Of a stretch of DNA of 64,000 nucleotides, positions 1 to 64,000 are shown in pieces; within the stretch, counting starts at the first letter, position 1; each line of letters opens with the position of its first letter. The stretch is taken from NCBI RefSeq assembly GCF_030063445.1, contig NZ_JASITD010000008.1:1-64000 (forward strand). Direction: 5' to 3'. The notes under the pieces are model-generated. The model made no database searches, was not told the origin of the DNA, and saw only the letters and a program-made list of their open reading frames with translations. A program made the translations under genes and the position numbers. The stretch is from Hymenobacter sp. H14-R3. GTDB taxonomy: Bacteria; Bacteroidota; Bacteroidia; Cytophagales; Hymenobacteraceae.

Positions 1-1508
<1,508 letters not shown>

Positions 1509-1558
1509 GCGCTAAACTTGCAGCGTGAGCGTTGCGATTCTCTTGCAACAACCAAATA

Positions 1559-1669
1559 AAGCACGTCATGCTCATCTGTCGTCCACGCAGTGAAGCATCT
1601 CTACCGCATCGTTGGATGAATCAGTAGAGATGCTTCACTGCGTGGACGACAGATGAGCATGACGTGCTT
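1559..1669. repeat. Long hairpin repeat, family 1 copy A (perfect 46-bp arms)
   Basis: The arms 1559-1604 and 1624-1669 are exact reverse complements around a 19-base loop (1605-1623). The copy lies between accC and the GntP-type permease. Its core GAAGCATCTCTACCGCATCG recurs at 8336-8355 in another hairpin, so this is a dispersed palindromic element. It has no reading frame of its own. It could fold in RNA and act as a terminator or processing site for accC. Confidence 0.9.
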
Positions 1670-1723
1670 GTGTTTTTCTCATTTCTCTCGCTCACTTCCT
1701 TCTCCCACCCAGCGCTCCCCCAC

Positions 1724-3049
1724 ATGACGCTCCTCATTATCCTACTGGCGGTGCTGGCGCTCATCGTGCTCATTAGCTGGGGGAAGGTGAACGCGTTTCT
1801 GGCATTTTTGCTGGTGACCATTCCGGCGGGGCTGGCGCTGGGGCTGGCCCCGGCGCGGGTGATGGCGGCCGTGCAGCAGGGCCTCGGCGATACGCTGGGC
1901 TCGGTGGCGCTGGTGGTGGTGCTGGGGGCCATGCTGGGCAAGCTGGTGGCCGACAGCGGGGCCGCCCAGCAAATTGCCGCCACGCTCATCAAAGCCTTCG
2001 GCACCAGGCACATCCAGTGGACGCTGATGGTGACGGGCTTCATCGTGGGCATTCCGCTGTTTTACAACGTGGGGTTTTTGCTGATGATGCCGCTGATATT
2101 TTCGGTGGTGTACCAGTACCGGCTGCCGGCCGTGTACGTGGGCCTGCCAATGCTGGCGGCGCTATCGGTGCTGCACGGGTTTTTGCCGCCCCACCCCTCG
2201 CCCACGGCGCTGGTGGTGCAGTTTCACGCCGATATGGGCCGCACGTTTTTGTACGGGCTGCTGGTGGCGGTGCCGGCCATTATTATCGCCGGGCCGCTGT
2301 ATACACGCACGCTCAAGGGTATTGTGTCGCAGCCGCTGGCCACGTTTGTAGCCGAGCCGGTGCCCACTGAGGCGCTGCCGGGGCGGGTCAATAGCTTCGT
2401 GTCGTCGCTGCTGCCGGTGCTGGTGCTGGGCGTGGTGCTGGGGCTGCGGGCGGCGCTGCCGCCCGGCGGGCCGCTGGCCCCGGCCCTCAACTTTCTGGCC
2501 GACCCCGGCGTGGTGATGCTGCTGTCGCTGGTGGTGGCTACGTTCAGCCTGGGGACCAGCCTGGGCAAGAGCCGGGCGGCCATCATGGAGGCTTACGCGG
2601 CCGCCGTGCGCGACGTGGCCCCGATTCTGCTCATTATTGGCGGGGCGGGCGCGCTTAAAGAAGTGCTGGTGGCCAGCGGCGCCAGCAGCCAGATTGCGGC
2701 CGGCCTGAGCCATACCGGGCTGCCGCCGCTGGTACTGGGCTGGCTCATTGCGGGCATCATTCGGGTGTGCCTGGGCTCGGCCACGGTGGCAGGCCTCACG
2801 GCGGCGGGCATTATGCTGCCCACCATGGCCCACTCGCCGGCCAACCCTAATTTGATGGTGCTGGCCATTGGGGCGGGCAGCCTGCTTTTTTCGCACTTCA
2901 ACGACGGGGGGTTCTGGCTGTTTAAGGAGTATTTCAACCTGTCTATCAAGGACACGCTGCGCTCGTGGTCGGCCATGGAAACCATTGTGTCGGTGGTGGG
3001 GCTGCTGGGCGTGCTGCTGCTCGACTGGGCGCTGCCGCTGCTGGGGTAA
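1724..3049 (+). CDS. GntP-family gluconate:H+ symporter
   Basis: Inner-membrane permease of 441 aa, the usual length for the GntP family, which takes up gluconate and related sugar acids with protons. The protein is almost wholly hydrophobic, with a dozen or so membrane segments. It has the family-like segments FYNVGFLLMMPLIF and HGFLPPHPSPTAL, and LGSATVAGLTAAGIM near the C-terminus. ATG 1724 is chosen over an upstream in-frame start at 1664 because the latter lies inside the hairpin repeat and would add a non-conserved leader. It is followed by a decayed gene and then the tail of a LacI-type regulator, so it may have belonged to a sugar-acid locus that was later broken up. The exact substrate is inferred from the family. 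Confidence 0.88.
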   Translation: MTLLIILLAVLALIVLISWGKVNAFLAFLLVTIPAGLALGLAPARVMAAVQQGLGDTLGSVALVVVLGAMLGKLVADSGAAQQIAATLIKAFGTRHIQWTLMVTGFIVGIPLFYNVGFLLMMPLIFSVVYQYRLPAVYVGLPMLAALSVLHGFLPPHPSPTALVVQFHADMGRTFLYGLLVAVPAIIIAGPLYTRTLKGIVSQPLATFVAEPVPTEALPGRVNSFVSSLLPVLVLGVVLGLRAALPPGGPLAPALNFLADPGVVMLLSLVVATFSLGTSLGKSRAAIMEAYAAAVRDVAPILLIIGGAGALKEVLVASGASSQIAAGLSHTGLPPLVLGWLIAGIIRVCLGSATVAGLTAAGIMLPTMAHSPANPNLMVLAIGAGSLLFSHFNDGGFWLFKEYFNLSIKDTLRSWSAMETIVSVVGLLGVLLLDWALPLLG

Positions 3050-3096
3050 CAAGGGCTAACGCGGGCCACATTTACGGGCTTTATAGCTTCTGCCGT

Positions 3097-3960
3097 ATGC
3101 TTTACCTGGTGCGCGACCGCTTATTTCCGGTGCTGGTTTTTCTGCACGCGCTGCTGGCGGGGGCGCCCCCGCACGACGACCACGGGTACTTTGCGCGGCT
3201 GGGCCGGCGCTACGCCGTGGCGCGGGTTGCGCGGCTGCCGGCACCCATCGCCGAAAGCTCGGGGCTGGCCCGGGGCGATTCGGCCGGGCTGGTGTGGACC
3301 CACGGCGACGGGGGCACGGCCGCCACGCTGTACCTGGCGGGGCTCGATGGCCGCCTGCGGGGCTCCCTGCCGCTGGCCCCACTCGCTAATACCGATTGGG
3401 AGGAGCTAGCCCGCGACCCCGCCGGGCGCTTCTATATCGGCGACTTTGGCAACAACCGCAACGACCGGCGCGACTTGGCCATCTACCGCGTTGCGCCGGG
3501 CGCGGGGCCGCCCCGTGTCGATACCATCGCCTTTCGCTACCCCGACCAGGCGGCTTTTCCGCCCCCGCCGGCCCGGCGGCACTTTCGATTGCAAGGCGAT
3601 GTTTTTCTACAACGACACGCTGCCCCTGTTTACCAAGGACCGTAGCCGGGCGCACTGCACGCGCTACTACGTGGTGCCCGCGCGGCGCGGCCGCTGCGCG
3701 ATAGCCTGCGGCTCGGCACGCTCGTAACGGGGGCCGCCCTGCGGCCCGATGGCCAGGCCGTGGCGCTGCTCGACTACGGGGCCATGTTTGTGTTTGCGGG
3801 GCCACCCGGCCGGCAGCTTTTTTAGCAGACCAAGGCATATCGGCGGCGGCTCGCCACCGGGCAGGCTGAAAGTGTGGTTTTTCTCAACAACCAAGACCTG
3901 CTTTTCAGCAAAGAGCGGGGATGGCTGTTCCGAGCGGCGTACCGGCCCAAAGGCAAATAA
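3097..3960 (+). pseudogene. Decayed secreted beta-propeller-like protein (two frameshifts, one stop)
   Basis: Starts at ATG 3097 with a signal-peptide-like leader (MLYLVRDRLFPVLVFLHALL). A propeller-like stretch follows, with IAESSGLARG, NTDWEELA and IGDFGNNRNDRRDLAIY, resembling esterase-like or SdiA-regulated-type proteins. Near 3580 the sense moves to another frame (FDCKAMFFYNDT). Near 3685 it moves to a third (LRDSLRLGTLVTGAALRPDG), which is cut by TAG at 3823-3825 and ends at TAA 3958-3960 after LLFSKERGWLFRAAYRPK. Three pieces in one order with continuous sense show a single gene that has lost its frame. The original function is unknown beyond a secreted, probably repeat-folded protein. 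Confidence 0.75.
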
Positions 3961-4013
3961 CGGGCTAATAAGTAGTAGGGTTAATTAAGTATAATAACTT
4001 GTAAATCATTAAT

Positions 4014-4061
4014 TTACAAACAATACATCTCGCCCTGGCGCGACGACTCGCGCACGAGCAG
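4014..4061 (-). pseudogene. Relic of the C-terminus of a LacI-family regulator
   Basis: On the minus strand this reads LLVRESSRQGEMYCL and a stop at 4014-4016. It matches the end of the intact LacI-type regulator nearby (FVRESSRQGQ, around 5590-5620), with about 28 bases nearly identical. No upstream coding sequence remains. It lies beside the GntP-type permease, where a LacI-type regulator would be a natural neighbour. The 8-bp inverted repeat TTGTAAAT/ATTTACAA at 3999-4019 overlaps the stop. Confidence 0.6.
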
Positions 4062-4374
4062 TAACGCACACTAGCTTTTGGCGTGGAGGACGCAGCTCTA
4101 TTAGTGCACCAGCGGCAAAGTGAGAGACAGGTAGCACTCATGCTGAGGCTGTTAGCGAGCCTATGATTAACTTTTTAACCGATATATCAACTAATTTCGT
4201 TATCCCTAACTACCCTCAAAAAACGATAATTACTTGCTAGTCGAGTCTTTTTGCGTTTTGCGAGAATTTCTTATTAGTTTATATATACCCACTATTGATA
4301 GGGGAAAAATAAGCCAGGGCCAAAAAAGAAAATAAAACCAACCCGAAACAGGCCAAAACAGCAGCGTACATACA

Positions 4375-5309
4375 GAAGCTGTTTAGGAAGTAGGCAGCCG
4401 AGCGCAAAACAGAAAAGACTCCCACAAAAGCGGGAAATTTGAGGTGCGATCCATCTCCTTTCCCTCCTTTATGGAAGTCCTGAGCAAAGATATGATTACC
4501 CGCTGGCTCCTGCCCCACCTGCCCGTGCGCAACGGGGGCCGCCGCTGCACCGCCGACCTGGCCGAGGTGGTCGGAGCCATCTGCTACAAGCTCAAAACCG
4601 GCTGCCAGTGGCGCTGGCTGCCGGTCAAGGCCCTGTTCACGGGCGAGCCGTTGAGCTGGCAGGGGGTATACTACCACTTTAACGCCTGGAGTAAGCAAGG
4701 GGCCTGGAAAAATCTGTGGCTCACGAGCTTACGCTTGCATCGGCGTACCCTCGACTTGTCCAGCATCCAACTCGATGGCAGCCACACGCTGGCCAAGAAC
4801 GGCGGGGCCGCCATCGGCTACCAGGGCCGTAAAGCGGGCCGCACCACGAACGCCCTGTTCCTGGCTGACAACCAAGGCCTACCGCTAGCCGTGGCCACGC
4901 CTCAGGCGGGCAACCAGCACGACACGTTCGAGTTGGCGCGCGTCTTCGCCGAGTTATGCGACCTGCTCGAAGCGGCCGAGCTGCGCCTGGAAGGGCTGTT
5001 CCTGAACGCTGACAAGGCCTTTGATGTCAGCAGCTTGCGCCAAGCCTGCGCTCAGCGTGACATCGAGGTCAACATCCCGCGCAACCGACGCTCGGCCGAC
5101 TGGCAGACCGACGATGACACACCATTCGACCCGGAACTCTACCGCCGGCGCCTGGTTATCGAGCGGCTCAACGCCTGGCTCGACGGCTTCAAAGCCCTGC
5201 TCGTGCGCTACGAAACCAGCCTGCAAAACTGGCTGGCGCTGCACTGGCTCGCCTTTACGGTGCTGCTACTGCGTAAAATCGCGCCGCCTCCTACTTCCTA
5301 AACAGCTTC
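4375..5309 (+). mobile_element. IS5-family insertion sequence, complete (935 bp)
   Basis: The 20-bp terminal inverted repeats GAAGCTGTTTAGGAAGTAGG at 4375-4394 and 5290-5309 are perfect. Both ends are flanked by ACA (4372-4374 and 5310-5312), taken as a 3-bp target duplication. One intact transposase gene fills the element. Perfect ends and intact coding suggest a recent insertion. Confidence 0.9.
4471..5301 (+). CDS. IS5-family transposase (DDE)
   Basis: 276-aa transposase that cuts and joins the ends of its own element. An N-terminal helix-turn-helix-like region (about residues 27-80) is followed by an RNase-H-fold catalytic core. The likely DDE residues are D102 (IQLDGSHT), D181 (LFLNADKAF) and E231 in RRRLVIERLNAWLDGF. 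The ATG at 4471 is preferred over the GTG at 4444. The stop codon lies within the right inverted repeat. The gene is full length and probably active. Confidence 0.9.
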   Translation: MEVLSKDMITRWLLPHLPVRNGGRRCTADLAEVVGAICYKLKTGCQWRWLPVKALFTGEPLSWQGVYYHFNAWSKQGAWKNLWLTSLRLHRRTLDLSSIQLDGSHTLAKNGGAAIGYQGRKAGRTTNALFLADNQGLPLAVATPQAGNQHDTFELARVFAELCDLLEAAELRLEGLFLNADKAFDVSSLRQACAQRDIEVNIPRNRRSADWQTDDDTPFDPELYRRRLVIERLNAWLDGFKALLVRYETSLQNWLALHWLAFTVLLLRKIAPPPTS

Positions 5310-5572
5310 ACAGCTACAAAAGCAGTTATCGTTGCAATAATTGTAGACCCACGAGGTCTTGTAAGCACGTATTTGTAGTCAGCAGTGAGCTTAAGATTAC
5401 CAAGAAGCATCAGACACACAAGTAATACGAGTAGTGGTACCAATACCCATAAAGTGAGGTAGGATGAGTTGTTGCTGTAAGCTTGGCCGCCAGCTGGCAG
5501 GGAGACCAGTAGCGCAGCACAGTCTTTTCTGATGAATATCAAACCCGTACAGGTGAGGTAAGTAGTCTTAGT

Positions 5573-6652
5573 TCAACGCCCTTGTGCTTGCCCCTGGCGC
5601 GACGACTCGCGTACGAACAGCTCGGGTTGCAGCACCACCTGGCGCTGGGTGAGGGGCGCATCGGGCGCGACGGCCAGCTCCAGAAACAGGCGCACGGCGG
5701 CCTGGCCCATTTCCTCGCAGCGCTGGTCTACGGAGGTGAGCTGGGGCTCGGTGATGGCCGTGAAGCCCTCGTTGCTGAAGCCGGCCAGGGCAACATCCTG
5801 CGGCACGCGGATGCGCTGACCTTTAAGCACTTGCAGGGCCCCGAGAATGGCCGAGTCGCCGGCGGCAAACACGGCGTCCACGGGGTTGGGCAGGGTTAGC
5901 AGCTGGCGCATGGCGTGGGCCCCGTCCTCGGTGGTCATGTCGGAAATGATAATCAGCTCCTCGTCGGGGGCGATGCCGAAGGCGGCCAGCGCATCGAGGT
6001 AGCCCTGGCGGCGGTGCTGGTAGATGTTGAGGTGCGGCGGGCCCGAGAGGTGCGCAATGCGGCGGCAGCCCTGCTCCAGCAGGTGGTGCGTAACCTGAAA
6101 CGCACCTTCGCGGTCGTTGAGCACCACGGAGTTAACCAGCTCGGTGGCCGGCGTGCGGTCAAAAAACACCAGCGGCACGCCCCGGCTGCGCACCTTGTCG
6201 AAGTGGTGGTAATCGAGGGTGTTGCGGGCCACCGACACCAGTACGCCCGCCACCTGGGCGTTGAGCAGCGTTTCGACGTTGCGGCGCTCCAGCTGCACAT
6301 CTTCGTGCGACTGGCACACGATAACGCTGAAGCCGGCCTTGCTGGCGGCCTGCTCAATGCCCTGAATAACAGAGGGAAAGAACTTACCTTCGATGTAGGG
6401 CACCACCACACCCAGCAGCCGGCTCTGGCCCTTGCGCAGAGCGGCGGCGAGGTGGTTGGGCTGGTAGTTGAGCTTCTTGGCCAGCTTGAGCACGCGCTGT
6501 TTGGTAGCCGCCCCAATGCTGTGGTGGTCGCTGAGCGCGCGCGAAACGGTGGTCATGGACACGCCCAGCTCGCGGGCCAGGTCGGCCATCGAAACGGCGG
6601 CGGGGGAAGCGCCGGGCGCTTGCTTTTTCGGGGGAGTCATGGGGGGCAGCAT
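5573..6652 (-). CDS. LacI-family transcriptional regulator
   Basis: 359-aa DNA-binding repressor of the LacI/GalR type. The helix-turn-helix is at about residues 20-45 (SMADLARELGVSMTTVSRAL), followed by the hinge motif LNYQPNHLAAALR. A periplasmic-binding-protein-like sugar-sensing domain follows from about 75 to 345. It is transcribed away from the transaldolase gene, and its upstream region carries an exact TAAATTTG promoter box. A sugar or sugar phosphate from the local pentose or gluconate pathway is a reasonable ligand, but nothing in the sequence fixes it. Possible targets are its own promoter region and the palindrome in front of the arabinose operon. Confidence 0.92.
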   Translation of the reverse strand: MLPPMTPPKKQAPGASPAAVSMADLARELGVSMTTVSRALSDHHSIGAATKQRVLKLAKKLNYQPNHLAAALRKGQSRLLGVVVPYIEGKFFPSVIQGIEQAASKAGFSVIVCQSHEDVQLERRNVETLLNAQVAGVLVSVARNTLDYHHFDKVRSRGVPLVFFDRTPATELVNSVVLNDREGAFQVTHHLLEQGCRRIAHLSGPPHLNIYQHRRQGYLDALAAFGIAPDEELIIISDMTTEDGAHAMRQLLTLPNPVDAVFAAGDSAILGALQVLKGQRIRVPQDVALAGFSNEGFTAITEPQLTSVDQRCEEMGQAAVRLFLELAVAPDAPLTQRQVVLQPELFVRESSRQGQAQGR

Positions 6653-6690
6653 CGGCTGGCTACGCTAAAACGGTAAGCAGGCAGTGCTGA

Positions 6691-6767
6691 CAAATTTAGG
6701 GTAATTTCCAGAAGGCCCTGCATAAGGAATTGGCAGACAGCGAGCGTACAACGGCGCATTACCCTAA
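6691..6767 (-). promoter_or_regulatory. Promoter box of the LacI-type gene with a 10-bp inverted-repeat pair
   Basis: On the minus strand 6698-6691 reads TAAATTTG, an exact match to the Bacteroidota -7 consensus TAnnTTTG. No good -33 TTTG is present at the usual spacing. TTAGGGTAAT at 6696-6705 overlaps this box, and its exact reverse complement ATTACCCTAA is at 6758-6767. The pair could be operator half-sites for looping or autoregulation. The rest of 6653-7147 shows no convincing gene: a 122-codon frame at 6783-7151 overlaps the transaldolase start and looks non-coding. Confidence 0.5.
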
Positions 6768-7147
6768 GCTACCAACCAAGCTATGCGCAAACGTCATGTA
6801 AATGAACTAACATGCAAATCAGGCGAGCTAAAAGCCGCGAGCACAAGTGCTAGAGGCCCGGCCGAGGCCATACAGTGGCGCACGCTGGTGCTGCAACTGG
6901 CTTGGGGTGGTTACCTGCTGCTTCACAGCTATGACGCCCACGACCAAAGGTGCCCCAAGCTGCGTATCGAGCCGCTGGCCTGGAGCCCCGGCGGCTGGCC
7001 CACCGTGGCCGCCAAGCCGTGGCCACCGGCCCGCCAGCCCAACCTTGGCCCCGCCCAAACTGTTGGTTTGTACGTACTACCGGGTAGCCGGCCCTGGTTA
7101 GCGCAGGCAGGCACCACCCTCCTATTTTTCACCCAAGTTTCCTTGCC

Positions 7148-8290
7148 ATGAATCCGTTAGTTGACATTCGCCGCCTCGACCAGAGCCTGTGGCTTGATTT
7201 TATCAGCCGTAAAGTGCTGCAAAACGGTGAGTTGAAGCGCCGCATCGACGAAGACGCCCTGCGCGGCGTAACCTCCAACCCAGCCATTTTTGAGAAAGCC
7301 ATCGGCGGCTCGGCCGACTACGACGACACCATCAAGGCCCAGGCCGAGCAGGGCAAATCGGCCGACGATATTTATATGGGCCTGGCCGTGGCCGATGTGC
7401 AGGCTGCCTGCGACCTGTTTAAGGAGCTCTACGACAGCCACGATAACTCCAGCGACGGCTACGTGAGCCTGGAAGTATCGCCTCGGCTCGCCCACGACAC
7501 TGCCGGCACCACTGCCGAAGCCCGCCAGCTGTGGCAGGCCGTGAGCCGCCCCAACGTGATGATAAAAGTGCCCGCCACGCTGGAGGGCCTGCCCGCCATC
7601 CGCACGCTCATTTCGGAAGGCGTTAACATCAACGTAACCCTGATTTTTGGGCTCGACCGCTACAAGGCCGTGACCGAAGCCTTCATCGCTGGCCTCGAAG
7701 ACCGGGTGAAAGCCGGCAAATCGTTGGCGCGCATCGACTCAGTAGCCAGCTTCTTCCTCAGCCGCATCGACGTGCTGATTGACCCGCAGCTGGATAAGAT
7801 TGTGGCCGCGGGCGGCGACAAAGCCAAGCTGGCGGAGCCGCTGATTGGCGAGGTGGCCATTGCCAGCGCCAAGGTGGCGTACCAGCTGTATAAGGAAATT
7901 TTTGCCGGCGCGCGCTGGCAGGCCCTGGCCGACAAAGGCGCGAACACCCAGCGCCTGCTGTGGGCCAGCACCGGCAACAAAAACCCCAAGTACGACGACC
8001 TGAAATACGTGGAAGGCCTTATCGGCCCGAAGACGGTGGACACGGTGCCGGTCGAGACGATGGATATTTTCAAGGAGCGCGGCAAGCCCGCCGATACCCT
8101 GGAGCAAGGCCTCGACCAGGCTCAGGCCGTGTTGCGCGACCTGCCCAAGGTGGGCATCGACCTCGATGCGCAAACGGCCCAGCTCGAAAAAGAAGGCGTG
8201 CAGAAATTCATCGAGCCCTTCGGCAAGCTGATTGACTCGGTGGAGAAAAAGCGGGCAGCGGCCGTGGATGGGGCCAAGCAGACCGCGTAA
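7148..8290 (+). CDS. tal: Transaldolase
   Basis: 380-aa cytoplasmic enzyme of the non-oxidative pentose phosphate pathway. It moves a dihydroxyacetone unit from sedoheptulose-7-phosphate to glyceraldehyde-3-phosphate. Family segments are VTSNPAIFEKAI (residues 41-52) and VMIKVPATLEG, whose K140 is the expected Schiff-base lysine, followed by GVNINVTLIFGLDRY. The length fits the longer bacterial transaldolases. It is divergent from the LacI-type gene and fits with the arabinose genes further on, since arabinose enters metabolism as xylulose-5-phosphate. A family-1 hairpin follows its stop. Confidence 0.95.
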   Translation: MNPLVDIRRLDQSLWLDFISRKVLQNGELKRRIDEDALRGVTSNPAIFEKAIGGSADYDDTIKAQAEQGKSADDIYMGLAVADVQAACDLFKELYDSHDNSSDGYVSLEVSPRLAHDTAGTTAEARQLWQAVSRPNVMIKVPATLEGLPAIRTLISEGVNINVTLIFGLDRYKAVTEAFIAGLEDRVKAGKSLARIDSVASFFLSRIDVLIDPQLDKIVAAGGDKAKLAEPLIGEVAIASAKVAYQLYKEIFAGARWQALADKGANTQRLLWASTGNKNPKYDDLKYVEGLIGPKTVDTVPVETMDIFKERGKPADTLEQGLDQAQAVLRDLPKVGIDLDAQTAQLEKEGVQKFIEPFGKLIDSVEKKRAAAVDGAKQTA

Positions 8291-8308
8291 CCGGTAGCGC
8301 CTCTGCCT

Positions 8309-8420
8309 AAAAAAGAACGTCGTACTGAGCTTGCCGAAGCATCTCTACCGCATCGTTAGGTTAGTAACCCGGGCAGTGCGAGTGAGATGCTTCGGCAAGC
8401 CCAGCACGACGTTCTTTTTT
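8309..8420. repeat. Long hairpin repeat, family 1 copy B
   Basis: The arms 8309-8345 and 8384-8420 pair with two mismatches and begin and end in A6/T6 runs. It shares the core GAAGCATCTCTACCGCATCG with the copy at 1559-1669. It lies 19 bases after the transaldolase stop. With a T-run on either strand it could work as a bidirectional terminator. Confidence 0.85.
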
Positions 8421-8464
8421 ATATAAGTCTTTGATTTATAGTTTTTTATATTATCTTAACAAGA

Positions 8465-8874
8465 ATGACCTTTACCGCTTTGGTGGCTAGCCTGGGCCTG
8501 CTGCTAGCCGCAGGAGCATTACCGTAATGCACGAGTAGCTGTGCTTGTGCTTTTCCTCCACCGACACAGTGAACTGAACCGAGCACCTGATGCCGCTGAA
8601 AGTCAGTGACTTTACCGGGGCCAAGGACGATGCCTGGGCCTCGCAGGTGCTTGCGCGCAACGGCCAGTTTTGCTGGTGCGCGGCGGTGGAGCACGGCAGC
8701 ACTCCGGGCCAGGCCATTGGGGTGGGGGTGGCTGACAATGCGGCGGGGCCGCCCAAGAATGCCCGCGGCTCGGCGCCAGCATGCATTGATTAGCTGAACT
8801 ATAACGAGGACGGCACCCTGCTGCGTGTGCAAATGACGAGCGAGGGCGTACGCCCGGCCAGGGAATCCGTATAA
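8465..8874 (+). pseudogene. Possible decayed small secreted protein
   Basis: ATG 8465 opens a signal-peptide-like leader (MTFTALVASLGLLLAAGALP) that stops at once. From 8590 another frame reads MPLKVSDFTGAKDDAWASQV and hits TAG at 8791-8793. It then continues in the same frame with protein-like sequence LNYNEDGTLLRVQMTSEGV to TAA 8872-8874. This could be a gene with one frameshift and one nonsense codon. No family is recognised. Confidence 0.3.
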
Positions 8875-8897
8875 GGCGCTTCGCCTACTCTTTCCAG

Positions 8898-8951
8898 CCC
8901 ACCCACTCCTACCTGGCCGCTCGGCCGGGGTGGGCGGGGGTGGGTTTTTTA
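8898..8951 (+). terminator. Hairpin with T-run before the MFS gene
   Basis: CCCACCC at the left pairs with GGGTGGG at the right, with an inner GGCCGCTCGGCC stem, followed by TTTTTT at 8945-8950. It has the form of an intrinsic terminator on the plus strand. Confidence 0.5.
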
Positions 8952-8988
8952 GTGGGGTGAGTTAGTGGGGTGAGCCAGCGGGCGACGG

Positions 8989-8996
8989 TAGTTTTG
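8989..8996 (+). promoter_or_regulatory. -7 promoter box for the MFS gene
   Basis: TAGTTTTG matches TAnnTTTG exactly and lies 33 bases before ATG 9030. No clear -33 TTTG is seen at the usual spacing. Confidence 0.45.
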
Positions 8997-9029
8997 AGGG
9001 GGCGCAGGCCCGCATGATTTCAGGTTTTT

Positions 9030-10205
9030 ATGACAGCAACAACGAAGAGCCGGGTGGCGGTGAGCGCCTTCTTTTTCTTGCCCGGCCTGTGCTTTGCGAG
9101 CTGGGCCTCGCGCATACCCGACATCAGCGCCAAGCTAGGCATGAACTCGGGGCAGCTGGGCCAGCTGCTGCTGGCCATTCCGATGGGGTCGCTGCTGTCG
9201 CTGCCGCTGGCGGGCTGGCTGGTATCGAACTGGGGTAGCCGGCGCACAGTGCTGCTGGCGTCGGTGCTCTACGCCTGCTTTTTGCCGCTGCTGGGCTGGG
9301 CCGGCAGCTTCTGGACGCTGGCCCCGGCGCTGGCGCTGTTTGGCTTCGCGGGCAACATGCTCAATATCGCCGTGAATACGCAAGCCATTGGCGTGCAGCA
9401 GTTTTACGGCAAGCCCGTTATGGGCAGCTTTCATGGGCTATGGAGCCTGGCGGGGTTTCTGGGCGGGGCGCTGGGCACGGTGCTCATTGGCTGGCACCGG
9501 CCACCGCTCCAGCATTTTTTGCTGGTGCTGGTGGTGTGCCTGGTCATTGCGGGCTGGGCCCATGGCAACACGCTGCGCCGCGACGTGGGCAAAACCGACG
9601 AGAGCGGCCCCGGCCTCAGCCTGCGCCACCCCGACCCCTACCTGCTGCGCATCGGCCTCATCGCCTTTTGCGGCATGATGAGCGAGGGGGCGATGTTTGA
9701 CTGGGCGGGCGTGTACTTCCAGCAAGTGGTGCGGCCCGATGCGGCACTCGTCACGGCCGGCTACGTGGCCTGCATGAGCACCATGGCGCTGGGCCGGTTT
9801 CTAGCCGATTATTTCACCCACCGCTTCGGCACAATGCGGATGCTACAAATAAGCAGTGTGCTCATTGTCAGCGGCTTGGCACTAGCCGTGGGCTTTCCGT
9901 ACCTGGTGCCGGCGGTGGGCGGCTTTTTGCTGATTGGCTTCGGCATTGCCTCGGTGGTGCCGCTCTCCTACAGCTCGGCGGGGCGGGCCACGTCGGTGTC
10001 GCCGGGCGTGGCGCTGGCGCTGGTGTCCACCATCGGCTTTTTAGGCTTTTTGCTGGGGCCGCCGCTCATTGGCTTCCTAGCCCAGATTTTTACCTTGCGC
10101 ACGGCCTTTGGCATGGTGGCCATCGTGGCCACGGGCATTGGCGTGCTAGCCTCGCTGCCCAACCCGGTGCCGGCGGCGGCCGGCCAGGCTGAGCCGGTGG
10201 CGTAG
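9030..10205 (+). CDS. Major facilitator superfamily transporter (YbjJ/MosC-like)
   Basis: 391-aa inner-membrane protein with about twelve hydrophobic helices and the MFS inter-helix motif GWLVSNWGSRRTVLLAS after the second helix (residues 62-78). The opening FFFLPGLCFASWASRIPDI and the segment FGFAGNMLNIAVNTQAIGVQ resemble the MosC/YbjJ branch, whose substrates are mostly unknown. It has its own promoter box and lies between a terminator-like hairpin and a SUKH-like gene. No sugar-specific feature stands out, so a link to the neighbouring pentose genes is only by location. Confidence 0.85.
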   Translation: MTATTKSRVAVSAFFFLPGLCFASWASRIPDISAKLGMNSGQLGQLLLAIPMGSLLSLPLAGWLVSNWGSRRTVLLASVLYACFLPLLGWAGSFWTLAPALALFGFAGNMLNIAVNTQAIGVQQFYGKPVMGSFHGLWSLAGFLGGALGTVLIGWHRPPLQHFLLVLVVCLVIAGWAHGNTLRRDVGKTDESGPGLSLRHPDPYLLRIGLIAFCGMMSEGAMFDWAGVYFQQVVRPDAALVTAGYVACMSTMALGRFLADYFTHRFGTMRMLQISSVLIVSGLALAVGFPYLVPAVGGFLLIGFGIASVVPLSYSSAGRATSVSPGVALALVSTIGFLGFLLGPPLIGFLAQIFTLRTAFGMVAIVATGIGVLASLPNPVPAAAGQAEPVA

Positions 10206-10300
10206 CTACTAGCGGATTGGGACGGGCTCTTTATCAGCTTAATTATCGAGTCGTTGCCCCGCCCCGCCGGCGCAGCCGGCCGAGCTAATTTTCTACTCCA

Positions 10301-10879
10301 ATGACCCCTGCACAAGCGCGTCAGCTCATTACCCTGTTAGCCTCCCGCGGTGTTCTTTTTGCGCCGGGGCTCTCCGAAAGCGAGCTTACGCAGCTGGCGC
10401 AGACGTTTGGCGTAGTCTTTCCACCTGATTTACAGCTGTTTTTGCAAACGGCCTTGCCCGTGTCGCCCAAGTTTGCCCACTGGCGCTATGCGCTAAATGC
10501 TCCGGCCGGGGCACATGAGCTGCGCCACAGGCTGGCGGGGCCATTGGAGGGCCTCTTATTTGATGTTAAAGTGAATACATTCTGGTACGCTGGCTGGGGA
10601 GCCGCCCCAGCCGACGCTACGCTACGCGAACAGCTTGTGCGTCAGCAGTATCCGCAATACCCGGCGTTGCTTCCTGTTTATAGTCATCGCTACCTGCCCG
10701 CTCACCCGCCCCTTGCCGGCAACCCAGTCCTGTCAGTCTGGCAAACCGATATCATCTATTACGGCAATGATTTGGCCTCCTATTTCGCGAATGAATTCGG
10801 GTTTGAGCTGCCCCGAAACTTTGAACGGCTGGCCGAGCCGAAGAATAAAATAGATTTTTGGGATACGTTAGTAAGTTAA
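10301..10879 (+). CDS. SMI1/KNR4 (SUKH)-like protein
   Basis: 192-aa soluble protein without signal peptide or membrane segment. The N-terminal pattern GLSESELTQLAQTFGVVFPPDLQLFL, read across about residues 23-48, is typical of the SMI1/KNR4 (SUKH) fold. The later LPVYSHRYLP and NPVLSVWQTDIIYYGNDL also fit members of this group. Many SUKH proteins are immunity proteins against toxins, but no toxin gene is visible here, so the role is unknown. It starts 95 bases after the MFS gene and may be transcribed with it. Confidence 0.65.
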   Translation: MTPAQARQLITLLASRGVLFAPGLSESELTQLAQTFGVVFPPDLQLFLQTALPVSPKFAHWRYALNAPAGAHELRHRLAGPLEGLLFDVKVNTFWYAGWGAAPADATLREQLVRQQYPQYPALLPVYSHRYLPAHPPLAGNPVLSVWQTDIIYYGNDLASYFANEFGFELPRNFERLAEPKNKIDFWDTLVS

Positions 10880-10898
10880 CCATTTATAATATAGGTAA

Positions 10899-11083
10899 TT
10901 ACTGCGAGGGCAGCCGGCTCAACGCCGGCTGCCAATCCCGGTTGGCCCAGGCGTAGTAGATAATGGCCGGGCGCGGGCGCAGCACGGTGCTTAGAGGCTG
11001 GCCGGGGCCGCCGTTTGGGCGCTGGCGGCCAGCGTGCCTAGTAACGTGAGCACCACTAATTGGGAGGCAAGTTGCAGTTGCAC
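10899..11083 (-). pseudogene. Remnant of a secreted protein downstream of araA
   Basis: From 11083 leftwards one frame reads VQLQLASQLVVLTLLGTLAA, a signal-peptide-like leader, then stops. A second frame, in register from about 11000, reads PRPAIIYYAWANRDWQPALS to TAA at 10899-10901. This suggests a secreted enzyme with most of its middle deleted. The tail YAWANRDW is vaguely like the end of sialate O-acetylesterases, but the match is too short to name it. Confidence 0.3.
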
Positions 11084-11161
11084 AGAAGGTTGAGACGGGT
11101 GGAAAATAGTGGGCGACGCTAACGTGGTGCCCCAAAGGGGTCCCGTGAGGCGCACGCCTGC

Positions 11162-12649
11162 CTAACCCCGAAAGGCTACCTCGTTGAACCGCAGCTCGTT
11201 TTTGAACGTGCGCAGCTTGGTGTCGGCATTAATGATAACGAACTCGATACCAGCCATTTCGGCAAAGTCTTCGAGGTATTCGCTGGTCAGGTTCTGGCTG
11301 TAGCCGGTGTGGTGGGCACCACCGGCCAGTATCCAGGCGGCCGCGCCGGTGGCGAGGTCGGGCTTCACCTTCCAGAGCACGCGGGCCACGGGCAGGTGGG
11401 GCAGGTCCTGCGCGGGCAGCACGGCTTCTACTTCATTGACAATCAGGCGGAAGCGGTTGCCCAGGTCGATGATGGTGGCGTTGAGAGCCGGGCCGGCGGG
11501 GCAGTTGAACACCAGGCGCACCGGGTCCTCTTTACCGCCAATGCTGAGCGGGTGCACCTCGGCGCGCACTTTGCCTTCGGCAATGCTGGGGCAGATTTCG
11601 AGCATGTGCGAGCCGAGCACCTGCTCGTTGCCGGGGGCGAAATGGTAAGTGTAGTCCTCCATAAAGGAGTTGCCGCCGGGCAGGCCGGCGCCCATCACCT
11701 TCATGGCGCGCACCAGGGCCGCGGTTTTCCAGTCGCCCTCGCCGCCGAAGCCGTAGCCATCGGCCATGAGGCGCTGGGTGGCAATGCCGGGCAGCTGCTT
11801 CATGCCGTGCAGGTCCTCAAAGGTGTCGGTGAAGCCCTTGGCGTTGCGGTCGGTCAGAAACTTGCGCATGCCCAGCTCGATGCGGGCCGCATCGCGCAGG
11901 CTTTCGCGCTTGGTGCCGCCATCCTTCAGGTCGTCGGCCAGCTCGTAATCGGCTTCGTACGTGGCAATTAGCTCGGCAATCTGCGCGTTGGTCACCTCGT
12001 TGGTCACGGCCACCAGGTCGCCGATGCCGTAGGTGTTCACCTCGTAGCCAAACTTGATTTCGGCTTCCACCTTATCGCCTTCGGTTACGGCTACGTAGCG
12101 CATATTGTCGCCGAAGCGCACGAAATGCGCGCCCTGCCAGTCGGCCCAGGCGCAGGCCACCCGGCCCCAGATACCAAGGCGCTCGTGCACGTCGGCGCTC
12201 TGCCAGTGGCCCACTATCACCTTGCGGTTGAGGCGCATACGGGCCCCGATGAACCCAAACTCGCGGTCGCCGTGCGCCGACTGGTTGGTGTTCATAAAGT
12301 CCATGTCAATGGCATCCCACGGAATATCGCGGTTGAACTGCGTGTGCAGGTGGGCCAGCGGCTTCTGCAATATTTTCAGACCGTTAATCCACATCTTAGC
12401 CGGCGAGAAGGTGTGCATCCAGGCAATCAAACCCACGCAGTTGGGGGTCGTATTGGCCTCCTGCATCAGCTTATAAATCTCGGTCGGGCCGGTAAGCACC
12501 GGCTTGTACACGATTTTGATGGGCAGCTTGGTACCGAGCTCCGCGGCAATCTGCTGCGAGTGCTGGGCTACCTGCTCCAGGGTTTCGGGGCCGTAGAGGT
12601 GCTGGCTGCCGGTGATAAACCAGGCTTCGTAATTCGAAATGTCAATCAT
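11162..12649 (-). CDS. araA: L-arabinose isomerase
   Basis: 495-aa cytoplasmic enzyme converting L-arabinose to L-ribulose. It begins [18 protein letters not shown], the characteristic start of AraA. Further conserved blocks are [31 protein letters not shown] and MEDYTYHF, the last two with glutamate and histidine residues expected to bind the metal. The length is standard. It is the last gene of the minus-strand galM-like/araB/araD/araA operon. Its ATG is only four bases from a hairpin repeat that fills the araD-araA gap, so folding of that repeat may affect translation. Confidence 0.97.
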
Positions 12650-12653
12650 GGTA

Positions 12654-12731
12654 GTAGCGCGGACTTTCAGTCCGCGAGTATGTTTTCTTGAATAAGTTAC
12701 CAGGCAGTCGCGGACTGAAAGTCCGCGCTAC
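12654..12731. repeat. Nested palindromic repeat between araD and araA
   Basis: The 24-bp arms GTAGCGCGGACTTTCAGTCC(GCGA) at 12654-12677 and their exact reverse complement at 12708-12731 flank a 30-base spacer. Each arm is itself a palindrome around CGGACTTTCAGTCCG. The right arm contains the araD stop codon (12728-12730), and the left arm ends four bases from the araA start. It looks like a REP-type element placed in an operon gap. Confidence 0.9.
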
Positions 12732-13429
12732 GATTGCCCGTAATAAGAATTCGCACCGTGCTTGCGCTCGTAGTGCTTTTTAATCAACGCATCCTTTAGG
12801 CGGGCTACGCCAGGCTTCAGCGTGCAGCTGAGGTAAGCCAGGTGGGCCACTTCTTCGAGTACCGCGCTGTGGTACACGGCTTTCTCCACGGTTTTGCCCC
12901 AGGTGAAGGGCGCGTGGTTGCCCACGAGTATCATCTCCACTTCGGCGGGCGAGAGGCCGCGCTTCTTAAATTCGTTGATGATTTGCCAGCCGGTTTCGTG
13001 CTCGTAGTCGCCGGCAATCAGCTCGTCGCGCATGAGCGGCGCGCAGGGCACGTCGGCGGTGAGGTGGTCGGCGTGGGTGGTGCCCAGGATGGGAATATCG
13101 AGCTGCGCCTGGGCCCAGGCGGTGGCGTAGGTGCTGTGCGTGTGCACGATACCCCCAATATTCGCCCACTCCTTAAAGAGTAGCGCGTGGGTTTTGGTGT
13201 CGGAAGAAGGCCGTTTGGTGCCTTCCACCACGTTGCCCTCAAAGTCCACAATCACGATGTCCTCGGCCTTCAGCGTGGCGTAGGGCACGCCGCTGGGCTT
13301 AATGGCGAACACGCTCTGCTCGCGGTCCACCACGCTGGCGTTACCGAAAGTGAAGAGCACCAGCCCGAGAGCGGGCAGCTGCATGTTGGCCTCGTAGCAG
13401 GTCTGTTTCAGGTCTTGGTACTGGCTCAT
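12728..13429 (-). CDS. araD: L-ribulose-5-phosphate 4-epimerase
   Basis: 233-aa zinc enzyme of the class II aldolase/epimerase fold. It converts L-ribulose-5-phosphate to D-xylulose-5-phosphate, the last arabinose-specific step. Family landmarks are FTFGNASVVDRE near residue 26, VVEGTKRPSSDTKTH (residues 71-85), and HTHSTYATAWAQA with VHTH zinc ligands near residues 96-99. The C-terminal segment with the catalytic tyrosine region is intact. Its ATG overlaps the araB stop by four bases (ATGA at 13426-13429), so the two are translationally coupled. Its stop codon lies inside the palindromic repeat. Confidence 0.96.
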   Translation of the reverse strand: MSQYQDLKQTCYEANMQLPALGLVLFTFGNASVVDREQSVFAIKPSGVPYATLKAEDIVIVDFEGNVVEGTKRPSSDTKTHALLFKEWANIGGIVHTHSTYATAWAQAQLDIPILGTTHADHLTADVPCAPLMRDELIAGDYEHETGWQIINEFKKRGLSPAEVEMILVGNHAPFTWGKTVEKAVYHSAVLEEVAHLAYLSCTLKPGVARLKDALIKKHYERKHGANSYYGQS

Positions 13430-15156
13430 GCGGTAGCGACGGCTTGCGTTTCGGTTTCGGCTACTGGCTCGGCTTGGGCGGCTGTGGCGCTTTCCACAAA
13501 CTGGCCCAGGGCCTGGTACTGCGCGTAGCGGGCGGCGTAGTCGGCCACGCGGGCGGGATTGGGGGTGTAGGTTTCGGCAAAGCCGCTGCCCAGCGCCTTT
13601 TGCGACGCGAGCACGTCGGGGTACACGCCCGCCGCCACGGCCGCGTACATGGCCGCGCCGAGGGCCGGCGCCTGCTCCGAGACGGCGATTTTGATGGGCC
13701 GGTCGAGCACGTCGGCCAGGGTCTGCATCACGAAGGCCGACTTCTTGGCCACGCCCCCGATGCCAATCACTTGCTTAACCGGAATACCCTCACTTTCAAA
13801 GCGTTCCACAATCTGCTTCGAGCCGTAGCAGATGGCCTCGACCAGCGCCCGGAAAATCTGGGGGGCCGAGGTGCCCATCGTCAGGTTCAGCAGCGCGCCC
13901 TTGAGCGCCTGGTTGGCGTCGGGCGTGCGGCGGCCGTTCACCCAGTCGAGGGCCAGCACGCTGCTCTCGGCGGGGTCCACCTCGGCGGCCGCCTGGGTGA
14001 GCTGGCGCAAGAGGTTGTCGCTCAGCTCCTGGTGAAACAGGGCCAGCTGCTCGGCGCTCAGCACCTGCGAGTGCGCCAGCGTGGCGGCCTGCAAGGGCCA
14101 CTCCAGCAGCTGCCGGAACCAGGCCAGCAGGTCGCCAAAGGCCGATTGGCCCGCTTCCAAACCCACCATGCCGGGAATCACCGAGCCATCGACCTGCCCG
14201 CAGATGCCGGCCACCAGGCGGTCGCCGACCTCGGCCGTGGGCGCTACTACGATATCACAAGTGCTGGTGCCCATCACCTTCACCATCGAGTACGACTCTA
14301 TCTCGCCGGCCACGGCGCCGGCGTGGGCATCGAACGAGCCCACCGCGATTACCGTGTTGGTAGTCAGGCCCAAGCGCTCGGCCCACTCTGCCGATAAATG
14401 CCCGGCTACTTCATCAGCCGTGTACGTTTCCGTGAACAATCGATTGCGTAAACCAGCCAGCTTTAGTTCGAGGTGGGTCAGGAACTCCTCGGGCGGCAGG
14501 CCGCCCCAGCTAGCGTGCCACATAGCCTTGTGGCCGGCGGCGCAGCGGCTGCGCTTGAACCCGACCAGCGGCTGGCCCGTGAGCGTAAGCGTAAGCCAAT
14601 CGCAGTGCTCCATCCAGGAATAGGCGGCTTTCGCCACGGCCTCATCCTGACGGGTGATGTGCATGATTTTCGCCCAAAACCACTCCGACGAGTAGATGCC
14701 CCCGGAGTACTTGGTGAAGTCTTCGCCGCCCCAGGTGCGGGCCTTGTAGTTGATTTCGGCGGCTTCGGCCAGGGCCGTGTGGTCTTTCCAGAGCACAAAC
14801 AGCGCGTTGGGGTTTTCGGCAAACTCGGGCAGCATGCCCAGCAACTGGCCCTGCTCATTCACGGGGCCCGGCGTAGAGCCGGTGGTATCGATGGCAAGGC
14901 CGATAATCTGCGCGGCGGGCACCTGAGCGGCCACTTCGCGCACGGTGGCTTCGAGGCCCTCCAGGTGGTCGAGCGGGTGCTGGCGGAAGCGGTTTTTGGC
15001 CGGGTTGCAGTACTGGCCCCGCTTCCAGCGCGGGTAAGTATGGACGGCTTGCTCGACTTCGGCCCCGGTGCGGGCATCCACAAGGAGCGCCCGCACCGAG
15101 TCGGTGCCATAGTCGAGGCCGATAACGTAGGCCGGGGAGGCGAAGGGAGTTGGCAC
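13426..15156 (-). CDS. araB: Ribulokinase
   Basis: 576-aa FGGY-family sugar kinase that phosphorylates L-ribulose with ATP. The N-terminal phosphate-binding GLDYGTDSVRALLVD is at about residues 13-27, KDHTALAEA follows near residue 144, and the C-terminal FGGY signature region contains GIGGVAKKSAFVMQTLADVL. The length matches bacterial AraB. The last 25 residues (TAAQAEPVAETETQAVATA) are a low-complexity tail. It is the second gene of the minus-strand operon, behind the aldose-epimerase gene across a gap of about 100 bases that holds a GAGTAA-rich repeat. Confidence 0.96.
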   Translation of the reverse strand: MPTPFASPAYVIGLDYGTDSVRALLVDARTGAEVEQAVHTYPRWKRGQYCNPAKNRFRQHPLDHLEGLEATVREVAAQVPAAQIIGLAIDTTGSTPGPVNEQGQLLGMLPEFAENPNALFVLWKDHTALAEAAEINYKARTWGGEDFTKYSGGIYSSEWFWAKIMHITRQDEAVAKAAYSWMEHCDWLTLTLTGQPLVGFKRSRCAAGHKAMWHASWGGLPPEEFLTHLELKLAGLRNRLFTETYTADEVAGHLSAEWAERLGLTTNTVIAVGSFDAHAGAVAGEIESYSMVKVMGTSTCDIVVAPTAEVGDRLVAGICGQVDGSVIPGMVGLEAGQSAFGDLLAWFRQLLEWPLQAATLAHSQVLSAEQLALFHQELSDNLLRQLTQAAAEVDPAESSVLALDWVNGRRTPDANQALKGALLNLTMGTSAPQIFRALVEAICYGSKQIVERFESEGIPVKQVIGIGGVAKKSAFVMQTLADVLDRPIKIAVSEQAPALGAAMYAAVAAGVYPDVLASQKALGSGFAETYTPNPARVADYAARYAQYQALGQFVESATAAQAEPVAETETQAVATA

Positions 15157-15159
15157 GAT

Positions 15160-15257
15160 TAGTAAATGAGTAAGTTGGTAGGTGAGTAAATGAGCAAAAG
15201 GTTTAGCAGTAAGCGAGTAGGCAACTGATTCACCTACTCACTTACTCAGCTACTCAT
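15160..15257. repeat. GTAAATGAGTAA-type repeat with inverted halves
   Basis: The gap between the aldose-epimerase gene and araB carries AGTAAATGAGTAAGTTGGTA and GAGTAAATGAGC on the left and their approximate reverse complements (CACCTACTCACTTACTCAGC, ACTCATTTGC) on the right. The unit AGTAAATGAGTAAG recurs twice at 39250-39280. It is a loose hairpin within the operon mRNA. Confidence 0.6.
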
Positions 15258-15260
15258 TTG

Positions 15261-16469
15261 CTACTTCCGCACCCCAAACGTGTAGCTGGTGGTGGTGTGG
15301 TACGTCTCACCCGGCTTGAGAACCGTGCTCGGGAACTTAGGCTGATTAGGCGAGTCGGGGAAGTGCTGGGTTTCGAGGCAGAAGCCGGCGTGCTTGCCGT
15401 ATACGGTGCCGTTTTTGCCGGTGAGCGAGCCGTCGAGGAAGTTGCCGGTGTAGAACTGCACGCCGGGCTCATCGGTGGTTACCTCCATGGTGCGGCCGGT
15501 GGTGGGCTCGTACACGGTGGCGGCGCTGTGCTGGCCGGTGGCCTGGTTCAGCACCCAGTTGTGGTCGTAGCCGCCGGGCACCTGCGCAATGCGCTCGCCA
15601 ATAGCGTGGGCCGTGGTGAAGTCGAAGGACGTGCCCTTCACGGGCTTCAGCTCGCCGGTCGGGATGAGGCTGGCATCCACCACCGTGTAGCGGTCGGCCG
15701 GGATGGTTACCTGGTGGGCCAGCACATCCTTGCTTTGGCCCAGGGCCAGGTTGAAGTACGCGTGGTTGGTGAGGTTGACGGGTGTGGCCTTGTCGGTGGT
15801 GGCGGTGTAGTCGATTTGGAGGGCGTTGTCGGCGGTGAGGGTGTACACCACCGTCACGGTGAGGTTGCCGGGGTAGCCCTCTTCGCCGTCCTTGCTGAGG
15901 TAGGTGAGCGTGAGCGTTTCGCCCGCGGCCGAGGTGCCAGCCTTGGCGGCCCACACCTGCTGGTTGAAGCCCACGTTGCCGCCGTGCAGCGAGTTGCCAT
16001 TATTGTTAATACCTACGTGATAGGTCTCGCCCTCAAGGGTAAACTGGCCCTTGGCAATGCGGTTGCCGTAGCGCCCGATAAGCGCCCCAAAGTAGGGGTT
16101 CGACTTGCGAAATGCCGGGCTGAGGTAGCCATCTACCTTGTCAAAACCCAGGATAACGTCGCTGAGCTTGCCGTCCTTATCGGGCACGAGCAGGCTGGTG
16201 AGCGTGCCGCCGTAGGTGCTGATGCTGGCCTTGAGGCCGTTCTTGTTAGTAAGGGTAAAAAGCTGGATTTCGGTGCCGTCGGCAGTTTTGCCAAACGAAG
16301 TGGAAGTTGGCATGGAAGAGGCGCTGGTGCCAGGAGCAGCCGAGTCGGCGGGGGCCGTGGCAGCGGCCGTTTCCTGGCTGGTGGGAGTGGAATTGGACGA
16401 GCAGGCGGCCAGCAGTAAGGCGCTGCCGAACCCGAGGGCAAATATGCCAGAGCGGGGGGAGATGGACAT
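15261..16469 (-). CDS. Aldose 1-epimerase (mutarotase), predicted lipoprotein
   Basis: 402-aa enzyme of the GalM family that interconverts alpha and beta forms of aldoses, here presumably arabinose. The start at 16469 gives a lipoprotein signal ending ALLLAAC (residues 18-24). The in-frame start at 16700 would put the leader upstream of this signal and run through the operator. The mature domain shows SISTYGGTLTSLLVPDKDG, a GRYGNRIAKGQF segment and NLTNHAYFNLA. A periplasmic or surface place suits its position as first gene of the arabinose operon, speeding uptake of the right anomer. A linker rich in Thr, Ala and Ser follows the lipid cysteine. Confidence 0.9.
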   Translation of the reverse strand: MSISPRSGIFALGFGSALLLAACSSNSTPTSQETAAATAPADSAAPGTSASSMPTSTSFGKTADGTEIQLFTLTNKNGLKASISTYGGTLTSLLVPDKDGKLSDVILGFDKVDGYLSPAFRKSNPYFGALIGRYGNRIAKGQFTLEGETYHVGINNNGNSLHGGNVGFNQQVWAAKAGTSAAGETLTLTYLSKDGEEGYPGNLTVTVVYTLTADNALQIDYTATTDKATPVNLTNHAYFNLALGQSKDVLAHQVTIPADRYTVVDASLIPTGELKPVKGTSFDFTTAHAIGERIAQVPGGYDHNWVLNQATGQHSAATVYEPTTGRTMEVTTDEPGVQFYTGNFLDGSLTGKNGTVYGKHAGFCLETQHFPDSPNQPKFPSTVLKPGETYHTTTSYTFGVRK

Positions 16470-16685
16470 TGTCAGAAAGGAAAAAGAGTAAAAAACGGGC
16501 ACTTTTTGCGTAAATATGCCCCTTTCGCGGCGCACCTGCACCAGGTAGCTGCTCGCCCTGGCTGGTGCCGGGGGCTGCCGGGGCGGGCAACTGGGCACAA
16601 CGGGTAGCGCGAGCCGGCGCATCCTGGGTACGGACTCTCTTATTAGGAGTGAGAAGGGTTGGGTGAGAAAAGTGAATGTAAGAAA

Positions 16686-16712
16686 GAAATTTATGCACAC
16701 AATCGATTGTGT
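16686..16712 (-). promoter_or_regulatory. Candidate operator-promoter of the galM-like/araBDA operon
   Basis: ACACAATCGATTGTGT at 16697-16712 is a perfect 16-bp palindrome with the AATCGATT centre common in LacI-type operators. On the minus strand it is immediately followed by TAAATTTC (16693-16686), one base off the -7 consensus TAnnTTTG. A protein bound there would sit in the promoter spacer and block transcription. It is upstream of the epimerase start at 16469. Confidence 0.6.
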
Positions 16713-16848
16713 ACTTCGCGTTAAAAAACGCTGCTGCCTTACTCGAATGACCTGGAATATGCCTGCTCAAAATGATGCCACTATGGGAATAACGCAACAA
16801 GAATAGCAGCTTTTTTTGGGAGTGAAAAAAAGTCAATGACCCGCAATC

Positions 16849-18050
16849 CACTCTACCCTACTATTTTAGGGAATTGATAGTAAGTAACTTGTCGAATAAT
16901 CCAGTCTAGCAGGGCCGTAATTTTACGGGCCACTGGCTCTTGCGCTCGGGCATTGGGCCGCGTGAGTTGCCGCAGGATGTTGAGGCCGTGGCGGCTCAAG
17001 CTGGCGGCCCGGTAGTCGTGCTTTTTGCGCGGAATGGGCTTGCTTTTTTCGTGGGTCATCGTGCCTACGCTCACACACAGGGCGTAGGCCAGGCTGACCA
17101 GGGCCACGAGCTTACGAAGCTTGTGCGGGCAACGCAAGTGGGTGGCTTCCAGGTTGAAGCCGCGCCCTTTCAGGTTCTGAAAACATTGCTCAATCGTCCA
17201 GCGGCTAGCGTAGAGGGCGGCCAGATGGCGCAGGCCGGGCGCGGCGAAGAGAAACAGAAACTCGTTGCCGGTCAGGGCTTTGACCCAGACCTGCCCCCAG
17301 ACCCCGGCCACCTGGCAGTGCAGGAAGTGGCGCTGCTGCCCCACGGCCAGGCCCAGGGTCGTCACCGCCTGCCGCCGGCCACTGGCGAAGGTGAGCTGAT
17401 GGTGCTTAGGCAAGCGCATGAGAAACGGCAACTTATTTTCCCGCAGCCAGTTAAGCCAGACGTGGCCCACAAATTCGCGGTCGCCCACCACCAGCCCAAT
17501 GCGGTCTTTGCCCAGCACCTGCACGCAAACCTTGAGTAAGGCAATCCGGTCGGCGGCGCTGGAGTTACCGCTACGGTTGTCGAGCAGTTCCCAGTAGAGG
17601 GGCACCTGAAAGTCGCCCCGGCCTACCGTCACGAGCAGAATATTGACCTGGCAGCGGCCAAAATCCCACTCCGTGCGGTCCAGGCACAGGCGGAGCTTAC
17701 CCGTGGCCGGCAGCAACGTGAGCAGCAAGTGCGCCAGCACGAGGTAATTCAGGTCTGCTTCCCGGAAGAAATCCTGGATGCGCGTCTCATTCGAGGCCAG
17801 TTTTACGGCATCGTTCAGGTGCTGGGCCACCTCGCAGAACTGCACGTTGCGACTTTTAAGCAGGGCGATAATAAACTGGCTGACAAACTTTTGCCGCGAC
17901 AAATGGGGTACCAGTTGGACGCGGCGCAAAAGCGTCGTAATTTTGGCAATGAGGCCTTGCTTCACGGGGCAGAACGGACAATGGTGTGTAGGAACCCCAA
18001 AGGTCGGACTGCCCCGTTTTTTATGCCCTAAAGTTTAGTAGGGTAGAGTG
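16849..18050 (-). mobile_element. IS4-family-like insertion sequence, complete (1202 bp)
   Basis: Ends CACTCTACCCTACTA at 16849-16863 and its exact complement at 18036-18050, with partial matching further in (TTTAGGG). Both ends are flanked by the 9-bp direct repeat CCCGCAATC (16840-16848 and 18051-18059), a clean target duplication. One intact transposase gene fills it. It lies between the arabinose operon promoter and the terminator of the desaturase gene. Confidence 0.92.
16853..17965 (-). CDS. IS4-family transposase
   Basis: 370-aa DDE transposase. The catalytic core contains LCLDRTEWDFG (first Asp), GLVVGDREFVG (second Asp) and the YREK-like block YASRWTIEQCFQNLKGRGF, whose Glu would be the third acidic residue. 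The N-terminal 100 residues are helical and basic. The stop codon falls in the left inverted repeat. Start and length agree with a full-length copy and there is no frameshift. Assignment to IS4 rests on the YREK-like motif and the 9-bp duplication. The exact subgroup is not determined. Confidence 0.88.
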   Translation of the reverse strand: MKQGLIAKITTLLRRVQLVPHLSRQKFVSQFIIALLKSRNVQFCEVAQHLNDAVKLASNETRIQDFFREADLNYLVLAHLLLTLLPATGKLRLCLDRTEWDFGRCQVNILLVTVGRGDFQVPLYWELLDNRSGNSSAADRIALLKVCVQVLGKDRIGLVVGDREFVGHVWLNWLRENKLPFLMRLPKHHQLTFASGRRQAVTTLGLAVGQQRHFLHCQVAGVWGQVWVKALTGNEFLFLFAAPGLRHLAALYASRWTIEQCFQNLKGRGFNLEATHLRCPHKLRKLVALVSLAYALCVSVGTMTHEKSKPIPRKKHDYRAASLSRHGLNILRQLTRPNARAQEPVARKITALLDWIIRQVTYYQFPKIVG

Positions 18051-18156
18051 CCCGCAATCAATTCTGGCAATATGTTACCGGTTGTGGCATTCATCCTGCG
18101 TAGTCGGCTGCTGCTACGCCGGCAACCCGCTGGGCCAGGGCAAGAGGCAATAAAAA

Positions 18157-18194
18157 TACCCCCATTACGCGCCTTGTGGGCCGTAATGGGGGTA
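18157..18194 (-). terminator. Intrinsic terminator of the desaturase gene
   Basis: TACCCCCATTACG (18157-18169) pairs perfectly with CGTAATGGGGGTA (18182-18194). On the minus strand the stem is followed by TTTTTATT. It begins about 30 bases after the stop codon at 18223. Confidence 0.85.
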
Positions 18195-18222
18195 AAAGGG
18201 TGCCGCCTGTTAACGCAGGCAG

Positions 18223-19209
18223 CTAGGCAGCTACCTTGGCTACCGGCACCTTGCTTCCGGCGTGCTCGCCGCGCACCAGGCGCGAGTAAAGCGATAGCTC
18301 TTGGTCGAAGAGAAAGCGCAGCAGCACCTTGGTGTAGCTGGTGTGGTGCAGCAGCGGCTCGTAGAATTCGGGGGCCATTTCGCGCAGCTTGGGCAGGTGG
18401 TTCCACGGCACGCCGGGCAGGTCGTGGTGCTCGTTGTGGTAGCCAATGTTGAGGTGCACGCCGTTGAGGCGGCCGTAGTAGGAAGTCGTTTCCTGGTCGG
18501 GGCTCAACATGAGGTAGTGCTCCTGAATCCAGCGGGCGCCCACCGGGTGCAGGCTCACCGAAAACCAGAAGCTGAAGAACAGGTAGAGGAACGCCGACGG
18601 CCCCAGCCACAGGTAGATGCCCACGTTGAAAACGATTTGAGCTAACCAATTGACTGCAATGTACTTATCGAAAGGCACTACGCTGCGGCACCGGAATGTG
18701 CGCACCAGCTGAAATATCGGGAAGAAGAACAGCCATACCATCTTACCAATGGCGTAGTGCTGAATGAGCTTGGCTTCGTAATGGTCGGGCAGGTCGGCAT
18801 CGTGCTCGAAGTGGCCGAGCGCCGAGTGGTGCTTGAGGTGAAACTTGCGAAAGCTCATGGCCGTCGGAATCACCATCGGCAGGTTGGCGGCGATGCCCAC
18901 GGCGGCGTTGGCCCACTGGCCTTTAAACACCAGGTTATGCGTGGCTTCGTGCACAATCACGAAGAGCGTGTGGCACACAAACGCCCCCAGAATGTAGGAG
19001 GCGGCCAGCGACCAGTACCAGGCCTGGCCGCGCAGCAGGTACACCATGGCCACTTGCAGGGCTACGCAGCCCGCCGTGATAAGCGCCGTGGTGGCGTTAC
19101 GGGTCATCAGGCGCTTCACCTCGGGGTGCGCTTTGAGCAGCTGGCGAGCGCGCACATGGTGCGATACCGGCTCGGCGGTGGGGATATATGCGGTGGGGGC
19201 AACAGCCAT
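18223..19209 (-). CDS. Membrane fatty acid desaturase, sphingolipid delta4-desaturase-like
   Basis: 328-aa di-iron membrane desaturase with all three histidine boxes: H87-EAT-H91, H124-LK-H127-H128 and H258-NE-H261-H262. Hydrophobic segments lie at about 41-58, 65-86, 155-170 and 190-215. The early HPEVKRLM, the FRKFHLKHHSALG block, the C-terminal GYHNEHHDLPGVPWNHLPKL and the LLHHTSYTKVL segment are the pattern of dihydroceramide/sphingolipid delta4-desaturases rather than of acyl-CoA delta9 enzymes. Many Bacteroidota make sphingolipids, so a long-chain-base desaturase is plausible. A carotenoid or other lipid substrate is the alternative. It has its own terminator, and the upstream gene-free region suggests its own promoter. 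Confidence 0.75.
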   Translation of the reverse strand: MAVAPTAYIPTAEPVSHHVRARQLLKAHPEVKRLMTRNATTALITAGCVALQVAMVYLLRGQAWYWSLAASYILGAFVCHTLFVIVHEATHNLVFKGQWANAAVGIAANLPMVIPTAMSFRKFHLKHHSALGHFEHDADLPDHYEAKLIQHYAIGKMVWLFFFPIFQLVRTFRCRSVVPFDKYIAVNWLAQIVFNVGIYLWLGPSAFLYLFFSFWFSVSLHPVGARWIQEHYLMLSPDQETTSYYGRLNGVHLNIGYHNEHHDLPGVPWNHLPKLREMAPEFYEPLLHHTSYTKVLLRFLFDQELSLYSRLVRGEHAGSKVPVAKVAA

Positions 19210-19835
19210 GTGAATAAATTGGAACTAGCGAATACAACGCGGAGCTACGAAGATACTATTTACCGCCTTGTAAGCTCGCAACAGTTCAGGAACCTTCCCT
19301 GTTTCCGGCTCGGCTCCGGGGCTTTAGGGCGCGGGTTGAAAACAAAGGCCCCACGGCCCACAATGCGCACCCGGGCAGCGTCAGGGTGGCGGGTATTGAG
19401 CACGCAGCTGTACTTGTAGGCGATGGCACCCGCCGCACGGCCGCTACCTGGCGGCAGTGCCAGGCCGCGCCCAGCGGCTGACAGCGCGCATAAGTACTCG
19501 TGAGCTACTAGCCGGGCGGCAAGCCGCTCATAACCAGCTCTTCCACGGCTAGCGGGCCGGGTACTTCCGCGCGCAGTGCGGCCAATTGGCTGGCCAGAGC
19601 CGCCGGCCTGGTGCTGGGCGAGGAAGTGGGCGCGGCAAGCATATGCGAGGGTTGTGTAGGCTAGCCCACGGCAGCCGGGCGGGCACCCGATAAAAATGAG
19701 AAGCCTTTTTTGTAAAGTGGAAATATTATCTTTTTATTCCTAATACCGCCTTTAGCAACTGGCCGGGCTGACCACACCCGCACCCGGCAGCTCGCTTGGG
19801 GAATTTTCTTTTCCACTTTCCCGCTCTTAACAAGT
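19210..19835. other. Gene-free stretch with protein-like remnants
   Basis: No intact gene is visible. On the minus strand AYKYSCVLNTRHPDAARVRI and GRGAFVFNPRPKAPEP (about 19310-19425) and a 44-codon frame ending LAVEELVMSGLPPG (19508-19642) look like eroded coding sequence, but no family is recognised. An AT-rich patch at 19690-19745 may hold the promoter of the decayed amidohydrolase that follows. Confidence 0.35.
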
Positions 19836-20429
19836 ATGCCGGCTCCTGCCCTACCCCAGCGCATTGTGGCGCTCGAAAAACACGTTTCCTTTCCCGATAT
19901 GGTTGAGCGCATTCCGGTGGCGGCGCGGAAGCAGGCCGGCTGGCTCTCGGCGGCCCGCTGCTGCGCCGGTGCGCGCCCAGGCCGCGCAGCTAGCCGATAT
20001 AGGCTCCGAGCGCCTGCGCCTCATGGATGAGGCCGGCGTCACGGTGCAGGTGCTGTCCGTCTCGGGGCCGGGGGCCGAGCTGCTGAGCACCGCCGAGGAC
20101 CCGGCCTTCGCCCGCGAGTACAACGACCGGCTGGCCGCCGCCTTCGCCCACCATCCCGGCCGCTTTGCCGGCTTCGCCCACCTGCCCATAGCCAATCCCG
20201 CGGCGGCCGAAGAACTGGCGCGCACCGTGCGCGAGCACCAGTTTTGCGGGGCGCTACTCAATGGCACCACCCAGGGGCGGTTTCTCGACGACCCGCAGTT
20301 TGCGCCGCTGCTGGCGCGGGCCGAGGAACTGGCGGTGCCGCCTTCCTGGCCGGCCCGGAGCTGCCCCCGGCCGGCATCGAAAAACCAGCCTATCGCAACG
20401 CCGACCAGCTACCGGGCCTGGCTTCCTAG
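19836..20429 (+). pseudogene. Truncated, frameshifted amidohydrolase (gamma-resorcylate decarboxylase-like)
   Basis: ATG 19836 starts PQRIVALEKHVSFPDMVERI, the beginning of amidohydrolase_2-type decarboxylases. Near 19960 the sense shifts frame to LADIGSERLRLMDEAGVTVQ, then RFAGFAHLPIANPAAAEELA and GALLNGTTQGRFLDDPQFAP. Near 20340 it shifts again to PELPPAGIEKPAYRNADQLP and stops at 20427-20429. The C-terminal third or more, with metal and catalytic residues, is gone. The order of the pieces matches the family, so this is a dead gene. Confidence 0.8.
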
Positions 20430-20618
20430 CCTCATCCCTTTAGCTTGGCGATTAAAACGGTCGTCGTGCGGAGCGGAGCATCTTGCGGAATGCTTCGCTA
20501 CGCGCTGGGAGCTGGAATGCTACGCGGTGCTGCTCGAAGGGGTCATTGGCGCAGGCAAAACCCTGGGTATTTGCTTGCGCAACCTACCGCGTCGGCTGGC
20601 TCTTTCCGGTTAGCTACG

Positions 20619-23102
20619 CTACCCCCCGAAGCCACCCGTATCGCCATTCGGCTGGTTGTCGATGGCACCGGCCGGCTTGTTGGCACCCAAAAACCAGGTA
20701 AATCCCAGGTAGCCCACGCGCGTTTCGTACTTGGTTTGCAAGTCGGCGCTGAGCCCGGCGGCCCCCAGCTGGGTGTACTGGCGGCGCGTGTTAAATACGT
20801 CGCTCACCCGCAGGGTGAGGGCGGCGCGGTCGCGCAGCAAGCGCTGGCGCAGCGCCACATCTACCCCGTACACGGCCAGCAAGCGGCCCTGCGGCACCAC
20901 AAGCGGGGCGCGGTAGTTGCCGCTAAGCTGCACGGCCAGCGCTTTGGTGGGGCTGAAGGTATTGAGCAGATACGCCGTGCCGGTAAAGTTGGCGCGGGTG
21001 CCCTCGCCGGCGTAGCTGGCCACTTGGTTGCGGTAGAACGAGCCATTGGCAATGAGTTTCCACCACTTGGTCAGGGGCTGCGTCAAGGAAAGCTCCAGCC
21101 CGTAGCTGGCCGTGCGGCCCAAGTTGGCGTAGCTGGTGCGGGTGATGAAATCGGGCTGGCCGCTGAGGCGGGTTGCCAGCGTATCGATGGTGCGCAGGCT
21201 CTGCAGGGCCTGGCTGGCAAAACGCCCGAATACGGTCGTGCTGAGCGTGGTAGCCTGCCACGCTACCTGGTGGCCCAGCTCCCCGGCATGCACGTACTCG
21301 GGCCGCAGGCCGGGGTTGCCCACCACGTAGTTGCGCGCATCAGAATAGATAGGCAACGCAATGATTTGCAAAAAGTTGGGCCGGTTGAGGCGGCGCGAGT
21401 AGCTGAGCTGAATACGCTGCTCGTGGGGAAGCGTGCGCGCCACCGTGGCCGACGGGAACACGTTAAAAATGCGCTGGCTGGCCGAGCCGGTGGGCACTAC
21501 CCGGGCTTGCAGCCCGGTAAACTCGGCCCGCAGGCCCGCCTGGTAGTCCCAGGGGCCAGCTTTATGCTGATAAGAGCCGTAGGCCTGCGGAATAACCTGC
21601 TGATAATGATAGCGATACGAACCACGTTCCTGGCGAATGAATTCGGCCCCGGCCACCGGTTGCACCGCATAATCGGCCGTGCCGGGCGTCACCATAATAT
21701 CCGTTTTCAAGCCCGCCCCCCAGCGACGCTTTTCGTCCAGCGGATGCACGTAGTCTACCTGCGCCGAGGGCAGGTGAATGGTCACCTCGAGCAGCTGCCG
21801 GCGGGCCTGCCGGGCGTAGCTGGCCGGCCCATCGAGCACGCGCTGCTCGGTTGTCACCGTGCCGCCATCCAAGGTGTAGGTAGCGCTGGCGGTTAGCTCG
21901 CGGCCGGGGTAAGCAGCCCAGGTGTGCCGGTAATTACCCGAAACTCGGGCAGTATAGAGGTTGTCCGCTTCCAGATTCTGGTTTTGCAGCCTGATGATTG
22001 GGTCGGTGCCGCGCGTGAGCAGGGTGGTGAAGTCGCTGGTCTGGTGCAGGTCGTTCTTGTAAATCTCGGTGGTCAGGGTCAGGGTCTGCCCGGGGCGCCA
22101 GGCATAGTCGAGGCCCAGGCGCAGGGCCTCGTTGGCCTGGTGGCGAGTGGTGCGGCCGGTTTGGTCGGTACCAGTGGTGCGGCCGTCGGCCGTGGCTACC
22201 TGCTGCAAGGCCGAGCTGCCGCGAAACTGATTGTTCAGCCCATCGGTGCTGCCAAAAAAGTTGAATTTGCCCACCTTACGGCTGAGGTTGAGCGAGGCGC
22301 TGTACTTGTTACGAGTGCCCACAGTAGCCAGCGCCGCGCCATTCCAGCCAGCCTCGGTTTGCTTTTTCTGCACCAGGTTAATGATGCCACCCGCACCCTG
22401 GGCCGAATACCGGGCCCCCGGATTGGTGATAACCTCAATAGTTTCGAGGCGGCTGGCGGGCAGCTGGTCGAGGCGCAGGCTGCTGGGCGCGGGCTTGCCA
22501 TCGAGGTAGAGCGTAACGCCCGTGCTGCCCCGCAGGCTCACCTGCCCGTTCTCATCCACGGCCACAGACGGCACTTTTTGCAGCACCTCGGCCGCCGTGC
22601 CGCCCGCGCTGTTCAGGTCTTTAGCTACGTTAATGACTTTTTTATCCAAGTCATCGACCAGCATCTCCTTTTCGCCCTGCACCACCACGCCGCCAAGCTG
22701 CACGGCCGCCGGGGCCACCAGCCACTCGCCCAGGCGCACCACCGGGGTAGCCACGGCCAGCGTGGTGAGCCGGCGGGCGGGCCGATAACCCAGCGCTTCG
22801 GCCCGCAACAGGTAACGGCCCGGCTTGACGTTAACCAGCGTAAAACTTCCATTTTCCGCCGTTTGGGCATTGGCTACCCAGGTCGAGTCCGGCAGCCGCA
22901 ACAGCAAAACGCTGGCAAACGGGAGCGGTTGGCGCGTGCCCTGGTCCAGCAGCGTGCCAGATACTCCGCCCAAGGCCTGGGCAGCCAGCGGGCCAGGCAA
23001 CAGGCCAGCCACGAGTAGCACGAGCCCCCAAAGCTGCCGCGCCGCTACCAACCGTCCGGAAAGCCGCCCCAGCCAGGCCGCTGGGTTCGCAACATGTTTC
23101 AT
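20619..23102 (-). CDS. TonB-dependent-receptor-like outer membrane beta-barrel protein
   Basis: 827 aa from ATG 23102. An upstream in-frame start at 23186 would add a leader that does not look like a signal. A signal peptide ends PGPLAAQA (about residue 43). A carboxypeptidase-regulatory-like domain follows (VSGTLLDQGTRQPLPFASVL), then a plug-like region (EVLQKVPSVAVDENGQVSLRG, read across residues 170-190; SRLETIEVITNPGARYSAQG) and a long C-terminal beta-barrel. This is the architecture of the Bacteroidota outer membrane beta-barrel family related to SusC/TonB receptors. It is last in the operon with an ECF sigma and anti-sigma factor, which suggests signal-responsive expression. The ligand is unknown. 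Confidence 0.85.
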   Translation of the reverse strand: MKHVANPAAWLGRLSGRLVAARQLWGLVLLVAGLLPGPLAAQALGGVSGTLLDQGTRQPLPFASVLLLRLPDSTWVANAQTAENGSFTLVNVKPGRYLLRAEALGYRPARRLTTLAVATPVVRLGEWLVAPAAVQLGGVVVQGEKEMLVDDLDKKVINVAKDLNSAGGTAAEVLQKVPSVAVDENGQVSLRGSTGVTLYLDGKPAPSSLRLDQLPASRLETIEVITNPGARYSAQGAGGIINLVQKKQTEAGWNGAALATVGTRNKYSASLNLSRKVGKFNFFGSTDGLNNQFRGSSALQQVATADGRTTGTDQTGRTTRHQANEALRLGLDYAWRPGQTLTLTTEIYKNDLHQTSDFTTLLTRGTDPIIRLQNQNLEADNLYTARVSGNYRHTWAAYPGRELTASATYTLDGGTVTTEQRVLDGPASYARQARRQLLEVTIHLPSAQVDYVHPLDEKRRWGAGLKTDIMVTPGTADYAVQPVAGAEFIRQERGSYRYHYQQVIPQAYGSYQHKAGPWDYQAGLRAEFTGLQARVVPTGSASQRIFNVFPSATVARTLPHEQRIQLSYSRRLNRPNFLQIIALPIYSDARNYVVGNPGLRPEYVHAGELGHQVAWQATTLSTTVFGRFASQALQSLRTIDTLATRLSGQPDFITRTSYANLGRTASYGLELSLTQPLTKWWKLIANGSFYRNQVASYAGEGTRANFTGTAYLLNTFSPTKALAVQLSGNYRAPLVVPQGRLLAVYGVDVALRQRLLRDRAALTLRVSDVFNTRRQYTQLGAAGLSADLQTKYETRVGYLGFTWFLGANKPAGAIDNQPNGDTGGFGG

Positions 23103-23246
23103 AACTACCTGTCTAACAATATTAATTGTCATGCAAGCTACCAGGCAATACCTAGCAGATTGAGCCGAAGATACCCGTTGATTCATAGGAGTTGGGAGTT
23201 AAAATGACAGCTAAAACGCGGAGAAAGGGCCGGGCGTAGTGCGTGC

Positions 23247-23675
23247 TTACCTCGCTTGGCGACGCAGATAGAGGTAATAGGCCAGAAAGCCTAAAGCCGT
23301 ACTAAACAGCAGGATAACCACGGAATGAATATCCAGGGGCAGGTACCAGCTGCTTATCAGCAGCCCCGCGCCAGTACTCAGGAGCAGTGCAACCCACTTC
23401 ACTACCTTGTTTTGCTCATCCTGCGGGCCGGGCAGCAGGCGCTCAACAATGCTTTCCGAAACGGAGGCCGCCACAATTTGTCTCTTTAGCAAGTAGCTCA
23501 GCACCAGCTTTATAGTGGCCAGCACAAAATTACAGAGCAAATACAGGCCAAATGCTGGCAAAAAAACCCGCTGCGCGAGGGGCTGCAACGCGCCGTAGTC
23601 CAGGGCTGGGGCAGTTTGGGCCGAGGCCCCCCCGGCAGTCAGGCAGAAAAGCAGGAGCAGCAAAAAACCTTTCAT
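23247..23675 (-). CDS. Small membrane protein with signal peptide, unknown function
   Basis: 142 aa. A cleavable signal (MKGFLLLLLFCLTAGGASAQ) is followed by three hydrophobic segments, at about 39-58 (FGLYLLCNFVLATIKLVLSY), 92-110 and 115-133, and a basic end (LRRQAR). No family is recognised. It lies between the anti-sigma-like gene (gap about 60 bases) and the outer membrane protein gene, all on the minus strand, so it probably belongs to the same signal-responsive operon. Confidence 0.7.
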   Translation of the reverse strand: MKGFLLLLLFCLTAGGASAQTAPALDYGALQPLAQRVFLPAFGLYLLCNFVLATIKLVLSYLLKRQIVAASVSESIVERLLPGPQDEQNKVVKWVALLLSTGAGLLISSWYLPLDIHSVVILLFSTALGFLAYYLYLRRQAR

Positions 23676-23735
23676 AAGCAGGGCCGGGGGGTGTACCGCA
23701 TGAGACCGGCCGGAGCCGTTCGGGTTGCAAAAAGA

Positions 23736-24176
23736 TTACGAAAAAGCCAGCAAACTCATTTGCCGGCGGTGCCGGGCCAGCAGCTCTAGGCATTGCCCCA
23801 CCACCAGAAAGCCCGCTACTACCGCCAGCCCGGTTCCCAGCCCAGCAGGCAAGGCCTGCAAAGCCTGCCTCAGCGCTCCCCCAAACAGAGCCAGGAACGC
23901 AGCTACCACCCCCAGCACGAGAGCGGCTACCACACTGAGCCCCCACGAAAAACCGGGCCGGGGCCGGGGCAGCTGCGCCAACACGCTGGCCGTGAGGTCG
24001 AACGCAAAAGCTGGGGGCGCCAGGCAGGCCGCGGCCGCAAACAGGTGCTGGTAAGTAGCAACCCGGCCCTGGCACAAGCGGCAGCCGCGCAGGTGGGCCG
24101 CCTCGGGGGCGGCCAGTAGCGCGCAAGGTTCGGCGGCCTCCTGGAGGGCGCGTTCAGAAAGGTGGGGGCTCGTCAT
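23736..24176 (-). CDS. Putative anti-sigma factor (membrane protein with Cys/His cluster)
   Basis: 146 aa. The N-terminal 40 residues contain HLRGCRLCQGR, an HxxxCxxC arrangement like the zinc-binding anti-sigma fold. Two hydrophobic stretches follow at about 79-100 and 110-130. Its ATG overlaps the stop of the ECF sigma gene by four bases, a usual sigma/anti-sigma coupling. I infer that it holds the sigma factor at the inner membrane until a signal arrives. The sequence alone would not prove this, since the helical anti-sigma domain is short. Confidence 0.65.
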   Translation of the reverse strand: MTSPHLSERALQEAAEPCALLAAPEAAHLRGCRLCQGRVATYQHLFAAAACLAPPAFAFDLTASVLAQLPRPRPGFSWGLSVVAALVLGVVAAFLALFGGALRQALQALPAGLGTGLAVVAGFLVVGQCLELLARHRRQMSLLAFS

Positions 24177-24787
24177 AGGTCGTCGCGTTGGTAACTGGCC
24201 AGGAGATGTTGCTTTAACAGTTTCCGCGCCCGAAAGAGGTAATTTTTCACGGTCCCGTCCGGCAGGGAAGTTATGTGGCCTATTTCCTCGTAGCTCAGTT
24301 CCTGCTGGTGATATAAAGAAATCAGGGTGCGGTAAAGTGGGGGCAGCTGCTCAATGGCCGTGCCCAGGATACCGGCCAGGTCATGGCCAAAAAGGGCCGT
24401 TTCGGGGTCAGAGTCCGGCCCGGCGACCAACGGGGGCGGGGCCCGACGGCCCTCTTCAAGGGCCGCATCTGGCGCGGGCTCGGCGGCATCTACCAGCACC
24501 AGCTGCTTCTTTTCCAGGTAATGGAGGCAGGTATTGTAGGTAATCTGGCCGACCCAGGTAGAGAGTTTGGCCTGAAACTTAAACCCGGCCAGATTCTTGA
24601 AAACCTTTAGGTAAACCTCCTGCGCGATATCGGGGCGGTCGGCAGGATGCCGTATCATCTTGAATACCAGCTGCGTTACCAGCCCTTCCGTGCGCTGCAC
24701 AATTTGCCCGAAAGCCGCCGTATTGCCCCCCAGCACCTGCGCCACAAGCTGCTGGTCGGTAACGGAGGAGGTGGGCAGGTTGCGCAT
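24173..24787 (-). CDS. ECF-type RNA polymerase sigma factor
   Basis: 204 aa with region 2 (DRPDIAQEVYLKVFKNLAGF, then LSTWVGQITYNTCLHYLEKK) and region 4 (IEQLPPLYRTLISLYHQQEL, SYEEIGHITSLPDGTVKNYL). The two are joined by an acidic, Pro/Ala-rich linker, and regions 1 and 3 are absent, as in group 4 sigma factors. It is first in the minus-strand operon with the anti-sigma-like gene, a membrane protein and an outer membrane beta-barrel protein. Its targets probably include this operon. Confidence 0.93.
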   Translation of the reverse strand: MRNLPTSSVTDQQLVAQVLGGNTAAFGQIVQRTEGLVTQLVFKMIRHPADRPDIAQEVYLKVFKNLAGFKFQAKLSTWVGQITYNTCLHYLEKKQLVLVDAAEPAPDAALEEGRRAPPPLVAGPDSDPETALFGHDLAGILGTAIEQLPPLYRTLISLYHQQELSYEEIGHITSLPDGTVKNYLFRARKLLKQHLLASYQRDDL

Positions 24788-24963
24788 CTAGCCATGAGAC
24801 CGGCCAGCCGGAATGATGTTGCACCAAGTCGTCTTTTGGCGTTGAGGCAGGGTGCCTGGCCGCGTCGGTGCGCTTCGCTCAACCAAGCATAGCAGCACTA
24901 AGCAAATATCCCAGCTGCTGGCCACCTGCGCACCCTGCCGGGCCGTGTGGCCAACCTAACTAC

Positions 24964-25023
24964 CCAAACAGAGAGGCGGGCAGACCAGAGAAAAACCTCC
25001 GGTCTGCCCGCCTCTCTGTTTGG
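24964..25023. repeat. Perfect 23-bp hairpin between bshB1 and the sigma-factor gene
   Basis: CCAAACAGAGAGGCGGGCAG(ACC) at 24964-24986 and its exact complement at 25001-25023 enclose a 14-base loop. Neither side has a T-run, so it is not a textbook terminator, although it lies 55 bases downstream of the bshB1 stop. Confidence 0.8.
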
Positions 25024-25077
25024 TGTCCGGTCCGCCGGTGCTAGCCAACCGGACCAGAACCCAATCTAAAAGCTACG

Positions 25078-25806
25078 CTAAATCAAGTCACTCAATTCCT
25101 TCACGCCAATTGGCCGCTGCACCGTGTAGCCTTCGCCAAACTCCACCCCTATCAGGTGCCCAAACTCGCGCGCCCGCGCTTCCATAAAGTGCGCAAACGT
25201 TTGCCCCGAGAGGTAGGTGCCCGGCGCCGTAGGGTCGGCGTTCTTGTTGAAAAACTGCGTGCCGTAGGCATTGATGCTCGCCCATTTGCCGGCCCAGTAC
25301 GGCGTAATGTCCACCACAAAATCGGCCGGAATCTGCCGGTCCTGGATGTAGTAGTACACGTTTTTGGGCCGCCACGGGGCCTGCGGCTGGCCGTCTTCGC
25401 CCAGCGTCTCAATCATGCGCAGGCCGCTCAGAAAGCACGCATCAGTAGCCAACTGCGCGCCGCGCCCGTGGTCGGGGTGCCGGTCGGTAATGGCGTTGCA
25501 AAGCACCGTTTCGGGCCGGTAGCGCCGAATGGCGGCGATGAGCGGCAGCTGATGCTCCCGGTCGTTCTTAAAAAAGCCGTCGGGCAGGCCCAGGTTCTCG
25601 CGCGCACTCAGCTGCAAAATCTTGCTAGCCGCCGCCGACTCTTCGGCCCGCGTCTCTGGCGTGCCACGCGTACCCAACTCGCCCCGCGTAAAATCCACAA
25701 TGCCCACGCGCTTGCCCGCCGCCACCGCCGCCAGCAACGTGCCCGAGCACGACATCTCCACATCATCTGGGTGCGCACCCAGAGCCAAAATAGCTAATTT
25801 AACCAC
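25078..25806 (-). CDS. bshB1: Bacillithiol biosynthesis deacetylase BshB1
   Basis: 242-aa zinc deacetylase of the LmbE/PIG-L family. It removes acetate from N-acetylglucosaminyl-L-malate in bacillithiol synthesis. The zinc-binding AHPDDVE is at residues 11-17 and the second motif RHPDHGRG at 109-116, with H110 and H113. The pattern ITPYWAGKWASINAYGTQFF near residue 170 fits BshB1 rather than other LmbE proteins. The start is GTG at 25804-25806, the only start codon close to the family's usual N-terminus. It lies just inside the left arm of an inverted repeat. Bacillithiol is the low-molecular thiol of many Bacteroidota. Confidence 0.92.
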   Translation of the reverse strand: MVKLAILALGAHPDDVEMSCSGTLLAAVAAGKRVGIVDFTRGELGTRGTPETRAEESAAASKILQLSARENLGLPDGFFKNDREHQLPLIAAIRRYRPETVLCNAITDRHPDHGRGAQLATDACFLSGLRMIETLGEDGQPQAPWRPKNVYYYIQDRQIPADFVVDITPYWAGKWASINAYGTQFFNKNADPTAPGTYLSGQTFAHFMEARAREFGHLIGVEFGEGYTVQRPIGVKELSDLI

Positions 25807-25990
25807 AGATTTAAACAGATTTAACGAATGAAACAGATACGCCGCTGACGCGGCCGGCTACGCTATACGCAATATTATAAAACATGAAGAACTCCTAAAA
25901 AGGGCAACATCCTGCTTTCGAAAACTATCAAAAGTCGCATAGCCAGCCGCGTCAGCGGCGTATCTGCGAAATCCGTTTGAATCTGCGGTT
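25801..25990. repeat. Imperfect inverted repeat spanning the bshB1 upstream region
   Basis: Left arm 25801-25865 (CCACAGATTTAAACAGATTT, CAGATACGCCGCTGACGCGG) pairs imperfectly with right arm 25937-25993 (CCGCGTCAGCGGCGTATCTG, GTTTGAATCTGCGGTTC). The centre is AT-rich and non-coding. The left arm overlaps the bshB1 start codon, and the right arm touches the stop of the M23 gene. Confidence 0.7.
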
Positions 25991-27103
25991 CTATTTAACG
26001 CGCAGCTTCTTACCGGGTTGGAGCTTGCCGCGCAGACTGGGATTGAGGCGCTTGAGGGTGCTTACGCGCACGCCGTAGCGGTCGGCAATCTCCGAAAGCG
26101 TGTCACCCGAGCGAATCTTATGGGTTGCTACCTGGCGCGCGGCCGTGGGCTCACTCCGGTGGCTGTGCCCGCGCCGGACGGCCTGGTTGTAATAATTAAA
26201 AAGCGCCGCAGTAATCGTAAACGTATCACCCCGCAGCTCATAGCCGGGGAAATTATATACATAAGTAGGATTAATCGGATTACCCTCATAGCGCACCTCA
26301 AAATGCAGGTGCGACCCCGTGCTGCGGCCCGTGCTGCCGCCCAACCCAATCACCTGCCCGGCGCGCACAAAAGTGCCCACCGCCACCAGCGGCTTGCTCA
26401 AGTGTCCGTAGAGGGTTTCGAGGCCATTATAGTGGCGCACAAGCAGATAATTACCGTAGCCACCGCCATCCCACTTGCTGATGCGGATAACGCCATCAAA
26501 GGCGGCGCGCACCGAGTCGCCGGTTTCCAGGTCCAGGTCAACCCCAAAATGCCAGCGCCCCCACCGAAAGGTAAAGCCCGAAGTAATCGGTGTTTTAGAG
26601 AGCGGCATCTTGGAAAAGCGCTGCCGCTCGGGTTCGGTGAGGCGCAGCGTAAGCGTATCGCGAATGCGGCGGCCGTCCACCCGGTAGGGGTTGATGTTGT
26701 GCGTATCCCAGATAGAGTAGTAGCCCGCCACCTTCACCCATGACGAGTCGATGAGTACCTCGTCCGACATCTCCACAATCTCCTGGCCGCCCTCATTGAG
26801 CGAAGTAGTGTCCTCGCTCACAATGCTGAGCTTACGCGAGAGATTGAGCACCGACTTAGCGGCGTCCGACTTAGCATCGGGCATTTCCTCCGTCTCTACA
26901 ATGGAGGTGGTATCAGGCCTCACGTAGCGCATGGTAGGCGTGCGGCGACGGAAAAAGTCGCGGTTGCGCGGCGTGCCCGCCCGTGCCTTGGGAGCGGGCG
27001 TCTTCTTGCGCCGTTGGGCTTGCGCAGGTGCTGCTGCACCCAGCCAAAAAGCCAAGAGCAGCAACAGCGCGGGCAAGCGATAAAAAAGCTTTTGGAAAAT
27101 CAA
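25991..27103 (-). CDS. M23-family metalloendopeptidase with LysM domain
   Basis: About 370 aa. A hydrophobic signal (LPALLLLLAFWLGAAAPAQA) is followed by a basic linker. The M23 zinc peptidase domain has FGVDLDLETGDSVRAAFDGV and SHLHFEVRYEG, containing the H-x7-D and HLH ligand motifs. A C-terminal LysM repeat (THKIRSGDTLSEIADRYGVR) binds peptidoglycan. It should cut peptide crosslinks in the wall, or activate amidases if degenerate. TTG at 27103 is chosen because the alternative GTG (27145) lies inside the trxB terminator hairpin. No ATG is available. Confidence 0.85.
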   Translation of the reverse strand: MIFQKLFYRLPALLLLLAFWLGAAAPAQAQRRKKTPAPKARAGTPRNRDFFRRRTPTMRYVRPDTTSIVETEEMPDAKSDAAKSVLNLSRKLSIVSEDTTSLNEGGQEIVEMSDEVLIDSSWVKVAGYYSIWDTHNINPYRVDGRRIRDTLTLRLTEPERQRFSKMPLSKTPITSGFTFRWGRWHFGVDLDLETGDSVRAAFDGVIRISKWDGGGYGNYLLVRHYNGLETLYGHLSKPLVAVGTFVRAGQVIGLGGSTGRSTGSHLHFEVRYEGNPINPTYVYNFPGYELRGDTFTITAALFNYYNQAVRRGHSHRSEPTAARQVATHKIRSGDTLSEIADRYGVRVSTLKRLNPSLRGKLQPGKKLRVK

Positions 27104-27118
27104 ATGAAGCCTAAAATG

Positions 27119-27151
27119 ACCGCAGTGGCCCGGTTCGCGAGCCACTGCGGT
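27119..27151 (-). terminator. Hairpin after trxB
   Basis: ACCGCAGTGGC (27119-27129) pairs exactly with GCCACTGCGGT (27141-27151). On the minus strand CATTTT follows. It lies 60 bases downstream of the trxB stop and upstream of the M23 gene. Confidence 0.6.
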
Positions 27152-27210
27152 GGAGTATAGAAGTAGAAAGTCGCCGGGCCCTGGTGGTTGGCTGCATTCG
27201 CAAATAGTGC

Positions 27211-28140
27211 CTAGCTGTGCAGGCCCGCCAAGTAGCGCTCGGCATCGAGGGCCGCCATGCAGCCCGTGCCCGCCGCCGTCACGGCCTGCCGGTAGGTGAA
27301 GTCCTGCACATCGCCGCAGGCAAACACGCCATCCACGTTGGTTTTGGACGTACCGGGCAGCGTTTTGAGGTAGCCCTGCTCGTCGTGGTGCAGGTAATCC
27401 TGGAAAATCTTGGAGTTAGGCTCGTGGCCGATTGCCACGAAGAACCCGTGAACGGGAATCTCGCGGGTTTCGTGTGTCACCAGGTTTTTTACCCGCACCG
27501 CTTCCACGGCGTGCTCACCCAGGATTTCGTCGGTCGCCGTGTCAAACAGCACCTCAATCTTGGGGTTATCCAACACACGCTTCTGCATGATTTTGGAAGC
27601 GCGCATGGCATCCTTGCGCACCAGCATGTATACTTTCGAGCACAGATTGGCGAGGTAGTTGGCCTCCTCGGCGGCGGTATCACCAGCGCCCACAATGGCT
27701 ACTTCTTTGCCGCGGTAGAAGAACCCGTCGCACACAGCGCAGGCCGACACGCCCGAGCCGTTCAGGCGGGCCTCCGAGGGAATGCCCAGCCACTTGGCCG
27801 ACGCACCGGTGGCAATGATAACCGAATCGGCCGTCAACTCCACCGTTTCGTCAATCGTGATTTTGTGCGGAGCACCCGAAAAGTCAACCTTCGTGGCAAT
27901 GCCGTAGCGAATGTCAGTACCGAAGCGCTCCGCCTGCTTTTTGAGGTCTTCCATCATCTCCGGGCCCATTACGCCATCGGGGTATCCCGGAAAATTCTCT
28001 ACGTCGTTGGTGATGGTGAGCTGCCCGCCGGGCTGCAAACCCATGTACATAACGGGCTGCAAGCCCGCCCGTGCCGCATAGATGGCGGCCGTGTAACCCG
28101 CCGGACCCGAACCAATAATCAGGCAATGAATATGTTCCAT
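27211..28140 (-). CDS. trxB: Thioredoxin-disulfide reductase
   Basis: 309-aa FAD and NADPH enzyme that reduces thioredoxin. The FAD-binding GSGPAGYTAAIYAARAG is at residues 10-26, the redox pair CAVC at C134 and C137, the NADPH-binding GAGDTAAEE near residue 151, and the C-terminal FACGDVQDFTYRQAVTAAGTG near 280. The length is standard. The first base of the ATG lies two bases from an inverted repeat, so the mRNA leader can fold. It follows rpoD but is separated from it by a terminator. Confidence 0.97.
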   Translation of the reverse strand: MEHIHCLIIGSGPAGYTAAIYAARAGLQPVMYMGLQPGGQLTITNDVENFPGYPDGVMGPEMMEDLKKQAERFGTDIRYGIATKVDFSGAPHKITIDETVELTADSVIIATGASAKWLGIPSEARLNGSGVSACAVCDGFFYRGKEVAIVGAGDTAAEEANYLANLCSKVYMLVRKDAMRASKIMQKRVLDNPKIEVLFDTATDEILGEHAVEAVRVKNLVTHETREIPVHGFFVAIGHEPNSKIFQDYLHHDEQGYLKTLPGTSKTNVDGVFACGDVQDFTYRQAVTAAGTGCMAALDAERYLAGLHS

Positions 28141-28141
28141 G

Positions 28142-28215
28142 TGTAGGGCAAGTTTTAGCTCGCCGTTTTATATTTTCAATGAATCCTGGCACGGCAAGCT
28201 AAAGCTTACCCTACA
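28142..28215. repeat. Inverted repeat in the trxB leader
   Basis: 24-bp arms 28142-28165 (TGTAGGGCAAGTTTTAGCTC...) and 28192-28215 pair with three mismatches around a 26-base AT-rich loop. It ends one base before the trxB start codon. Its right side abuts the rpoD terminator. Confidence 0.75.
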
Positions 28216-28216
28216 A

Positions 28217-28244
28217 AAAACCCCAACCTTGCAGCCGGGGTTTT
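28217..28244 (-). terminator. Intrinsic terminator of rpoD
   Basis: AAAACCCC and GGGGTTTT pair around AACCTTGCAGCC. On the minus strand the stem ends in a run of six T. It lies 24 bases after the rpoD stop. Confidence 0.85.
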
Positions 28245-28267
28245 CAGTCAACAAATTTACGTAGAAA

Positions 28268-29131
28268 TTACCCCAAATAAGGCTTCAGCGCCTTCGAGCG
28301 CGAGGTGTGGCGCAAGCGGCGGATGGCCTTCTCCTTTATCTGACGCACGCGCTCGCGGGTCAGGTTAAACTTCTCGCCAATCTCTTCCAGCGTCAGTGCT
28401 GCCTCGCCATTCAGCCCGAAATAGAGCGTAATAACGTCGGCCTCGCGCTTGGTCAGGGTCGAGAGGGCGCGCTGCACTTCCTTGCGCAACGAGTCGTTCA
28501 TCAGACCCGAGTCGGGCGTCTCTTCGTCCTCGTTTTCGAGCACGTCGAGCAAGCGGTTTTCTTCGCCCTGTACAAACGGGGCATCTACCGATACATGGCG
28601 ACCCGAAATCTTCAGGGTATCCACTACCTCGGAGGTCGTCAACTCCAGCACCTCGGCAATTTCCTCGGGCGAGGGCTCACGCTCAAACTTCTGCTCCAGC
28701 TCCGAAAACGACTTGCTGATTTTGTTCAGCGAGCCCACCCGGTTCAGGGGCAAACGCACAATACGGCTCTGCTCAGCCAAGGCTTGCAGAATACTCTGGC
28801 GAATCCACCAAACGGCGTACGAGATAAATTTAAAGCCACGGGTTTCGTCAAAGCGCTTAGCGGCTTTAATAAGCCCCAGGTTGCCCTCATTGATAAGGTC
28901 ACCCAGGCTAAGACCCTGGTTCTGATATTGTTTTGCTACCGACACCACGAAACGCAGGTTGGCTTTGGTTAGCTTTTCCAGCGCTTTCTGGTCCCCGTCG
29001 CGAATGCGCTGCGCCAGCGTCACCTCCTCGTCGGGCGTCAGCAGGTCCACTTTGCCAATCTCCTGGAGATATTTATCCAGCGACTGGCTTTCGCGGTTGG
29101 TAATCTGCTTGCTGATTTTTAGCTGTCTCAT
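28268..29131 (-). CDS. rpoD: Primary RNA polymerase sigma factor RpoD (sigma-70/SigA)
   Basis: 287-aa main sigma factor in the short form typical of Bacteroidota, without the long region 1.1 of Proteobacteria. Region 1.2 begins [16 protein letters not shown]. Region 2 carries [18 protein letters not shown] and [15 protein letters not shown]. Region 3 includes [18 protein letters not shown], and region 4.2 [20 protein letters not shown]. It should recognise the TTTG/TAnnTTTG promoters seen elsewhere in the window. It is single, with its own terminator. Confidence 0.97.
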
Positions 29132-29264
29132 CGGTAACGGCGCTAACTAGGTAATTCTAAAGAAGTTAATCGGAAATAATTGCTTGAGTAGGCTTGCACC
29201 GTATCAACCGAAAACAACAATGCTATACGAGCGAAAGTTCTTTTGGGCCATCTTACTGTGCAGG

Positions 29265-29309
29265 TAAGCGGGTTGACCGGCCACTCTGAAAGTGCTGGTC
29301 AACCCGCTT
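29265..29309 (-). terminator. Hairpin after pnp
   Basis: AAGCGGGTTGACC (29265-29277) pairs with GGTCAACCCGCTT (29297-29309). It lies 17 bases after the pnp stop. The T-run on the minus side is weak. Confidence 0.65.
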
Positions 29310-29325
29310 CTTTCCTACACAAAAA

Positions 29326-31464
29326 CTACGCCTGCTTTTCGAGCAGCACTTTGCGCGACAGGCGGTATTTGCCGGTTTTCTTGTCAATGTCCACCAGTTT
29401 CACGTCGATTTCCTGGCCCACTTCGAGCACACCTTCGAGCGAGGCAATACGCTCGTGGGTAACTTCCGAAATGTGCAGCAGGCCGTCTTTACCCGGCATA
29501 ATCTCCACAAACGCTCCGTAAGGCTGAATGCTGCGCACCTTGCCTTTGTAGGTTTCGCCTATTTCGGGTTGCGCCGCGATGGCCCGGATGCGGTCGATGG
29601 CACCCTGCATGTCCGTCTGGTTCGAGGCGTAGATGCTTACGTGGCCCTTCTCGTCCTTCTCCTCGATGATAACCGTGGCGTTGGTATCCTTCTGAATCTG
29701 CTGGATAACCTTACCGCCCGGCCCAATGATGGCACCGATGAACTCTTTGTCAATCAGCATCTTGTGCGAGCGCGGCGTGTGAGCCTTCAGCTCGGCGGCC
29801 GGGGCCGAGATGGTCTTGGCCATCTCGCGCAGAATATGCAGGCGGCCTTCGCGGGCCTGGTGCAGCGCGGCAGTCAGAATCTCATTGCTCAGGCCCTGGA
29901 TTTTGATATCCATCTGGCAGGCGCAAATGCCTTTTTCCGTGCCGGTTACCTTAAAGTCCATGTCGCCGAGGTGGTCCTCATCACCCAGGATATCCGAAAG
30001 AACGGCGTACTCGCCGGTTTCCTTGTCCTGCACGAGGCCCATGGCGATGCCGGCCACAGCGGCCGTAATCTTCACACCGGCATCCATCAGCGCTAGCGAG
30101 CCAGCGCACACCGTAGCCATCGAGCTGGAGCCATTCGACTCCAGAATGTCCGACACGATGCGGATGGTGTAGGGGTTTTCATCGTCCGGGGGTAGCACCT
30201 GGCGCAGCGAGCGCAGGGCCAGGTTGCCGTGGCCGATTTCGCGGCGGCCAGCGCCGCGGTTTGGCTTCACCTCACCGGTCGAGAAACCGGGGAAGTTGTA
30301 GTGCAACATGAACTTCGAGTATCCCTTGGCCAGCGGCTGGTCCACAATCTGCTCATCAAGCTTGGTGCCGAGCGTGGCCGTGGTCAGGCTTTGGGTTTCG
30401 CCGCGGGTGAAGATGGCTGAGCCATGAGCACCGGGCAAGTAGTTGATTTCCGACCAGATAGGACGGATTTCGGTGAGCTGACGGCCGTCGAGGCGCACGC
30501 GTTCCTTCACCATCATGTCACGGATAGCCTTCTTCTCAGCCGACGAGTAGTAGCGGCTGAACAGCTTGGTATCCAACTCCGGCTGCTCCGCCATCAGCTT
30601 ATCCAAGAACGCCTTCTTAACGGCCGAGAAGCCCTCCTTACGGCCACCCTTGCTGGCGTTACCAGTGCGGGCTACGTCGTAGGCACCCTGGTACACGCCA
30701 TCGCTGATGAGTTTCTTCAGCGTCTCGTTTTCCTCGTACTTGGGGTACTCACGGGGCTGCGACTCGGGCGTACGGCCCACTGCCTCAGCTAGTTCCTTTT
30801 GCATCTGGCACTGGGCCTTGATGGCTTCGTGGCCGAAGGCGATGGCGGCTACCATCTCTTCTTCGCTCACTTCCTTCATGGCACCTTCCACCATAGCCAC
30901 AGAGTCGGCGGTAGCGCCCACCATCAGGTCCATATCGGCGCGGGCCAGGTCGGAAGTCTTCGGGTTAATCTGGAACTGACCGTCGATGCGGGCCACGCGC
31001 ACTTCCGAAATTGGACCAGCGAACGGGATATCCGAAATCGACAGAGCAGCCGAGGCGGCCAGCGCGGCCAGCGCGTCGGGCTGCACTTCTTTATCAGCCG
31101 AGATGAGGGTAATCATTACCTGCACCTCGTAGTGGTAGTCCTTGGGGAACATGGGCCGCAGGATGCGGTCCACAAGGCGGCAAACCAGGATTTCGTAGTC
31201 GCTCAGGCGACCTTCGCGGCGCTGAAACGAGCCGGGGATTTTACCGGCCGAGCCGAATTTCTCCTGGTAATCAACTGATAGCGGCAGGAAGTCAACGCCG
31301 TCGCGCTGGCTGGGAGCCGATACTACCGTGGCCAGCAGCATGGTATCGCCGAGGCGAACCACTACGGCACCATCGGCGAATTTGGCCAGCTTGCCGGTTT
31401 CAATGGAGATAACGCGGCCGTCGGGCAGCGCCAGGGTTTTAGTAATCGCGTGGGGAGCGGGCAT
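29326..31464 (-). CDS. pnp: Polyribonucleotide nucleotidyltransferase (PNPase)
   Basis: 712-aa 3'-5' phosphorolytic exoribonuclease working in RNA decay. It has two RNase PH domains (the first near [20 protein letters not shown], the second near [16 protein letters not shown]), a KH domain with [13 protein letters not shown], and a C-terminal S1 domain ([20 protein letters not shown]). The start [13 protein letters not shown] at 31464 fits the family. The in-frame start at 31545 would add an unrelated leader. It follows rpsO in the common rpsO-pnp order, with the rpsO terminator and a small repeat between them. Confidence 0.97.
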
Positions 31465-31483
31465 GTGTAGGATATAGACGAAA

Positions 31484-31588
31484 GACGTGAGACACGGGAC
31501 ATGAGAAGTTGTACGGGCACCCCGCTGCGGCCCTACCGGCAACAAGCCGAAGCTTGTGCGCCGGGCGGGCCGGGCGTCTCATGTCTTA
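31484..31588. repeat. Short inverted repeat between rpsO and pnp
   Basis: AAAGACGTGAGACACGGG near 31485-31499 pairs approximately with CCGGGCGTCTCATGTCTT near 31570-31587, enclosing a GC-rich region. It has no coding frame. It may be one copy of a dispersed palindrome. Confidence 0.4.
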
Positions 31589-31608
31589 AGCAGACAATGG
31601 GCAAAAAA

Positions 31609-31648
31609 AAGAGTAGGGAACCCTCACTTGGAAGGCTCCCTACTCTTA
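31609..31648 (-). terminator. Intrinsic terminator of rpsO
   Basis: AAGAGTAGGGA pairs with TCCCTACTCTT, with a short inner stem. On the minus strand eight T follow the stem. It lies 11 bases after the rpsO stop. Confidence 0.9.
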
Positions 31649-31658
31649 GCAGATGGGC

Positions 31659-31934
31659 TTACTTACGGATGCCCAACTCCTTGATAATCGCGCGGTAGCG
31701 GTTAATTTCGCGGTGCTGGAGGAAGTCCAGCATCCGGCGGCGCTTACCTACCAGCTTCAGCAGGCCCAGGCGGGTGCTGTGGTCTTTCTTGTTCACTTTC
31801 AGGTGCTCGGTGAGGTGCTGAATGCGGTGCGTGAACAAAGCAATTTGCGACTCGGCCGAACCGGTATCGGTAGTTACTTTCTGAAGGCTGTTTTTTTCGA
31901 AGATGGCCTGTTTGGCCTCGGTCGAGAGTTTCAT
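31659..31934 (-). CDS. rpsO: 30S ribosomal protein S15
   Basis: 91-aa primary binder of 16S rRNA that organises the central domain of the small subunit. Typical S15 blocks are TDTGSAESQIALFTHRIQHL, DHSTRLGLLKLVGKRRRMLD, and the end YRAIIKELGIRK. The length is close to the usual 89. It has its own promoter box at 32007-32014 and a strong terminator, and pnp follows. Confidence 0.98.
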   Translation of the reverse strand: MKLSTEAKQAIFEKNSLQKVTTDTGSAESQIALFTHRIQHLTEHLKVNKKDHSTRLGLLKLVGKRRRMLDFLQHREINRYRAIIKELGIRK

Positions 31935-32006
31935 CGGCAGATAGGGAGAACCCGTCTTTGATTAAAAAATAAGAGAAAATGCGTGCCCCATAACTCGGGG
32001 CGGGTG

Positions 32007-32014
32007 CAAAGGTA
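32007..32014 (-). promoter_or_regulatory. -7 promoter box for rpsO
   Basis: Read on the minus strand it is TACCTTTG, an exact TAnnTTTG. It puts the transcription start about 65 bases before the rpsO ATG. A TTTG lies upstream, but at 14 rather than 19 bases. Confidence 0.55.
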
Positions 32015-32034
32015 CGGGCTTTTGCCCACAAAAC

Positions 32035-33486
32035 CTAGCCTTGCTCGGGAGTTGACATAGCCAGCCGCCGCAGTCGCGGAAAGCGGGGCAGCCGCTGAGC
32101 TAACCGCCGCCAGAAATCCGTTTCCAGCAGCCCCGAGTCATTATACGCCTGATAGAGGAAGAATAAGCCGAACGGCAGCAGCACGGCATTCGACATCCAC
32201 ATGCCCACGCCCACGGGCAGCACAAAGTCGCGCCCGTATTTCGAGCCCATGGTGTCGAACACGTAGAACACAATGAAGAACAGGATGGATACCAGAATGG
32301 GCACCCCTAGCCCACCCTTCTTGATAATGGCCCCCAGCGGTGCGCCAATGAGGAACATGAGCAGCACGGCCATCGACTGCGTGTATTTACGGTAGACTTC
32401 GATGCGAAACTCGGCCGAGTCGCGGGCAATCTCATAAAGCCGCTGCGAGGTGGAGGTAACGAACGAGTTGACGTTGCGCGCCCGGTTGAGGGCCTGCTCT
32501 ACTTGCGTGGCGGTGAGCGTGCCCAGCCGGGCGGGCGGCACCTGCAAGCGGGCCAGCTTGCGGTTCTGGGCGCGGCCCGTAGAGTCGAGGCGCAGGTAGG
32601 CGTAGTAGCCACTGAGGCGGGCGGGCAAAGTTTTACGCTCGCGAGCCAGCGTGCGCTGAATGGAATCGGACCCGTGCACCAGTTGCGGAATATTGAGCAT
32701 CATGCGGTTGGTCTGAAACAGCTCCTTCTTCGTCTCATTCAGATTAAATGATGACAAGGAGAAGGTTATCATGTTGCGCTTGAAAGCCTGCCGAATGAAG
32801 GAAGATGCCGAGCGGTTCTGCTCATCAGGCTGCTCGATATATTGATGGCCTCTAAACAGCTCGAACCCAAGGTACTGCCCATCAAACCGGGTAAACATGC
32901 GGCCCGAGTCGGCGAGCATTACCATGGAATTGCCCGACTTCTGCGTGTGGTTATATATCATAATCCCCATCAGGATATCCTTGTTGGGGCCCACCTTGCG
33001 GTCTACCTTGATGGTGTAGCCAGGAATACCGTTGTAGAAAACCCCAGGCCGGATATCCAGCGCCAGCTTTTTCTGACGCACGTCCCAAAGCAGGCTGTAG
33101 GCGCTCAGGTTAGCCTTGGGCACAATGCGCTGGTTGAACCAGAAGGCCGTGAAAGCCAGCACCAAGCTCACCAGCCACACCGGCCGCAGAATGCGCGTGA
33201 GGGCAATGCCCGAAGCTTTAATGGCCGTTAGCTCGTGGTGCTCGCCCAGGTTGCCGTAGGTCATCAGCGACGACAGCAGCACGGCCAGCGGCAACGAAAT
33301 GGGCACAATGGTGACGCTGAGAAAGAACAGCAATTGCAGTATTACACTGATACCCAAATCTTTACCTACAATATCATCCAGGTACTTGAGCAGCATTTGG
33401 GTGAGAAAAATGAATTCCACTACCGCAAACGTGAGCAGGAAGGGCCCGGCAAAGGCCTTTAGAATGAGCTTATCTAATTTTTTCAC
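32035..33486 (-). CDS. LptF/LptG-family permease (YjgP/YjgQ)
   Basis: 483-aa inner-membrane subunit of the LPS export ABC transporter. Three N-terminal hydrophobic segments lie at about 12-33, 45-75 and 100-118 (start MKKLDKLILKAFAGPFLLTF). A long periplasmic domain follows (about 120-365), then three more membrane helices (SMAVLLMFLIGAPLGAIIKK; VPILVSILFFIVFYVFDTMG). The coupling-helix-like segment GELHELTAIKASGI-type is present as GEHHELTAIKASGIAL. Family members occur in pairs (LptF and LptG), and only one is in the window. It lies about 90 bases after the START-like gene and may be cotranscribed. Confidence 0.88.
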   Translation of the reverse strand: MKKLDKLILKAFAGPFLLTFAVVEFIFLTQMLLKYLDDIVGKDLGISVILQLLFFLSVTIVPISLPLAVLLSSLMTYGNLGEHHELTAIKASGIALTRILRPVWLVSLVLAFTAFWFNQRIVPKANLSAYSLLWDVRQKKLALDIRPGVFYNGIPGYTIKVDRKVGPNKDILMGIMIYNHTQKSGNSMVMLADSGRMFTRFDGQYLGFELFRGHQYIEQPDEQNRSASSFIRQAFKRNMITFSLSSFNLNETKKELFQTNRMMLNIPQLVHGSDSIQRTLARERKTLPARLSGYYAYLRLDSTGRAQNRKLARLQVPPARLGTLTATQVEQALNRARNVNSFVTSTSQRLYEIARDSAEFRIEVYRKYTQSMAVLLMFLIGAPLGAIIKKGGLGVPILVSILFFIVFYVFDTMGSKYGRDFVLPVGVGMWMSNAVLLPFGLFFLYQAYNDSGLLETDFWRRLAQRLPRFPRLRRLAMSTPEQG

Positions 33487-33577
33487 AACAACGATGGACT
33501 AGGCGTAGGCGAACCTTCTCACGGACCTCAACGCATGCTTTTGGCTTCTAGTGCAGGCCGCGTGTACCAGTGGCTGC

Positions 33578-33991
33578 CTAACCGCCTACCTGCTCGCGCA
33601 GCTTGCCTACAAGGCCCTCCCACAGCTCCTGGTGCTCCTGAAGGTCGGAGTGGTCGGAGTAGTCGGTGACGCGCAAAAATACTTCATCGGTGATGCGCGA
33701 CGACTCCAGCGTGAAATCGAGGTAATTGGCATCGAGCAGCGGGCGCTTCTGCTCATCTAAAAACACGTAGCGGATGCTGCGGCCGGGGCGCTGGGTAGCA
33801 ATTTCAGCAAAATGACTTTGCTTGTCCCACACCATATCCAAGCGGTGGTCGGGGTCGAGGCGCACATCGTCACAAAACCACTGCGAGAGGCCCGAGGCCG
33901 AGGCGATATAGGGGAAAAGTATTTTAGGTGAGGCGTTTATCGAGTATTCCATCTCGAAGCGACGCTTGGCGCTGGCAGTGGGCACGGCCAT
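33578..33991 (-). CDS. START-like domain protein (AHSA1/SRPBCC type)
   Basis: 137-aa small protein of the START/SRPBCC fold, as found across Bacteroidota. It begins with FEMEYSINASPKILFPYIAS and has GLSQWFCDDVRLDPDHRLDM and DANYLDFTLESSRITDEVFL. The start at 33991 (MAVPTASAKRR) is chosen over 34042, which would add a hydrophobic leader not seen in the family. The fold binds hydrophobic ligands, but no function is established. It is divergent from the tRNA gene. Confidence 0.8.
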   Translation of the reverse strand: MAVPTASAKRRFEMEYSINASPKILFPYIASASGLSQWFCDDVRLDPDHRLDMVWDKQSHFAEIATQRPGRSIRYVFLDEQKRPLLDANYLDFTLESSRITDEVFLRVTDYSDHSDLQEHQELWEGLVGKLREQVGG

Positions 33992-34073
33992 AAGCAAGTA
34001 AATAGATGAGCCCGCGCCAGCCGCTAGCGAAAGCGGCTCCACGAGCAGGAAAACAACATTTTTTGCAAGAATA

Positions 34074-34104
34074 TTTGCAGCAAGGCAGTTTTTTACTACC
34101 TTTG
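34074..34104 (+). promoter_or_regulatory. Consensus Bacteroidota promoter of the tRNA gene
   Basis: TTTG at 34074-34077 and TACCTTTG at 34097-34104 are separated by exactly 19 bases, the complete TTTG-N19-TAnnTTTG promoter. Transcription should start near 34111, about 11 bases before the mature tRNA. Confidence 0.85.
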
Positions 34105-34121
34105 CACTCCCAAACAGACCC

Positions 34122-34195
34122 GGCGGGATAGCTCAGTTGGTTAGAGCACAGGATTCATAACCCTGAGGTCACGAGTTCAACTCTCGTTCCCGCTA
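34122..34195 (+). tRNA. tRNA with anticodon CAT (elongator tRNA-Met, or tRNA-Ile2)
   Basis: 74 bases folding as a cloverleaf. Acceptor GGCGGGA/TCCCGCT (closing pair G-T) with discriminator A, D arm GCTC/GAGC, anticodon stem CAGGA/CCCTG with loop TTCATAA (CAT at 34156-34158), and T arm ACGAG-TTCAACT-CTCGT. The innermost anticodon-stem pair is A-C. CCA is not encoded. The initiator tRNA is excluded in favour of the elongator or the lysidine-modified Ile form, because the anticodon stem lacks the three G-C pairs of initiators. Confidence 0.92.
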
Positions 34196-34205
34196 CTTGT
34201 AAATG

Positions 34206-34243
34206 AAGCACTTACGCATCTTGTTGCGTAGGTGCTTTTTTTA
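34206..34243 (+). terminator. Intrinsic terminator of the tRNA gene
   Basis: AAGCACTTACGC pairs with GCGTAGGTGCTT (one mismatch) and is followed by a T-run. It begins 10 bases after the tRNA. Confidence 0.88.
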
Positions 34244-34249
34244 TTTACA

Positions 34250-34882
34250 GGGTAATCTGGCATTGTCGTGGGTAAGGATGGAGTATTCGGGGGTGCGAAG
34301 GTACGCACTACCCTCCCCTACTGGGGCTACGGCGCAACAGATTGAGACCCACGGGGCTGCACTCGGGAAAGGTTAGCGCAGTTTCCAATTCAGTGTGCAG
34401 ATTGGCTGGGGCGGACAGCCAGCTTTTCGCTCGTCGTCCGCGCCGCTCGTTCTAGCTACGAGCGGACAGCCAGCGAAAAGCCGGCAGCCCGCACTATACA
34501 CCGACTTGGGAACTGCTCTAGTGTCACGTTACCAGGCGGGAACTGCCCAAGCATTATGACGCGTACCTGTGCACCGCGCTAGCCAAAATGGGTAGCGTCA
34601 CCAGCCTAGCCAGGTGAGGTGCCCACAGGCACGGAGGTAGCGCTACGCACGCGCAGCTACCACAGCAACTTGCCAGCCGTAACCGGAAGGCAGTGAATAA
34701 CCGCAGTAGCAGTACAGCACCTCCTAACGCAACGTAAGCCGAAAGCAGATAACGACACTAACAGCACTAAGACTTAGAAAGAAAAAGGGCTTCTGGGTAC
34801 CCAACTTGGACCCAGCCGCAATGCTAACCCATTTCACCTGAAGTTCGCCTGCGAGTATCGACGAGGTGCAAATAAACAGAAT
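34250..34882. other. Gene-free stretch before the ArsB-like relic
   Basis: No intact gene is visible. GCGGACAGCCAGC occurs twice (near 34411 and 34462), with CTTTTCGCT and its complement AGCGAAAAG beside the copies, a loose hairpin. A short frame ending HYDAYLCTALAKMGSVTSLA (near 34550-34618) looks like eroded coding sequence of unknown family. Confidence 0.4.
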
Positions 34883-35470
34883 CATTATCTGGGTTATCCG
34901 GCGCTCTCCATTATGCTGATTATCATTTGGCCACTGAACGTACCAGAGTATGTTTGGGCGGTGAGTGGCTCGCTGCTACTCCTAGTTTCTCTGGCTTCTC
35001 ACGCCTGCCCTAGCTAGCGCCGTACAAGCTGCCAAGTTAAAAACCCACTCCCGCACCTGTCCATCTGCGCCTTTAGTGCTAACCCAGTCAACCTGATTAT
35101 TTATGCCGCGCATATGCCGCCACTACTACTCTGGCTACCGCATTCTGCTACCAGCGGCTTTTTCTATTGTGGCTACTTATTCCTTGCTATTGCGCCCGCA
35201 AAAAATCGGAGTCGAACAAGGGTATTGAGCAAAATATTGAAATGCCACCTCTCTAAAGCGGCGGCCAGGCAGCCCTGGCAGACACCTAGGTCATGGCGGC
35301 AACGCTGCTGGTGGCTTCGGCCCTCAGTTGGCCGCTGGAGTTGCTCACCGCCACCACGAGCACGCTTACGGCCGTCACCTTGCTCTTCACTGCTCGCAAA
35401 AGCCAGGTTGAAATTTTGAAAAGCATTTCTTGGTTGGTGCTGCCGCTGTCACGTGGTAGAACGCGCCCCA
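34883..35470 (+). pseudogene. Decayed ArsB-like arsenite/anion permease
   Basis: Three pieces in order match parts of the ArsB/SLC13-type permease. First, PALSIMLIIIWPLNVPEYVW and a hydrophobic run (34900-35017, the N-terminal helix region, then TAG). Second, in the same frame after a gap, SANPVNLIIYAAHMPPLLLW (35075-35134, matching the SNPANL...MPPL...W motif). Third, in another frame, LTAVTLLFTARKSQVEILKS and ISWLVLPL (35350-35440, the later helices). Large internal deletions, a stop and a frameshift make it dead. The assignment rests on short motifs and is moderately sure. Confidence 0.55.
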
Positions 35471-35520
35471 CTGAGTATAATTGCCATACTTGTAGCTACC
35501 TAGAGCAGTCAAACAAACGC

Positions 35521-35559
35521 AAAAAGCGCCTTCCTCTTCAATGAGGCAGGCGCTTTTTT
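35521..35559 (-). terminator. Intrinsic terminator of the thrS-infC-rpmI-rplT operon
   Basis: AAAAAGCGCCTTCCTC pairs with GAGGCAGGCGCTTTTTT (one mismatch) and has A/T runs on both sides, so it can work in both directions. It lies 39 bases after the rplT stop. Confidence 0.88.
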
Positions 35560-35597
35560 AGGATTAGGTAGTTACTCCATCAGAATGGAGCAGTGCT

Positions 35598-35942
35598 TTA
35601 CTTCGCTTTCTCCACGATGCCAGCGAAGGCGGCGGGGTGGTTCAGGGCGAGGTCAGCCAGTACTTTACGGTTGAGCTCGATGCCAGCCTTTTTCAGGCCG
35701 CCCATCAGCTGCGAGTATGACAGGCCATGCTCACGGGCACCAGCGTTGATACGCTGAATCCAGAGCGAGCGGAACTCGCGCTTCTTCACCTTGCGGTCGC
35801 GGTAGGCATAGAGCAAGCCCTTTTCTACAGCGTTTTTCGCAACGGTCCATACATTCTTGCGGCGGCCATAATAGCCTTTGGCAAGACGCATTATTTTTTT
35901 GCGGCGGTGGCGCGAGGCCACATGGTTTACACTTCTTGGCAT
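35598..35942 (-). CDS. rplT: 50S ribosomal protein L20
   Basis: 114-aa early-assembly protein binding 23S rRNA, and in many bacteria the translational repressor of rpmI-rplT. It begins [20 protein letters not shown], followed by [20 protein letters not shown] and the C-terminal [20 protein letters not shown]. The length is standard. It is last in the minus-strand operon, 160 bases after rpmI. Confidence 0.98.
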
Positions 35943-36102
35943 AACCTAAGTTATTTTTGGTAGCCGGCGCTCCGCGTTGGCGGAATCTTGTGAGGCAGCC
36001 GGAAACCTGGTGATAAAATTTAAACTAGCGAATTAAGACCCGAGGAGTAAGCTACGCACTTCTAGAAAAGGCGATTTTGCGTCCCTGTGTCTTAAGCCTA
36101 AA

Positions 36103-36297
36103 TCAGATGTTAAGCATCTGGCTTACCCGGTTCATGTCGGCCGAGCTAACTAGGCCGCTACGGGTGAGGGCGCGCTTACGCTTAGTGCTCTTCTTAGTCA
36201 GAATGTGCGACTTGAAGGCGTGCTTACGCTTCACTTTGCCGGTACCGGTCAGCTTGAAACGCTTTTTGGCACCTGACTTGGTTTTTACTTTAGGCAT
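36103..36297 (-). CDS. rpmI: 50S ribosomal protein L35
   Basis: 64-aa basic protein of the large subunit. It begins [20 protein letters not shown], with [20 protein letters not shown] in the middle. The length is exact for the family. It lies between infC (about 87 bases upstream) and rplT in the classical infC-rpmI-rplT order. Confidence 0.98.
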
Positions 36298-36383
36298 GGT
36301 TGTGGTTGATTATTGATTGTTAGGTACTGACGCTGAACGGGTTACTCGCCCGGCAGCGGCAGCCATCAACAAACGGGGTTGAG

Positions 36384-37040
36384 CTATTCGGGGGTGGCGG
36401 CGGGCTCCGGAGCAGGCTTGGCTGCTTCTTTGGGAGCCTTGGGCGCTTTGTCTTTTTCGGGAGCGGCCGGCTTGGGGGCAGCTTTGGCCACTACGGCGGC
36501 CTTAGGGGCCAAGTAGAGGAACATGCGCTTGCCTTCCAGCTTGGGGAGCTGCTCTACTTTGGCCAGCTCCTCTAGGGCCTGAGCAAATTTGAGCAGCAAG
36601 ATTTCACCACGCTCCTTGAAAACGATGCTACGACCCACAAAGTGAACGTACGCCTTGATTTTGGCGCCTTCTTTCAAAAACTCCTGCGCGTGCTTGAGTT
36701 TGAAGTCGAAGTCGTGGTCATCAGTGTTGGGGCCGAAACGGATTTCCTTGAGCACCACTTTGGTCTGCTTGGCCTTCAGCTCGCGGGTTTTCTTCTTCTG
36801 CTCGTACTTAAATTTCGAGTAGTCGATGACGCGGCAAACGGGCGGCACGGCCGTGGGAGAAATCTCCACCAAGTCCAGGTTTTGGTCCTGGGCCATTTTG
36901 CGGGCCTGGTCGGTAGGGTAAATACCCTGCTCGACGTTATCTCCCACCAGGCGAACCTCGCGGGCGGTGATTTTCTGATTGATTTTGAACGGCTCCTCCA
37001 CCTGCTGGCGGGGCACGTACCGACGATTAGGGGTAGCTAT
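36384..37040 (-). CDS. infC: Translation initiation factor IF-3, probably with an AUA start
   Basis: 218 aa. It binds the 30S subunit and checks start codons. The N-domain has [20 protein letters not shown] and the C-domain [20 protein letters not shown] and [11 protein letters not shown], with an Ala/Pro/Lys-rich tail of about 45 residues. Conserved-looking sequence ([15 protein letters not shown]) extends upstream of the first GTG (37016) to ATA at 37038-37040. Nine bases before that ATA stands AGGAGG (37055-37050), a strong Shine-Dalgarno unusual for this phylum. A non-AUG start is the known device by which IF-3 limits its own synthesis. Confidence 0.9.
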
Positions 37041-37258
37041 GACTAAAGTCCTCCTGCTAAAGTGTGGCGGTAATTATTGAAAGGCAACGAACGGCGGGCC
37101 GCGAAGACCAGTCGTTCGGGGGGCAAATATCCGACTTTTTACTGGGAAATCAAAATGAAAGGGTGAATTAATGCATAATGAGCCGTGATGGCGGGGTATT
37201 GCTGCGCCTGTTACTGGCTGCTCTTACCCCTTTATCACGGCCCATTACCTGCTAACCA

Positions 37259-39196
37259 CTACCCCATGGCCTCGGCTATCTGGCTGTTGACGGTCTGGAT
37301 GAAGCTGTCGATGGGCATGGAGCCCAGGTCACCTTCGCCGTGGCGGCGCACGCTCACGATACCATCCTGCACTTCTTTTTCGCCAACTACCAGTAGGTAA
37401 GGCGTTTTGGCGATTTCGGCATCGCGTATTTTACGGCCGATGCGCTCGTCGCGGGCATCAACGGTGCCGCGCAGGCCGGCGGCTTCGAGGCGGCCTTTGA
37501 CTTCGTAGGCGTAGTCGGCAAACTTATCGGAGATGGGCAGCACAATGAACTGCTCGGGTGAGAGCCAGAGCGGGAAATTGCCGGCGGTGTGCTCGATGAG
37601 CACGGCCACGAACCGCTCCAACGAGCCAAACGGGGCCCGGTGAATCATGACGGGGCGCTGCTTAGTATTATCGGACGCAACGTACTCTAGGTCAAAGCGT
37701 TCGGGTAGGTTATAATCTACCTGAACCGTGCCTAGCTGCCAGCGGCGGCCCAGGGCATCGCGCACCATAAAGTCGAGCTTGGGGCCGTAGAAGGCCGCCT
37801 CGCCCAGCTCGGTAACGGTGGTGAGGCCCTTTTCGGCCGCCGCCTGGATAATGGCGCTTTCGGCAATGGCCCAGTTCTCGTCGGTGCCAATGTACTTGGT
37901 CTTGTTCTCCGGGTCGCGCAGCGAAATCTGGGCAGTGAACTCGGTGAAGCCCAGGGCTTTGAACACGTAGAGCACCAGGTCCACTACTTTCTTGAACTCT
38001 TCCACTACCTGGTCGGGGCGGCAAAAGATGTGGGCATCGTCCTGGGTGAAGCCGCGCACGCGGGTGAGGCCGTGCAGCTCGCCCGACTGCTCGTAGCGGT
38101 ACACGGTGCCAAACTCGGCGAGGCGCACGGGCAGGTCGCGGTAGCTGCGGGGCTTGGTGCGGTAGATTTCGCAGTGGTGCGGGCAGTTCATCGGCTTGAG
38201 GAAAAACTCCTCGCCGGGGTTGGGCGTCTTGATGGGCTGGAAGGAATCGGCCCCGTACTTTTCGTAGTGGCCGCTGGTTACGTACAGCTCCTTAGCCCCG
38301 ATATGCGGCGTCACAACCGGCTGATAACCAGCCTTTACTTGGGCTTTGCGCAGAAATTGCTCTAAGTTCTCACGCAGGGCGGTACCCTTGGGCAGCCACA
38401 GCGGCAAGCCGGCACCTACCTTCTCGGAGAAGGCGAAAAGCTCCAACTCCTTGCCCAGCTTGCGGTGGTCGCGGCGCTTGGCTTCTTCGAGCTTTTCGAG
38501 GTACTCAGTGAGGTCCTTGGCCTTGGGGAAGGTGATGCCGTAGAGGCGGGTGAGCTGCTTGTTTTTCTCGTCGCCGCGCCAGTAGGCGCCGGCCACGTTC
38601 ATGATTTTGGCCGCCTTGATGGTGCCCGTATCGGGAATGTGCGGGCCGCGGCAGAGGTCGGTGAAGTTGCCCTGCGAATAGAACGTGATGCTGCCATCGG
38701 CTAGGTTTTCGAGCAGCTCTAGCTTGTAGGGGTCCTGCTTTTCGGTGAAGTAGGCAATGGCCTCAGCCTTACCTACTTCGCGGCGCTCGAACTTACTTTT
38801 GTTCTTGGCCAACTCGAGCATTTTCTTCTCGATGGCGGGGAAGTCGTCGCTCGAAATGGTACGGCCTTCGCCGAGGTCCACGTCGTAGTAGAAGCCGTTT
38901 TCTATGGCCGGGCCGATGGCCAGCTTCACGCCGGGGTAGAGCACCTCCAAGGCTTCAGCCATCAGGTGGGCCGAGGAGTGCCAGTAGGCCTGCTTGCCGC
39001 CGGCGTCGTTCCAGGTGAGAATTTCGAGGGCCGCATCTTCGGTGAGGGGGCGGTGCAGGTCGCGGATTTCGCCGTTTACTTTGACAGCCAGGGCATTGCG
39101 GGCGAGGCCTTCGCTGATGCTGGCTGCCAGGTCGTAGCCCGTAGAGCCGGCTTCGACCGGACGAACGGAGCCGTCGGGGAGAGTAATTTGGAGCAT
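37259..39196 (-). CDS. thrS: Threonyl-tRNA synthetase
   Basis: 645-aa class II synthetase that charges tRNA-Thr. It has an N-terminal TGS domain ([20 protein letters not shown]), an editing domain with [11 protein letters not shown] (HxxxH) and the catalytic core. Motif 2 lies around [35 protein letters not shown] precedes it, and motif 3 is [20 protein letters not shown]. The anticodon-binding domain lies at the end. ATG 39196 fits the family; the upstream 39229 start does not. It is first in the thrS-infC-rpmI-rplT order on the minus strand. No T-box is seen. Confidence 0.98.
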
Positions 39197-39247
39197 AACT
39201 AGGTCGGCTATTGCTTGCGGTGAGCGCAAAGCAGGCGCAAGTTACGG

Positions 39248-39282
39248 TAATAGTAAATGAGTAAGGAGAGTAAATGAGTAAG
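39248..39282. repeat. Two direct copies of AGTAAATGAGTAAGG
   Basis: The unit occurs at about 39250-39264 and 39268-39282 upstream of thrS. AGTAAATGAGTAAG is also present near 15161 in front of araB. Confidence 0.6.
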
Positions 39283-39337
39283 GGAACCCCGGGCGGGGTC
39301 GTTCCTGGCTTCAGATTACTGCCTTACTCCTTCGCTG

Positions 39338-40468
39338 CTAGCGCGGCTTGAGCTGCTCGATGGGTTGGGGGCGCACTAGCGGGGCCACGGTGGCCGGGCG
39401 CGAGTAGTACGTCCGCGCCGGGCGCAGGCTGTCGGGCAGTAGCAGGCGGGCCTGCTCGCCGGTTTTCCACACTTTATACGTCCAGTGCTGGTTACCCGGG
39501 TTTTCGGCCACCAGCAGCCGGAACTGGCGCAGGGCTTCGGGCACGCGGTGCTGGGCTTCGAGGGCTTCGGCCAGCACTATGCGGGCCCCGGGCAGGCGGG
39601 GGTTGCGGCGCAGGGCCCGCTGCAAGTGCGGGATAACGCTGGCCGGGCGCTGGCCGTGGGCGCTGGCCGCCAGGGCCAGGCGGTAGTCGGCGCGGTACTG
39701 AGTGGTATCGAGGGCCAGGGCGCGGCGGTAGTAGCGCAGGGCGCTGTCGGGGCGGCCCAACAATTCGAGCTGCCGGCCGTAGTCGTAGTGCAGCGTGCCG
39801 GAGGCTGAGTCGAGGCGCAGGCCCTGAGCGGCGTAGGTGGCGGCCTCCTCGGGCACGCGGTAGGCATTGAGCAAAAAGGCCAGCTGGTGCAGGATTTCGG
39901 TCTGGCGGGGGTCGCGGGCGTGGGCCGCTTGCAGGTAGTCGAGGGCTTGGGCGGTGTCGGCGGTGGCGGCGTAGGCGAGGCCTTTATAAAATAGCGCGGC
40001 CGGCTGGTCGGGGTCGAGGCGCAGGGTGCGGTCGAGGCTGGTGAGGGCGGCGTCGTACTGGCGAGCGGCCAAGTGGGTTTCGCCTTCGAGCAGCGGCAAC
40101 TCGGGCGAGTTGAAGCCATTGTCGGCGGCGCGGCGGGCGGCGGCCAGGGCTTGGGTAAGGCGGCCGAGGGCACGCAGGGCGCGGGCTTGCAGGAAGTAGA
40201 GGTCGCCGTTCTGGTCGTCGGCGGCCAGAGCGGTTTCAACATCGTGCAGGGCGGCAATGGGCTGGCCGGCCGCCAGGCGCAGGGTGGCGCGGCGGGCCAG
40301 CAAGTCGGTGTTGTCGGGCTGCTGCCGGATAGCGCCGTCGAGCTCATCGGCCTGCACGCGGGGGCCGCTTTGCACGGTGGCCAGGTTCACGAGGGTATCG
40401 GGGCGCTCGGTGGGAGCGCCCTGGCAGGCCGCCAGCAGGGCCAGGGCCGGAAGCAGCCGACGGGACAT
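39338..40468 (-). CDS. TPR-repeat lipoprotein
   Basis: 376 aa. The lipoprotein signal MSRRLLPALALLAAC has its lipid cysteine at residue 15. About eight tetratricopeptide-type repeats follow, for example DLYFLQARALRALGRLTQAL, PAALFYKGLAYAATADTAQA, SALRYYRRALALDTTQYRAD and EALEAQHRVPEALRQFRLLV. The frame is open far upstream into the regulator gene on the other strand, but the lipobox and an exact promoter box at 40508-40501 fix the start at 40468. Such proteins serve as scaffolds at the outer membrane. No specific role can be given. Confidence 0.85.
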   Translation of the reverse strand: MSRRLLPALALLAACQGAPTERPDTLVNLATVQSGPRVQADELDGAIRQQPDNTDLLARRATLRLAAGQPIAALHDVETALAADDQNGDLYFLQARALRALGRLTQALAAARRAADNGFNSPELPLLEGETHLAARQYDAALTSLDRTLRLDPDQPAALFYKGLAYAATADTAQALDYLQAAHARDPRQTEILHQLAFLLNAYRVPEEAATYAAQGLRLDSASGTLHYDYGRQLELLGRPDSALRYYRRALALDTTQYRADYRLALAASAHGQRPASVIPHLQRALRRNPRLPGARIVLAEALEAQHRVPEALRQFRLLVAENPGNQHWTYKVWKTGEQARLLLPDSLRPARTYYSRPATVAPLVRPQPIEQLKPR

Positions 40469-40500
40469 GAGCAGGCAAGGCGGCAGGGTAAACACGCCCG

Positions 40501-40508
40501 CAAAAGTA
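40501..40508 (-). promoter_or_regulatory. -7 promoter box for the TPR lipoprotein gene
   Basis: On the minus strand it reads TACTTTTG, an exact TAnnTTTG, 32 bases before the ATG at 40468. Confidence 0.5.
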
Positions 40509-40639
40509 GCGCCGGCGGAGGAGCGACCGGCAGTTTGCCCGAAGTTGGGCCCGGCTGAAGGACTTTTGCAGACTGGCCACCCGCAGAGCGGCCGGGTGGC
40601 CGGCGCGGGCGCAGCCCCGCTCCCACCCGGCCGCTGTTT

Positions 40640-40647
40640 TAGCTTTG
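40640..40647 (+). promoter_or_regulatory. -7 promoter box for the two-component operon
   Basis: TAGCTTTG is an exact TAnnTTTG, 19 bases before ATG 40667. No -33 TTTG is present at the usual distance. Confidence 0.5.
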
Positions 40648-40666
40648 GCCTCATCCTGTTAGCCTT

Positions 40667-41347
40667 ATGAAAATTCTCCTTGTCGAAGACGAGCCCTCGG
40701 TGGCCGCATTCCTGCACCAGGGCCTCACTGAGCAGGACTACACCGTGGACCTGGCCGCCGATGGCCTGCTGGGCCTGCACCGCGCCCAAAGCACGCAGTA
40801 CGACTGCCTGATTCTGGACCAGATGCTGCCCGGCCTCAGCGGCCTGGAGGTGTGCCGCCAGGTGCGCGCCCACGACCCCGGCGTGCCCATTCTCATGCTT
40901 ACGGCGCTGGGCGAGACGGATGATAAAATCCGGGGCCTCGACGCTGGAGCCGACGATTATTTGGTTAAGCCCTTTTCTTTCAGCGAGTTGCTGGCCCGCA
41001 TCCGGGCCTTGGTGCGGCGGCGCACCGAAGCCCCCGCCCCCGCCGCCGTGCTGCGCCTGGCCGACCTCAGCCTCGACCCCGCCACCAAGCGCGTGGAGCG
41101 CGCCGGCCAGCCCGTGCAGCTCACGGCCCGCGAGTTTGCCCTGCTCGAATACCTGCTGCGCCACCAAGGCCACGTGGTGAGCCGCGCCGATTTGCTGGAG
41201 CACGTCTGGGACTTGAGCTTTGATACCGGCTCCAACGTTATCGACGTGTATATCAATTTTTTACGCAAGAAGCTGGATAAGGGCTTCGAGCCCAAGCTTA
41301 TTCATACGCTGGTGGGCATGGGCTACGCGCTGCGAATAAATGGGTGA
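40667..41347 (+). CDS. OmpR/PhoB-type response regulator
   Basis: 226 aa. The receiver domain has acidic residues at E7-D8-E9, the phospho-acceptor D51 (LILDQMLPGLSG) and K101 (DDYLVKPFSFSELL). A winged-helix DNA-binding domain follows from about 128 (ARLEFALLEYLL-like, written AREFALLEYLLRHQGHVVSR; LEHVWDLSFDTGSNVIDVYI). The kinase gene starts 93 bases downstream. Four 11-bp direct repeats stand before the sulP gene that follows the pair. They are the likely binding site, since OmpR/PhoB proteins bind such repeats. Confidence 0.95.
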   Translation: MKILLVEDEPSVAAFLHQGLTEQDYTVDLAADGLLGLHRAQSTQYDCLILDQMLPGLSGLEVCRQVRAHDPGVPILMLTALGETDDKIRGLDAGADDYLVKPFSFSELLARIRALVRRRTEAPAPAAVLRLADLSLDPATKRVERAGQPVQLTAREFALLEYLLRHQGHVVSRADLLEHVWDLSFDTGSNVIDVYINFLRKKLDKGFEPKLIHTLVGMGYALRING

Positions 41348-41440
41348 TTCGGGGAGGGGGTGAATGACGTTCTTTTCGCTCCCGACCAACCGATTCACCA
41401 GGCAAAGCCCCCCGTTGCCTGTTAACTGCTAATTAAAAAG

Positions 41441-42841
41441 ATGTCCATTCGCCTGCGGCTGGCGGCCCAGTTTGGGGCCATTCTGGTAATTACGCTGGTG
41501 CTGTTTGCACTGGCCATTTATTTTGTGACGCAACGGGCTCGGCACGAAGAATTTACGCAAAGCCTGTTTAAGCGGGCGATGGTGGTGGGCCATGCCTATG
41601 CCGATGGCCAGGCGCGGCCCGATGCCGACCACCAGGCCTCGTACCGGCAATATTTGCGCCAGCTCTACCGCACGCTGCCCGCCGAGGAAGGCCGGGTGTA
41701 CAATGCGGCCGGCCAGCTGGTATTCCGGGAGGGCCAGCGCCCACCCACTACCACCCTGCCCGCCGCTTGGCTGGCCGAGGTGCGCCGCCAGGGCCGCGCC
41801 GTGCTGGAGCCCGAGGCCAACTACCACGAAACGGTGGGCCTGCTCTACCACGATGCGCGCCTGGGCCCGCTGGTGGTAGTGGCCGCGTCCGTGGATGAGG
41901 ACGGCCGCCGCCAGCTGCACGGCCTGCGCCAAGTGCTGGCGGGGGGCCTGCTGGCGGCGGGCCTGGTAATGAGCGTGGGGGCCTGGCTGCTGGCCGGGCA
42001 GGCCCTGCGCCCCCTGCGCCGCATGGTGAGCGAGGTCGATGGTATTACGGCTACCGACCTCAGCCACCGCCTCACCCAGGCTCAGGGCCAGGCCGATGAG
42101 CTGGGCCACCTGGGGCAGCGCTTCAACCGCCTGCTCGACCGACTCGAATCGGCGTTTGTGGGGCAGCGCACCTTTGTGCGCGATGCCTCGCACGAGCTGC
42201 GCACGCCCCTCACCGCCCTCATTGGCGAGCTGGAAGTGGCGCTGCTACCCGCCGAGCGCCCGACCGCCGACTACCGCCGCACCCTGCAAAGCACCCTCGA
42301 CGCGGCCCGCCAGCTCAGCAGCCTCACCAACGGCCTGCTGCAAATAGCCCGCGCCTCGGGCGATGCCTCGCAGGTAACCATGGCCCCCGTGCGGGTAGAT
42401 GAGCTGCTGCTACAAGCCCACGAGCAGATACTGCGCCGCTACCCCACCTGCCGCGTCGATTTAGAGCTGGGTGACGAAAGCATGCCCGATGTGCGCGGCA
42501 ACGAGGCGCTGCTGCTGGCCGCCATTCTCAATGTGCTCGACAATGCCTGCAAGTACTCGGCCGGGGCCACCGCGCCGGTGCTGGCCACGCTGCTGCCCCT
42601 GGCCGGCCGCCTGCGCCTGCTGGTGCAGGACTACGGCGCCGGCCTTAGCCCCGCCGACCTGGAGCAGGTGTTTGTGCCGTTTTTTCGGGCGGCCTCGGTG
42701 CGGGGGCTGCCGGGCCACGGCATTGGGCTACCCCTCACGGCCCAGATAATGGCCCTGCACGGCGGTGTGGTGCGCGTGGCCAGCGAGCCCGGCCAGGGCA
42801 CCCAGGTGCGGCTGGAATGGCCTACCATTACCGGGGCCTAA
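41441..42841 (+). CDS. Sensor histidine kinase with HAMP domain
   Basis: 466-aa inner-membrane kinase. Membrane helices lie at about 12-29 and 165-186 around a periplasmic sensor region of some 135 residues. HAMP follows (RPLRRMVSEVDGITATDLSH), then the phospho-acceptor H251 in VRDASHELRTPLTALIGELE. The ATP-binding domain has the N box (NVLDNACKYS), the G1-type DYGAGLS and the G2-type GHGIGLPLT. It is the partner of the preceding regulator. The ligand is unknown. The regulated neighbours suggest a link to bicarbonate, pH or anion supply. Confidence 0.94.
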   Translation: MSIRLRLAAQFGAILVITLVLFALAIYFVTQRARHEEFTQSLFKRAMVVGHAYADGQARPDADHQASYRQYLRQLYRTLPAEEGRVYNAAGQLVFREGQRPPTTTLPAAWLAEVRRQGRAVLEPEANYHETVGLLYHDARLGPLVVVAASVDEDGRRQLHGLRQVLAGGLLAAGLVMSVGAWLLAGQALRPLRRMVSEVDGITATDLSHRLTQAQGQADELGHLGQRFNRLLDRLESAFVGQRTFVRDASHELRTPLTALIGELEVALLPAERPTADYRRTLQSTLDAARQLSSLTNGLLQIARASGDASQVTMAPVRVDELLLQAHEQILRRYPTCRVDLELGDESMPDVRGNEALLLAAILNVLDNACKYSAGATAPVLATLLPLAGRLRLLVQDYGAGLSPADLEQVFVPFFRAASVRGLPGHGIGLPLTAQIMALHGGVVRVASEPGQGTQVRLEWPTITGA

Positions 42842-42967
42842 AAAGCAGTCGCGGCCCCAGTCTGCGCCCGTGCTCCCCACGCCCCCGCAAGGAAAAACAC
42901 GTTAAACAAGTGATTTTATTTGATTCATAAGTAATTTACTATCAGTAGTTTAAGCTGATTTATTTCG

Positions 42968-43025
42968 CTTTAATTTCCTTTTAACTTCACTTTAACTTCA
43001 TTTTAATCAGGCGGCGGTAATCTTG
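42968..43025 (+). promoter_or_regulatory. Four tandem 11-bp repeats and promoter before the SulP gene
   Basis: CTTTAATTTCC, TTTTAACTTCA, CTTTAACTTCA and TTTTAATCAGG follow each other without gaps at 42968-42978, 42979-42989, 42990-43000 and 43001-43011. The consensus is YTTTAAYTTCA. A near-consensus -7 box TAATCTTG stands at 43018-43025. The 11-bp spacing is one helical turn, as in binding sites of OmpR/PhoB-type regulators, and such a regulator is encoded just upstream. Confidence 0.75.
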
Positions 43026-43097
43026 TAGAAGCAAGCCTTGGCCCGTGCATTTTGCACACGTGAGCCGGGGCTTCTGCAACTCTATTTTATCCCTTTT

Positions 43098-44768
43098 ATG
43101 TCCCAAGTAAGTTCTTTCCCCGCGCGCACCGGTACGCCCGTTGTGCCCATCGCGAGGATTGCTCCCTCCCCGCCTATGCCCACGCCACCTCCTGCGCCCG
43201 CGGCGGGATTATTTAGCACCATCGGGCAGGATGCGCCGGCAGGGCTGGTGGTGTTTTTGGTGGCGCTGCCGCTGTGCCTGGGCATTTCGCTGGCGTCGGG
43301 TGCGCCGCTGCTGGCGGGGCTGATATCGGGCATTGTGGGGGGGCTGCTGGTGAGCGTGCTCAGCGGCTCGGCGGTGAGCGTGAGCGGGCCGGCGGCGGGC
43401 CTCACAGTAATTATGCTATCGGCCATTGCTACGCTGGGCTCGTGGCCGGCGGTGCTGGCGGCCACGGTGGTGGCGGGCGTTATCCAGCTGCTGCTGGGCG
43501 TGGCGCGGGCGGGCATTATTGCGCTGTATTTTCCGGCGGCCGTTATTCGGGGCATGTTGGCAGCCATTGGTATCATTTTGATAATGAAGCAGATACCCCA
43601 CTTTCTAGGGGCTGACACGGACTACTTCGAGGACATGGATTTTTTGCAGTTCAATGGCCTGAACACCTTCTCGGCCATTGGCGCGGCGGCCAAGGGCCTG
43701 AGCCCCGGCTCAGTGCTAGTGGGCGCGGTATCGCTGGGCCTGCTGCTGCTCTGGGATACGGCGCCCGTGCGCCGGCAGCCCTGGGCGCGGCTGGTGCCGG
43801 GCGCGCTGGTGGCGGTGCTGGTGGCGGTGGGCCTCAACCAGCTGCTGCGCACTGCGGCCCCAGACTGGCAGGTGCGCCCCGAGCACCTGGTGAAGCTGCC
43901 GGTGCTGTCGTCGCTGGGCCAGCTCGCGGGGGTCATGACGTTTCCGGATTTTAACGCCCTGCGCAACCCCGCCACCTACGGCGTGGCCTTTACCATTGCC
44001 ATCGTGGCCTCGCTCGAAACGCTGCTGAGCGTGGAAGCCGTGGACAACCTCGACCCCCAGAAGCGCCACACCCCCACCAACCGCGAGCTGATGGCCCAGG
44101 GGGCCGGCAACCTGGTGAGCGGCCTGCTGGGCGGGCTGCCCCTCACGGCGGTTATCGTGCGCTCGTCGGCCAATATTGCGGCCGGCGGCCGGAGCAAGCT
44201 CGCGGCTTTCATCCACGGTATTCTACTGCTAACGAGCCTGTTATTTCTAGGCTCGGTACTGAATTTGATTCCGCTGGCGGCGCTGGCGGCGGTGCTGCTG
44301 CTGGTGGGCTTCAAGCTGACCAAGCCGGCGCTCTACCGGCAGCAGTGGCGGCTGGGCTGGGCGCAGTTTGGGCCGTTTATCATCACCATTGTGGCCGTGC
44401 TCTTCACCGATTTGCTCAAGGGCGTGAGCATCGGGCTGGTTATCGGCTTCTTCTTCATCTTGAAGGACAATGCCAAGGCCGGCTCGTACCTGCGGCGCAA
44501 CAGCGCGGCCGGTGAGGAGGAGGAAGCAGCAGGTGCCCTGCTGCACCTGCACCTGCCCGAGCACGTGTCGTTTCTCAACAAAGCCAGCATCGTGACCACC
44601 CTGGAGCAGCTGCCCACCGGCAGCCGCGTGCTGCTCGACGGCACCCGCTCCGACGTTATCGACCACGACGTGCTGGAGGCCATTGAGGCCTTCCGGCAGG
44701 CGGCCCCGGCCCGGGGCATCGACCTGGAGCTGCGGGGCATTGCGCCGGTAGCCCTGCTGGGCCACTAG
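43098..44768 (+). CDS. SulP-family inorganic anion transporter
   Basis: 556-aa inner-membrane transporter of the SLC26/SulP type. After a Pro-rich N-terminal tail come about a dozen membrane segments, with the conserved early block FLVALPLCLGISLASGAPLL and the segment SVSGPAAGLTVIM. A C-terminal STAS-like domain (about 475-556, LPEHVSFLNKASIVTTLEQL, GTRSDVIDHDVLEAIEAF) lies in the cytoplasm. SulP proteins carry sulfate, bicarbonate or other anions. The carbonic anhydrase gene next door favours bicarbonate. ATG 43098 is chosen over the upstream 43038. It is preceded by the 11-bp repeats. Confidence 0.9.
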   Translation: MSQVSSFPARTGTPVVPIARIAPSPPMPTPPPAPAAGLFSTIGQDAPAGLVVFLVALPLCLGISLASGAPLLAGLISGIVGGLLVSVLSGSAVSVSGPAAGLTVIMLSAIATLGSWPAVLAATVVAGVIQLLLGVARAGIIALYFPAAVIRGMLAAIGIILIMKQIPHFLGADTDYFEDMDFLQFNGLNTFSAIGAAAKGLSPGSVLVGAVSLGLLLLWDTAPVRRQPWARLVPGALVAVLVAVGLNQLLRTAAPDWQVRPEHLVKLPVLSSLGQLAGVMTFPDFNALRNPATYGVAFTIAIVASLETLLSVEAVDNLDPQKRHTPTNRELMAQGAGNLVSGLLGGLPLTAVIVRSSANIAAGGRSKLAAFIHGILLLTSLLFLGSVLNLIPLAALAAVLLLVGFKLTKPALYRQQWRLGWAQFGPFIITIVAVLFTDLLKGVSIGLVIGFFFILKDNAKAGSYLRRNSAAGEEEEAAGALLHLHLPEHVSFLNKASIVTTLEQLPTGSRVLLDGTRSDVIDHDVLEAIEAFRQAAPARGIDLELRGIAPVALLGH

Positions 44769-44829
44769 GTAGCAATATATTACCTTTATCTTTGATTATC
44801 AGTAAGTTATGCAAAGTTAATTGTCAGTT

Positions 44830-44837
44830 TAGTTTTG
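44830..44837 (+). promoter_or_regulatory. -7 promoter box for the carbonic anhydrase gene
   Basis: TAGTTTTG is an exact TAnnTTTG, 62 bases before ATG 44900. It suggests a separate transcript besides read-through from the SulP gene. Confidence 0.5.
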
Positions 44838-44899
44838 CCTCAATACTCAAACCTCCCGCTGTCTTTTCACGCTTTCTGCTTCTCATCCTTATTTAATTT

Positions 44900-45676
44900 A
44901 TGAGCGCTCCTTCAACCAACAACCAAGCTGCCAACCACTCGGGCGGCGTGCAGGAAATCTTAGCCAACAACCGCTACTGGGTGGCCGATAAAAAAGCCAC
45001 CGACCCCGAGTTTTTTCAGCGCCTGGCCAACGGCCAGCAGCCGCGCTACCTGTTCATTGGCTGCTCCGATTCGCGAGTGCCGGCCTCGGGCATCACGGGC
45101 ACCGGGCCGGGCGAGATGTTTGTGCACCGCAACATTGCCAACATGGTGGTACCCAACGATATGAACCTGCTCAGCGTGCTGCAATATGCAGTGGAAGTGC
45201 TGGGTGTGCAGGACATTATGGTGGTGGGCCACTACGGCTGCGGCGGCGTGGCGGCGGCCGCCAGCAACAAGCAGTATGGCCTGATTGACAACTGGTTGGT
45301 AAACATCCGCGACGTAGTGCGCCTGCACGAAACCGAGCTGCTGCGCATCCAGGACAGTGCGCAGCGCATGCGCCGCCTCGTGGAGCTCAACGTGACCGAG
45401 CAGGTGCGTAACCTGGCCAAAACCAACATCATCCAGAACGCCATGCGCGGCGACAACCCGCCCCGCCTGCACGGCCTCGTGTATGACATTGCCGATGGCG
45501 TGCTCAAAGACCTGCACGTGAACAGCGAGGGCGAAATGAACCGCCTGGCCCACATCTACGGCACGGAGGCTGAAGCCCTTGCGGACGACGCTACCGCAGC
45601 TGCCGAGCCCAGCCAGTACGACGACTCGCAGCACGAGGCCAACCAAGTAGCGGCCAATGAGCTGGCTACAGCATAA
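44900..45676 (+). CDS. Beta-class carbonic anhydrase
   Basis: 258-aa cytoplasmic zinc enzyme interconverting CO2 and bicarbonate. The zinc ligands are C55, H111 and C114, with the D57-R59 dyad in IGCSDSRVPA and the second motif VVGHYGCGGV. GEMFVHRNIANMV lies between them. The last 40 residues (after EALADD) are an extra Ala/Glu/Gln-rich tail. It sits behind the SulP transporter and the two-component system, which together look like a bicarbonate uptake and hydration unit. A strong terminator closes the group. Confidence 0.95.
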   Translation: MSAPSTNNQAANHSGGVQEILANNRYWVADKKATDPEFFQRLANGQQPRYLFIGCSDSRVPASGITGTGPGEMFVHRNIANMVVPNDMNLLSVLQYAVEVLGVQDIMVVGHYGCGGVAAAASNKQYGLIDNWLVNIRDVVRLHETELLRIQDSAQRMRRLVELNVTEQVRNLAKTNIIQNAMRGDNPPRLHGLVYDIADGVLKDLHVNSEGEMNRLAHIYGTEAEALADDATAAAEPSQYDDSQHEANQVAANELATA

Positions 45677-45694
45677 TAGACTTTAAGTCAAGCA

Positions 45695-45744
45695 GATGCA
45701 AAAAGGGCCCCGACTACTTCAGTAGTCGGGGCCCTTTTTGCATC
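45695..45744 (+). terminator. Perfect 23-bp terminator hairpin after the carbonic anhydrase gene
   Basis: 45695-45717 and 45722-45744 are exact complements around a TTCA loop, with a GGGCCCCGACTAC core and an A5/T5 flank. It can work in both directions. The TPR gene ends at 45918 on the other strand. Confidence 0.92.
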
Positions 45745-45917
45745 TCACCTACCTGCCCCGGCCCGCTGGCGCTTAGCGGCAACGTCAACAAGCTTCGGGT
45801 GTGAGCGCCGTGCCTTGATGGTAGCCCATTGAGCCGGTTTTGCTGCAACGTTAACCGGTCGGCCGGCTAGCGCCGACGGACCGGGGAGCATGGCGCGCAG
45901 CAGGGGCGGGGGGCTTA

Positions 45918-46892
45918 TTACCTAGTGGTTTGCGGCCCGGCCGCGCCGGTGCCGGGCCGCAGCTGCTTGTACCATTTGGCGTGCTGGCGGTCGCGGCGGG
46001 CTTTGGCGCGCAGCAGGGGCAGCAGCATCTGCTGGCACAAGCGGTTCATGGTCAGCTCCTCGCTCGTGTAGGTGGGCAGGCGGATGGCTTCTTGCAGCAG
46101 GGCCACAGCCTGGCGGCGGCGGCCCTGGTACTTGTACATGCGGGCCAGGTCGTAGTAGTACTGAATGCGGGCGGGGTCGAGCTGGTGAGCTTTTTCGAGC
46201 GCATCAATGGCTTTTTTCGACGTGGCGCCCTGCGGATAGCCGCCCAGAAAAATGCGCGAAAACGTTTTTTCGAGCACGTTGTAGTGGGCCACGCGGTAGT
46301 ACCAGCGGCCCAGCAGCTGCCAGGCCTCGGGCAGGTCGGGGCGGCGCTCGGCGGCCAGGTACACGTGCGGGCGCAGTTCCTTGAAGAGCCGCAGGCGGTC
46401 GCGGGCGCTGGTGAGGCCGGCCTCGCTAAACAGGGCCAGGGCCATGGCGTAGTTGCTTTCGCCGCCCTCGGCCTGCATGGCCAGCGCCCGCTCGGCATAC
46501 TGGTGGGCGGCCTCGAAATAGGCTTTCTTGCGGGTTTCGTCGGAGTAGCGGTTGCCGATAATCACGCTCAGCACGGCGGCGCGCCACAGGCTTTCGTAGT
46601 GCTGGGGCTGAATTTTGAGCGTGGCCTGGTACTGGGCCAGCGCCTCCGAATCCTTGAACTGGCCCTGTAGCGCCGTGGCCTGGGTGAGGTGCCGGCGCAG
46701 GGCCACCGAGTCGGGCGCCTGCGAGGCATTGGCCGCGGATTTGGGCCGGGTACCCAGCTCGGCGGCGGCGGGCATGGCGGGCAGCGAGGCCTGCGAAGTA
46801 GTAGTTTTTTGGGCCCACGCCGCCCGCGGGCCACCCGCCGCCCCGGCAGCCAGCGCGGCCAGCAGCACAAAAGAAAGGCGAGGACGGGGCAT
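45918..46892 (-). CDS. Secreted TPR-like protein
   Basis: 324 aa. The signal peptide MPRPRLSFVLLAALAAGAAG ends near AWAQ (residue 27). Helical repeats follow, with SEALAQYQATLKIQPQHYES-like (DSEALAQYQATLKIQPQHYE), RKKAYFEAAHQYAERALAMQ and DALEKAHQLDPARIQYYYDL. The segment PEAWQLLGRWYYRVAHYNVL and the GYPQGATSKKAI part recall regulator-of-microtubule-dynamics-type TPR proteins found in Bacteroidota. The start at 46892 gives a proper signal, while 46979 does not. An exact promoter box lies at 46984-46977. The function is unknown. Confidence 0.8.
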   Translation of the reverse strand: MPRPRLSFVLLAALAAGAAGGPRAAWAQKTTTSQASLPAMPAAAELGTRPKSAANASQAPDSVALRRHLTQATALQGQFKDSEALAQYQATLKIQPQHYESLWRAAVLSVIIGNRYSDETRKKAYFEAAHQYAERALAMQAEGGESNYAMALALFSEAGLTSARDRLRLFKELRPHVYLAAERRPDLPEAWQLLGRWYYRVAHYNVLEKTFSRIFLGGYPQGATSKKAIDALEKAHQLDPARIQYYYDLARMYKYQGRRRQAVALLQEAIRLPTYTSEELTMNRLCQQMLLPLLRAKARRDRQHAKWYKQLRPGTGAAGPQTTR

Positions 46893-46976
46893 GAATAAAA
46901 AGGGGCCGGCAGCGGCAGCGCCGCCAGCTGAGCGGATAACGCGGCCGGCGGCGAAATCAGTTACTGAAGAGCAGCC

Positions 46977-46984
46977 CAAAATTA
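46977..46984 (-). promoter_or_regulatory. -7 promoter box for the secreted TPR gene
   Basis: On the minus strand it reads TAATTTTG, an exact TAnnTTTG, 84 bases before the chosen ATG at 46892. Confidence 0.45.
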
Positions 46985-47138
46985 CGCGCTGGCTATGGTG
47001 CAGCTAACTACCGGCCCGGCTCAGGCCCGGCAGCTCGCCCCATACGCCCCGCCTACGTGGTAAGCCGCGGCTTATTTTTGTCCATAAGCATGCGCCCAGT
47101 CGTTTGCATTATTTCATAATACATTAATTATCAATACT

Positions 47139-48119
47139 ATGCGTACCTTCAATTGGGCCATTCTGGGTCCGGGCAAGATTGCCCGCAAGTTTGCCCAGGA
47201 TTTGGCGCTGGTGCCGCAGGCCCGCTTGCACGCGGTGGCCTCGCGCAGCTTAAGTAAGGCACAGGCATTTGCGGCTGATTTTGGGGCGGCCCACGCCGTG
47301 GGCAGCTACGAAGAGCTGCTGGCCGTGCCTGATATCGACGCAGTTTATATTGCCACGCCACACTCGGAGCACCACGCCCACGCGCTGCTGTGCCTGCGGG
47401 CGGGCCTGCCCGTGCTGTGCGAAAAGGCATTTGCCCAAAACGCTGGCCAGGCGCAGGAAATGATTGCGGTGGCCCAGGCCGGGGGCGTGTTTCTGATGGA
47501 AGCCTTCTGGACGCGCTTTTTCCCGGCCGTGGCCCAGGCGCTGGCGCTGGTAGCGGCCGGCCACATCGGCGAGGTAAAGCACCTGGTGGCCGACTTCGGC
47601 TTTGCCACGCCGTACCAGCCCGCGAGCCGCCTGTTTGACCCCGCGCTGGCCGGCGGCTCGCTGCTGGATATTGGGGTTTATCCGCTCTTTATCAGTCAGC
47701 TTTTTTTGGGCGTGCCGCATGCGGTGGGGGCCGTGGCCACGCCCGCGCCCACGGGGGTCGACCTCAACTGCGCCGTGTCGCTGGCCTACCCCAGCGGGGC
47801 CACGGCCAGCCTTTTTTCCACCATCGCCGCCGACACCGACAACCGGTGCGTGCTCTACGGCACCAAGGGCAAGCTGCAACTGCTGGGGCGTTTTCACGCG
47901 CCCACGGGCGTCCAGGTGCAGCTCACTGGGGAAGAGCCGCAGGTATTTCCATCGCCTACGCCGGGCCTGGGCTACCACCTCGAAGCGGCCCATGTGCAGC
48001 AGTGCCTCGCCCAAGGCCTGGCCGAAAGCCCGCTGCTGCCCCTGGCGTTCAGCCTCCAGCTGATGCAGCAGCTCGACGCCGTGCGCCGGCAAATCGGCCT
48101 GCGCTACCCCGGCGAGTAA
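47139..48119 (+). CDS. Gfo/Idh/MocA-family oxidoreductase (cytoplasmic)
   Basis: 326-aa NAD(P)-dependent dehydrogenase. The N-terminal Rossmann fold has ILGPGKIARKFAQDLALVPQ, YIATPHSEHHAHALLCLRAG and the active-site block PVLCEKAFAQNAGQA with its EK(A/P) lysine. The C-terminal domain begins about residue 125 (LMEAFWTRFFPAV). The pattern is closest to dihydrodiol dehydrogenase-like members of the family. The substrate, probably a sugar or cyclitol, is unknown. It is convergent with a second family member whose stop is 20 bases away. Confidence 0.88.
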   Translation: MRTFNWAILGPGKIARKFAQDLALVPQARLHAVASRSLSKAQAFAADFGAAHAVGSYEELLAVPDIDAVYIATPHSEHHAHALLCLRAGLPVLCEKAFAQNAGQAQEMIAVAQAGGVFLMEAFWTRFFPAVAQALALVAAGHIGEVKHLVADFGFATPYQPASRLFDPALAGGSLLDIGVYPLFISQLFLGVPHAVGAVATPAPTGVDLNCAVSLAYPSGATASLFSTIAADTDNRCVLYGTKGKLQLLGRFHAPTGVQVQLTGEEPQVFPSPTPGLGYHLEAAHVQQCLAQGLAESPLLPLAFSLQLMQQLDAVRRQIGLRYPGE

Positions 48120-48139
48120 GTGCGCCGGGTGGTGCCGGG

Positions 48140-49246
48140 CTAGCGGGGCAGCAGCACCGTTTTGCCCTCTTTGGCCGACTGCCGGGCGGCGTCCAGAATC
48201 TCGACGACCAGCATATTGGTGGCCAGCGACGAGAGTACGTCCTCCGGGGCGGTGCCCCGCACCACGGCCGCCAGGTAGGCAAAGGGTTCGTCGTAGGGCG
48301 CGGGCGGGGGCGGCACGGTCTGGTCCTGGGCGGTGTCTTTTTCGGTGCGACGCACCCGCACGTGGTCGCGGTCGAGGGCCACTACCGAGCCGGTTTGGCC
48401 GTACACTTCCAGGTCTTTGCGGGCGTAGGGCCAGTTCCAGGAAGCCTCGATGATGCCCTGAGCCTTGGGGTAGGTGAGCAGGATGGTAACATCATCCTCG
48501 ACCTTGGGGTAAATAGTGGGCTTGATGTGCAGGGCGCTGGCCGTCACGGAGATAGGCCGCTCGCCGTGCATGAGCCACGTCATAAGGTCGGCGCCGTAGC
48601 AGCCAAAATCGGGCAGCGCCCCGCCGCCGTTTTGCACGGGGTCGGTGAGCCAGGCCAGAAACTCCTGATTTACCCCAATTTCCTGGGGGCCCTGGTGGCC
48701 ATCGTGGGCCACCATTTTGCGGATATCGCCTAGGGCGTGCTCCTGCACCAGCTGGTAGGCGCGCCGGTTGGAGCCGTACCAGGTGGTTTCGTAGTTGGTG
48801 AGCAGGTGAATGTGGTACTGCTGGGCCAGGGCCGCCATCTGGCGGGCGTGGTCGAGGCTCACGGCCAGCGGCTTTTCCACCATCACGTGGATGCCCTTGG
48901 GCGCGCAGGCCTGCACCACGGCCAGGTGCTCGTAGATGCTGCCAAACGCCGTGACGGCCTGCGGCTTGGTTTTGGCCAGCATCTCGGCCAGGGATGAATA
49001 CACCAAGCTCATGGGCAGGCCGTGCTCTTTGGTGAAGCGTTCGGCCAGGGCGCGGTTGGGCTCGGCGATGCCCACAATCACGATGTCGCCGCGCTGCGCG
49101 CGCCCCAGCAGCCCGTGCACGTGCGTGTGGGTGAGGCCCGCTACGCCCACCCGCAGCGGAGCGGCGGGGCTGGTTTGCGCGGCCGCGGGGCGGCCCACTA
49201 GGGAAAGTACGTGCAGGAGCACAACGGCGAGCAGTGTTTTCAGCAT
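48140..49246 (-). CDS. Gfo/Idh/MocA-family oxidoreductase with signal peptide
   Basis: 368 aa. The signal peptide MLKTLLAVVLLHVLSLVGRP ends near AAAQ (residue 24), so the enzyme is exported, unlike its convergent neighbour. The Rossmann part has RVGVAGLTHTHVHGLLGRAQ and GIHVMVEKPLAVSLDHARQM with the EKP lysine. The C-terminal domain contains GGGALPDFGCYGADLMTWLM. Exported members are common in Bacteroidota and usually act on sugars in the periplasm with a tightly bound cofactor. The substrate is unknown. Confidence 0.87.
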   Translation of the reverse strand: MLKTLLAVVLLHVLSLVGRPAAAQTSPAAPLRVGVAGLTHTHVHGLLGRAQRGDIVIVGIAEPNRALAERFTKEHGLPMSLVYSSLAEMLAKTKPQAVTAFGSIYEHLAVVQACAPKGIHVMVEKPLAVSLDHARQMAALAQQYHIHLLTNYETTWYGSNRRAYQLVQEHALGDIRKMVAHDGHQGPQEIGVNQEFLAWLTDPVQNGGGALPDFGCYGADLMTWLMHGERPISVTASALHIKPTIYPKVEDDVTILLTYPKAQGIIEASWNWPYARKDLEVYGQTGSVVALDRDHVRVRRTEKDTAQDQTVPPPPAPYDEPFAYLAAVVRGTAPEDVLSSLATNMLVVEILDAARQSAKEGKTVLLPR

Positions 49247-49675
49247 AATGACGGGCGGAAAAAGTTTGGGGCCAAGATAACAGCCTGGGGCGGCCAGCCA
49301 GGCCGCGCACCGCGCCCAGTGGCCCCCTCGCCGCCCGGCACTTCATCAGGAAATAGAAAATATTCACCAACTTGCTTATTATTAGTAAATTACAATTTAT
49401 TTTAACTTCGTAACGTGCTGAAATGAGCAAAATAGGGGCTCCTTCGGGATACCGACTGGGTTAAGCTAATCCGCAGCAGGCAACGGCCGGTATTTTTTTA
49501 GCACTATTCGGACATTGACTTGCATAAACCCGGCTAGCCATGCGTAGCTTTACTGAGACGGGCTGACAGCGCTTTTTAGGCAATAGCCAACCCTCAAGCT
49601 TCGTTTCTTAAGGGCGCAGTAGTACTTTCCTTGCGGAGTAACTACTTCCCCGTCTGCCCACTTACCTGCCCCGCT
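49247..49675. other. Divergent intergenic region before the large T9SS protein gene
   Basis: No gene is visible in 429 bases. An AT-rich patch at 49370-49405 and TAGCTTTA near 49545 (one base off TAnnTTTG) could hold promoters for the two divergent genes. No long repeat is seen. Confidence 0.45.
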
Positions 49676-52600
49676 ATGCCCGCAGCGTTACCACGTTCTT
49701 TCTGCTCTGCCACCCACCCTTTTTCCCGGCCGACGCGGTGCGGCCCGCCGGCCCGCGCCAGCCGCCGGCCCGCGGCCGGCTGGCTGCTCGCGCTGCTGCT
49801 GCTGCTGGGCGGCGCGGCTACTACGGCCCGCGCGCAGGGCACAGCGCCCCCCGAGTGCAGCCAGGATGAGAAGTTTGCCAACACCTGGTATTTCGGCTAT
49901 AAGGCGGGGCTCGACTTCAACCAGGCTACCGACTCCATCCCGCCCAAGGTGCTCACTGATGGCCAGATGACGGCCCCCGCCGGCGCGGGGGTAATGTCGG
50001 ACGGCAACGGCAAAATCCTTTTCTACAGCAACGGCGACACCATTTGGAACGGCAACGGCAGCATCATGACCAATGGCACGGGCATGGGCGGCAACCGGCT
50101 GAGCACCGACGGGCCCCTGCCCATCCGGAGGCCCGGCAGCCCGCCCGTAGGGATGCCGATGGCGGAAACGCGCTACCTCATCTTCACGCAGGACGCGGCG
50201 GGCGGCCCCAAGGGCCTGAGCTACTCGGAGATTATCATTCCCGCTGGTGGGCCTAATAATAATGGCACGGTGACGGCCGCCACCAAAAACAAGCAGCTCA
50301 CCCAGGGTACCGCCGAGAAAATGACGGGCGTGTTTCACAAGAACGGCTGCGACATCTGGATTATCGTGCACGGCTGGGGCATGGCCAAAACCGGCTATGC
50401 CAACCGCGGCGACGCCTTCCTGGCCTACCGCGTGCGCACTACTGGCGTCGACAGCATCCCGATTGTCTCGGTAGTGGGCTCGCTGCACGCGCCGAGCGCA
50501 TCGCCGATGGGCTACCGCGGGCAGATGAAGGTGACGCCCGACGGCCAGCGGCTGGCCGTGGCCCGCTACAGCGAGGTGCTGGGCGACAGCAGCAGCACCG
50601 TCGAGCTATTTGGGTTTGATACCGGCACGGGCATCGTGAGCGCCAACCCGCAGGTTCCGTACATTGTTGACAAAGGCGAGGGCAAGTACTACGGGGTCGA
50701 TTTTTCGGCCGGCGGCAAGCTCTACGCTACGGTGATGAACCCGCCCAAGCTGCTGCAATTCAATATCAGCGGCCAGGGACCGGTCAACAAGCAGGATATT
50801 CCGCTCAAGCAAAAAACCCCGGTGAACCTGGGTTCGCTGCAAGCCGCGCCCGATGGCAAGATTTACGTGGCCCGCGAAAACCAGCCGGCCCTGGGCTTCG
50901 TCGCCTACCCCGACTCGCTGGGTGCCAAGGCCCGCTACGCCGACGACAGCCTGACGCTGGGCCGCCGCCGCAGCGGCCTGGGCCTGGTCAATTTCAACCA
51001 AAGCTCTTTGTTGCGGGTAGGCCCTAGCGCTGAGCTGGTTGGGTGTCGGCAGGTGAAATTTATGTCCCCGCCCATTGACTTTGACGGGAAGACCTACGCC
51101 TGGGATTTTGGCGATGGCACCAAGTCTACGGAGGAAAACCCGACGCACACTTATGCTACGCCCGGCGACTACCCAGTGACGTTGCGCATCACCACTAACT
51201 GCTTTTGCCGCGAATCCAAGTCCCTTTTTCGGGTGCCCAACCTACCCGAGCCGGGTAGCATCGCGGCCCCCCAGACGCTGTGCTTCGGCACCGCGCCGGC
51301 CCCGCTTACCAGCACCGCCAACGCCTCGGGCGATGCCGGCCTGCCGCTCGTTTACCAGTGGCAATCCTCAACGGATAATGTCACTTTTACGGATATCAGT
51401 GGGGCTACGGGCCCTAGCTACGCGCCGCCGGGCAATCTGCCGGTTGGCACCACCTATTTCAAGCGGCGCGCGCAGCTGCTGCTGCCCAACCAGTCGGGCC
51501 CTTACTGCACCCCCAGCTCTACCGCTTCGGTAGCCATCACGGTGCTGCCGGCCGTGCTGGCCGGCACCATCGCCGCCGACCAGACCGTGTGCGCGGGCAG
51601 CCCCTTTGCGCCGCTCACGAGCAGCACCCCGGCCACGGGCGGCAGCGGCACGTTTACCTACCAGTGGGAATCGTCACCGGATAATGTGACTTGGACGGCC
51701 ATTGCGGTGGCCACCGCCGAAACCTACTCGCCCGGCCCGCTCACGGTTACCACGTACTTCCGCCGCCAGGTAATCTCCGGGCCCTGCAACACGCCCTCCG
51801 CTTCGGTACGGATAACGGTAGTGCCCGCCCTCACGGCCGGTACCATCGCCGCCGACCAGGCCGTGTGCGCCGGAGGCACGCCGGCCCCGCTCACCAGCGC
51901 CACCGAGGCTGGCGGGGGCACCGGCACCGTCACCTACCAGTGGCAGTCCTCGCCGGATGGCAATACCTGGGCGAACATTGCCGGGGCCACCGCGGCCACC
52001 TACGCGCCCGGCCCGCTCACTGCTACCACCTACTTCCGCCGCCAGGCGAGCTCGGGCACGGCCTGCGCCCCGGCTTTCTCCAACGCAGTGACCATCACCG
52101 TGGCCCCGGCCCTCACGGCCGGAACCATTGCCGCCAGCCAGAGCCTGTGCCCCGGCGCTACGCCCGCCCCGCTCACCAGCACGGCGGCGGCCGGCGGCGG
52201 CACCGGCACGTTCACGTACCAGTGGGAATCTTCGCTGGATAACACCACCTGGACGGCCATTGCCGGCGCCACCGGCGCGGAGTATGCGCCCGGCGCGCTC
52301 ACGGTCACCACGTACTTCCGCCGGCGGGTAATGTCGGGCGCTTGCGGCCCGGAATACGCGCCCGCCGTTACCCTTACGGTGCTACCGGCCCTGACCGCGG
52401 GCAGCATCGCCGCCGACCAAACCGTGTGCGCGGGCAGCCCCGTTGCGCCGCTCACGAGCAGCGCGGCCGCCACTGGTGGCAATGGCACTTATGCCTACCA
52501 ATGGGAATCTTCCACTGATAATGTGACCTGGACGGCCATCGGTGGCGCTACCGGCGCGGAGTATGCGCCCGGCGCGCTCACGGCTACTACCTACTTCCGG

Positions 52601-54562
52601 CGGCAGGTGCTCTCGGGCGGCTGCACCACCACGCCTTCCAATGTGGTGACCGTCAACATAGTGCCGGCCCTGACGGGTGGCAGCATTGCCGCCAGCCAGA
52701 CCCTTTGCGCAGGGGGCACGGCAGCGGTACTCACCAGTGGCGCGCCGGCTACGGGCGGCACCGGTACTATTGACTACCAGTGGGAATCCTCGCCGGATAA
52801 CTCGACCTGGGCAGCCATCGGCGGCGCTACCGGCGCGACGTACGCGCCCGGTGCGCTCACGGCTACCACGTACTTCCGCCGCCGGGCAAATTCGGGCACG
52901 GCCTGCGCCCCGGCTTTCTCTAATGTGGTGACCATCACCGTGGCCCCGGCCCTGGCGGCCGGCACCATCGCCGCCGACCAGACCATATGCACTGGCGAGG
53001 CCCCCGCCCGACTCACCAACACGGCGCCGGCTAGCGGCGGCAATGGCGCGTATGCTTACCAGTGGGAATCGTCGCCGAATAACTCGACCTGGACGGCCAT
53101 CGGCGGCGCTACCGGCTTGGAGTATGCGTCTGGGCCGCTCACGGCTACCACCTACTTCCGCCGGCGGGTAACGGCGGGCCCCTGCGGGCCCGAGTTCTCG
53201 CCTTCCCTCACCATTACGGTATTGCCCGAACTACTGGCTGGCAGCATTGCGGCCGACCAGGACATTTGCACGGGTACGGCCCCGGCCCCGCTCACCAGCA
53301 CCGGCGGGCCCAGCGGCGGCACCGGCACATTTGCTTACCAATGGGAAGCTTCGGCTGATAACTCGACCTGGACGGCCATTTCCGGCGCGACTGGCGCGAA
53401 CTACGCGCCCGGTGTGCTCACGGCTACTACCTACTTCCGCCGCCGGGTAACGGCGGGCACCGGCACCTGCGCCACCCGGGTTTCCAACGTGGTGGCGGTG
53501 CGGGTAGCGCCCGCCATTACGCCCACCGTGAGCCTGGCCACGCCGCCGGTGCAGTGCCCCGGTACGGCCCTCACCTTCACGGCCGTAACTACCAACGTGG
53601 GCGCTGCGCCTACTTTCCAATGGTTTGTGAACAACGTGGCCGTGGCCACCGGGCCCACCTTCACCAGCAGCACGCTGGTAACCGGCGACCTGGTGCGGGT
53701 AGAGGTCACGCCCACGGTGGGGCTGTGCAGCACGGGCCTGGCCACGGCCACGGTGACCGTTGCGCGCACGCCCACGCCGCTGCCCACGCTGGCCATTGCG
53801 GTGCAGCCGAGTGGGCCGGTGTGCCTGGGCGAGCCGCTCACTTTCAGCATTGCCAGCGTAACGGAGGCCGGCCCCTCCCCCACCTACCAGTGGCAGGTAA
53901 ACGGTAGCGACGTGAACGGGGCCACGGGCCCGGTTTTCACCAGCACTACGCTGCGCGCGGGCCAGACCGTAACGCTGCGCCTAAGCACCACCAACGCCTG
54001 CGGACAGCCCGTAACTGTAGTATCCAACGGCGTGGTGGTGCGCATTCAGCCGCCGGTGGTGGTGAATGCCGGCCCCGACCAGGAGATTCTGGAAGGCTCT
54101 TCGGTGATACTGGAAGGCACCGCCGATGGCACCTACCCCGTGACGTGGTCGCCCACCCTGGGGCTGACGTTCCCTTCCAACAACCCGCTGCGGCCCACGG
54201 CGGCGCCCCTGGTTACTACTACCTACACCCTCTCGGCCGGGGCCGGCGGCTGCGCCAGCTCCGACCAGGTAACCGTGACCGTGCGCCCGCCCATCCGCAT
54301 TCCCAACGCCTTCACGCCCAACGGCGATGGCCGCGACGACACCTGGCAGATTGAGTTCATCGAGCAGTTCCCCGACAATACCGTGAGCGTGTTCAACCGC
54401 TGGGGCAACCGCATTTTCTCGGTCAACAACTACGGCCGGGCCAATGAGTGGCGCGGCGACATCAACGGCCAGCCCGCCCCAGTGGGCACCTACTACTACG
54501 TCGTCGTCACGAAGGGCCCGCTGGGCCGCTCGTACAGCGGGTCGCTCACGATTCTGTACTGA
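49676..54562 (+). CDS. Large secreted repeat protein with gliding-motility-associated (T9SS) C-terminal domain
   Basis: 1628 aa. A basic N-terminus and signal ending TTARAQ (about residue 54) are followed by a propeller-like region (TWYFGYKAGLDFNQATDS). A PKD domain lies near residues 460-515 (YAWDFGDGTKSTEENPTHTY). Eight tandem units of about 93 residues fill about 527-1281, each with IAADQ-type starts, YQWESS and TTYFRRR. Further Ig/PKD-like domains follow, and the C-terminal 90 residues are a CHU_C domain (IPNAFTPNGDGRDDTWQIEF; SVFNRWGNRIF; APVGTYYYVVV). It should be secreted by the type IX system and displayed on the surface, perhaps for adhesion or gliding. ATG 49676 gives the best signal. 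A PorP/SprF-like gene follows. Confidence 0.9.
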   Translation: MPAALPRSFCSATHPFSRPTRCGPPARASRRPAAGWLLALLLLLGGAATTARAQGTAPPECSQDEKFANTWYFGYKAGLDFNQATDSIPPKVLTDGQMTAPAGAGVMSDGNGKILFYSNGDTIWNGNGSIMTNGTGMGGNRLSTDGPLPIRRPGSPPVGMPMAETRYLIFTQDAAGGPKGLSYSEIIIPAGGPNNNGTVTAATKNKQLTQGTAEKMTGVFHKNGCDIWIIVHGWGMAKTGYANRGDAFLAYRVRTTGVDSIPIVSVVGSLHAPSASPMGYRGQMKVTPDGQRLAVARYSEVLGDSSSTVELFGFDTGTGIVSANPQVPYIVDKGEGKYYGVDFSAGGKLYATVMNPPKLLQFNISGQGPVNKQDIPLKQKTPVNLGSLQAAPDGKIYVARENQPALGFVAYPDSLGAKARYADDSLTLGRRRSGLGLVNFNQSSLLRVGPSAELVGCRQVKFMSPPIDFDGKTYAWDFGDGTKSTEENPTHTYATPGDYPVTLRITTNCFCRESKSLFRVPNLPEPGSIAAPQTLCFGTAPAPLTSTANASGDAGLPLVYQWQSSTDNVTFTDISGATGPSYAPPGNLPVGTTYFKRRAQLLLPNQSGPYCTPSSTASVAITVLPAVLAGTIAADQTVCAGSPFAPLTSSTPATGGSGTFTYQWESSPDNVTWTAIAVATAETYSPGPLTVTTYFRRQVISGPCNTPSASVRITVVPALTAGTIAADQAVCAGGTPAPLTSATEAGGGTGTVTYQWQSSPDGNTWANIAGATAATYAPGPLTATTYFRRQASSGTACAPAFSNAVTITVAPALTAGTIAASQSLCPGATPAPLTSTAAAGGGTGTFTYQWESSLDNTTWTAIAGATGAEYAPGALTVTTYFRRRVMSGACGPEYAPAVTLTVLPALTAGSIAADQTVCAGSPVAPLTSSAAATGGNGTYAYQWESSTDNVTWTAIGGATGAEYAPGALTATTYFRRQVLSGGCTTTPSNVVTVNIVPALTGGSIAASQTLCAGGTAAVLTSGAPATGGTGTIDYQWESSPDNSTWAAIGGATGATYAPGALTATTYFRRRANSGTACAPAFSNVVTITVAPALAAGTIAADQTICTGEAPARLTNTAPASGGNGAYAYQWESSPNNSTWTAIGGATGLEYASGPLTATTYFRRRVTAGPCGPEFSPSLTITVLPELLAGSIAADQDICTGTAPAPLTSTGGPSGGTGTFAYQWEASADNSTWTAISGATGANYAPGVLTATTYFRRRVTAGTGTCATRVSNVVAVRVAPAITPTVSLATPPVQCPGTALTFTAVTTNVGAAPTFQWFVNNVAVATGPTFTSSTLVTGDLVRVEVTPTVGLCSTGLATATVTVARTPTPLPTLAIAVQPSGPVCLGEPLTFSIASVTEAGPSPTYQWQVNGSDVNGATGPVFTSTTLRAGQTVTLRLSTTNACGQPVTVVSNGVVVRIQPPVVVNAGPDQEILEGSSVILEGTADGTYPVTWSPTLGLTFPSNNPLRPTAAPLVTTTYTLSAGAGGCASSDQVTVTVRPPIRIPNAFTPNGDGRDDTWQIEFIEQFPDNTVSVFNRWGNRIFSVNNYGRANEWRGDINGQPAPVGTYYYVVVTKGPLGRSYSGSLTILY
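51254..53520 (+). repeat. Eight tandem repeats of about 280 bp inside the T9SS protein gene
   Basis: Units begin at about 51254, 51563, 51839, 52121, 52401, 52679, 52961 and 53240, each with the coding pattern G(T/S)IAA(D/S)Q-x-(V/L/I)C. The last seven are spaced 276-282 bases and the first about 310. Each unit has a cysteine near its start, and several have a second one later. Units two to eight are closely similar at the DNA level, which indicates expansion by duplication and a risk of length changes. Confidence 0.9.
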
Positions 54563-54715
54563 TTTTTTTAGCTGGTAGCTTTTAGCTAGCTGCTTCACAT
54601 CGCCAAGCAAGCCATGAGGCGAGAGCAGGCCAACCTTGCCTTACTCATAATCTCTTGTTAATCAAAATAATAGCCAACAGCCACTAGCTAACCGCTAAAA
54701 AGCCACCTACCCACT

Positions 54716-55687
54716 ATGAAAAGAATATTACCGCTGCTGCTTTCGCTGCTATTCCTCGCCACCGTGCCGGCCCTGGCCCAGCAGCAGGCGCAGTACAGCC
54801 AGTACATGAACAACAATTACCTCCTCAACCCTGGCGCCACGGGCGTGGAGGACTACATTGACGTCAAGTTCAGCTACCGCACGCAGTGGGTGGGGCTGGA
54901 GGGGGCTCCCAAGACGTACTACGCCAGCATCAGCACCTCACTGGGCAAGTGGCGCAGCACGCCCAAGCGCACTATTCACGACCGGCGGCGGCCGTTTCAC
55001 GCGGTGGGTGGCCTCGTGTATAGCGACGTGACCGGGCCCACCAGCCGCACCAGCGCCTACGGCTCGTACGCCTACAACCTGGTGCTGACGCGCGACATCC
55101 GGCTGGCCCTGGGGGCGTCGGTGGGTATGCAGCAGTTTGCCGTCGATGGCGCACAGCTACGCTTCTTCGACCCCACCACGGTGGGGGCAAGCGCCGCCTC
55201 GCGGGTATTCGATGCTTCGGTGGGCCTGTGGCTGTACAGCGACAATTTCTACGTGGGGGTGTCGGGGGCGCAGCTACTGGGCAACAAGCTCGACTTTTCG
55301 TACGGGCCCGGGCAGCTGGGCGTGGGCGCGCCCGGCAACAGGCTGGCGCGCCACTACTTTGCCACGGCCGGGGTGCGCGTGCCGCTCAGCGAAGACTGGT
55401 CAGTGGTACCGTCGGTGCTGCTGAAGGCCGTGAGCCCGGCCCCGCTCTCGCTCGACGTCAACGCCAAGCTCAAGTACCGCGACCTGCTGTGGTTCGGGGC
55501 CTCGTGGCGCGCCTTCGACGCGGTGGTGGCCATGGCGGGCGTCAGCTACGAGCAGTTCACGCTGGGCTACTCCTACGATGCGGGCCTCTCAGAGCTGGCC
55601 GGCTACCACGGCGGCAGCCACGAAGTGCTGCTGGGCCTGCGCCTCAAGAAAAAAGCGCAGGTAGTCTGCACCAATCGGTTCTGGTAG
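54716..55687 (+). CDS. PorP/SprF-family type IX secretion membrane protein
   Basis: 323-aa outer-membrane beta-barrel protein. The signal MKRILPLLLSLLFLATVPAL ends near ALAQ. The family start AQYSQYMNNNYLLNPGATGV follows, then FSYRTQWVGLEGAPKTYYAS and alternating beta strands to the end, including YEQFTLGYSYDAG and GGSHEVLLGLRL. SprF-like proteins are encoded next to giant secreted proteins (SprB-SprF in Flavobacterium johnsoniae) and help to export or anchor them. Here the partner is the preceding repeat protein, 153 bases upstream. Confidence 0.93.
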   Translation: MKRILPLLLSLLFLATVPALAQQQAQYSQYMNNNYLLNPGATGVEDYIDVKFSYRTQWVGLEGAPKTYYASISTSLGKWRSTPKRTIHDRRRPFHAVGGLVYSDVTGPTSRTSAYGSYAYNLVLTRDIRLALGASVGMQQFAVDGAQLRFFDPTTVGASAASRVFDASVGLWLYSDNFYVGVSGAQLLGNKLDFSYGPGQLGVGAPGNRLARHYFATAGVRVPLSEDWSVVPSVLLKAVSPAPLSLDVNAKLKYRDLLWFGASWRAFDAVVAMAGVSYEQFTLGYSYDAGLSELAGYHGGSHEVLLGLRLKKKAQVVCTNRFW

Positions 55688-55804
55688 CATTGTCCAATTA
55701 GCAATCCGCGAATTACTACATAATGCTGTTCAATAGGTATGCGGGTGGCCAGCTGGCTTTACCCGATTCCTTAATCAGCTACTTTACCAAGGTTTAGAAA
55801 AAAC

Positions 55805-55839
55805 AAAAAAATCCCCTCCGCACCGAGGGGATTTTTTTT
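55805..55839. terminator. Bidirectional intrinsic terminator
   Basis: AAAAAAATCCCCTC and GAGGGGATTTTTTTT pair around CGCACC. It serves the PorP/SprF-like gene on the plus strand and the 95-aa gene (stop at 55887) on the minus strand. Confidence 0.9.
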
Positions 55840-55886
55840 GCTTAGCAGCTATTCGGCAACCCGAAAATGGCTGTTGTTACCAGGCT

Positions 55887-56174
55887 TTATAGCTTGGTGC
55901 GGCCGGGCTTGCTTTTTGGCGAACCGTCTTTCTTACGGCCAAAAGGAGCGTCGGCATCCGTAACGGTTGCGGCGCGGGGAGCCTGGGCCTTGCGCACCTT
56001 CGCTACCGGCGTATAGCCGGGGCTTAGCAGCGCTTCCGTCTCTTCTACAGCACTTTGCAGGTTTTGTAGCAGGGTAGAAACTTTGCGCAGCGCCCGCTTT
56101 ACCTCGCCTTTGAGGGCGTCGGCTTGCTGGGCGCTGTCGAGTACTTGCTGAAGTTGGATGAGGTCGATGGCCAT
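55887..56174 (-). CDS. Small soluble protein with coiled coil, unknown function
   Basis: 95 aa from ATG 56174. The first 50 residues (MAIDLIQLQQVLDSAQQADA; VKRALRKVSTLLQNLQSAVE) form an amphipathic, coiled-coil-like helix. The rest is basic and rich in Lys, Pro and Ser (FGRKKDGSPKSKPGRTKL), perhaps binding nucleic acid. No family is recognised. The in-frame start at 56210 would add a hydrophobic leader that does not fit. The terminator that ends it is shared with the PorP/SprF-like gene. Confidence 0.7.
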   Translation of the reverse strand: MAIDLIQLQQVLDSAQQADALKGEVKRALRKVSTLLQNLQSAVEETEALLSPGYTPVAKVRKAQAPRAATVTDADAPFGRKKDGSPKSKPGRTKL

Positions 56175-56742
56175 TATTAAGAGAAGAAAAAAAGAGTATT
56201 GGTAAGACAAATAAACGGCTTAATTCCATTAGCAGCCAATCAATCATTTTTATTAATTGGTAATTACCCGCATTGGCTTCGTAGCCAGGCCCACAAGCAT
56301 GCCGTTTTCTATTCCTTATTCCAATCAATTATTGGCCAGTTAAGTAGCATGCTGTTAGTTTTAGCCGCCAGCTGATAGTACCGGCTTTAAAGGACCCATT
56401 ATTTTGACTAACAAAGGGTTGCGAAAAGATAATGTCCATTTGATTTCGCCCAGCTGCGCAATGTCGAATAATAAAAGCAGGCGTAGCAAATGCCTTTGTG
56501 CCTCTCCCCTGCCCACCACCGCCCCACGCATCCCAAAGTGGCCGCCTTTACAAAGCCGCCCAATAACCCCAACTCACTTAATCCCCGTTCGGCTAGCCTC
56601 TAAGCACAAAGCCTCCCTTTCCCAGCTTTGCAGGCCGGGAAAGGGAGGCTTTGTTTAACTACTTATAAATCAATATTTTATATAAACAACGAGCGGCAAC
56701 CAAGCGCCGCCGCCAGGCCCTGAGGCGCCCGGCGGCGGGTAG
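56175..56742. other. Intergenic region upstream of the parC 3' end
   Basis: AT-rich and without a convincing gene. An 84-codon plus-strand frame (56404-56658) runs into a hairpin and has no protein-like pattern. The hairpin at 56607-56653 is the only clear structure. Confidence 0.5.
56607..56653. terminator. Hairpin downstream of parC
   Basis: CAAAGCCTCCCTTTCCC (56607-56623) pairs exactly with GGGAAAGGGAGGCTTTG (56637-56653). It is followed by TTT on the plus strand, with only a weak tail on the minus strand. It lies 90 bases beyond the parC stop. Confidence 0.65.
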
Positions 56743-59700
56743 CTAAAACAGCGGCAGCTGGGCTTTGGGCCGCCGCAACAGCGCCTGCGACTGCGCCACT
56801 TCCTCGTCGGTAACTTTTACGTCGGCGGGAGGCAGGGTTTCGGCCGGCTCGGGAGCTTCGGCATCGCCTTCGGGCTTGGGGGTGCCGCGGCGCTTGGCTT
56901 CGCGGCGCACGGGCTCGGGGCCTTCGTCGGTGAGCAGAGCCAGGCCGTGGATTTTGAAGTAGTTAAGCTTGTTACCCATTGCCTTCCAGCCCTTTACCTC
57001 GATGAACTGGTCGAGGCGCAGCTTTTCCTTTTCCTTATCGGCTTTTTTGTCGCGTTGCAGCGTTACTTCTACCTCCGGCTCGGCAAAGGTGGTAGCAGCC
57101 AATAACTTAGAGCCCTTGCTTTCCGAAATGAACAGGAAGCGCTTTTCCATCGTCGTGGTTTCGATGTGGAACCGCTTGACGTAGTGCAGCTTAGACTCGC
57201 CATCGAGGTAGGCGGCGCTCACCACGGTATCGGGCTCCAGCTTGCGCAGCAGCACGATGTTGGGCACGTCGAAATGCGTGGCGGGCGAGGGCGGCGTGAG
57301 CTCATACGAGCCGTCGCGGTACACTACCAGCACCACGTGCTCGGTATCGAATGCGCCCAGGTAGCGGCCGTGGCCGGCGTGGTTGAGCTTGCCCACCACG
57401 CTGTCGAAAAACACTTCGCGGCCACCCAAAGTGCTGTCGCCCACCGACTTCTGGGTTATCTTCTTAATCAGCTGCTTGGTCACGATGTTGCCCATCGAGC
57501 CCTTGCCCTTAATGGCCAGTTCGGCAAAGTCAAACTCAAACTGCTTGACGCGCGCCGGGGCTTTATCGGCGAGCTGGATGGTCACCGTCTCGCTTTCCGA
57601 GTTGGGATTGGCCGTGAGGTACAGCGTTTTGGTGCCCTTGGTGCCCTTTGTGAGGTCGTACACCTTGTCGCGCGTGATGCCCGACACCAGGAAGCGCTTG
57701 GCAAAGCTGATGCCGCTCGCGCCGTCCACGTACACCATGTTGTACACCAGCCGGTCGTCGTTCTTGTTGTACACGCCGACTTGCAGAATGTCCTTGCCCA
57801 CGAAGGTTTTCTCGGCAATGCGCGTCACCACAAACGTGCCATCGCGCCGAATGGCGATGATGTCGTCCAGGTCCGAGCAGTCGCACACAAACTCGTCTTT
57901 CTTCAGGCCGTAGCCCACGAAGCCGTCCTGGCGATTCACGTAAAGCTTTTGGTTGGCCACCGCAACCTTCTGAGCCGTCACGATATCGAAGGTACGCAGC
58001 TGCGTTTTGCGCTCGCGGGTGGTCCCGTATTTTTTCAGCAGGTTTTCGAAGTAGGCCACCGCGTAGCGCGTGAGGTGCGCCAGGTGGTCAGCCACTTCGG
58101 CCAGCTCCACGTCGAGCTTCTGAATGTACTCCTCGGCCTTGAAGCCATCATATTTCGAGATGCGCTTGATGCGGATTTCGGTGAGGCGCGTCACGTCGTC
58201 CTCACTGATGGGGCGGCGCAGCACCAAGCGTACATCGTTGGTTTTCAGGCGCTCGCCTTCTACGCGCACAAATTTCTTGAGGCCCGCGTCGATGGTTTCC
58301 AGAATCTGCTCCCAGGTTTCGCACTCCTCAATTTTGCGGTAGATGCGGTTCTCGATAAAAATCTTTTCCAGCGAGGCCGAGTGCCACTTCTCTTGCAGCT
58401 CCCGCTGCCTGATTTCGAGCTCGCGCTCCAGCAGGCGGGCGGTTTTGCCGGTGCTCAGGCGCAGCATGTCCTCCACACCCACGAAGCGCGGCTTGTCGTC
58501 AATAATGACGCAGGTGTTGGGCGAAATCGAGATTTCGCAGTCCGTGAAGGCGTAGAGCGCGTCGATGGTGAGGTCGGGGCTGATGCCGGGCGGCAGCTGC
58601 ACCTGAATCTCGACCTCGGCGGCGGTGTTGTCCACCACCTTCTTAATCTTGATTTTGTTGGCTTCGCTGGCCTTCACAATGCTCTCCATCAGCGCCGTAG
58701 TGGTGGTACCGTACGGAATATCGCGGATGATGAGCAGCGTCTTATCAATCTTCTCGATGGTGGCCCGCAGCCGGATTTTGCCGCCCCGCTGCCCGTTCTG
58801 GTAGTTGCTGATGTCGGCCAGGCCGCCGGTCGGGAAGTCGGGAAACAGCTGAAAATCACGTCCTTTCAGCACCGCAATGCTGGCCTGGCACAGCTCGCGG
58901 AAGTTGTGGGGCATAATCTTGGTGCTCAGGCCCACGGCAATGCCTTCCACGCCTTGCGCCAGCAGCAGCGGGAACTTCACGGGCAGCGTAGTGGGCTCGC
59001 GCTTGCGGCCGTCGTAGCTCATCTGCCAGTCGGTGATGTCGGGGTTGAACACCACTTCGAGGGCAAACTTGCTGAGGCGGGCCTCGATGTAGCGCGGCGC
59101 GGCGGCCGAGTCGCCGGTGGCCACGTTGCCCCAGTTGCCCTGGGTTTCAATCAGCAAATCCTTCTGGCCCAGGTTCACCATGGCGTCGCCGATGCTGGCG
59201 TCGCCGTGGGGGTGGTACTGCATGGTTTGCCCAATCACGTTGGCCACCTTGTTGAAGCGGCCATCGTCCATCTCGTTCATCGCGTGCAAGATGCGGCGCT
59301 GCACGGGCTTGAGGCCGTCTTCCACGGCGGGCACGGCGCGTTCCAGAATCACGTAGCTGGCGTAGTCCAGAAACCAGTTCTGGTACATGCCGCGCACGTT
59401 GTTCACGTCGTGAATCACCTCGCCGGGGGCAAATTTGGCTTCTTCCTCTACCGTTGCTGCCATTTCCTCTTCGGCCGCTTCGCCGGGCGAGTTGGGCTCG
59501 GCTTCATCAGCCACCACTGCGGCGGCGGCGGCCTGCTCGCTGGTTTCCCCAGGCAGCGAGTGCGTTGCGTCGGCGGCCGGGGTTGCATCGGCCGCGCCCA
59601 GGCCCGGGCGGGCGGCACTCAGGTCAAAATCCAGCGAATCACCCGGTGTCAGGTAGTCAGGTTTGGGGTCGTCGAAGGAAGGAGTATCAGAAATAGCCAC
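56743..59700 (-). CDS. parC: DNA topoisomerase IV subunit A
   Basis: 985 aa from GTG 59700. The DNA-breaking core begins NVRGMYQNWFLDYASYVILE (about residue 101). The QYHPHGDASIGDAMV block follows, and the active-site Tyr is Y204 in SAAAPRYIEAR. A coiled-coil segment and a C-terminal blade region come next (GKGSMGNIVTKQLIKKI). Before the core lies an extra acidic, Ala/Glu-rich tail of about 100 residues, and another lies at the C-terminus. The in-frame ATG at 59766 is rejected because an exact promoter box (59740-59733) lies between it and the core. parE is 1.5 kb upstream on the same strand, which favours topoisomerase IV over gyrase. Confidence 0.88.
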   Translation of the reverse strand: MAISDTPSFDDPKPDYLTPGDSLDFDLSAARPGLGAADATPAADATHSLPGETSEQAAAAAVVADEAEPNSPGEAAEEEMAATVEEEAKFAPGEVIHDVNNVRGMYQNWFLDYASYVILERAVPAVEDGLKPVQRRILHAMNEMDDGRFNKVANVIGQTMQYHPHGDASIGDAMVNLGQKDLLIETQGNWGNVATGDSAAAPRYIEARLSKFALEVVFNPDITDWQMSYDGRKREPTTLPVKFPLLLAQGVEGIAVGLSTKIMPHNFRELCQASIAVLKGRDFQLFPDFPTGGLADISNYQNGQRGGKIRLRATIEKIDKTLLIIRDIPYGTTTTALMESIVKASEANKIKIKKVVDNTAAEVEIQVQLPPGISPDLTIDALYAFTDCEISISPNTCVIIDDKPRFVGVEDMLRLSTGKTARLLERELEIRQRELQEKWHSASLEKIFIENRIYRKIEECETWEQILETIDAGLKKFVRVEGERLKTNDVRLVLRRPISEDDVTRLTEIRIKRISKYDGFKAEEYIQKLDVELAEVADHLAHLTRYAVAYFENLLKKYGTTRERKTQLRTFDIVTAQKVAVANQKLYVNRQDGFVGYGLKKDEFVCDCSDLDDIIAIRRDGTFVVTRIAEKTFVGKDILQVGVYNKNDDRLVYNMVYVDGASGISFAKRFLVSGITRDKVYDLTKGTKGTKTLYLTANPNSESETVTIQLADKAPARVKQFEFDFAELAIKGKGSMGNIVTKQLIKKITQKSVGDSTLGGREVFFDSVVGKLNHAGHGRYLGAFDTEHVVLVVYRDGSYELTPPSPATHFDVPNIVLLRKLEPDTVVSAAYLDGESKLHYVKRFHIETTTMEKRFLFISESKGSKLLAATTFAEPEVEVTLQRDKKADKEKEKLRLDQFIEVKGWKAMGNKLNYFKIHGLALLTDEGPEPVRREAKRRGTPKPEGDAEAPEPAETLPPADVKVTDEEVAQSQALLRRPKAQLPLF

Positions 59701-59732
59701 AGAAAAGAATCTTAAAACCGGCGAATTGCCGT

Positions 59733-59740
59733 CAAAAGTA
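59733..59740 (-). promoter_or_regulatory. -7 promoter box for parC
   Basis: On the minus strand it reads TACTTTTG, an exact TAnnTTTG. Transcription would start near 59726, about 25 bases before GTG 59700, which supports that start. A TTTG lies upstream, but at 15 bases. Confidence 0.55.
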
Positions 59741-60089
59741 CCGTAAAAATTGGGGCAAAGCACCATTTCTGCAAGCTTTGTGCACGGCCAAAAGTTCCCA
59801 GCGTTTTTAGCCAGCAGCCCCGCCGACCTGGCTAATTTCATTAGCCTGTAAGGTTAAGCTGCTGCTACCCTAGTTGTCTGCCAGGCTAAGGCCTTTGGTA
59901 ATTTATGCCGGATGCGGCCACTGCGCCCCACTAGATTAACTCAGTCGATACCGGAATTGAGCGAGGAATAATAACCACTCGGCTAGTTTGTGGTGCTTGG
60001 CTGTTGCGCCTGCCTCCTGCTCGCCCATATCTTGCGGCGTATTAGGCAGCAGCTGATAATTAGTATATCATGCCCAACGCTATGCCGTT

Positions 60090-60545
60090 TTGCCCCCGAA
60101 AAACCTGCCTACTTTGCGCATTCGCTTTCTCCGCTACAGTTGGGCTTTGCCCTTCGTAGCCATTCTACTGTGGGCCAATTGGGAAGCACCTGAGATGCAC
60201 CACTTCGTGCGGCCCGTTGAAATGACGGTTTGGCAATTGGCCCCGCTGGCCGGCCCGGCTGCGGCCCAGGCACTGGCTATCCAGCTGGCCACCGAGCCGG
60301 GCGTATCGGCCTGTTCCGTGAGCCCCCGCACCAATTGCGTGGCCTTTGTCTACCACCCCGGCGAGGCTTCCCTGCCAGCCCTTTACCAGGCTGTGGGCCG
60401 CCACGGGGCCCGCGTAATAACCAACCCGCCCGCCCCGGCGGCGGCCCCCGCCGTGCGCCAGTGCCCGGTGCCGGCCGGCTACATCGCCTTGCTGGACCAG
60501 GTTCGGTTTACGCTCAATCTGCGCCGGTTTTTTGTATCGGCTTAG
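60090..60545 (+). CDS. Small membrane-anchored protein with an HMA-like domain
   Basis: Up to 151 aa. The start is uncertain (TTG 60090 or TTG 60114; no ATG before residue 36). A hydrophobic anchor lies at about 17-30 (WALPFVAILLWANW). Residues 45-110 have the beta-alpha-beta pattern of heavy-metal-associated domains (IQLATEPGVSACSVSPRTNC, VAFVYHPGEASLPALYQAVG), but without the CxxC metal motif. The C-terminal 40 residues are Pro/Ala-rich. A truncated-haemoglobin lipoprotein gene follows 124 bases later on the same strand. Metal binding is doubtful. Confidence 0.6.
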   Translation: MPPKNLPTLRIRFLRYSWALPFVAILLWANWEAPEMHHFVRPVEMTVWQLAPLAGPAAAQALAIQLATEPGVSACSVSPRTNCVAFVYHPGEASLPALYQAVGRHGARVITNPPAPAAAPAVRQCPVPAGYIALLDQVRFTLNLRRFFVSA

Positions 60546-60668
60546 CGCTGGCTAGCCGCACTACCACCCATCTATCAGCCAGGGACATTTCCACTACCGG
60601 CCGGGCCGGGCTGGCCGGTAGTGGCCACGTCCTGCTTTTTTACCCCCTTTCCCCCTTCACCTTTTTTT

Positions 60669-61178
60669 ATGTTCAAACCTCAACTCCCTGTTGCCAGCGC
60701 TTTCGTGCTGGGCCTTGCTTTGCTCACCACAGCCTGCGGCTCAAAAGACTCCGCCGCGCCAACTTCCCTCTACGACCGCATGGGCGGCAAAACCGGCATC
60801 GAAAGCGTGACCGACCAGCTGGTGGCCAACGTAGGGGCCGAAGCCGGTCAGGCGTCTTCGGTTATGGTGCGCTCGCACAAGCCAATGCTCGATGCCATTG
60901 GCAGCCAGAACGGGCAGCCAGCCACCGACCCCACCCGCTTGCAGCGCCTGCGCAACAACGTGGTAGACCAGTTTACGGATATTACCGGCGGCCCCATCAA
61001 GTACAAGGGCCAATCGATGCTGGTAGCCCATACCAACATGAAGGTAACCAATGCTGAGTACAATGCCTGGCGCGCATTACTAGATAACTCATTGGCTACC
61101 AATAAGATTGGGGCTACTGAGAAAAAGGAATTTGCGATTCTGGTTGACGCCATGAGAAACGACGTGGTGAACCACTAG
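60669..61178 (+). CDS. Truncated haemoglobin-like lipoprotein (group 1)
   Basis: 169 aa. A lipoprotein signal ends LALLTTAC with lipid cysteine C23, so the globin is anchored in a membrane and faces the periplasm or outside. The globin part starts SLYDRMGGKTGIESVTDQLV, and the later block ITGGPIKYKGQSMLVAHTNM holds the expected proximal haem ligand H121. The pattern matches group 1 truncated haemoglobins. Cytoplasmic forms bind O2 or NO, and an exported lipid-linked form is unusual. The start at 60669 gives the clean signal, and the upstream start at 60621 does not. It shares its terminator with parE. Confidence 0.8.
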   Translation: MFKPQLPVASAFVLGLALLTTACGSKDSAAPTSLYDRMGGKTGIESVTDQLVANVGAEAGQASSVMVRSHKPMLDAIGSQNGQPATDPTRLQRLRNNVVDQFTDITGGPIKYKGQSMLVAHTNMKVTNAEYNAWRALLDNSLATNKIGATEKKEFAILVDAMRNDVVNH

Positions 61179-61191
61179 CCGGATATTAACC

Positions 61192-61235
61192 AAACAAAAG
61201 ACCCGGCTGAACTAGCTCAGCCGGGTCTTTTGTTT
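61192..61235. terminator. Bidirectional intrinsic terminator
   Basis: AAACAAAAGACCCGGCTGA pairs exactly with TCAGCCGGGTCTTTTGTTT around ACTAGC. It serves the globin gene (plus) and parE (minus, stop at 61245). Confidence 0.93.
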
Positions 61236-61244
61236 ACTCGTCGA

Positions 61245-63155
61245 CTACGCCAAGGCAATCTCGGGTACCGGCAGCACGTCGCTGGTCACCAGGTCTTTTT
61301 CCAGGCGCAGGTTATCAATGATAAACTCCTGGCGGGCGGGCGTATTCTTACCCATGTAATAGGCCAGCACCTGCTGAATGCTGCGGTCCGATTGCAGAAT
61401 GACCGGCTCCAGCTTGATGTTTTCGCCGATGAACTTGCCAAACTCGTCGGGCGAGATTTCGCCCAGGCCCTTAAAGCGCGTCACCTCGGGGTTGCGGCCC
61501 AGTTTGCGCATGGCGTCCTGCTTTTCGCTCTCGTTGTAGCAGTAAATGGTTTCCTTCTTGTTGCGCACCCGAAACAGCGGCGTTTCCAGGATGTACACGT
61601 GGCCGTTGCGCACTAGGTCGGGGAAAAACTGGAGGAAGAACGTGAGCAGCAGCAGCCGAATGTGCATGCCGTCCACGTCGGCGTCGGTGGCCACTACCAC
61701 GCGGTTGTAGCGCAGGCCTTCGAGGCCTTCCTCAATGTTGAGCGCGTGCTGAAGCAGGTTAAACTCCTCGTTCTCGTACACAATCTTCTTCTTGAGGCCG
61801 AAGCAGTTGAGTGGCTTGCCGCGCAGGCTAAACACGGCTTCCAGCTCCACGTTGCGGCTCTTGGTGATGCTGCCGCTGGCCGAGTCGCCCTCCGTGATGA
61901 AGAGCGTGGTGAGGGGCTCCTTTTCGGCCCCGTCCTTGGCATTTTCGCCCAGGTGGAAGCGGCAATCCCGTAGTTTACGATTGTGCAGGTTGGCCTTTTT
62001 GGCGCGCTGGTTGGCCAGCTTTTTCACGCCGGCCATGTCCTTGCGCTCCCGCTCGCTCTGCATAATGCGCTTGAGCAGACCCTCGGCCACCAAAGGGTTC
62101 TTGTGCAGATAGTTATCGAGGTTTTCCTTGACAAAATCGAGGATGAAGCCGCGCACCGTGGGGCCGTCGGGGCCCATGTTGATGCTACCCAGCTTGGTCT
62201 TGGTCTGGCTCTCAAACACGGGCTCCTGCACCCGGATGGAAATGGCCCCGATGATGGAGCCCCGGATGTCGGCCGCGTCAAATTCCTTCTTATAAAATTC
62301 GCGCACGGTCTTCACCACGGCTTCGCGGAACGCGGCTAAGTGCGTGCCACCCTGCGTGGTATACTGGCCGTTCACAAACGAATAGTACTCCTCACCGTAG
62401 TCGTTGCCGTGGGTGAGGGCAATTTCGATGTCCTCGCCCTTCAGCTGAATAATGGGGTAGCGCAGGCTGTCGGGGTCGGTTTTATGCTCCAGCAGGTCAC
62501 GTAAGCCGTTATCTGACACGAACTTCTGGCCGTTGAAGTAGATGGCCAGGCCAGCGTTGAGGTAGCAGTAGTAGCGAATCTGGTTTTCGAGGTACTCCGG
62601 GATGAAGCGGTAATTCTTGAAAATGGTCTCGTCGGGCTGGAAGGTGATGAGCGTGCCGTTGCGCTGGCTGGTTTTGGTGGGGGCCGGGTCATTCACCAGC
62701 TGCCCCTGCGAAAACTCCGCCGCCTTCATGGTGCCCTCGCGCACGCTCTGCACTACAAAGCTGCTGCTGAGGGCATTAACGGCCTTGGTACCCACGCCGT
62801 TGAGACCCACCGACTTCTGAAAAACCTTGCTGTCGTACTTGCCGCCGGTGTTGATTTTGCTCACCACGTCCACCACTTTGCCCAGCGGAATACCCCGGCC
62901 GTAGTCACGCACCTGCACCCGGCTCTCCGAAATCTTGATTTCGATGGTGCGGCCGTAGCCCATCACGTGCTCATCTATACAGTTGTCAATCACCTCTTTA
63001 ACGAGCACATAGATGCCGTCGTCGTAGGCCGAGCCGTCGCCCAGCTTACCGATGTACATACCCGGCCGCAGGCGAATGTGCTCGCGCCAGTCGAGCGAGC
63101 GAATACTGTCTTCGTTGTAATTATGGGCGGGGGCGGCAGGTTGGGTAGCACTCAT
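61245..63155 (-). CDS. parE: DNA topoisomerase IV subunit B
   Basis: 636-aa ATPase subunit. The GHKL ATP-binding domain has [36 protein letters not shown] and the GRGIPLGKV and [14 protein letters not shown] loops. The transducer region follows. The Toprim domain has [13 protein letters not shown] and [20 protein letters not shown], and the C-terminal part ends with [16 protein letters not shown]. It lacks the extra insert of gyrase B and its length fits ParE. It is transcribed towards parC, but two opposite-strand genes lie between them. Confidence 0.92.
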
Positions 63156-63344
63156 ATGATTAGTTTCCGTAGAAGGCGCATTAAGCCAGTAAAATAACGG
63201 CAGAAATAGCGTCGGGTCACTATCGGCCCGCCAGCTAGCTTAGCTTTTTTCGCCAACTTTATTAGCTAACAGCCACTCCCCAACCGGGGTTCAGCGCGCC
63301 GGCTCAACTCCCATTCCCTGCTTCATTCTCCCCAACTCTACCCA

Positions 63345-64000
63345 ATGCTTCCCCCTGCTAATCAATTCAATGCCCCGCGCAATATCCCTTCCGCCACGGC
63401 TAATCATGCCCCGGCCCAGGTGAAGCAATCGGCGGTGGTGCACTACACCTTCCTGCTCATCGGGCTGTCGCTGCTGGTATTCGTGCTGCATAAGCTCGAC
63501 GACCTGCTGCTACCGCTCATCTACGCCATCCTACTGTCGCTGCTGCTGATGCCGCTCGTGACGCGGCTCGAAAAATGGCGCTGGCCGCGTATGCTGGCCA
63601 TTGCGACGGCCATTCTGCTGGTAGCGCTGGCGCTGGCGGGCCTATTTACGTTTTTCGGCTCGCAGATAATCGGGCTGCGGGGTGAGCTGCCCCTCATTCA
63701 GAGCAAGCTGGTGGTGCTCTTCGACCAGCAGCAGCAGGCTCTGAGCCAGCGGTTTCATTTTCAGCCCATGAGCCACGACCAGGTAATTGACTCGTCGCTG
63801 ACGGCCATTCAGGCGCAATCGAGCAAGTACCTGGGCTCGACGCTCAACACCACGCTGGGCGTGCTAAGCACCGTCACGCTGGTGCCCATCTACATTTTCT
63901 GCTTCCTCTATTACCGCGACCACCTGCGGCAGTTCATGTTTCGCTTCGTGGAGCCCGACAAGCGCACGGTGGTGCTGCACACCGTCGATAATATCCAGAA
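63345..64000 (+). CDS. AI-2E family transporter, 3' end cut by the window
   Basis: The frame from ATG 63345 is open to the last base (218 codons visible of about 350-400). After a polar N-terminal 35 residues come membrane segments at about 36-50 (FLLIGLSLLVFVLHKL), 52-70 (LLLPLIYAILLSLLLMPLVT) and 81-104. A long polar stretch (about 107-165) and another hydrophobic segment (TLVPIYIFCFLYYRDHLRQF) follow. This is the layout of the AI-2E/PerM permease family. Members export small molecules or ions, and the specific substrate is unknown. It is divergent from parE. Confidence 0.85.
   Translation, partial: MLPPANQFNAPRNIPSATANHAPAQVKQSAVVHYTFLLIGLSLLVFVLHKLDDLLLPLIYAILLSLLLMPLVTRLEKWRWPRMLAIATAILLVALALAGLFTFFGSQIIGLRGELPLIQSKLVVLFDQQQQALSQRFHFQPMSHDQVIDSSLTAIQAQSSKYLGSTLNTTLGVLSTVTLVPIYIFCFLYYRDHLRQFMFRFVEPDKRTVVLHTVDNIQ

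Follow-up and report, generated by a model that had tools for sequence, protein, structure and literature searches.

Four direct-repeat hexamers at a Hymenobacter SulP promoter as a probable operator of the neighbouring two-component regulator

The array of four hexamers that precedes the SulP transporter gene of Hymenobacter sp. H14-R3 is, judging from its sequence and conservation, very probably the site of the response regulator encoded upstream, with two regulator dimers predicted to activate the SulP gene and probably the carbonic anhydrase gene as well. Within the window (the whole 64,000-nucleotide stretch analysed), the array is situated between the end of the histidine kinase gene (42841) and the start of the SulP gene (43101). 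That it serves as a docking site for the regulator is almost certain, since across the family it occurs about once per genome, lies at the SulP promoter and is missing from the sampled genomes that lack the regulator. An earlier note on this DNA had proposed the repeats as a candidate target site of the upstream regulator, and both their conservation and their absence where the regulator is absent support this proposal. Its further wording, that the regulator would be meeting "its own" site, is borne out for a downstream target promoter but not for autoregulation, as nothing beyond background was found when arrays were sought upstream of the regulator gene.

Positions 42968–43011 of the window read CTTTAATTTCC TTTTAACTTCA CTTTAACTTCA TTTTAATCAGG, and the conserved core of this region is the hexamer YTTAAY, present four times with an exact 11-bp periodicity (Table 1). 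In an alignment of the 73 arrays recovered from the genus, TTAA is invariant in hexamers 2–4 and shows one substitution in hexamer 1, position 1 of hexamer 4 is a C in 86% of the loci, and the 5-bp linkers between hexamers are mostly variable. The number of repeats and their exact spacing stand as first described. What had been called perfect helical phase is a constant 11-bp step that comes close to, and does not exactly equal, one turn, and the repeats end 6 nt rather than seven bases before the −7 box when counted from the last 11-bp unit (10 nt from the last hexamer).

Table 1. Coordinates of the array, its promoter box and the flanking genes in the window.
Feature	Coordinates	Strand	Remarks
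Response regulator, OmpR/PhoB family, CusR-like	40667..41347	+	Pfam Response_reg and Trans_reg_C; predicted array binder
Sensor histidine kinase	41441..42841	+	Two TM segments (read from the sequence), HAMP, HisKA, HATPase_c
Hexamer 1, TTTAAT	42969..42974	+	About −61 to −56; sequence, conserved in relatives
Hexamer 2, TTTAAC	42980..42985	+	About −50 to −45; TTAA core invariant in 73 loci
Hexamer 3, TTTAAC	42991..42996	+	About −39 to −34, where a −33/−35 element would lie; TTAA invariant in 73 loci
Hexamer 4, TTTAAT	43002..43007	+	About −28 to −23; CTTAAY in most relatives
−7 box, TAATCTTG	43018..43025	+	One mismatch to the Bacteroidota consensus TAnnTTTG; fixed distance in 73 loci
SulP-family anion transporter	43101..44768	+	Pfam Sulfate_transp, E=1.6e-57, 195.4 bits (cut-off 23.2)
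Beta-class carbonic anhydrase	44900..45676	+	Pfam Pro_CA, E=6.2e-51, 173.2 bits (cut-off 25.7)

With respect to rarity, an array of three YTTAAY hexamers occurs at a single place in the 5.26-Mb genome of this strain (as two overlapping matches), where hexamer frequency predicts approximately 1e-3 triple and 5e-7 quadruple arrays per genome by chance. No array was present in 6 Mb of order-2 Markov sequence or in 20,000 simulated intergenic regions, and an origin by chance or low complexity was rejected on the strength of the genome pattern search and these simulations. Two hexamers followed by a correctly spaced −7 box gave one exact match in the genome, the SulP promoter itself, and one further two-hexamer match with a single mismatch was seen on contig C44. 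Genome-wide searches with the three-hexamer pattern and with two hexamers plus the −7 box revealed no wider regulon in this genome, no plasmid copies of the array promoter were found, and no separate array beyond background precedes the carbonic anhydrase gene where SulP is present.

The motif TAnnTTTG is the −7 element of Bacteroidota, placed from −12 to −5 (PMC9723704), and the box downstream of the array predicts a transcription start near 43030. It begins 10 nt after hexamer 4 and ends about 75 nt before the SulP gene. At the same distance from the 73 genus arrays the box profile is T97 A99 nn C75 T99 T97 G100, and the 10-nt step to TAnnnTTG is found in most of these loci, a few being off by one repeat or one nucleotide. 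Both in the genus loci and in other genera the array thus sits upstream of the core box at a constant helical phase. No −33 TTG element is recognizable at the expected place in the SulP promoter. In the 5′ leader of SulP (43027–43076), AGAAGC can pair with GCTTCT around a GC-rich loop; a search of this 5′ UTR against Rfam returned no match.

The claim that an OmpR/PhoB-type regulator is encoded upstream is upheld by Pfam, which identifies both a receiver and a winged-helix Trans_reg_C domain. The regulator, whose recognition helix is TGSNVIDVYINFLRKK, has its nearest named relative in Hymenobacter latericoloratus (83%). Its best NCBIfam model is cztR_silR_copR (TIGR01387), with 254.2 bits against a cut-off of 279.2, and it likewise falls below the cut-offs of the PmrA equivalog (168.7 of 330 bits), PhoB (211 of 296) and Bacteroides PhoB (164.5 of 270). 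The kinase is closest to the curated CusS-like heavy-metal kinases, at a score below the cut-off, and its periplasmic sensor of about 130 residues, with no domain recognized by Pfam, contains conserved residues L79, P80, E82, F95, G98, Y136, S150 and D152. The nearest solved relatives of the transporter are 5da0 ("Sulphate transporter") and 6ki1, and its score against the NCBIfam BicA equivalog (121.2 bits) is far below the cut-off of 880. Carbonic anhydrase lies directly 3′ of SulP in most loci of the family; metal-efflux genes are absent from the module, in which SulP and carbonic anhydrase are the conserved neighbours.

Conservation was assessed in 81 genomes of the genus, from which 60 SulP loci of other genomes were read; regulator orthologues (at least 74% identical) are clearly separated from paralogues (at most 65%). 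All 58 loci from other genomes in which the kinase precedes a full SulP gene carry an array matching at least 23 of the 24 positions of four YTTAAY hexamers, which with the window gives 59 of 59 such loci in the genus. The two SulP genes found in genomes without the two-component system (G033 and G071) are accompanied by neither kinase nor array. Across the genus, the array is present in 73 of 77 genomes with the two-component system and in none of the four without it (G021, G033, G036 and G071; Fisher p=4e-5, phylogeny ignored), these four perhaps representing few independent events and including one assembly, G036, that is 82% complete. Almost all positive genomes contain the four-hexamer pattern a single time, and a reversed control pattern had no matches in the genus. 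Absence of the repeats from relatives with the same gene order, which the earlier note had named as grounds for abandoning its proposal, was not what we observed: the array is kept in the 58 other loci of the genus and in five further genera. G038 also has a run of six TTTAAY hexamers, each 11 bp from the next, at a distance from its SulP locus (L210, about 6272–6339, minus strand). In several genomes (G010, G032, G041, G062 and others) there is an additional SulP homologue, about 50% identical, whose reading frame frequently spans 800–850 residues and may include another, fused domain such as carbonic anhydrase; none of these places matched the array pattern.

Gene losses and relocations within the genus provide natural experiments. 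Four genomes retain the two-component system without a full array (G012, with three hexamers left, G040, G065 and G066), and none of them has an intact SulP gene. Loss of SulP usually leaves the array in place, in many cases ahead of carbonic anhydrase (G049, G061, G057, G058, G020 and G005), and at two pseudogenized SulP loci the array has decayed, by one repeat in G012 and by a broken hexamer in G025. When an insertion of about 2 kb separates the kinase from the array and SulP (L115), the array stays with SulP, and in G140 the array, SulP and carbonic anhydrase are found together with no two-component system adjacent, a regulator homologue being encoded on another contig. Other loci are split between regulator and kinase, by about 2–4 kb of other DNA (L124, L134, L135, L136, L138 and L150) or by about 26 kb (G007), and in all of these kinase, array and SulP stay together.

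A separate set of four loci, L203, L204 and L206 (G026, G059 and G060) and L222 (G009), has lost both SulP and carbonic anhydrase, and here the array and −7 box are intact or nearly so beside the kinase. About 270 nt downstream, three of the four share a stretch of about 60 nt that is almost perfectly conserved amid divergent surroundings and contains two strong hairpins, the second of them terminator-like (GCTGTCGGCTACC...GGTGGCTTTTTGG). This stretch was not found in other genomes of the genus and is either a candidate small RNA expressed from the array promoter or a terminator that has been left behind.

Beyond the genus, the order regulator, kinase, array, SulP and carbonic anhydrase was read, with few exceptions, across six genera of the family, our own included. 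The strict pattern of array, 10 nt and TAnnnTTG is found in four of these six, and the other two (g4 and g6) have a slightly degenerate −7 box, in which the TA is affected. The recognition helix is nearly invariant among the family orthologues, whose regulators are only 63–67% identical to that of the window. More divergent regulators outside the family (L002–L080) had no array close by, and among 391 genomes of the order the strict pattern with a full TTTG matched once outside the family. This match, in G290 from another family (L306), lies at 4092 on the minus strand, 94 nt before a gene for a SulP-like protein of 729 residues; no two-component system lies beside it, and a regulator of 56% identity is encoded on another contig. 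In genus g2 (L278, L280, L283 and L285), a further array with −7 box occurs far from the SulP-linked two-component system, 76–103 nt before a gene for a secreted protein of 142–159 residues, the one member tested matching the Peptidase_S74 (endosialidase chaperone) domain. This extra array may be an additional target in trans or the site of a related regulator.

In terms of mechanism, we propose that the phosphorylated regulator would bind the four half-sites head-to-tail as two dimers (about −61 to −23 relative to the predicted start), take the place of the missing −33 contact and recruit RNA polymerase by way of the constant 10-nt interval before the −7 box. SulP would in this way be switched on, and probably the carbonic anhydrase gene behind it too. 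By analogy with PhoP and PmrA, four half-sites would correspond to a tandem pair of dimers, of which the one nearer the promoter box would substitute for the −33 element, and an invariant TTAA at a fixed 10 nt from TAnnnTTG is what may be expected of activators that contact RNA polymerase. This fixed geometry favours activation, short of proving it; physical binding, the number of dimers, the choice of activation over repression and the co-transcription of carbonic anhydrase are all features that we infer.

The same regulator could instead repress SulP by covering the promoter until a signal brings relief, and the array does span the −33 region and approach the −7 box, where repressors also bind. 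The exact 10-nt distance in most of the 73 loci and the lack of a −33 TTG nonetheless fit a weak promoter in need of an activator, and hexamer repeats of PhoP placed 12 nt upstream of the −10 element activate only at integral helical turns (PMC3335776), all of which makes repression quite unlikely. Use of the array by another protein, with its linkage to the two-component system being incidental, is very unlikely. The recognition helix of the closest paralogous regulator, which is also CusR-like and 61–65% identical, is very similar, so that cross-binding is possible, and the second array before the S74-domain protein gene of genus g2, being far from the two-component system, could likewise be read in favour of a paralogue or an unrelated factor. 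Against this, G033 and G071 keep both the paralogue and SulP while lacking the two-component system and the array, and no three-hexamer array lies near the paralogue in the genome of our strain.

Blocks rich in A/T at near-helical spacing can bend DNA, and the array consists of such blocks, which raises the question of whether it is a protein site at all or simply a phased promoter region with intrinsic curvature or UP-like character, or a product of chance. We consider this extremely unlikely: the genome search and simulations exclude chance, each block has TTAA at its centre, and the TpA step within it forms no A-tract bends, TTAA is fixed between freely varying linkers, and presence of the array depends on the two-component system.

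As for what the system senses and supplies, the pairing of SulP with carbonic anhydrase suggests bicarbonate transport, a substrate that can be put forward only by inference because the BicA model is so far from its cut-off. A copper signal is weakened by the conserved sensor residues, which bear no resemblance to a metal site of the His/Cys type, and our best guess is inorganic carbon, pH or another anion. The two-component system, apparently a single-target one from our pattern searches, could tentatively be viewed as dedicated to inorganic-carbon supply in heterotrophic Bacteroidota, through bicarbonate uptake by SulP and a beta carbonic anhydrase, with the periplasmic domain sensing CO2/bicarbonate or pH and with the operator–promoter driving a small structured RNA or other output once SulP and carbonic anhydrase are lost; we regard this broader picture as possible rather than probable. 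To our knowledge, the operators of Bacteroidota two-component regulators are poorly characterized, and our literature search returned no paper on Hymenobacter two-component operators or on two-component control of SulP or carbonic anhydrase. The present set of regulator, operator and target has a precise motif (YTTAAY-N5 four times, N10, TAnnnTTG) that is kept through the family, with gene losses and relocations serving as unusually clean natural controls. It points to regulated expression of SulP and carbonic anhydrase in heterotrophs, and the fixed array could become a part for inducible promoters.

Among known systems, PhoP of Salmonella binds hexamer direct repeats with a 5-nt spacer as a head-to-tail dimer, and its box activates from 12 nt upstream of the −10 hexamer in place of a −35 element, with a second upstream box enhancing activation (PMC3335776). 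The array shares with it same-orientation hexamers, 5-nt spacers and a position upstream of the core box, and differs in its hexamer (YTTAAY against (T/G)GTTTA) and in having a single target and a constant layout of four hexamers, whereas PhoP acts globally, through varied architectures. In sequence the closer match is PmrA/BasR, with half-sites CTTAAT/CTTAAG five bp apart (PMC3973317), also given as YTTAAK (PMC10927774): the hexamer is nearly the same and the spacing identical. PmrA/BasR is nevertheless a proteobacterial system with two half-sites rather than four, and it acts on lipid A genes in place of a SulP and carbonic anhydrase module. The closest protein family of the regulator and kinase is CusR/CopR/CzcR (TIGR01387), from which the pair departs in scoring below the family cut-offs and in having no metal-efflux genes in its module. 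Sites of CusR are inverted repeats. The module shares with SulP bicarbonate transporters (BicA and the SulP–carbonic anhydrase pairs and fusions) the adjacency of genes for SulP and carbonic anhydrase, although its SulP scores far below the BicA cut-off. Overall, the array appears from its sequence to resemble most the direct-repeat operators of the OmpR/PhoB family, of the kind represented by the PhoP and PmrA boxes.

Follow-up and report, generated by a model that had tools for sequence, protein, structure and literature searches.

The window, a stretch of 64,000 nucleotides from Hymenobacter sp. H14-R3 (positions 1 to 64,000 of contig NZ_JASITD010000008.1), carries two plus-strand genes between parC (56743-59841) and parE (61245-63155), which are both on the minus strand. 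The first of the two (60090-60545) codes for a protein of 151 residues, predicted to be a membrane-anchored HMA-fold protein without CxxC and referred to here as the partner, and the second (60669-61178) for a lipoprotein group 1 truncated haemoglobin of 169 residues with an ATG start. A sequence-only reading of this DNA had placed the two genes here and had described them as splitting the topoisomerase IV pair, and both statements hold. The parE gene is convergent with the globin gene, and the gap between them contains a candidate terminator-like bidirectional hairpin with a perfect 15-bp inverted repeat and A and T runs (61196-61231), which was found by eye and is absent from the output of the automated scan. 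The window also has a gene for a PorP/SprF type IX secretion membrane protein at 54716-55687.

The globin matches PF01152 with 40.3 bits (cut-off 21) and its AlphaFold2 model shows the two-on-two globin fold (pLDDT 79.5), with group 1 truncated haemoglobins as the top PDB matches and a truncated haemoglobin of Shewanella benthica in first place. It belongs to a known kind of protein, and its public annotation is 'group 1 truncated hemoglobin'. The lipoprotein signal peptide (60669-60737) ends in LTTA/C with Cys23 (codon 60735-60737) as the acceptor, an assignment made by pattern and by eye and not by a signal-peptide program, while His121 (61029-61031) aligns with the proximal haem ligand F8 of solved truncated haemoglobins and is predicted to have the same role; the clear lipobox and the haem histidine of the sequence-only reading are thereby confirmed. 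The window's genome has a second globin-like gene without signal peptide near cytochrome c genes (L002 1462-1869; G000 C7:32252-32542).

The partner is annotated as 'hypothetical protein'; searched alone, it has no Pfam match above the cut-off, and neither Pfam nor NCBIfam offers a model dedicated to its family. As read it begins with TTG, and this start is uncertain. The family profile does match the HMA domains of Cu-ATPases (1p6t, E 2.8e-19), and the AlphaFold2 model (mean pLDDT 78.6) consists of a transmembrane helix at residues 7-31 (60108-60182), also predicted from hydropathy, an HMA fold at residues 44-111 (60219-60422) and a tail helix at residues 129-142, with the HMA domains of CopA and CopZ as the closest structures. 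The input alignments of the two AlphaFold2 models had 15 and 14 rows, and the signal, the tail and the Cys-Pro loop are of low confidence. The HMA fold normally binds metal ions; according to the alignments the CxxC metal site is replaced by G55..A58 in the partner, which agrees with the earlier description of a metal-domain fold lacking this motif.

What the partner family has kept instead is a Cys-Pro, the sole motif present throughout (alignments A4 and A7), which in the window is Cys125-Pro126 (60462-60467) and is invariant in 14 of 14 rows of A4. The family has two distant subfamilies that align with 96.6% probability (E 5.6e-10), and each of them has an invariant His where the membrane helix ends on the outer side; in the window this is the juxtamembrane His37 (60198-60200), which aligns with H28 of the distant subfamily. 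Cys75 is a second invariant Cys in the window's subfamily and is not kept in the distant one, where Cys-Pro is the only Cys of several members, and a disulfide is therefore not the common function of the partner. The charge N-terminal to the helix is positive in most members, which fits a C-terminal part that would lie outside.

Comparison with 18 other parE loci (L309-L326) showed that parC is present in the stretch and the pair not matched at eight of them. At six (L312, L313, L316, L318, L319 and L324) parC nearly abuts parE, the gap in L321 has a different gene, and that in L311 (1-1495, Hymenobacter) has a CHRD lipoprotein gene together with broken, frame-shifted globin-like pieces resembling the L086/L088-type globin. 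The other ten have no parC in the stretch and are not decisive, among them L309, which is from the same genome as L065, where the pair is present. We find the pair between parE and parC in the window's clade (L063, L064 and L065) and in a second clade (L086 and L088), while in L089 parE alone was seen at its flank. A functional tie to topoisomerase IV was rejected, given that parE/parC is one of several sites and most relatives carry the pair elsewhere; its position here is incidental.

The globin surveys gave matches in 31 of 120 genomes of the genus, 33 of 291 of the order and 25 of 395 of the phylum, and pooled without double counting the three comprise 78 globin loci. At 56 of these the partner is adjacent and on the same strand, so the case that would have counted against the sequence-only reading, that the two genes never co-occur in other genomes, does not hold. 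Counted by sample, adjacency was seen in 29/31, 20/33 and 17/25 of the globin-positive genomes of genus, order and phylum, on which grounds chance neighbours were rejected, and in the order sample one set of 13 genomes accounts for the strong full-length partner matches and for the strong globin matches alike. Model A4 of the partner was built in part from L202-L206 and several Hymenobacter-type loci, the matches of which are not independent; the independent ones (L233-L249 and L255-L256) have E values between 3e-13 and 2e-36. Where a partner match fell in a frame of at least 700 residues, it resembled an HMA domain of a P-type ATPase and was left out of the count. The pairing persists through relocation to other sites, and adjacency is kept even in two genomes where the gene order is swapped (L194 and L195). 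A search limited to open-licence papers found no literature on the pair.

The unpaired remainder consists nearly entirely of globins without lipobox. A lipobox Cys is present in 55 of the 56 paired globins (the exception is decayed) and in none of the 22 unpaired ones, where seven entries (L067, L068, L071, L089, L234, L235 and L238) were assigned by eye from aligned N-termini; Fisher's test gives p 1.6e-18 but ignores relatedness, and the globin tree needs four label changes. Export alone does not require a partner, because no HMA-like one accompanies several truncated haemoglobins (L237, L239, L245, L246 and L250-L252) that look exported and have a signal peptide of the ordinary kind without lipobox. 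Surface export was judged by a C-X-K-(D/E)2 or similar acidic stretch. After Cys23 the window globin continues with GSKDSAA (CGSKDSAA), which with its one acidic residue has less than the K-(D/E)2 export signal asks for, whereas many relatives do have an acidic stretch there (positions +2 to +8 of 55 paired globins contain 2.4 acidic residues on average). The location at the cell surface proposed by the sequence-only reading is consequently weakly supported, and surface exposure of the window globin is uncertain.

Some loci depart from the general pattern. Both genes are decayed in L078 (H. elongatus), where the globin is truncated and its lipobox Cys is lost together with both partner Cys, including that of the Cys-Pro; in L089 (H. 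coccineus) the globin is intact and the partner next to it is broken, which counts against delivery of haem by the partner. In L091 the globin is truncated and stands without a partner, in L092 it has neither signal nor partner, and L106 has a partner match of 51.5 bits in a genome with no strong globin. Moreover, the trees of partner and globin conflict on the L086/L088 clade: its grouping with the window's clade and L066 has support 95/92 in the partner tree and is rejected by the globin data (p-AU 0.0075), while the reverse test is marginal (0.049) and both trees carry long-branch warnings. This conflict suggests that partners may have been exchanged between lineages.

Genes for haem synthesis recur beside the pair. 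By tblastn, hemA or its C-terminal piece was found at 16 of the 56 paired loci compared to none of the 22 unpaired; ten of these are full-length or nearly so (L066, L203, L205, L238, L241, L243, L244, L247, L248 and L249), and the other six, in Hymenobacter, are C-terminal matches alone directly after the globin gene (L067, L068, L069, L072, L073 and L074), corresponding to the dimerisation part of glutamyl-tRNA reductase, with that of L069 being an open frame of 100 residues with PF00745. The orientation of hemA varies: most loci have it downstream, and L203 and L205 have it divergent. L243 has, in this order, ferrochelatase (hemH), AraC-type regulator, partner, globin, hemA, hemC, hemD and hemE; hemH lies two genes before the partner in L199 and L200, and in H. 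volaticus a plasmid-borne hemA comes after the globin. No hemA match was found in the stretch examined at 40 of the 56 paired loci, that of the window included; in the window's genome full-length hemA occurs three times, each time on a contig other than that of the pair (C28:17203-18453, C33:14235-15494 and C29:25605-26852). A second copy elsewhere is also present in H. volaticus and in the genome of L203, and in part of the loci hemA may be an ordinary copy whose site the pair joined. In a scan of 95 neighbours glutamyl-tRNA reductase came out on top, level with the ECF sigma and RskA-type anti-sigma families. RskA-type anti-sigma genes lie at most three genes from the pair in L196, L234, L235, L240 and L249, some with an ECF sigma gene.

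Many pairs sit in a cytochrome c-YceI-DUF5777 operon. In other Hymenobacter the pair forms the end of such an operon, in the order lipoprotein cytochrome c, YceI, DUF5777 beta-barrel, sometimes a CHRD lipoprotein, partner and globin, and in H. volaticus this operon is carried by a 160-kb plasmid and can therefore move. A cassette specific to the pair was rejected, as DUF5777 is present in 141 of 365 phylum genomes and the cytochrome c-YceI-DUF5777 genes of the window's genome are on another contig. The cytochrome c-YceI-DUF5777 cassette itself (L265-L307) is widespread in Bacteroidota; we found no open-licence paper that names DUF5777.

The pairing, the lipobox, the conserved residues and the association with haem genes and with the cytochrome c operon are all features of the genomes as read, and the side-by-side genes in many distantly related Bacteroidota, often near haem-making genes, point to an undescribed extracytoplasmic haem-handling system. 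The reading we prefer, with a probability of roughly 0.4, is that the pair works as one extracytoplasmic module that handles haem b, with the partner passing haem on to the exported globin. We consider it the best reading because of the conserved His and Cys-Pro, the tie to lipoprotein globins alone and the haem-synthesis neighbours in several families. Against it stand the 40 paired loci with no hemA match in the stretch examined, the exported globins that do without such a partner and the metal ions that an HMA fold usually binds.

Among the alternatives, the pair might sense haem, oxygen or peroxide in the envelope, with the globin as the sensor and the membrane protein passing the signal on, either to haem synthesis or to an ECF sigma factor. 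The hemA and hemH neighbours, the AraC regulator in L243 and the anti-sigma genes listed above would suit such a function, but the regulators vary by lineage, the stretch of the partner before its helix is short (about six residues in the window) and its model has no cytoplasmic signalling domain, and we regard sensing as improbable. To the same degree we doubt a role of the partner in copper or thiol-redox chemistry, by which it would hold the globin in the reduced state or provide a metal, in the way of HMA and Sco-like proteins: its HMA ancestry, the conserved Cys and His and the additional Cys75 of the window's subfamily are what such a role would call for, yet CxxC is lost, Cys75 is confined to that subfamily with Cys-Pro as the only Cys of several distant members, and no copper gene is prominent among the 25 neighbour families shown. 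Rather less probable is a mere folding or anchoring helper for the exported globin that binds neither haem nor metal, which would account for the strict pairing with lipoprotein globins and leaves both the invariant Cys-Pro and His and the haem-gene neighbours unexplained.

The last alternative concerns the distal side of the haem. While F8 is His in all 56 paired globins, B10 is Ile in 32, Val in 9, Met in 9, Leu in 5 and Gly in 1, E11 is Leu, Phe or Val, and CD1 is Phe in 30 and His in 26. In the window globin, Val52 (B10; 60822-60824), Leu94 (E7) and Val98 (E11) are all hydrophobic, and CD1 is His70 (60876-60878). TyrB10 is reported for 80% of truncated haemoglobins in the part of Bustamante and others that we draw on (PMC4720485), and NO-dioxygenating TrHbN is recognised by TyrB10 and GlnE11, a combination that Val52 and Val98 do not provide. 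Hydrophobic residues at B10, E7 and E11, as found here, characterise TrHbN-2, for which a low O2 affinity is expected according to the portion of PMC11904497 used here. From B10 and E11, the paired globins therefore fit TrHbN-2 and not NO dioxygenation, and an envelope NO dioxygenase or O2 store with the partner as accessory, for which the group 1 truncated haemoglobin fold speaks, is the least probable of the alternatives, as TyrB10 is absent in 56 of 56 and there is no known reductase here to serve the NO reaction. The sequence-only reading had proposed handling of NO, O2 or haem and is as a whole partly supported: haem gains from the hemA, hemCDE and ferrochelatase neighbours, and NO dioxygenation is disfavoured.

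Returning to delivery of haem by the partner, we infer the topology, the binding of haem by either protein, its transfer and the final chemistry as follows. Sec would export the globin, which would receive a lipid at Cys23 and stay anchored in the envelope, and since it would leave the cytoplasm unfolded it would have to acquire its haem outside. The partner would be fixed to the inner membrane, its HMA-fold domain and its Cys-Pro tail both lying in the periplasm, and would hand haem to the globin, probably by means of the thiolate at Cys-Pro and the juxtamembrane His. Once loaded, the globin with its hydrophobic distal pocket would be an envelope haem protein for ligand, peroxide or redox chemistry, and in many species may act beside the lipoprotein cytochrome c. 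A fuller version, that the partners are membrane-tethered, HMA-derived haem chaperones of an undescribed Bacteroidota family which load haem b onto a dedicated exported lipoprotein globin, and that this globin is a haem carrier or an enzyme of the cell envelope, is offered tentatively and is in its entirety doubtful.

Parts of this putative system resemble proteins that are known. SbHbN of Shewanella benthica, a TrHbN-2 (PDB 8ugz, 8tls and 7tt9), is the best match to the window globin in both sequence and fold, and as far as the consulted part of PMC11904497 describes it, the two share His F8, hydrophobic B10, E7 and E11 and an unusual CD1 (Tyr in SbHbN, His here); the window globin differs in having an N-terminal lipoprotein signal, a longer CD-E region and an obligate membrane partner. 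In cable bacteria, fusions of a pentahaem cytochrome with truncated haemoglobin bring c-type haem and a truncated haemoglobin domain together in the periplasm (PMC11976967, in the part drawn on), in contrast to the separate proteins, single CxxCH cytochrome c and HMA-like partner seen here. Cys-Pro is a known haem-binding motif, the haem regulatory motif, and the invariant Cys-Pro of the partner, which in sequence and model appears to lie in a flexible loop before a helix, may be akin to it; the examples given in the part of PMC10377097 consulted are mammalian. The likeness of the partner to the HMA domains of CopA and CopZ (PDB 1p6t and 2qif) is one of fold and profile, and it differs from them in the lack of CxxC and in its membrane anchor, juxtamembrane His and Cys-Pro tail.

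To our knowledge, how bacteria insert haem b into proteins that are exported unfolded through Sec is poorly understood, and a strictly paired gene set recurring beside hemA and ferrochelatase offers a small, testable system for this step. If the proposed delivery of haem is true, it would assign a function to a protein annotated as hypothetical. The HMA fold, deprived of its metal site, would then have a second use, with a scaffold of metal chaperones now serving to chaperone haem.
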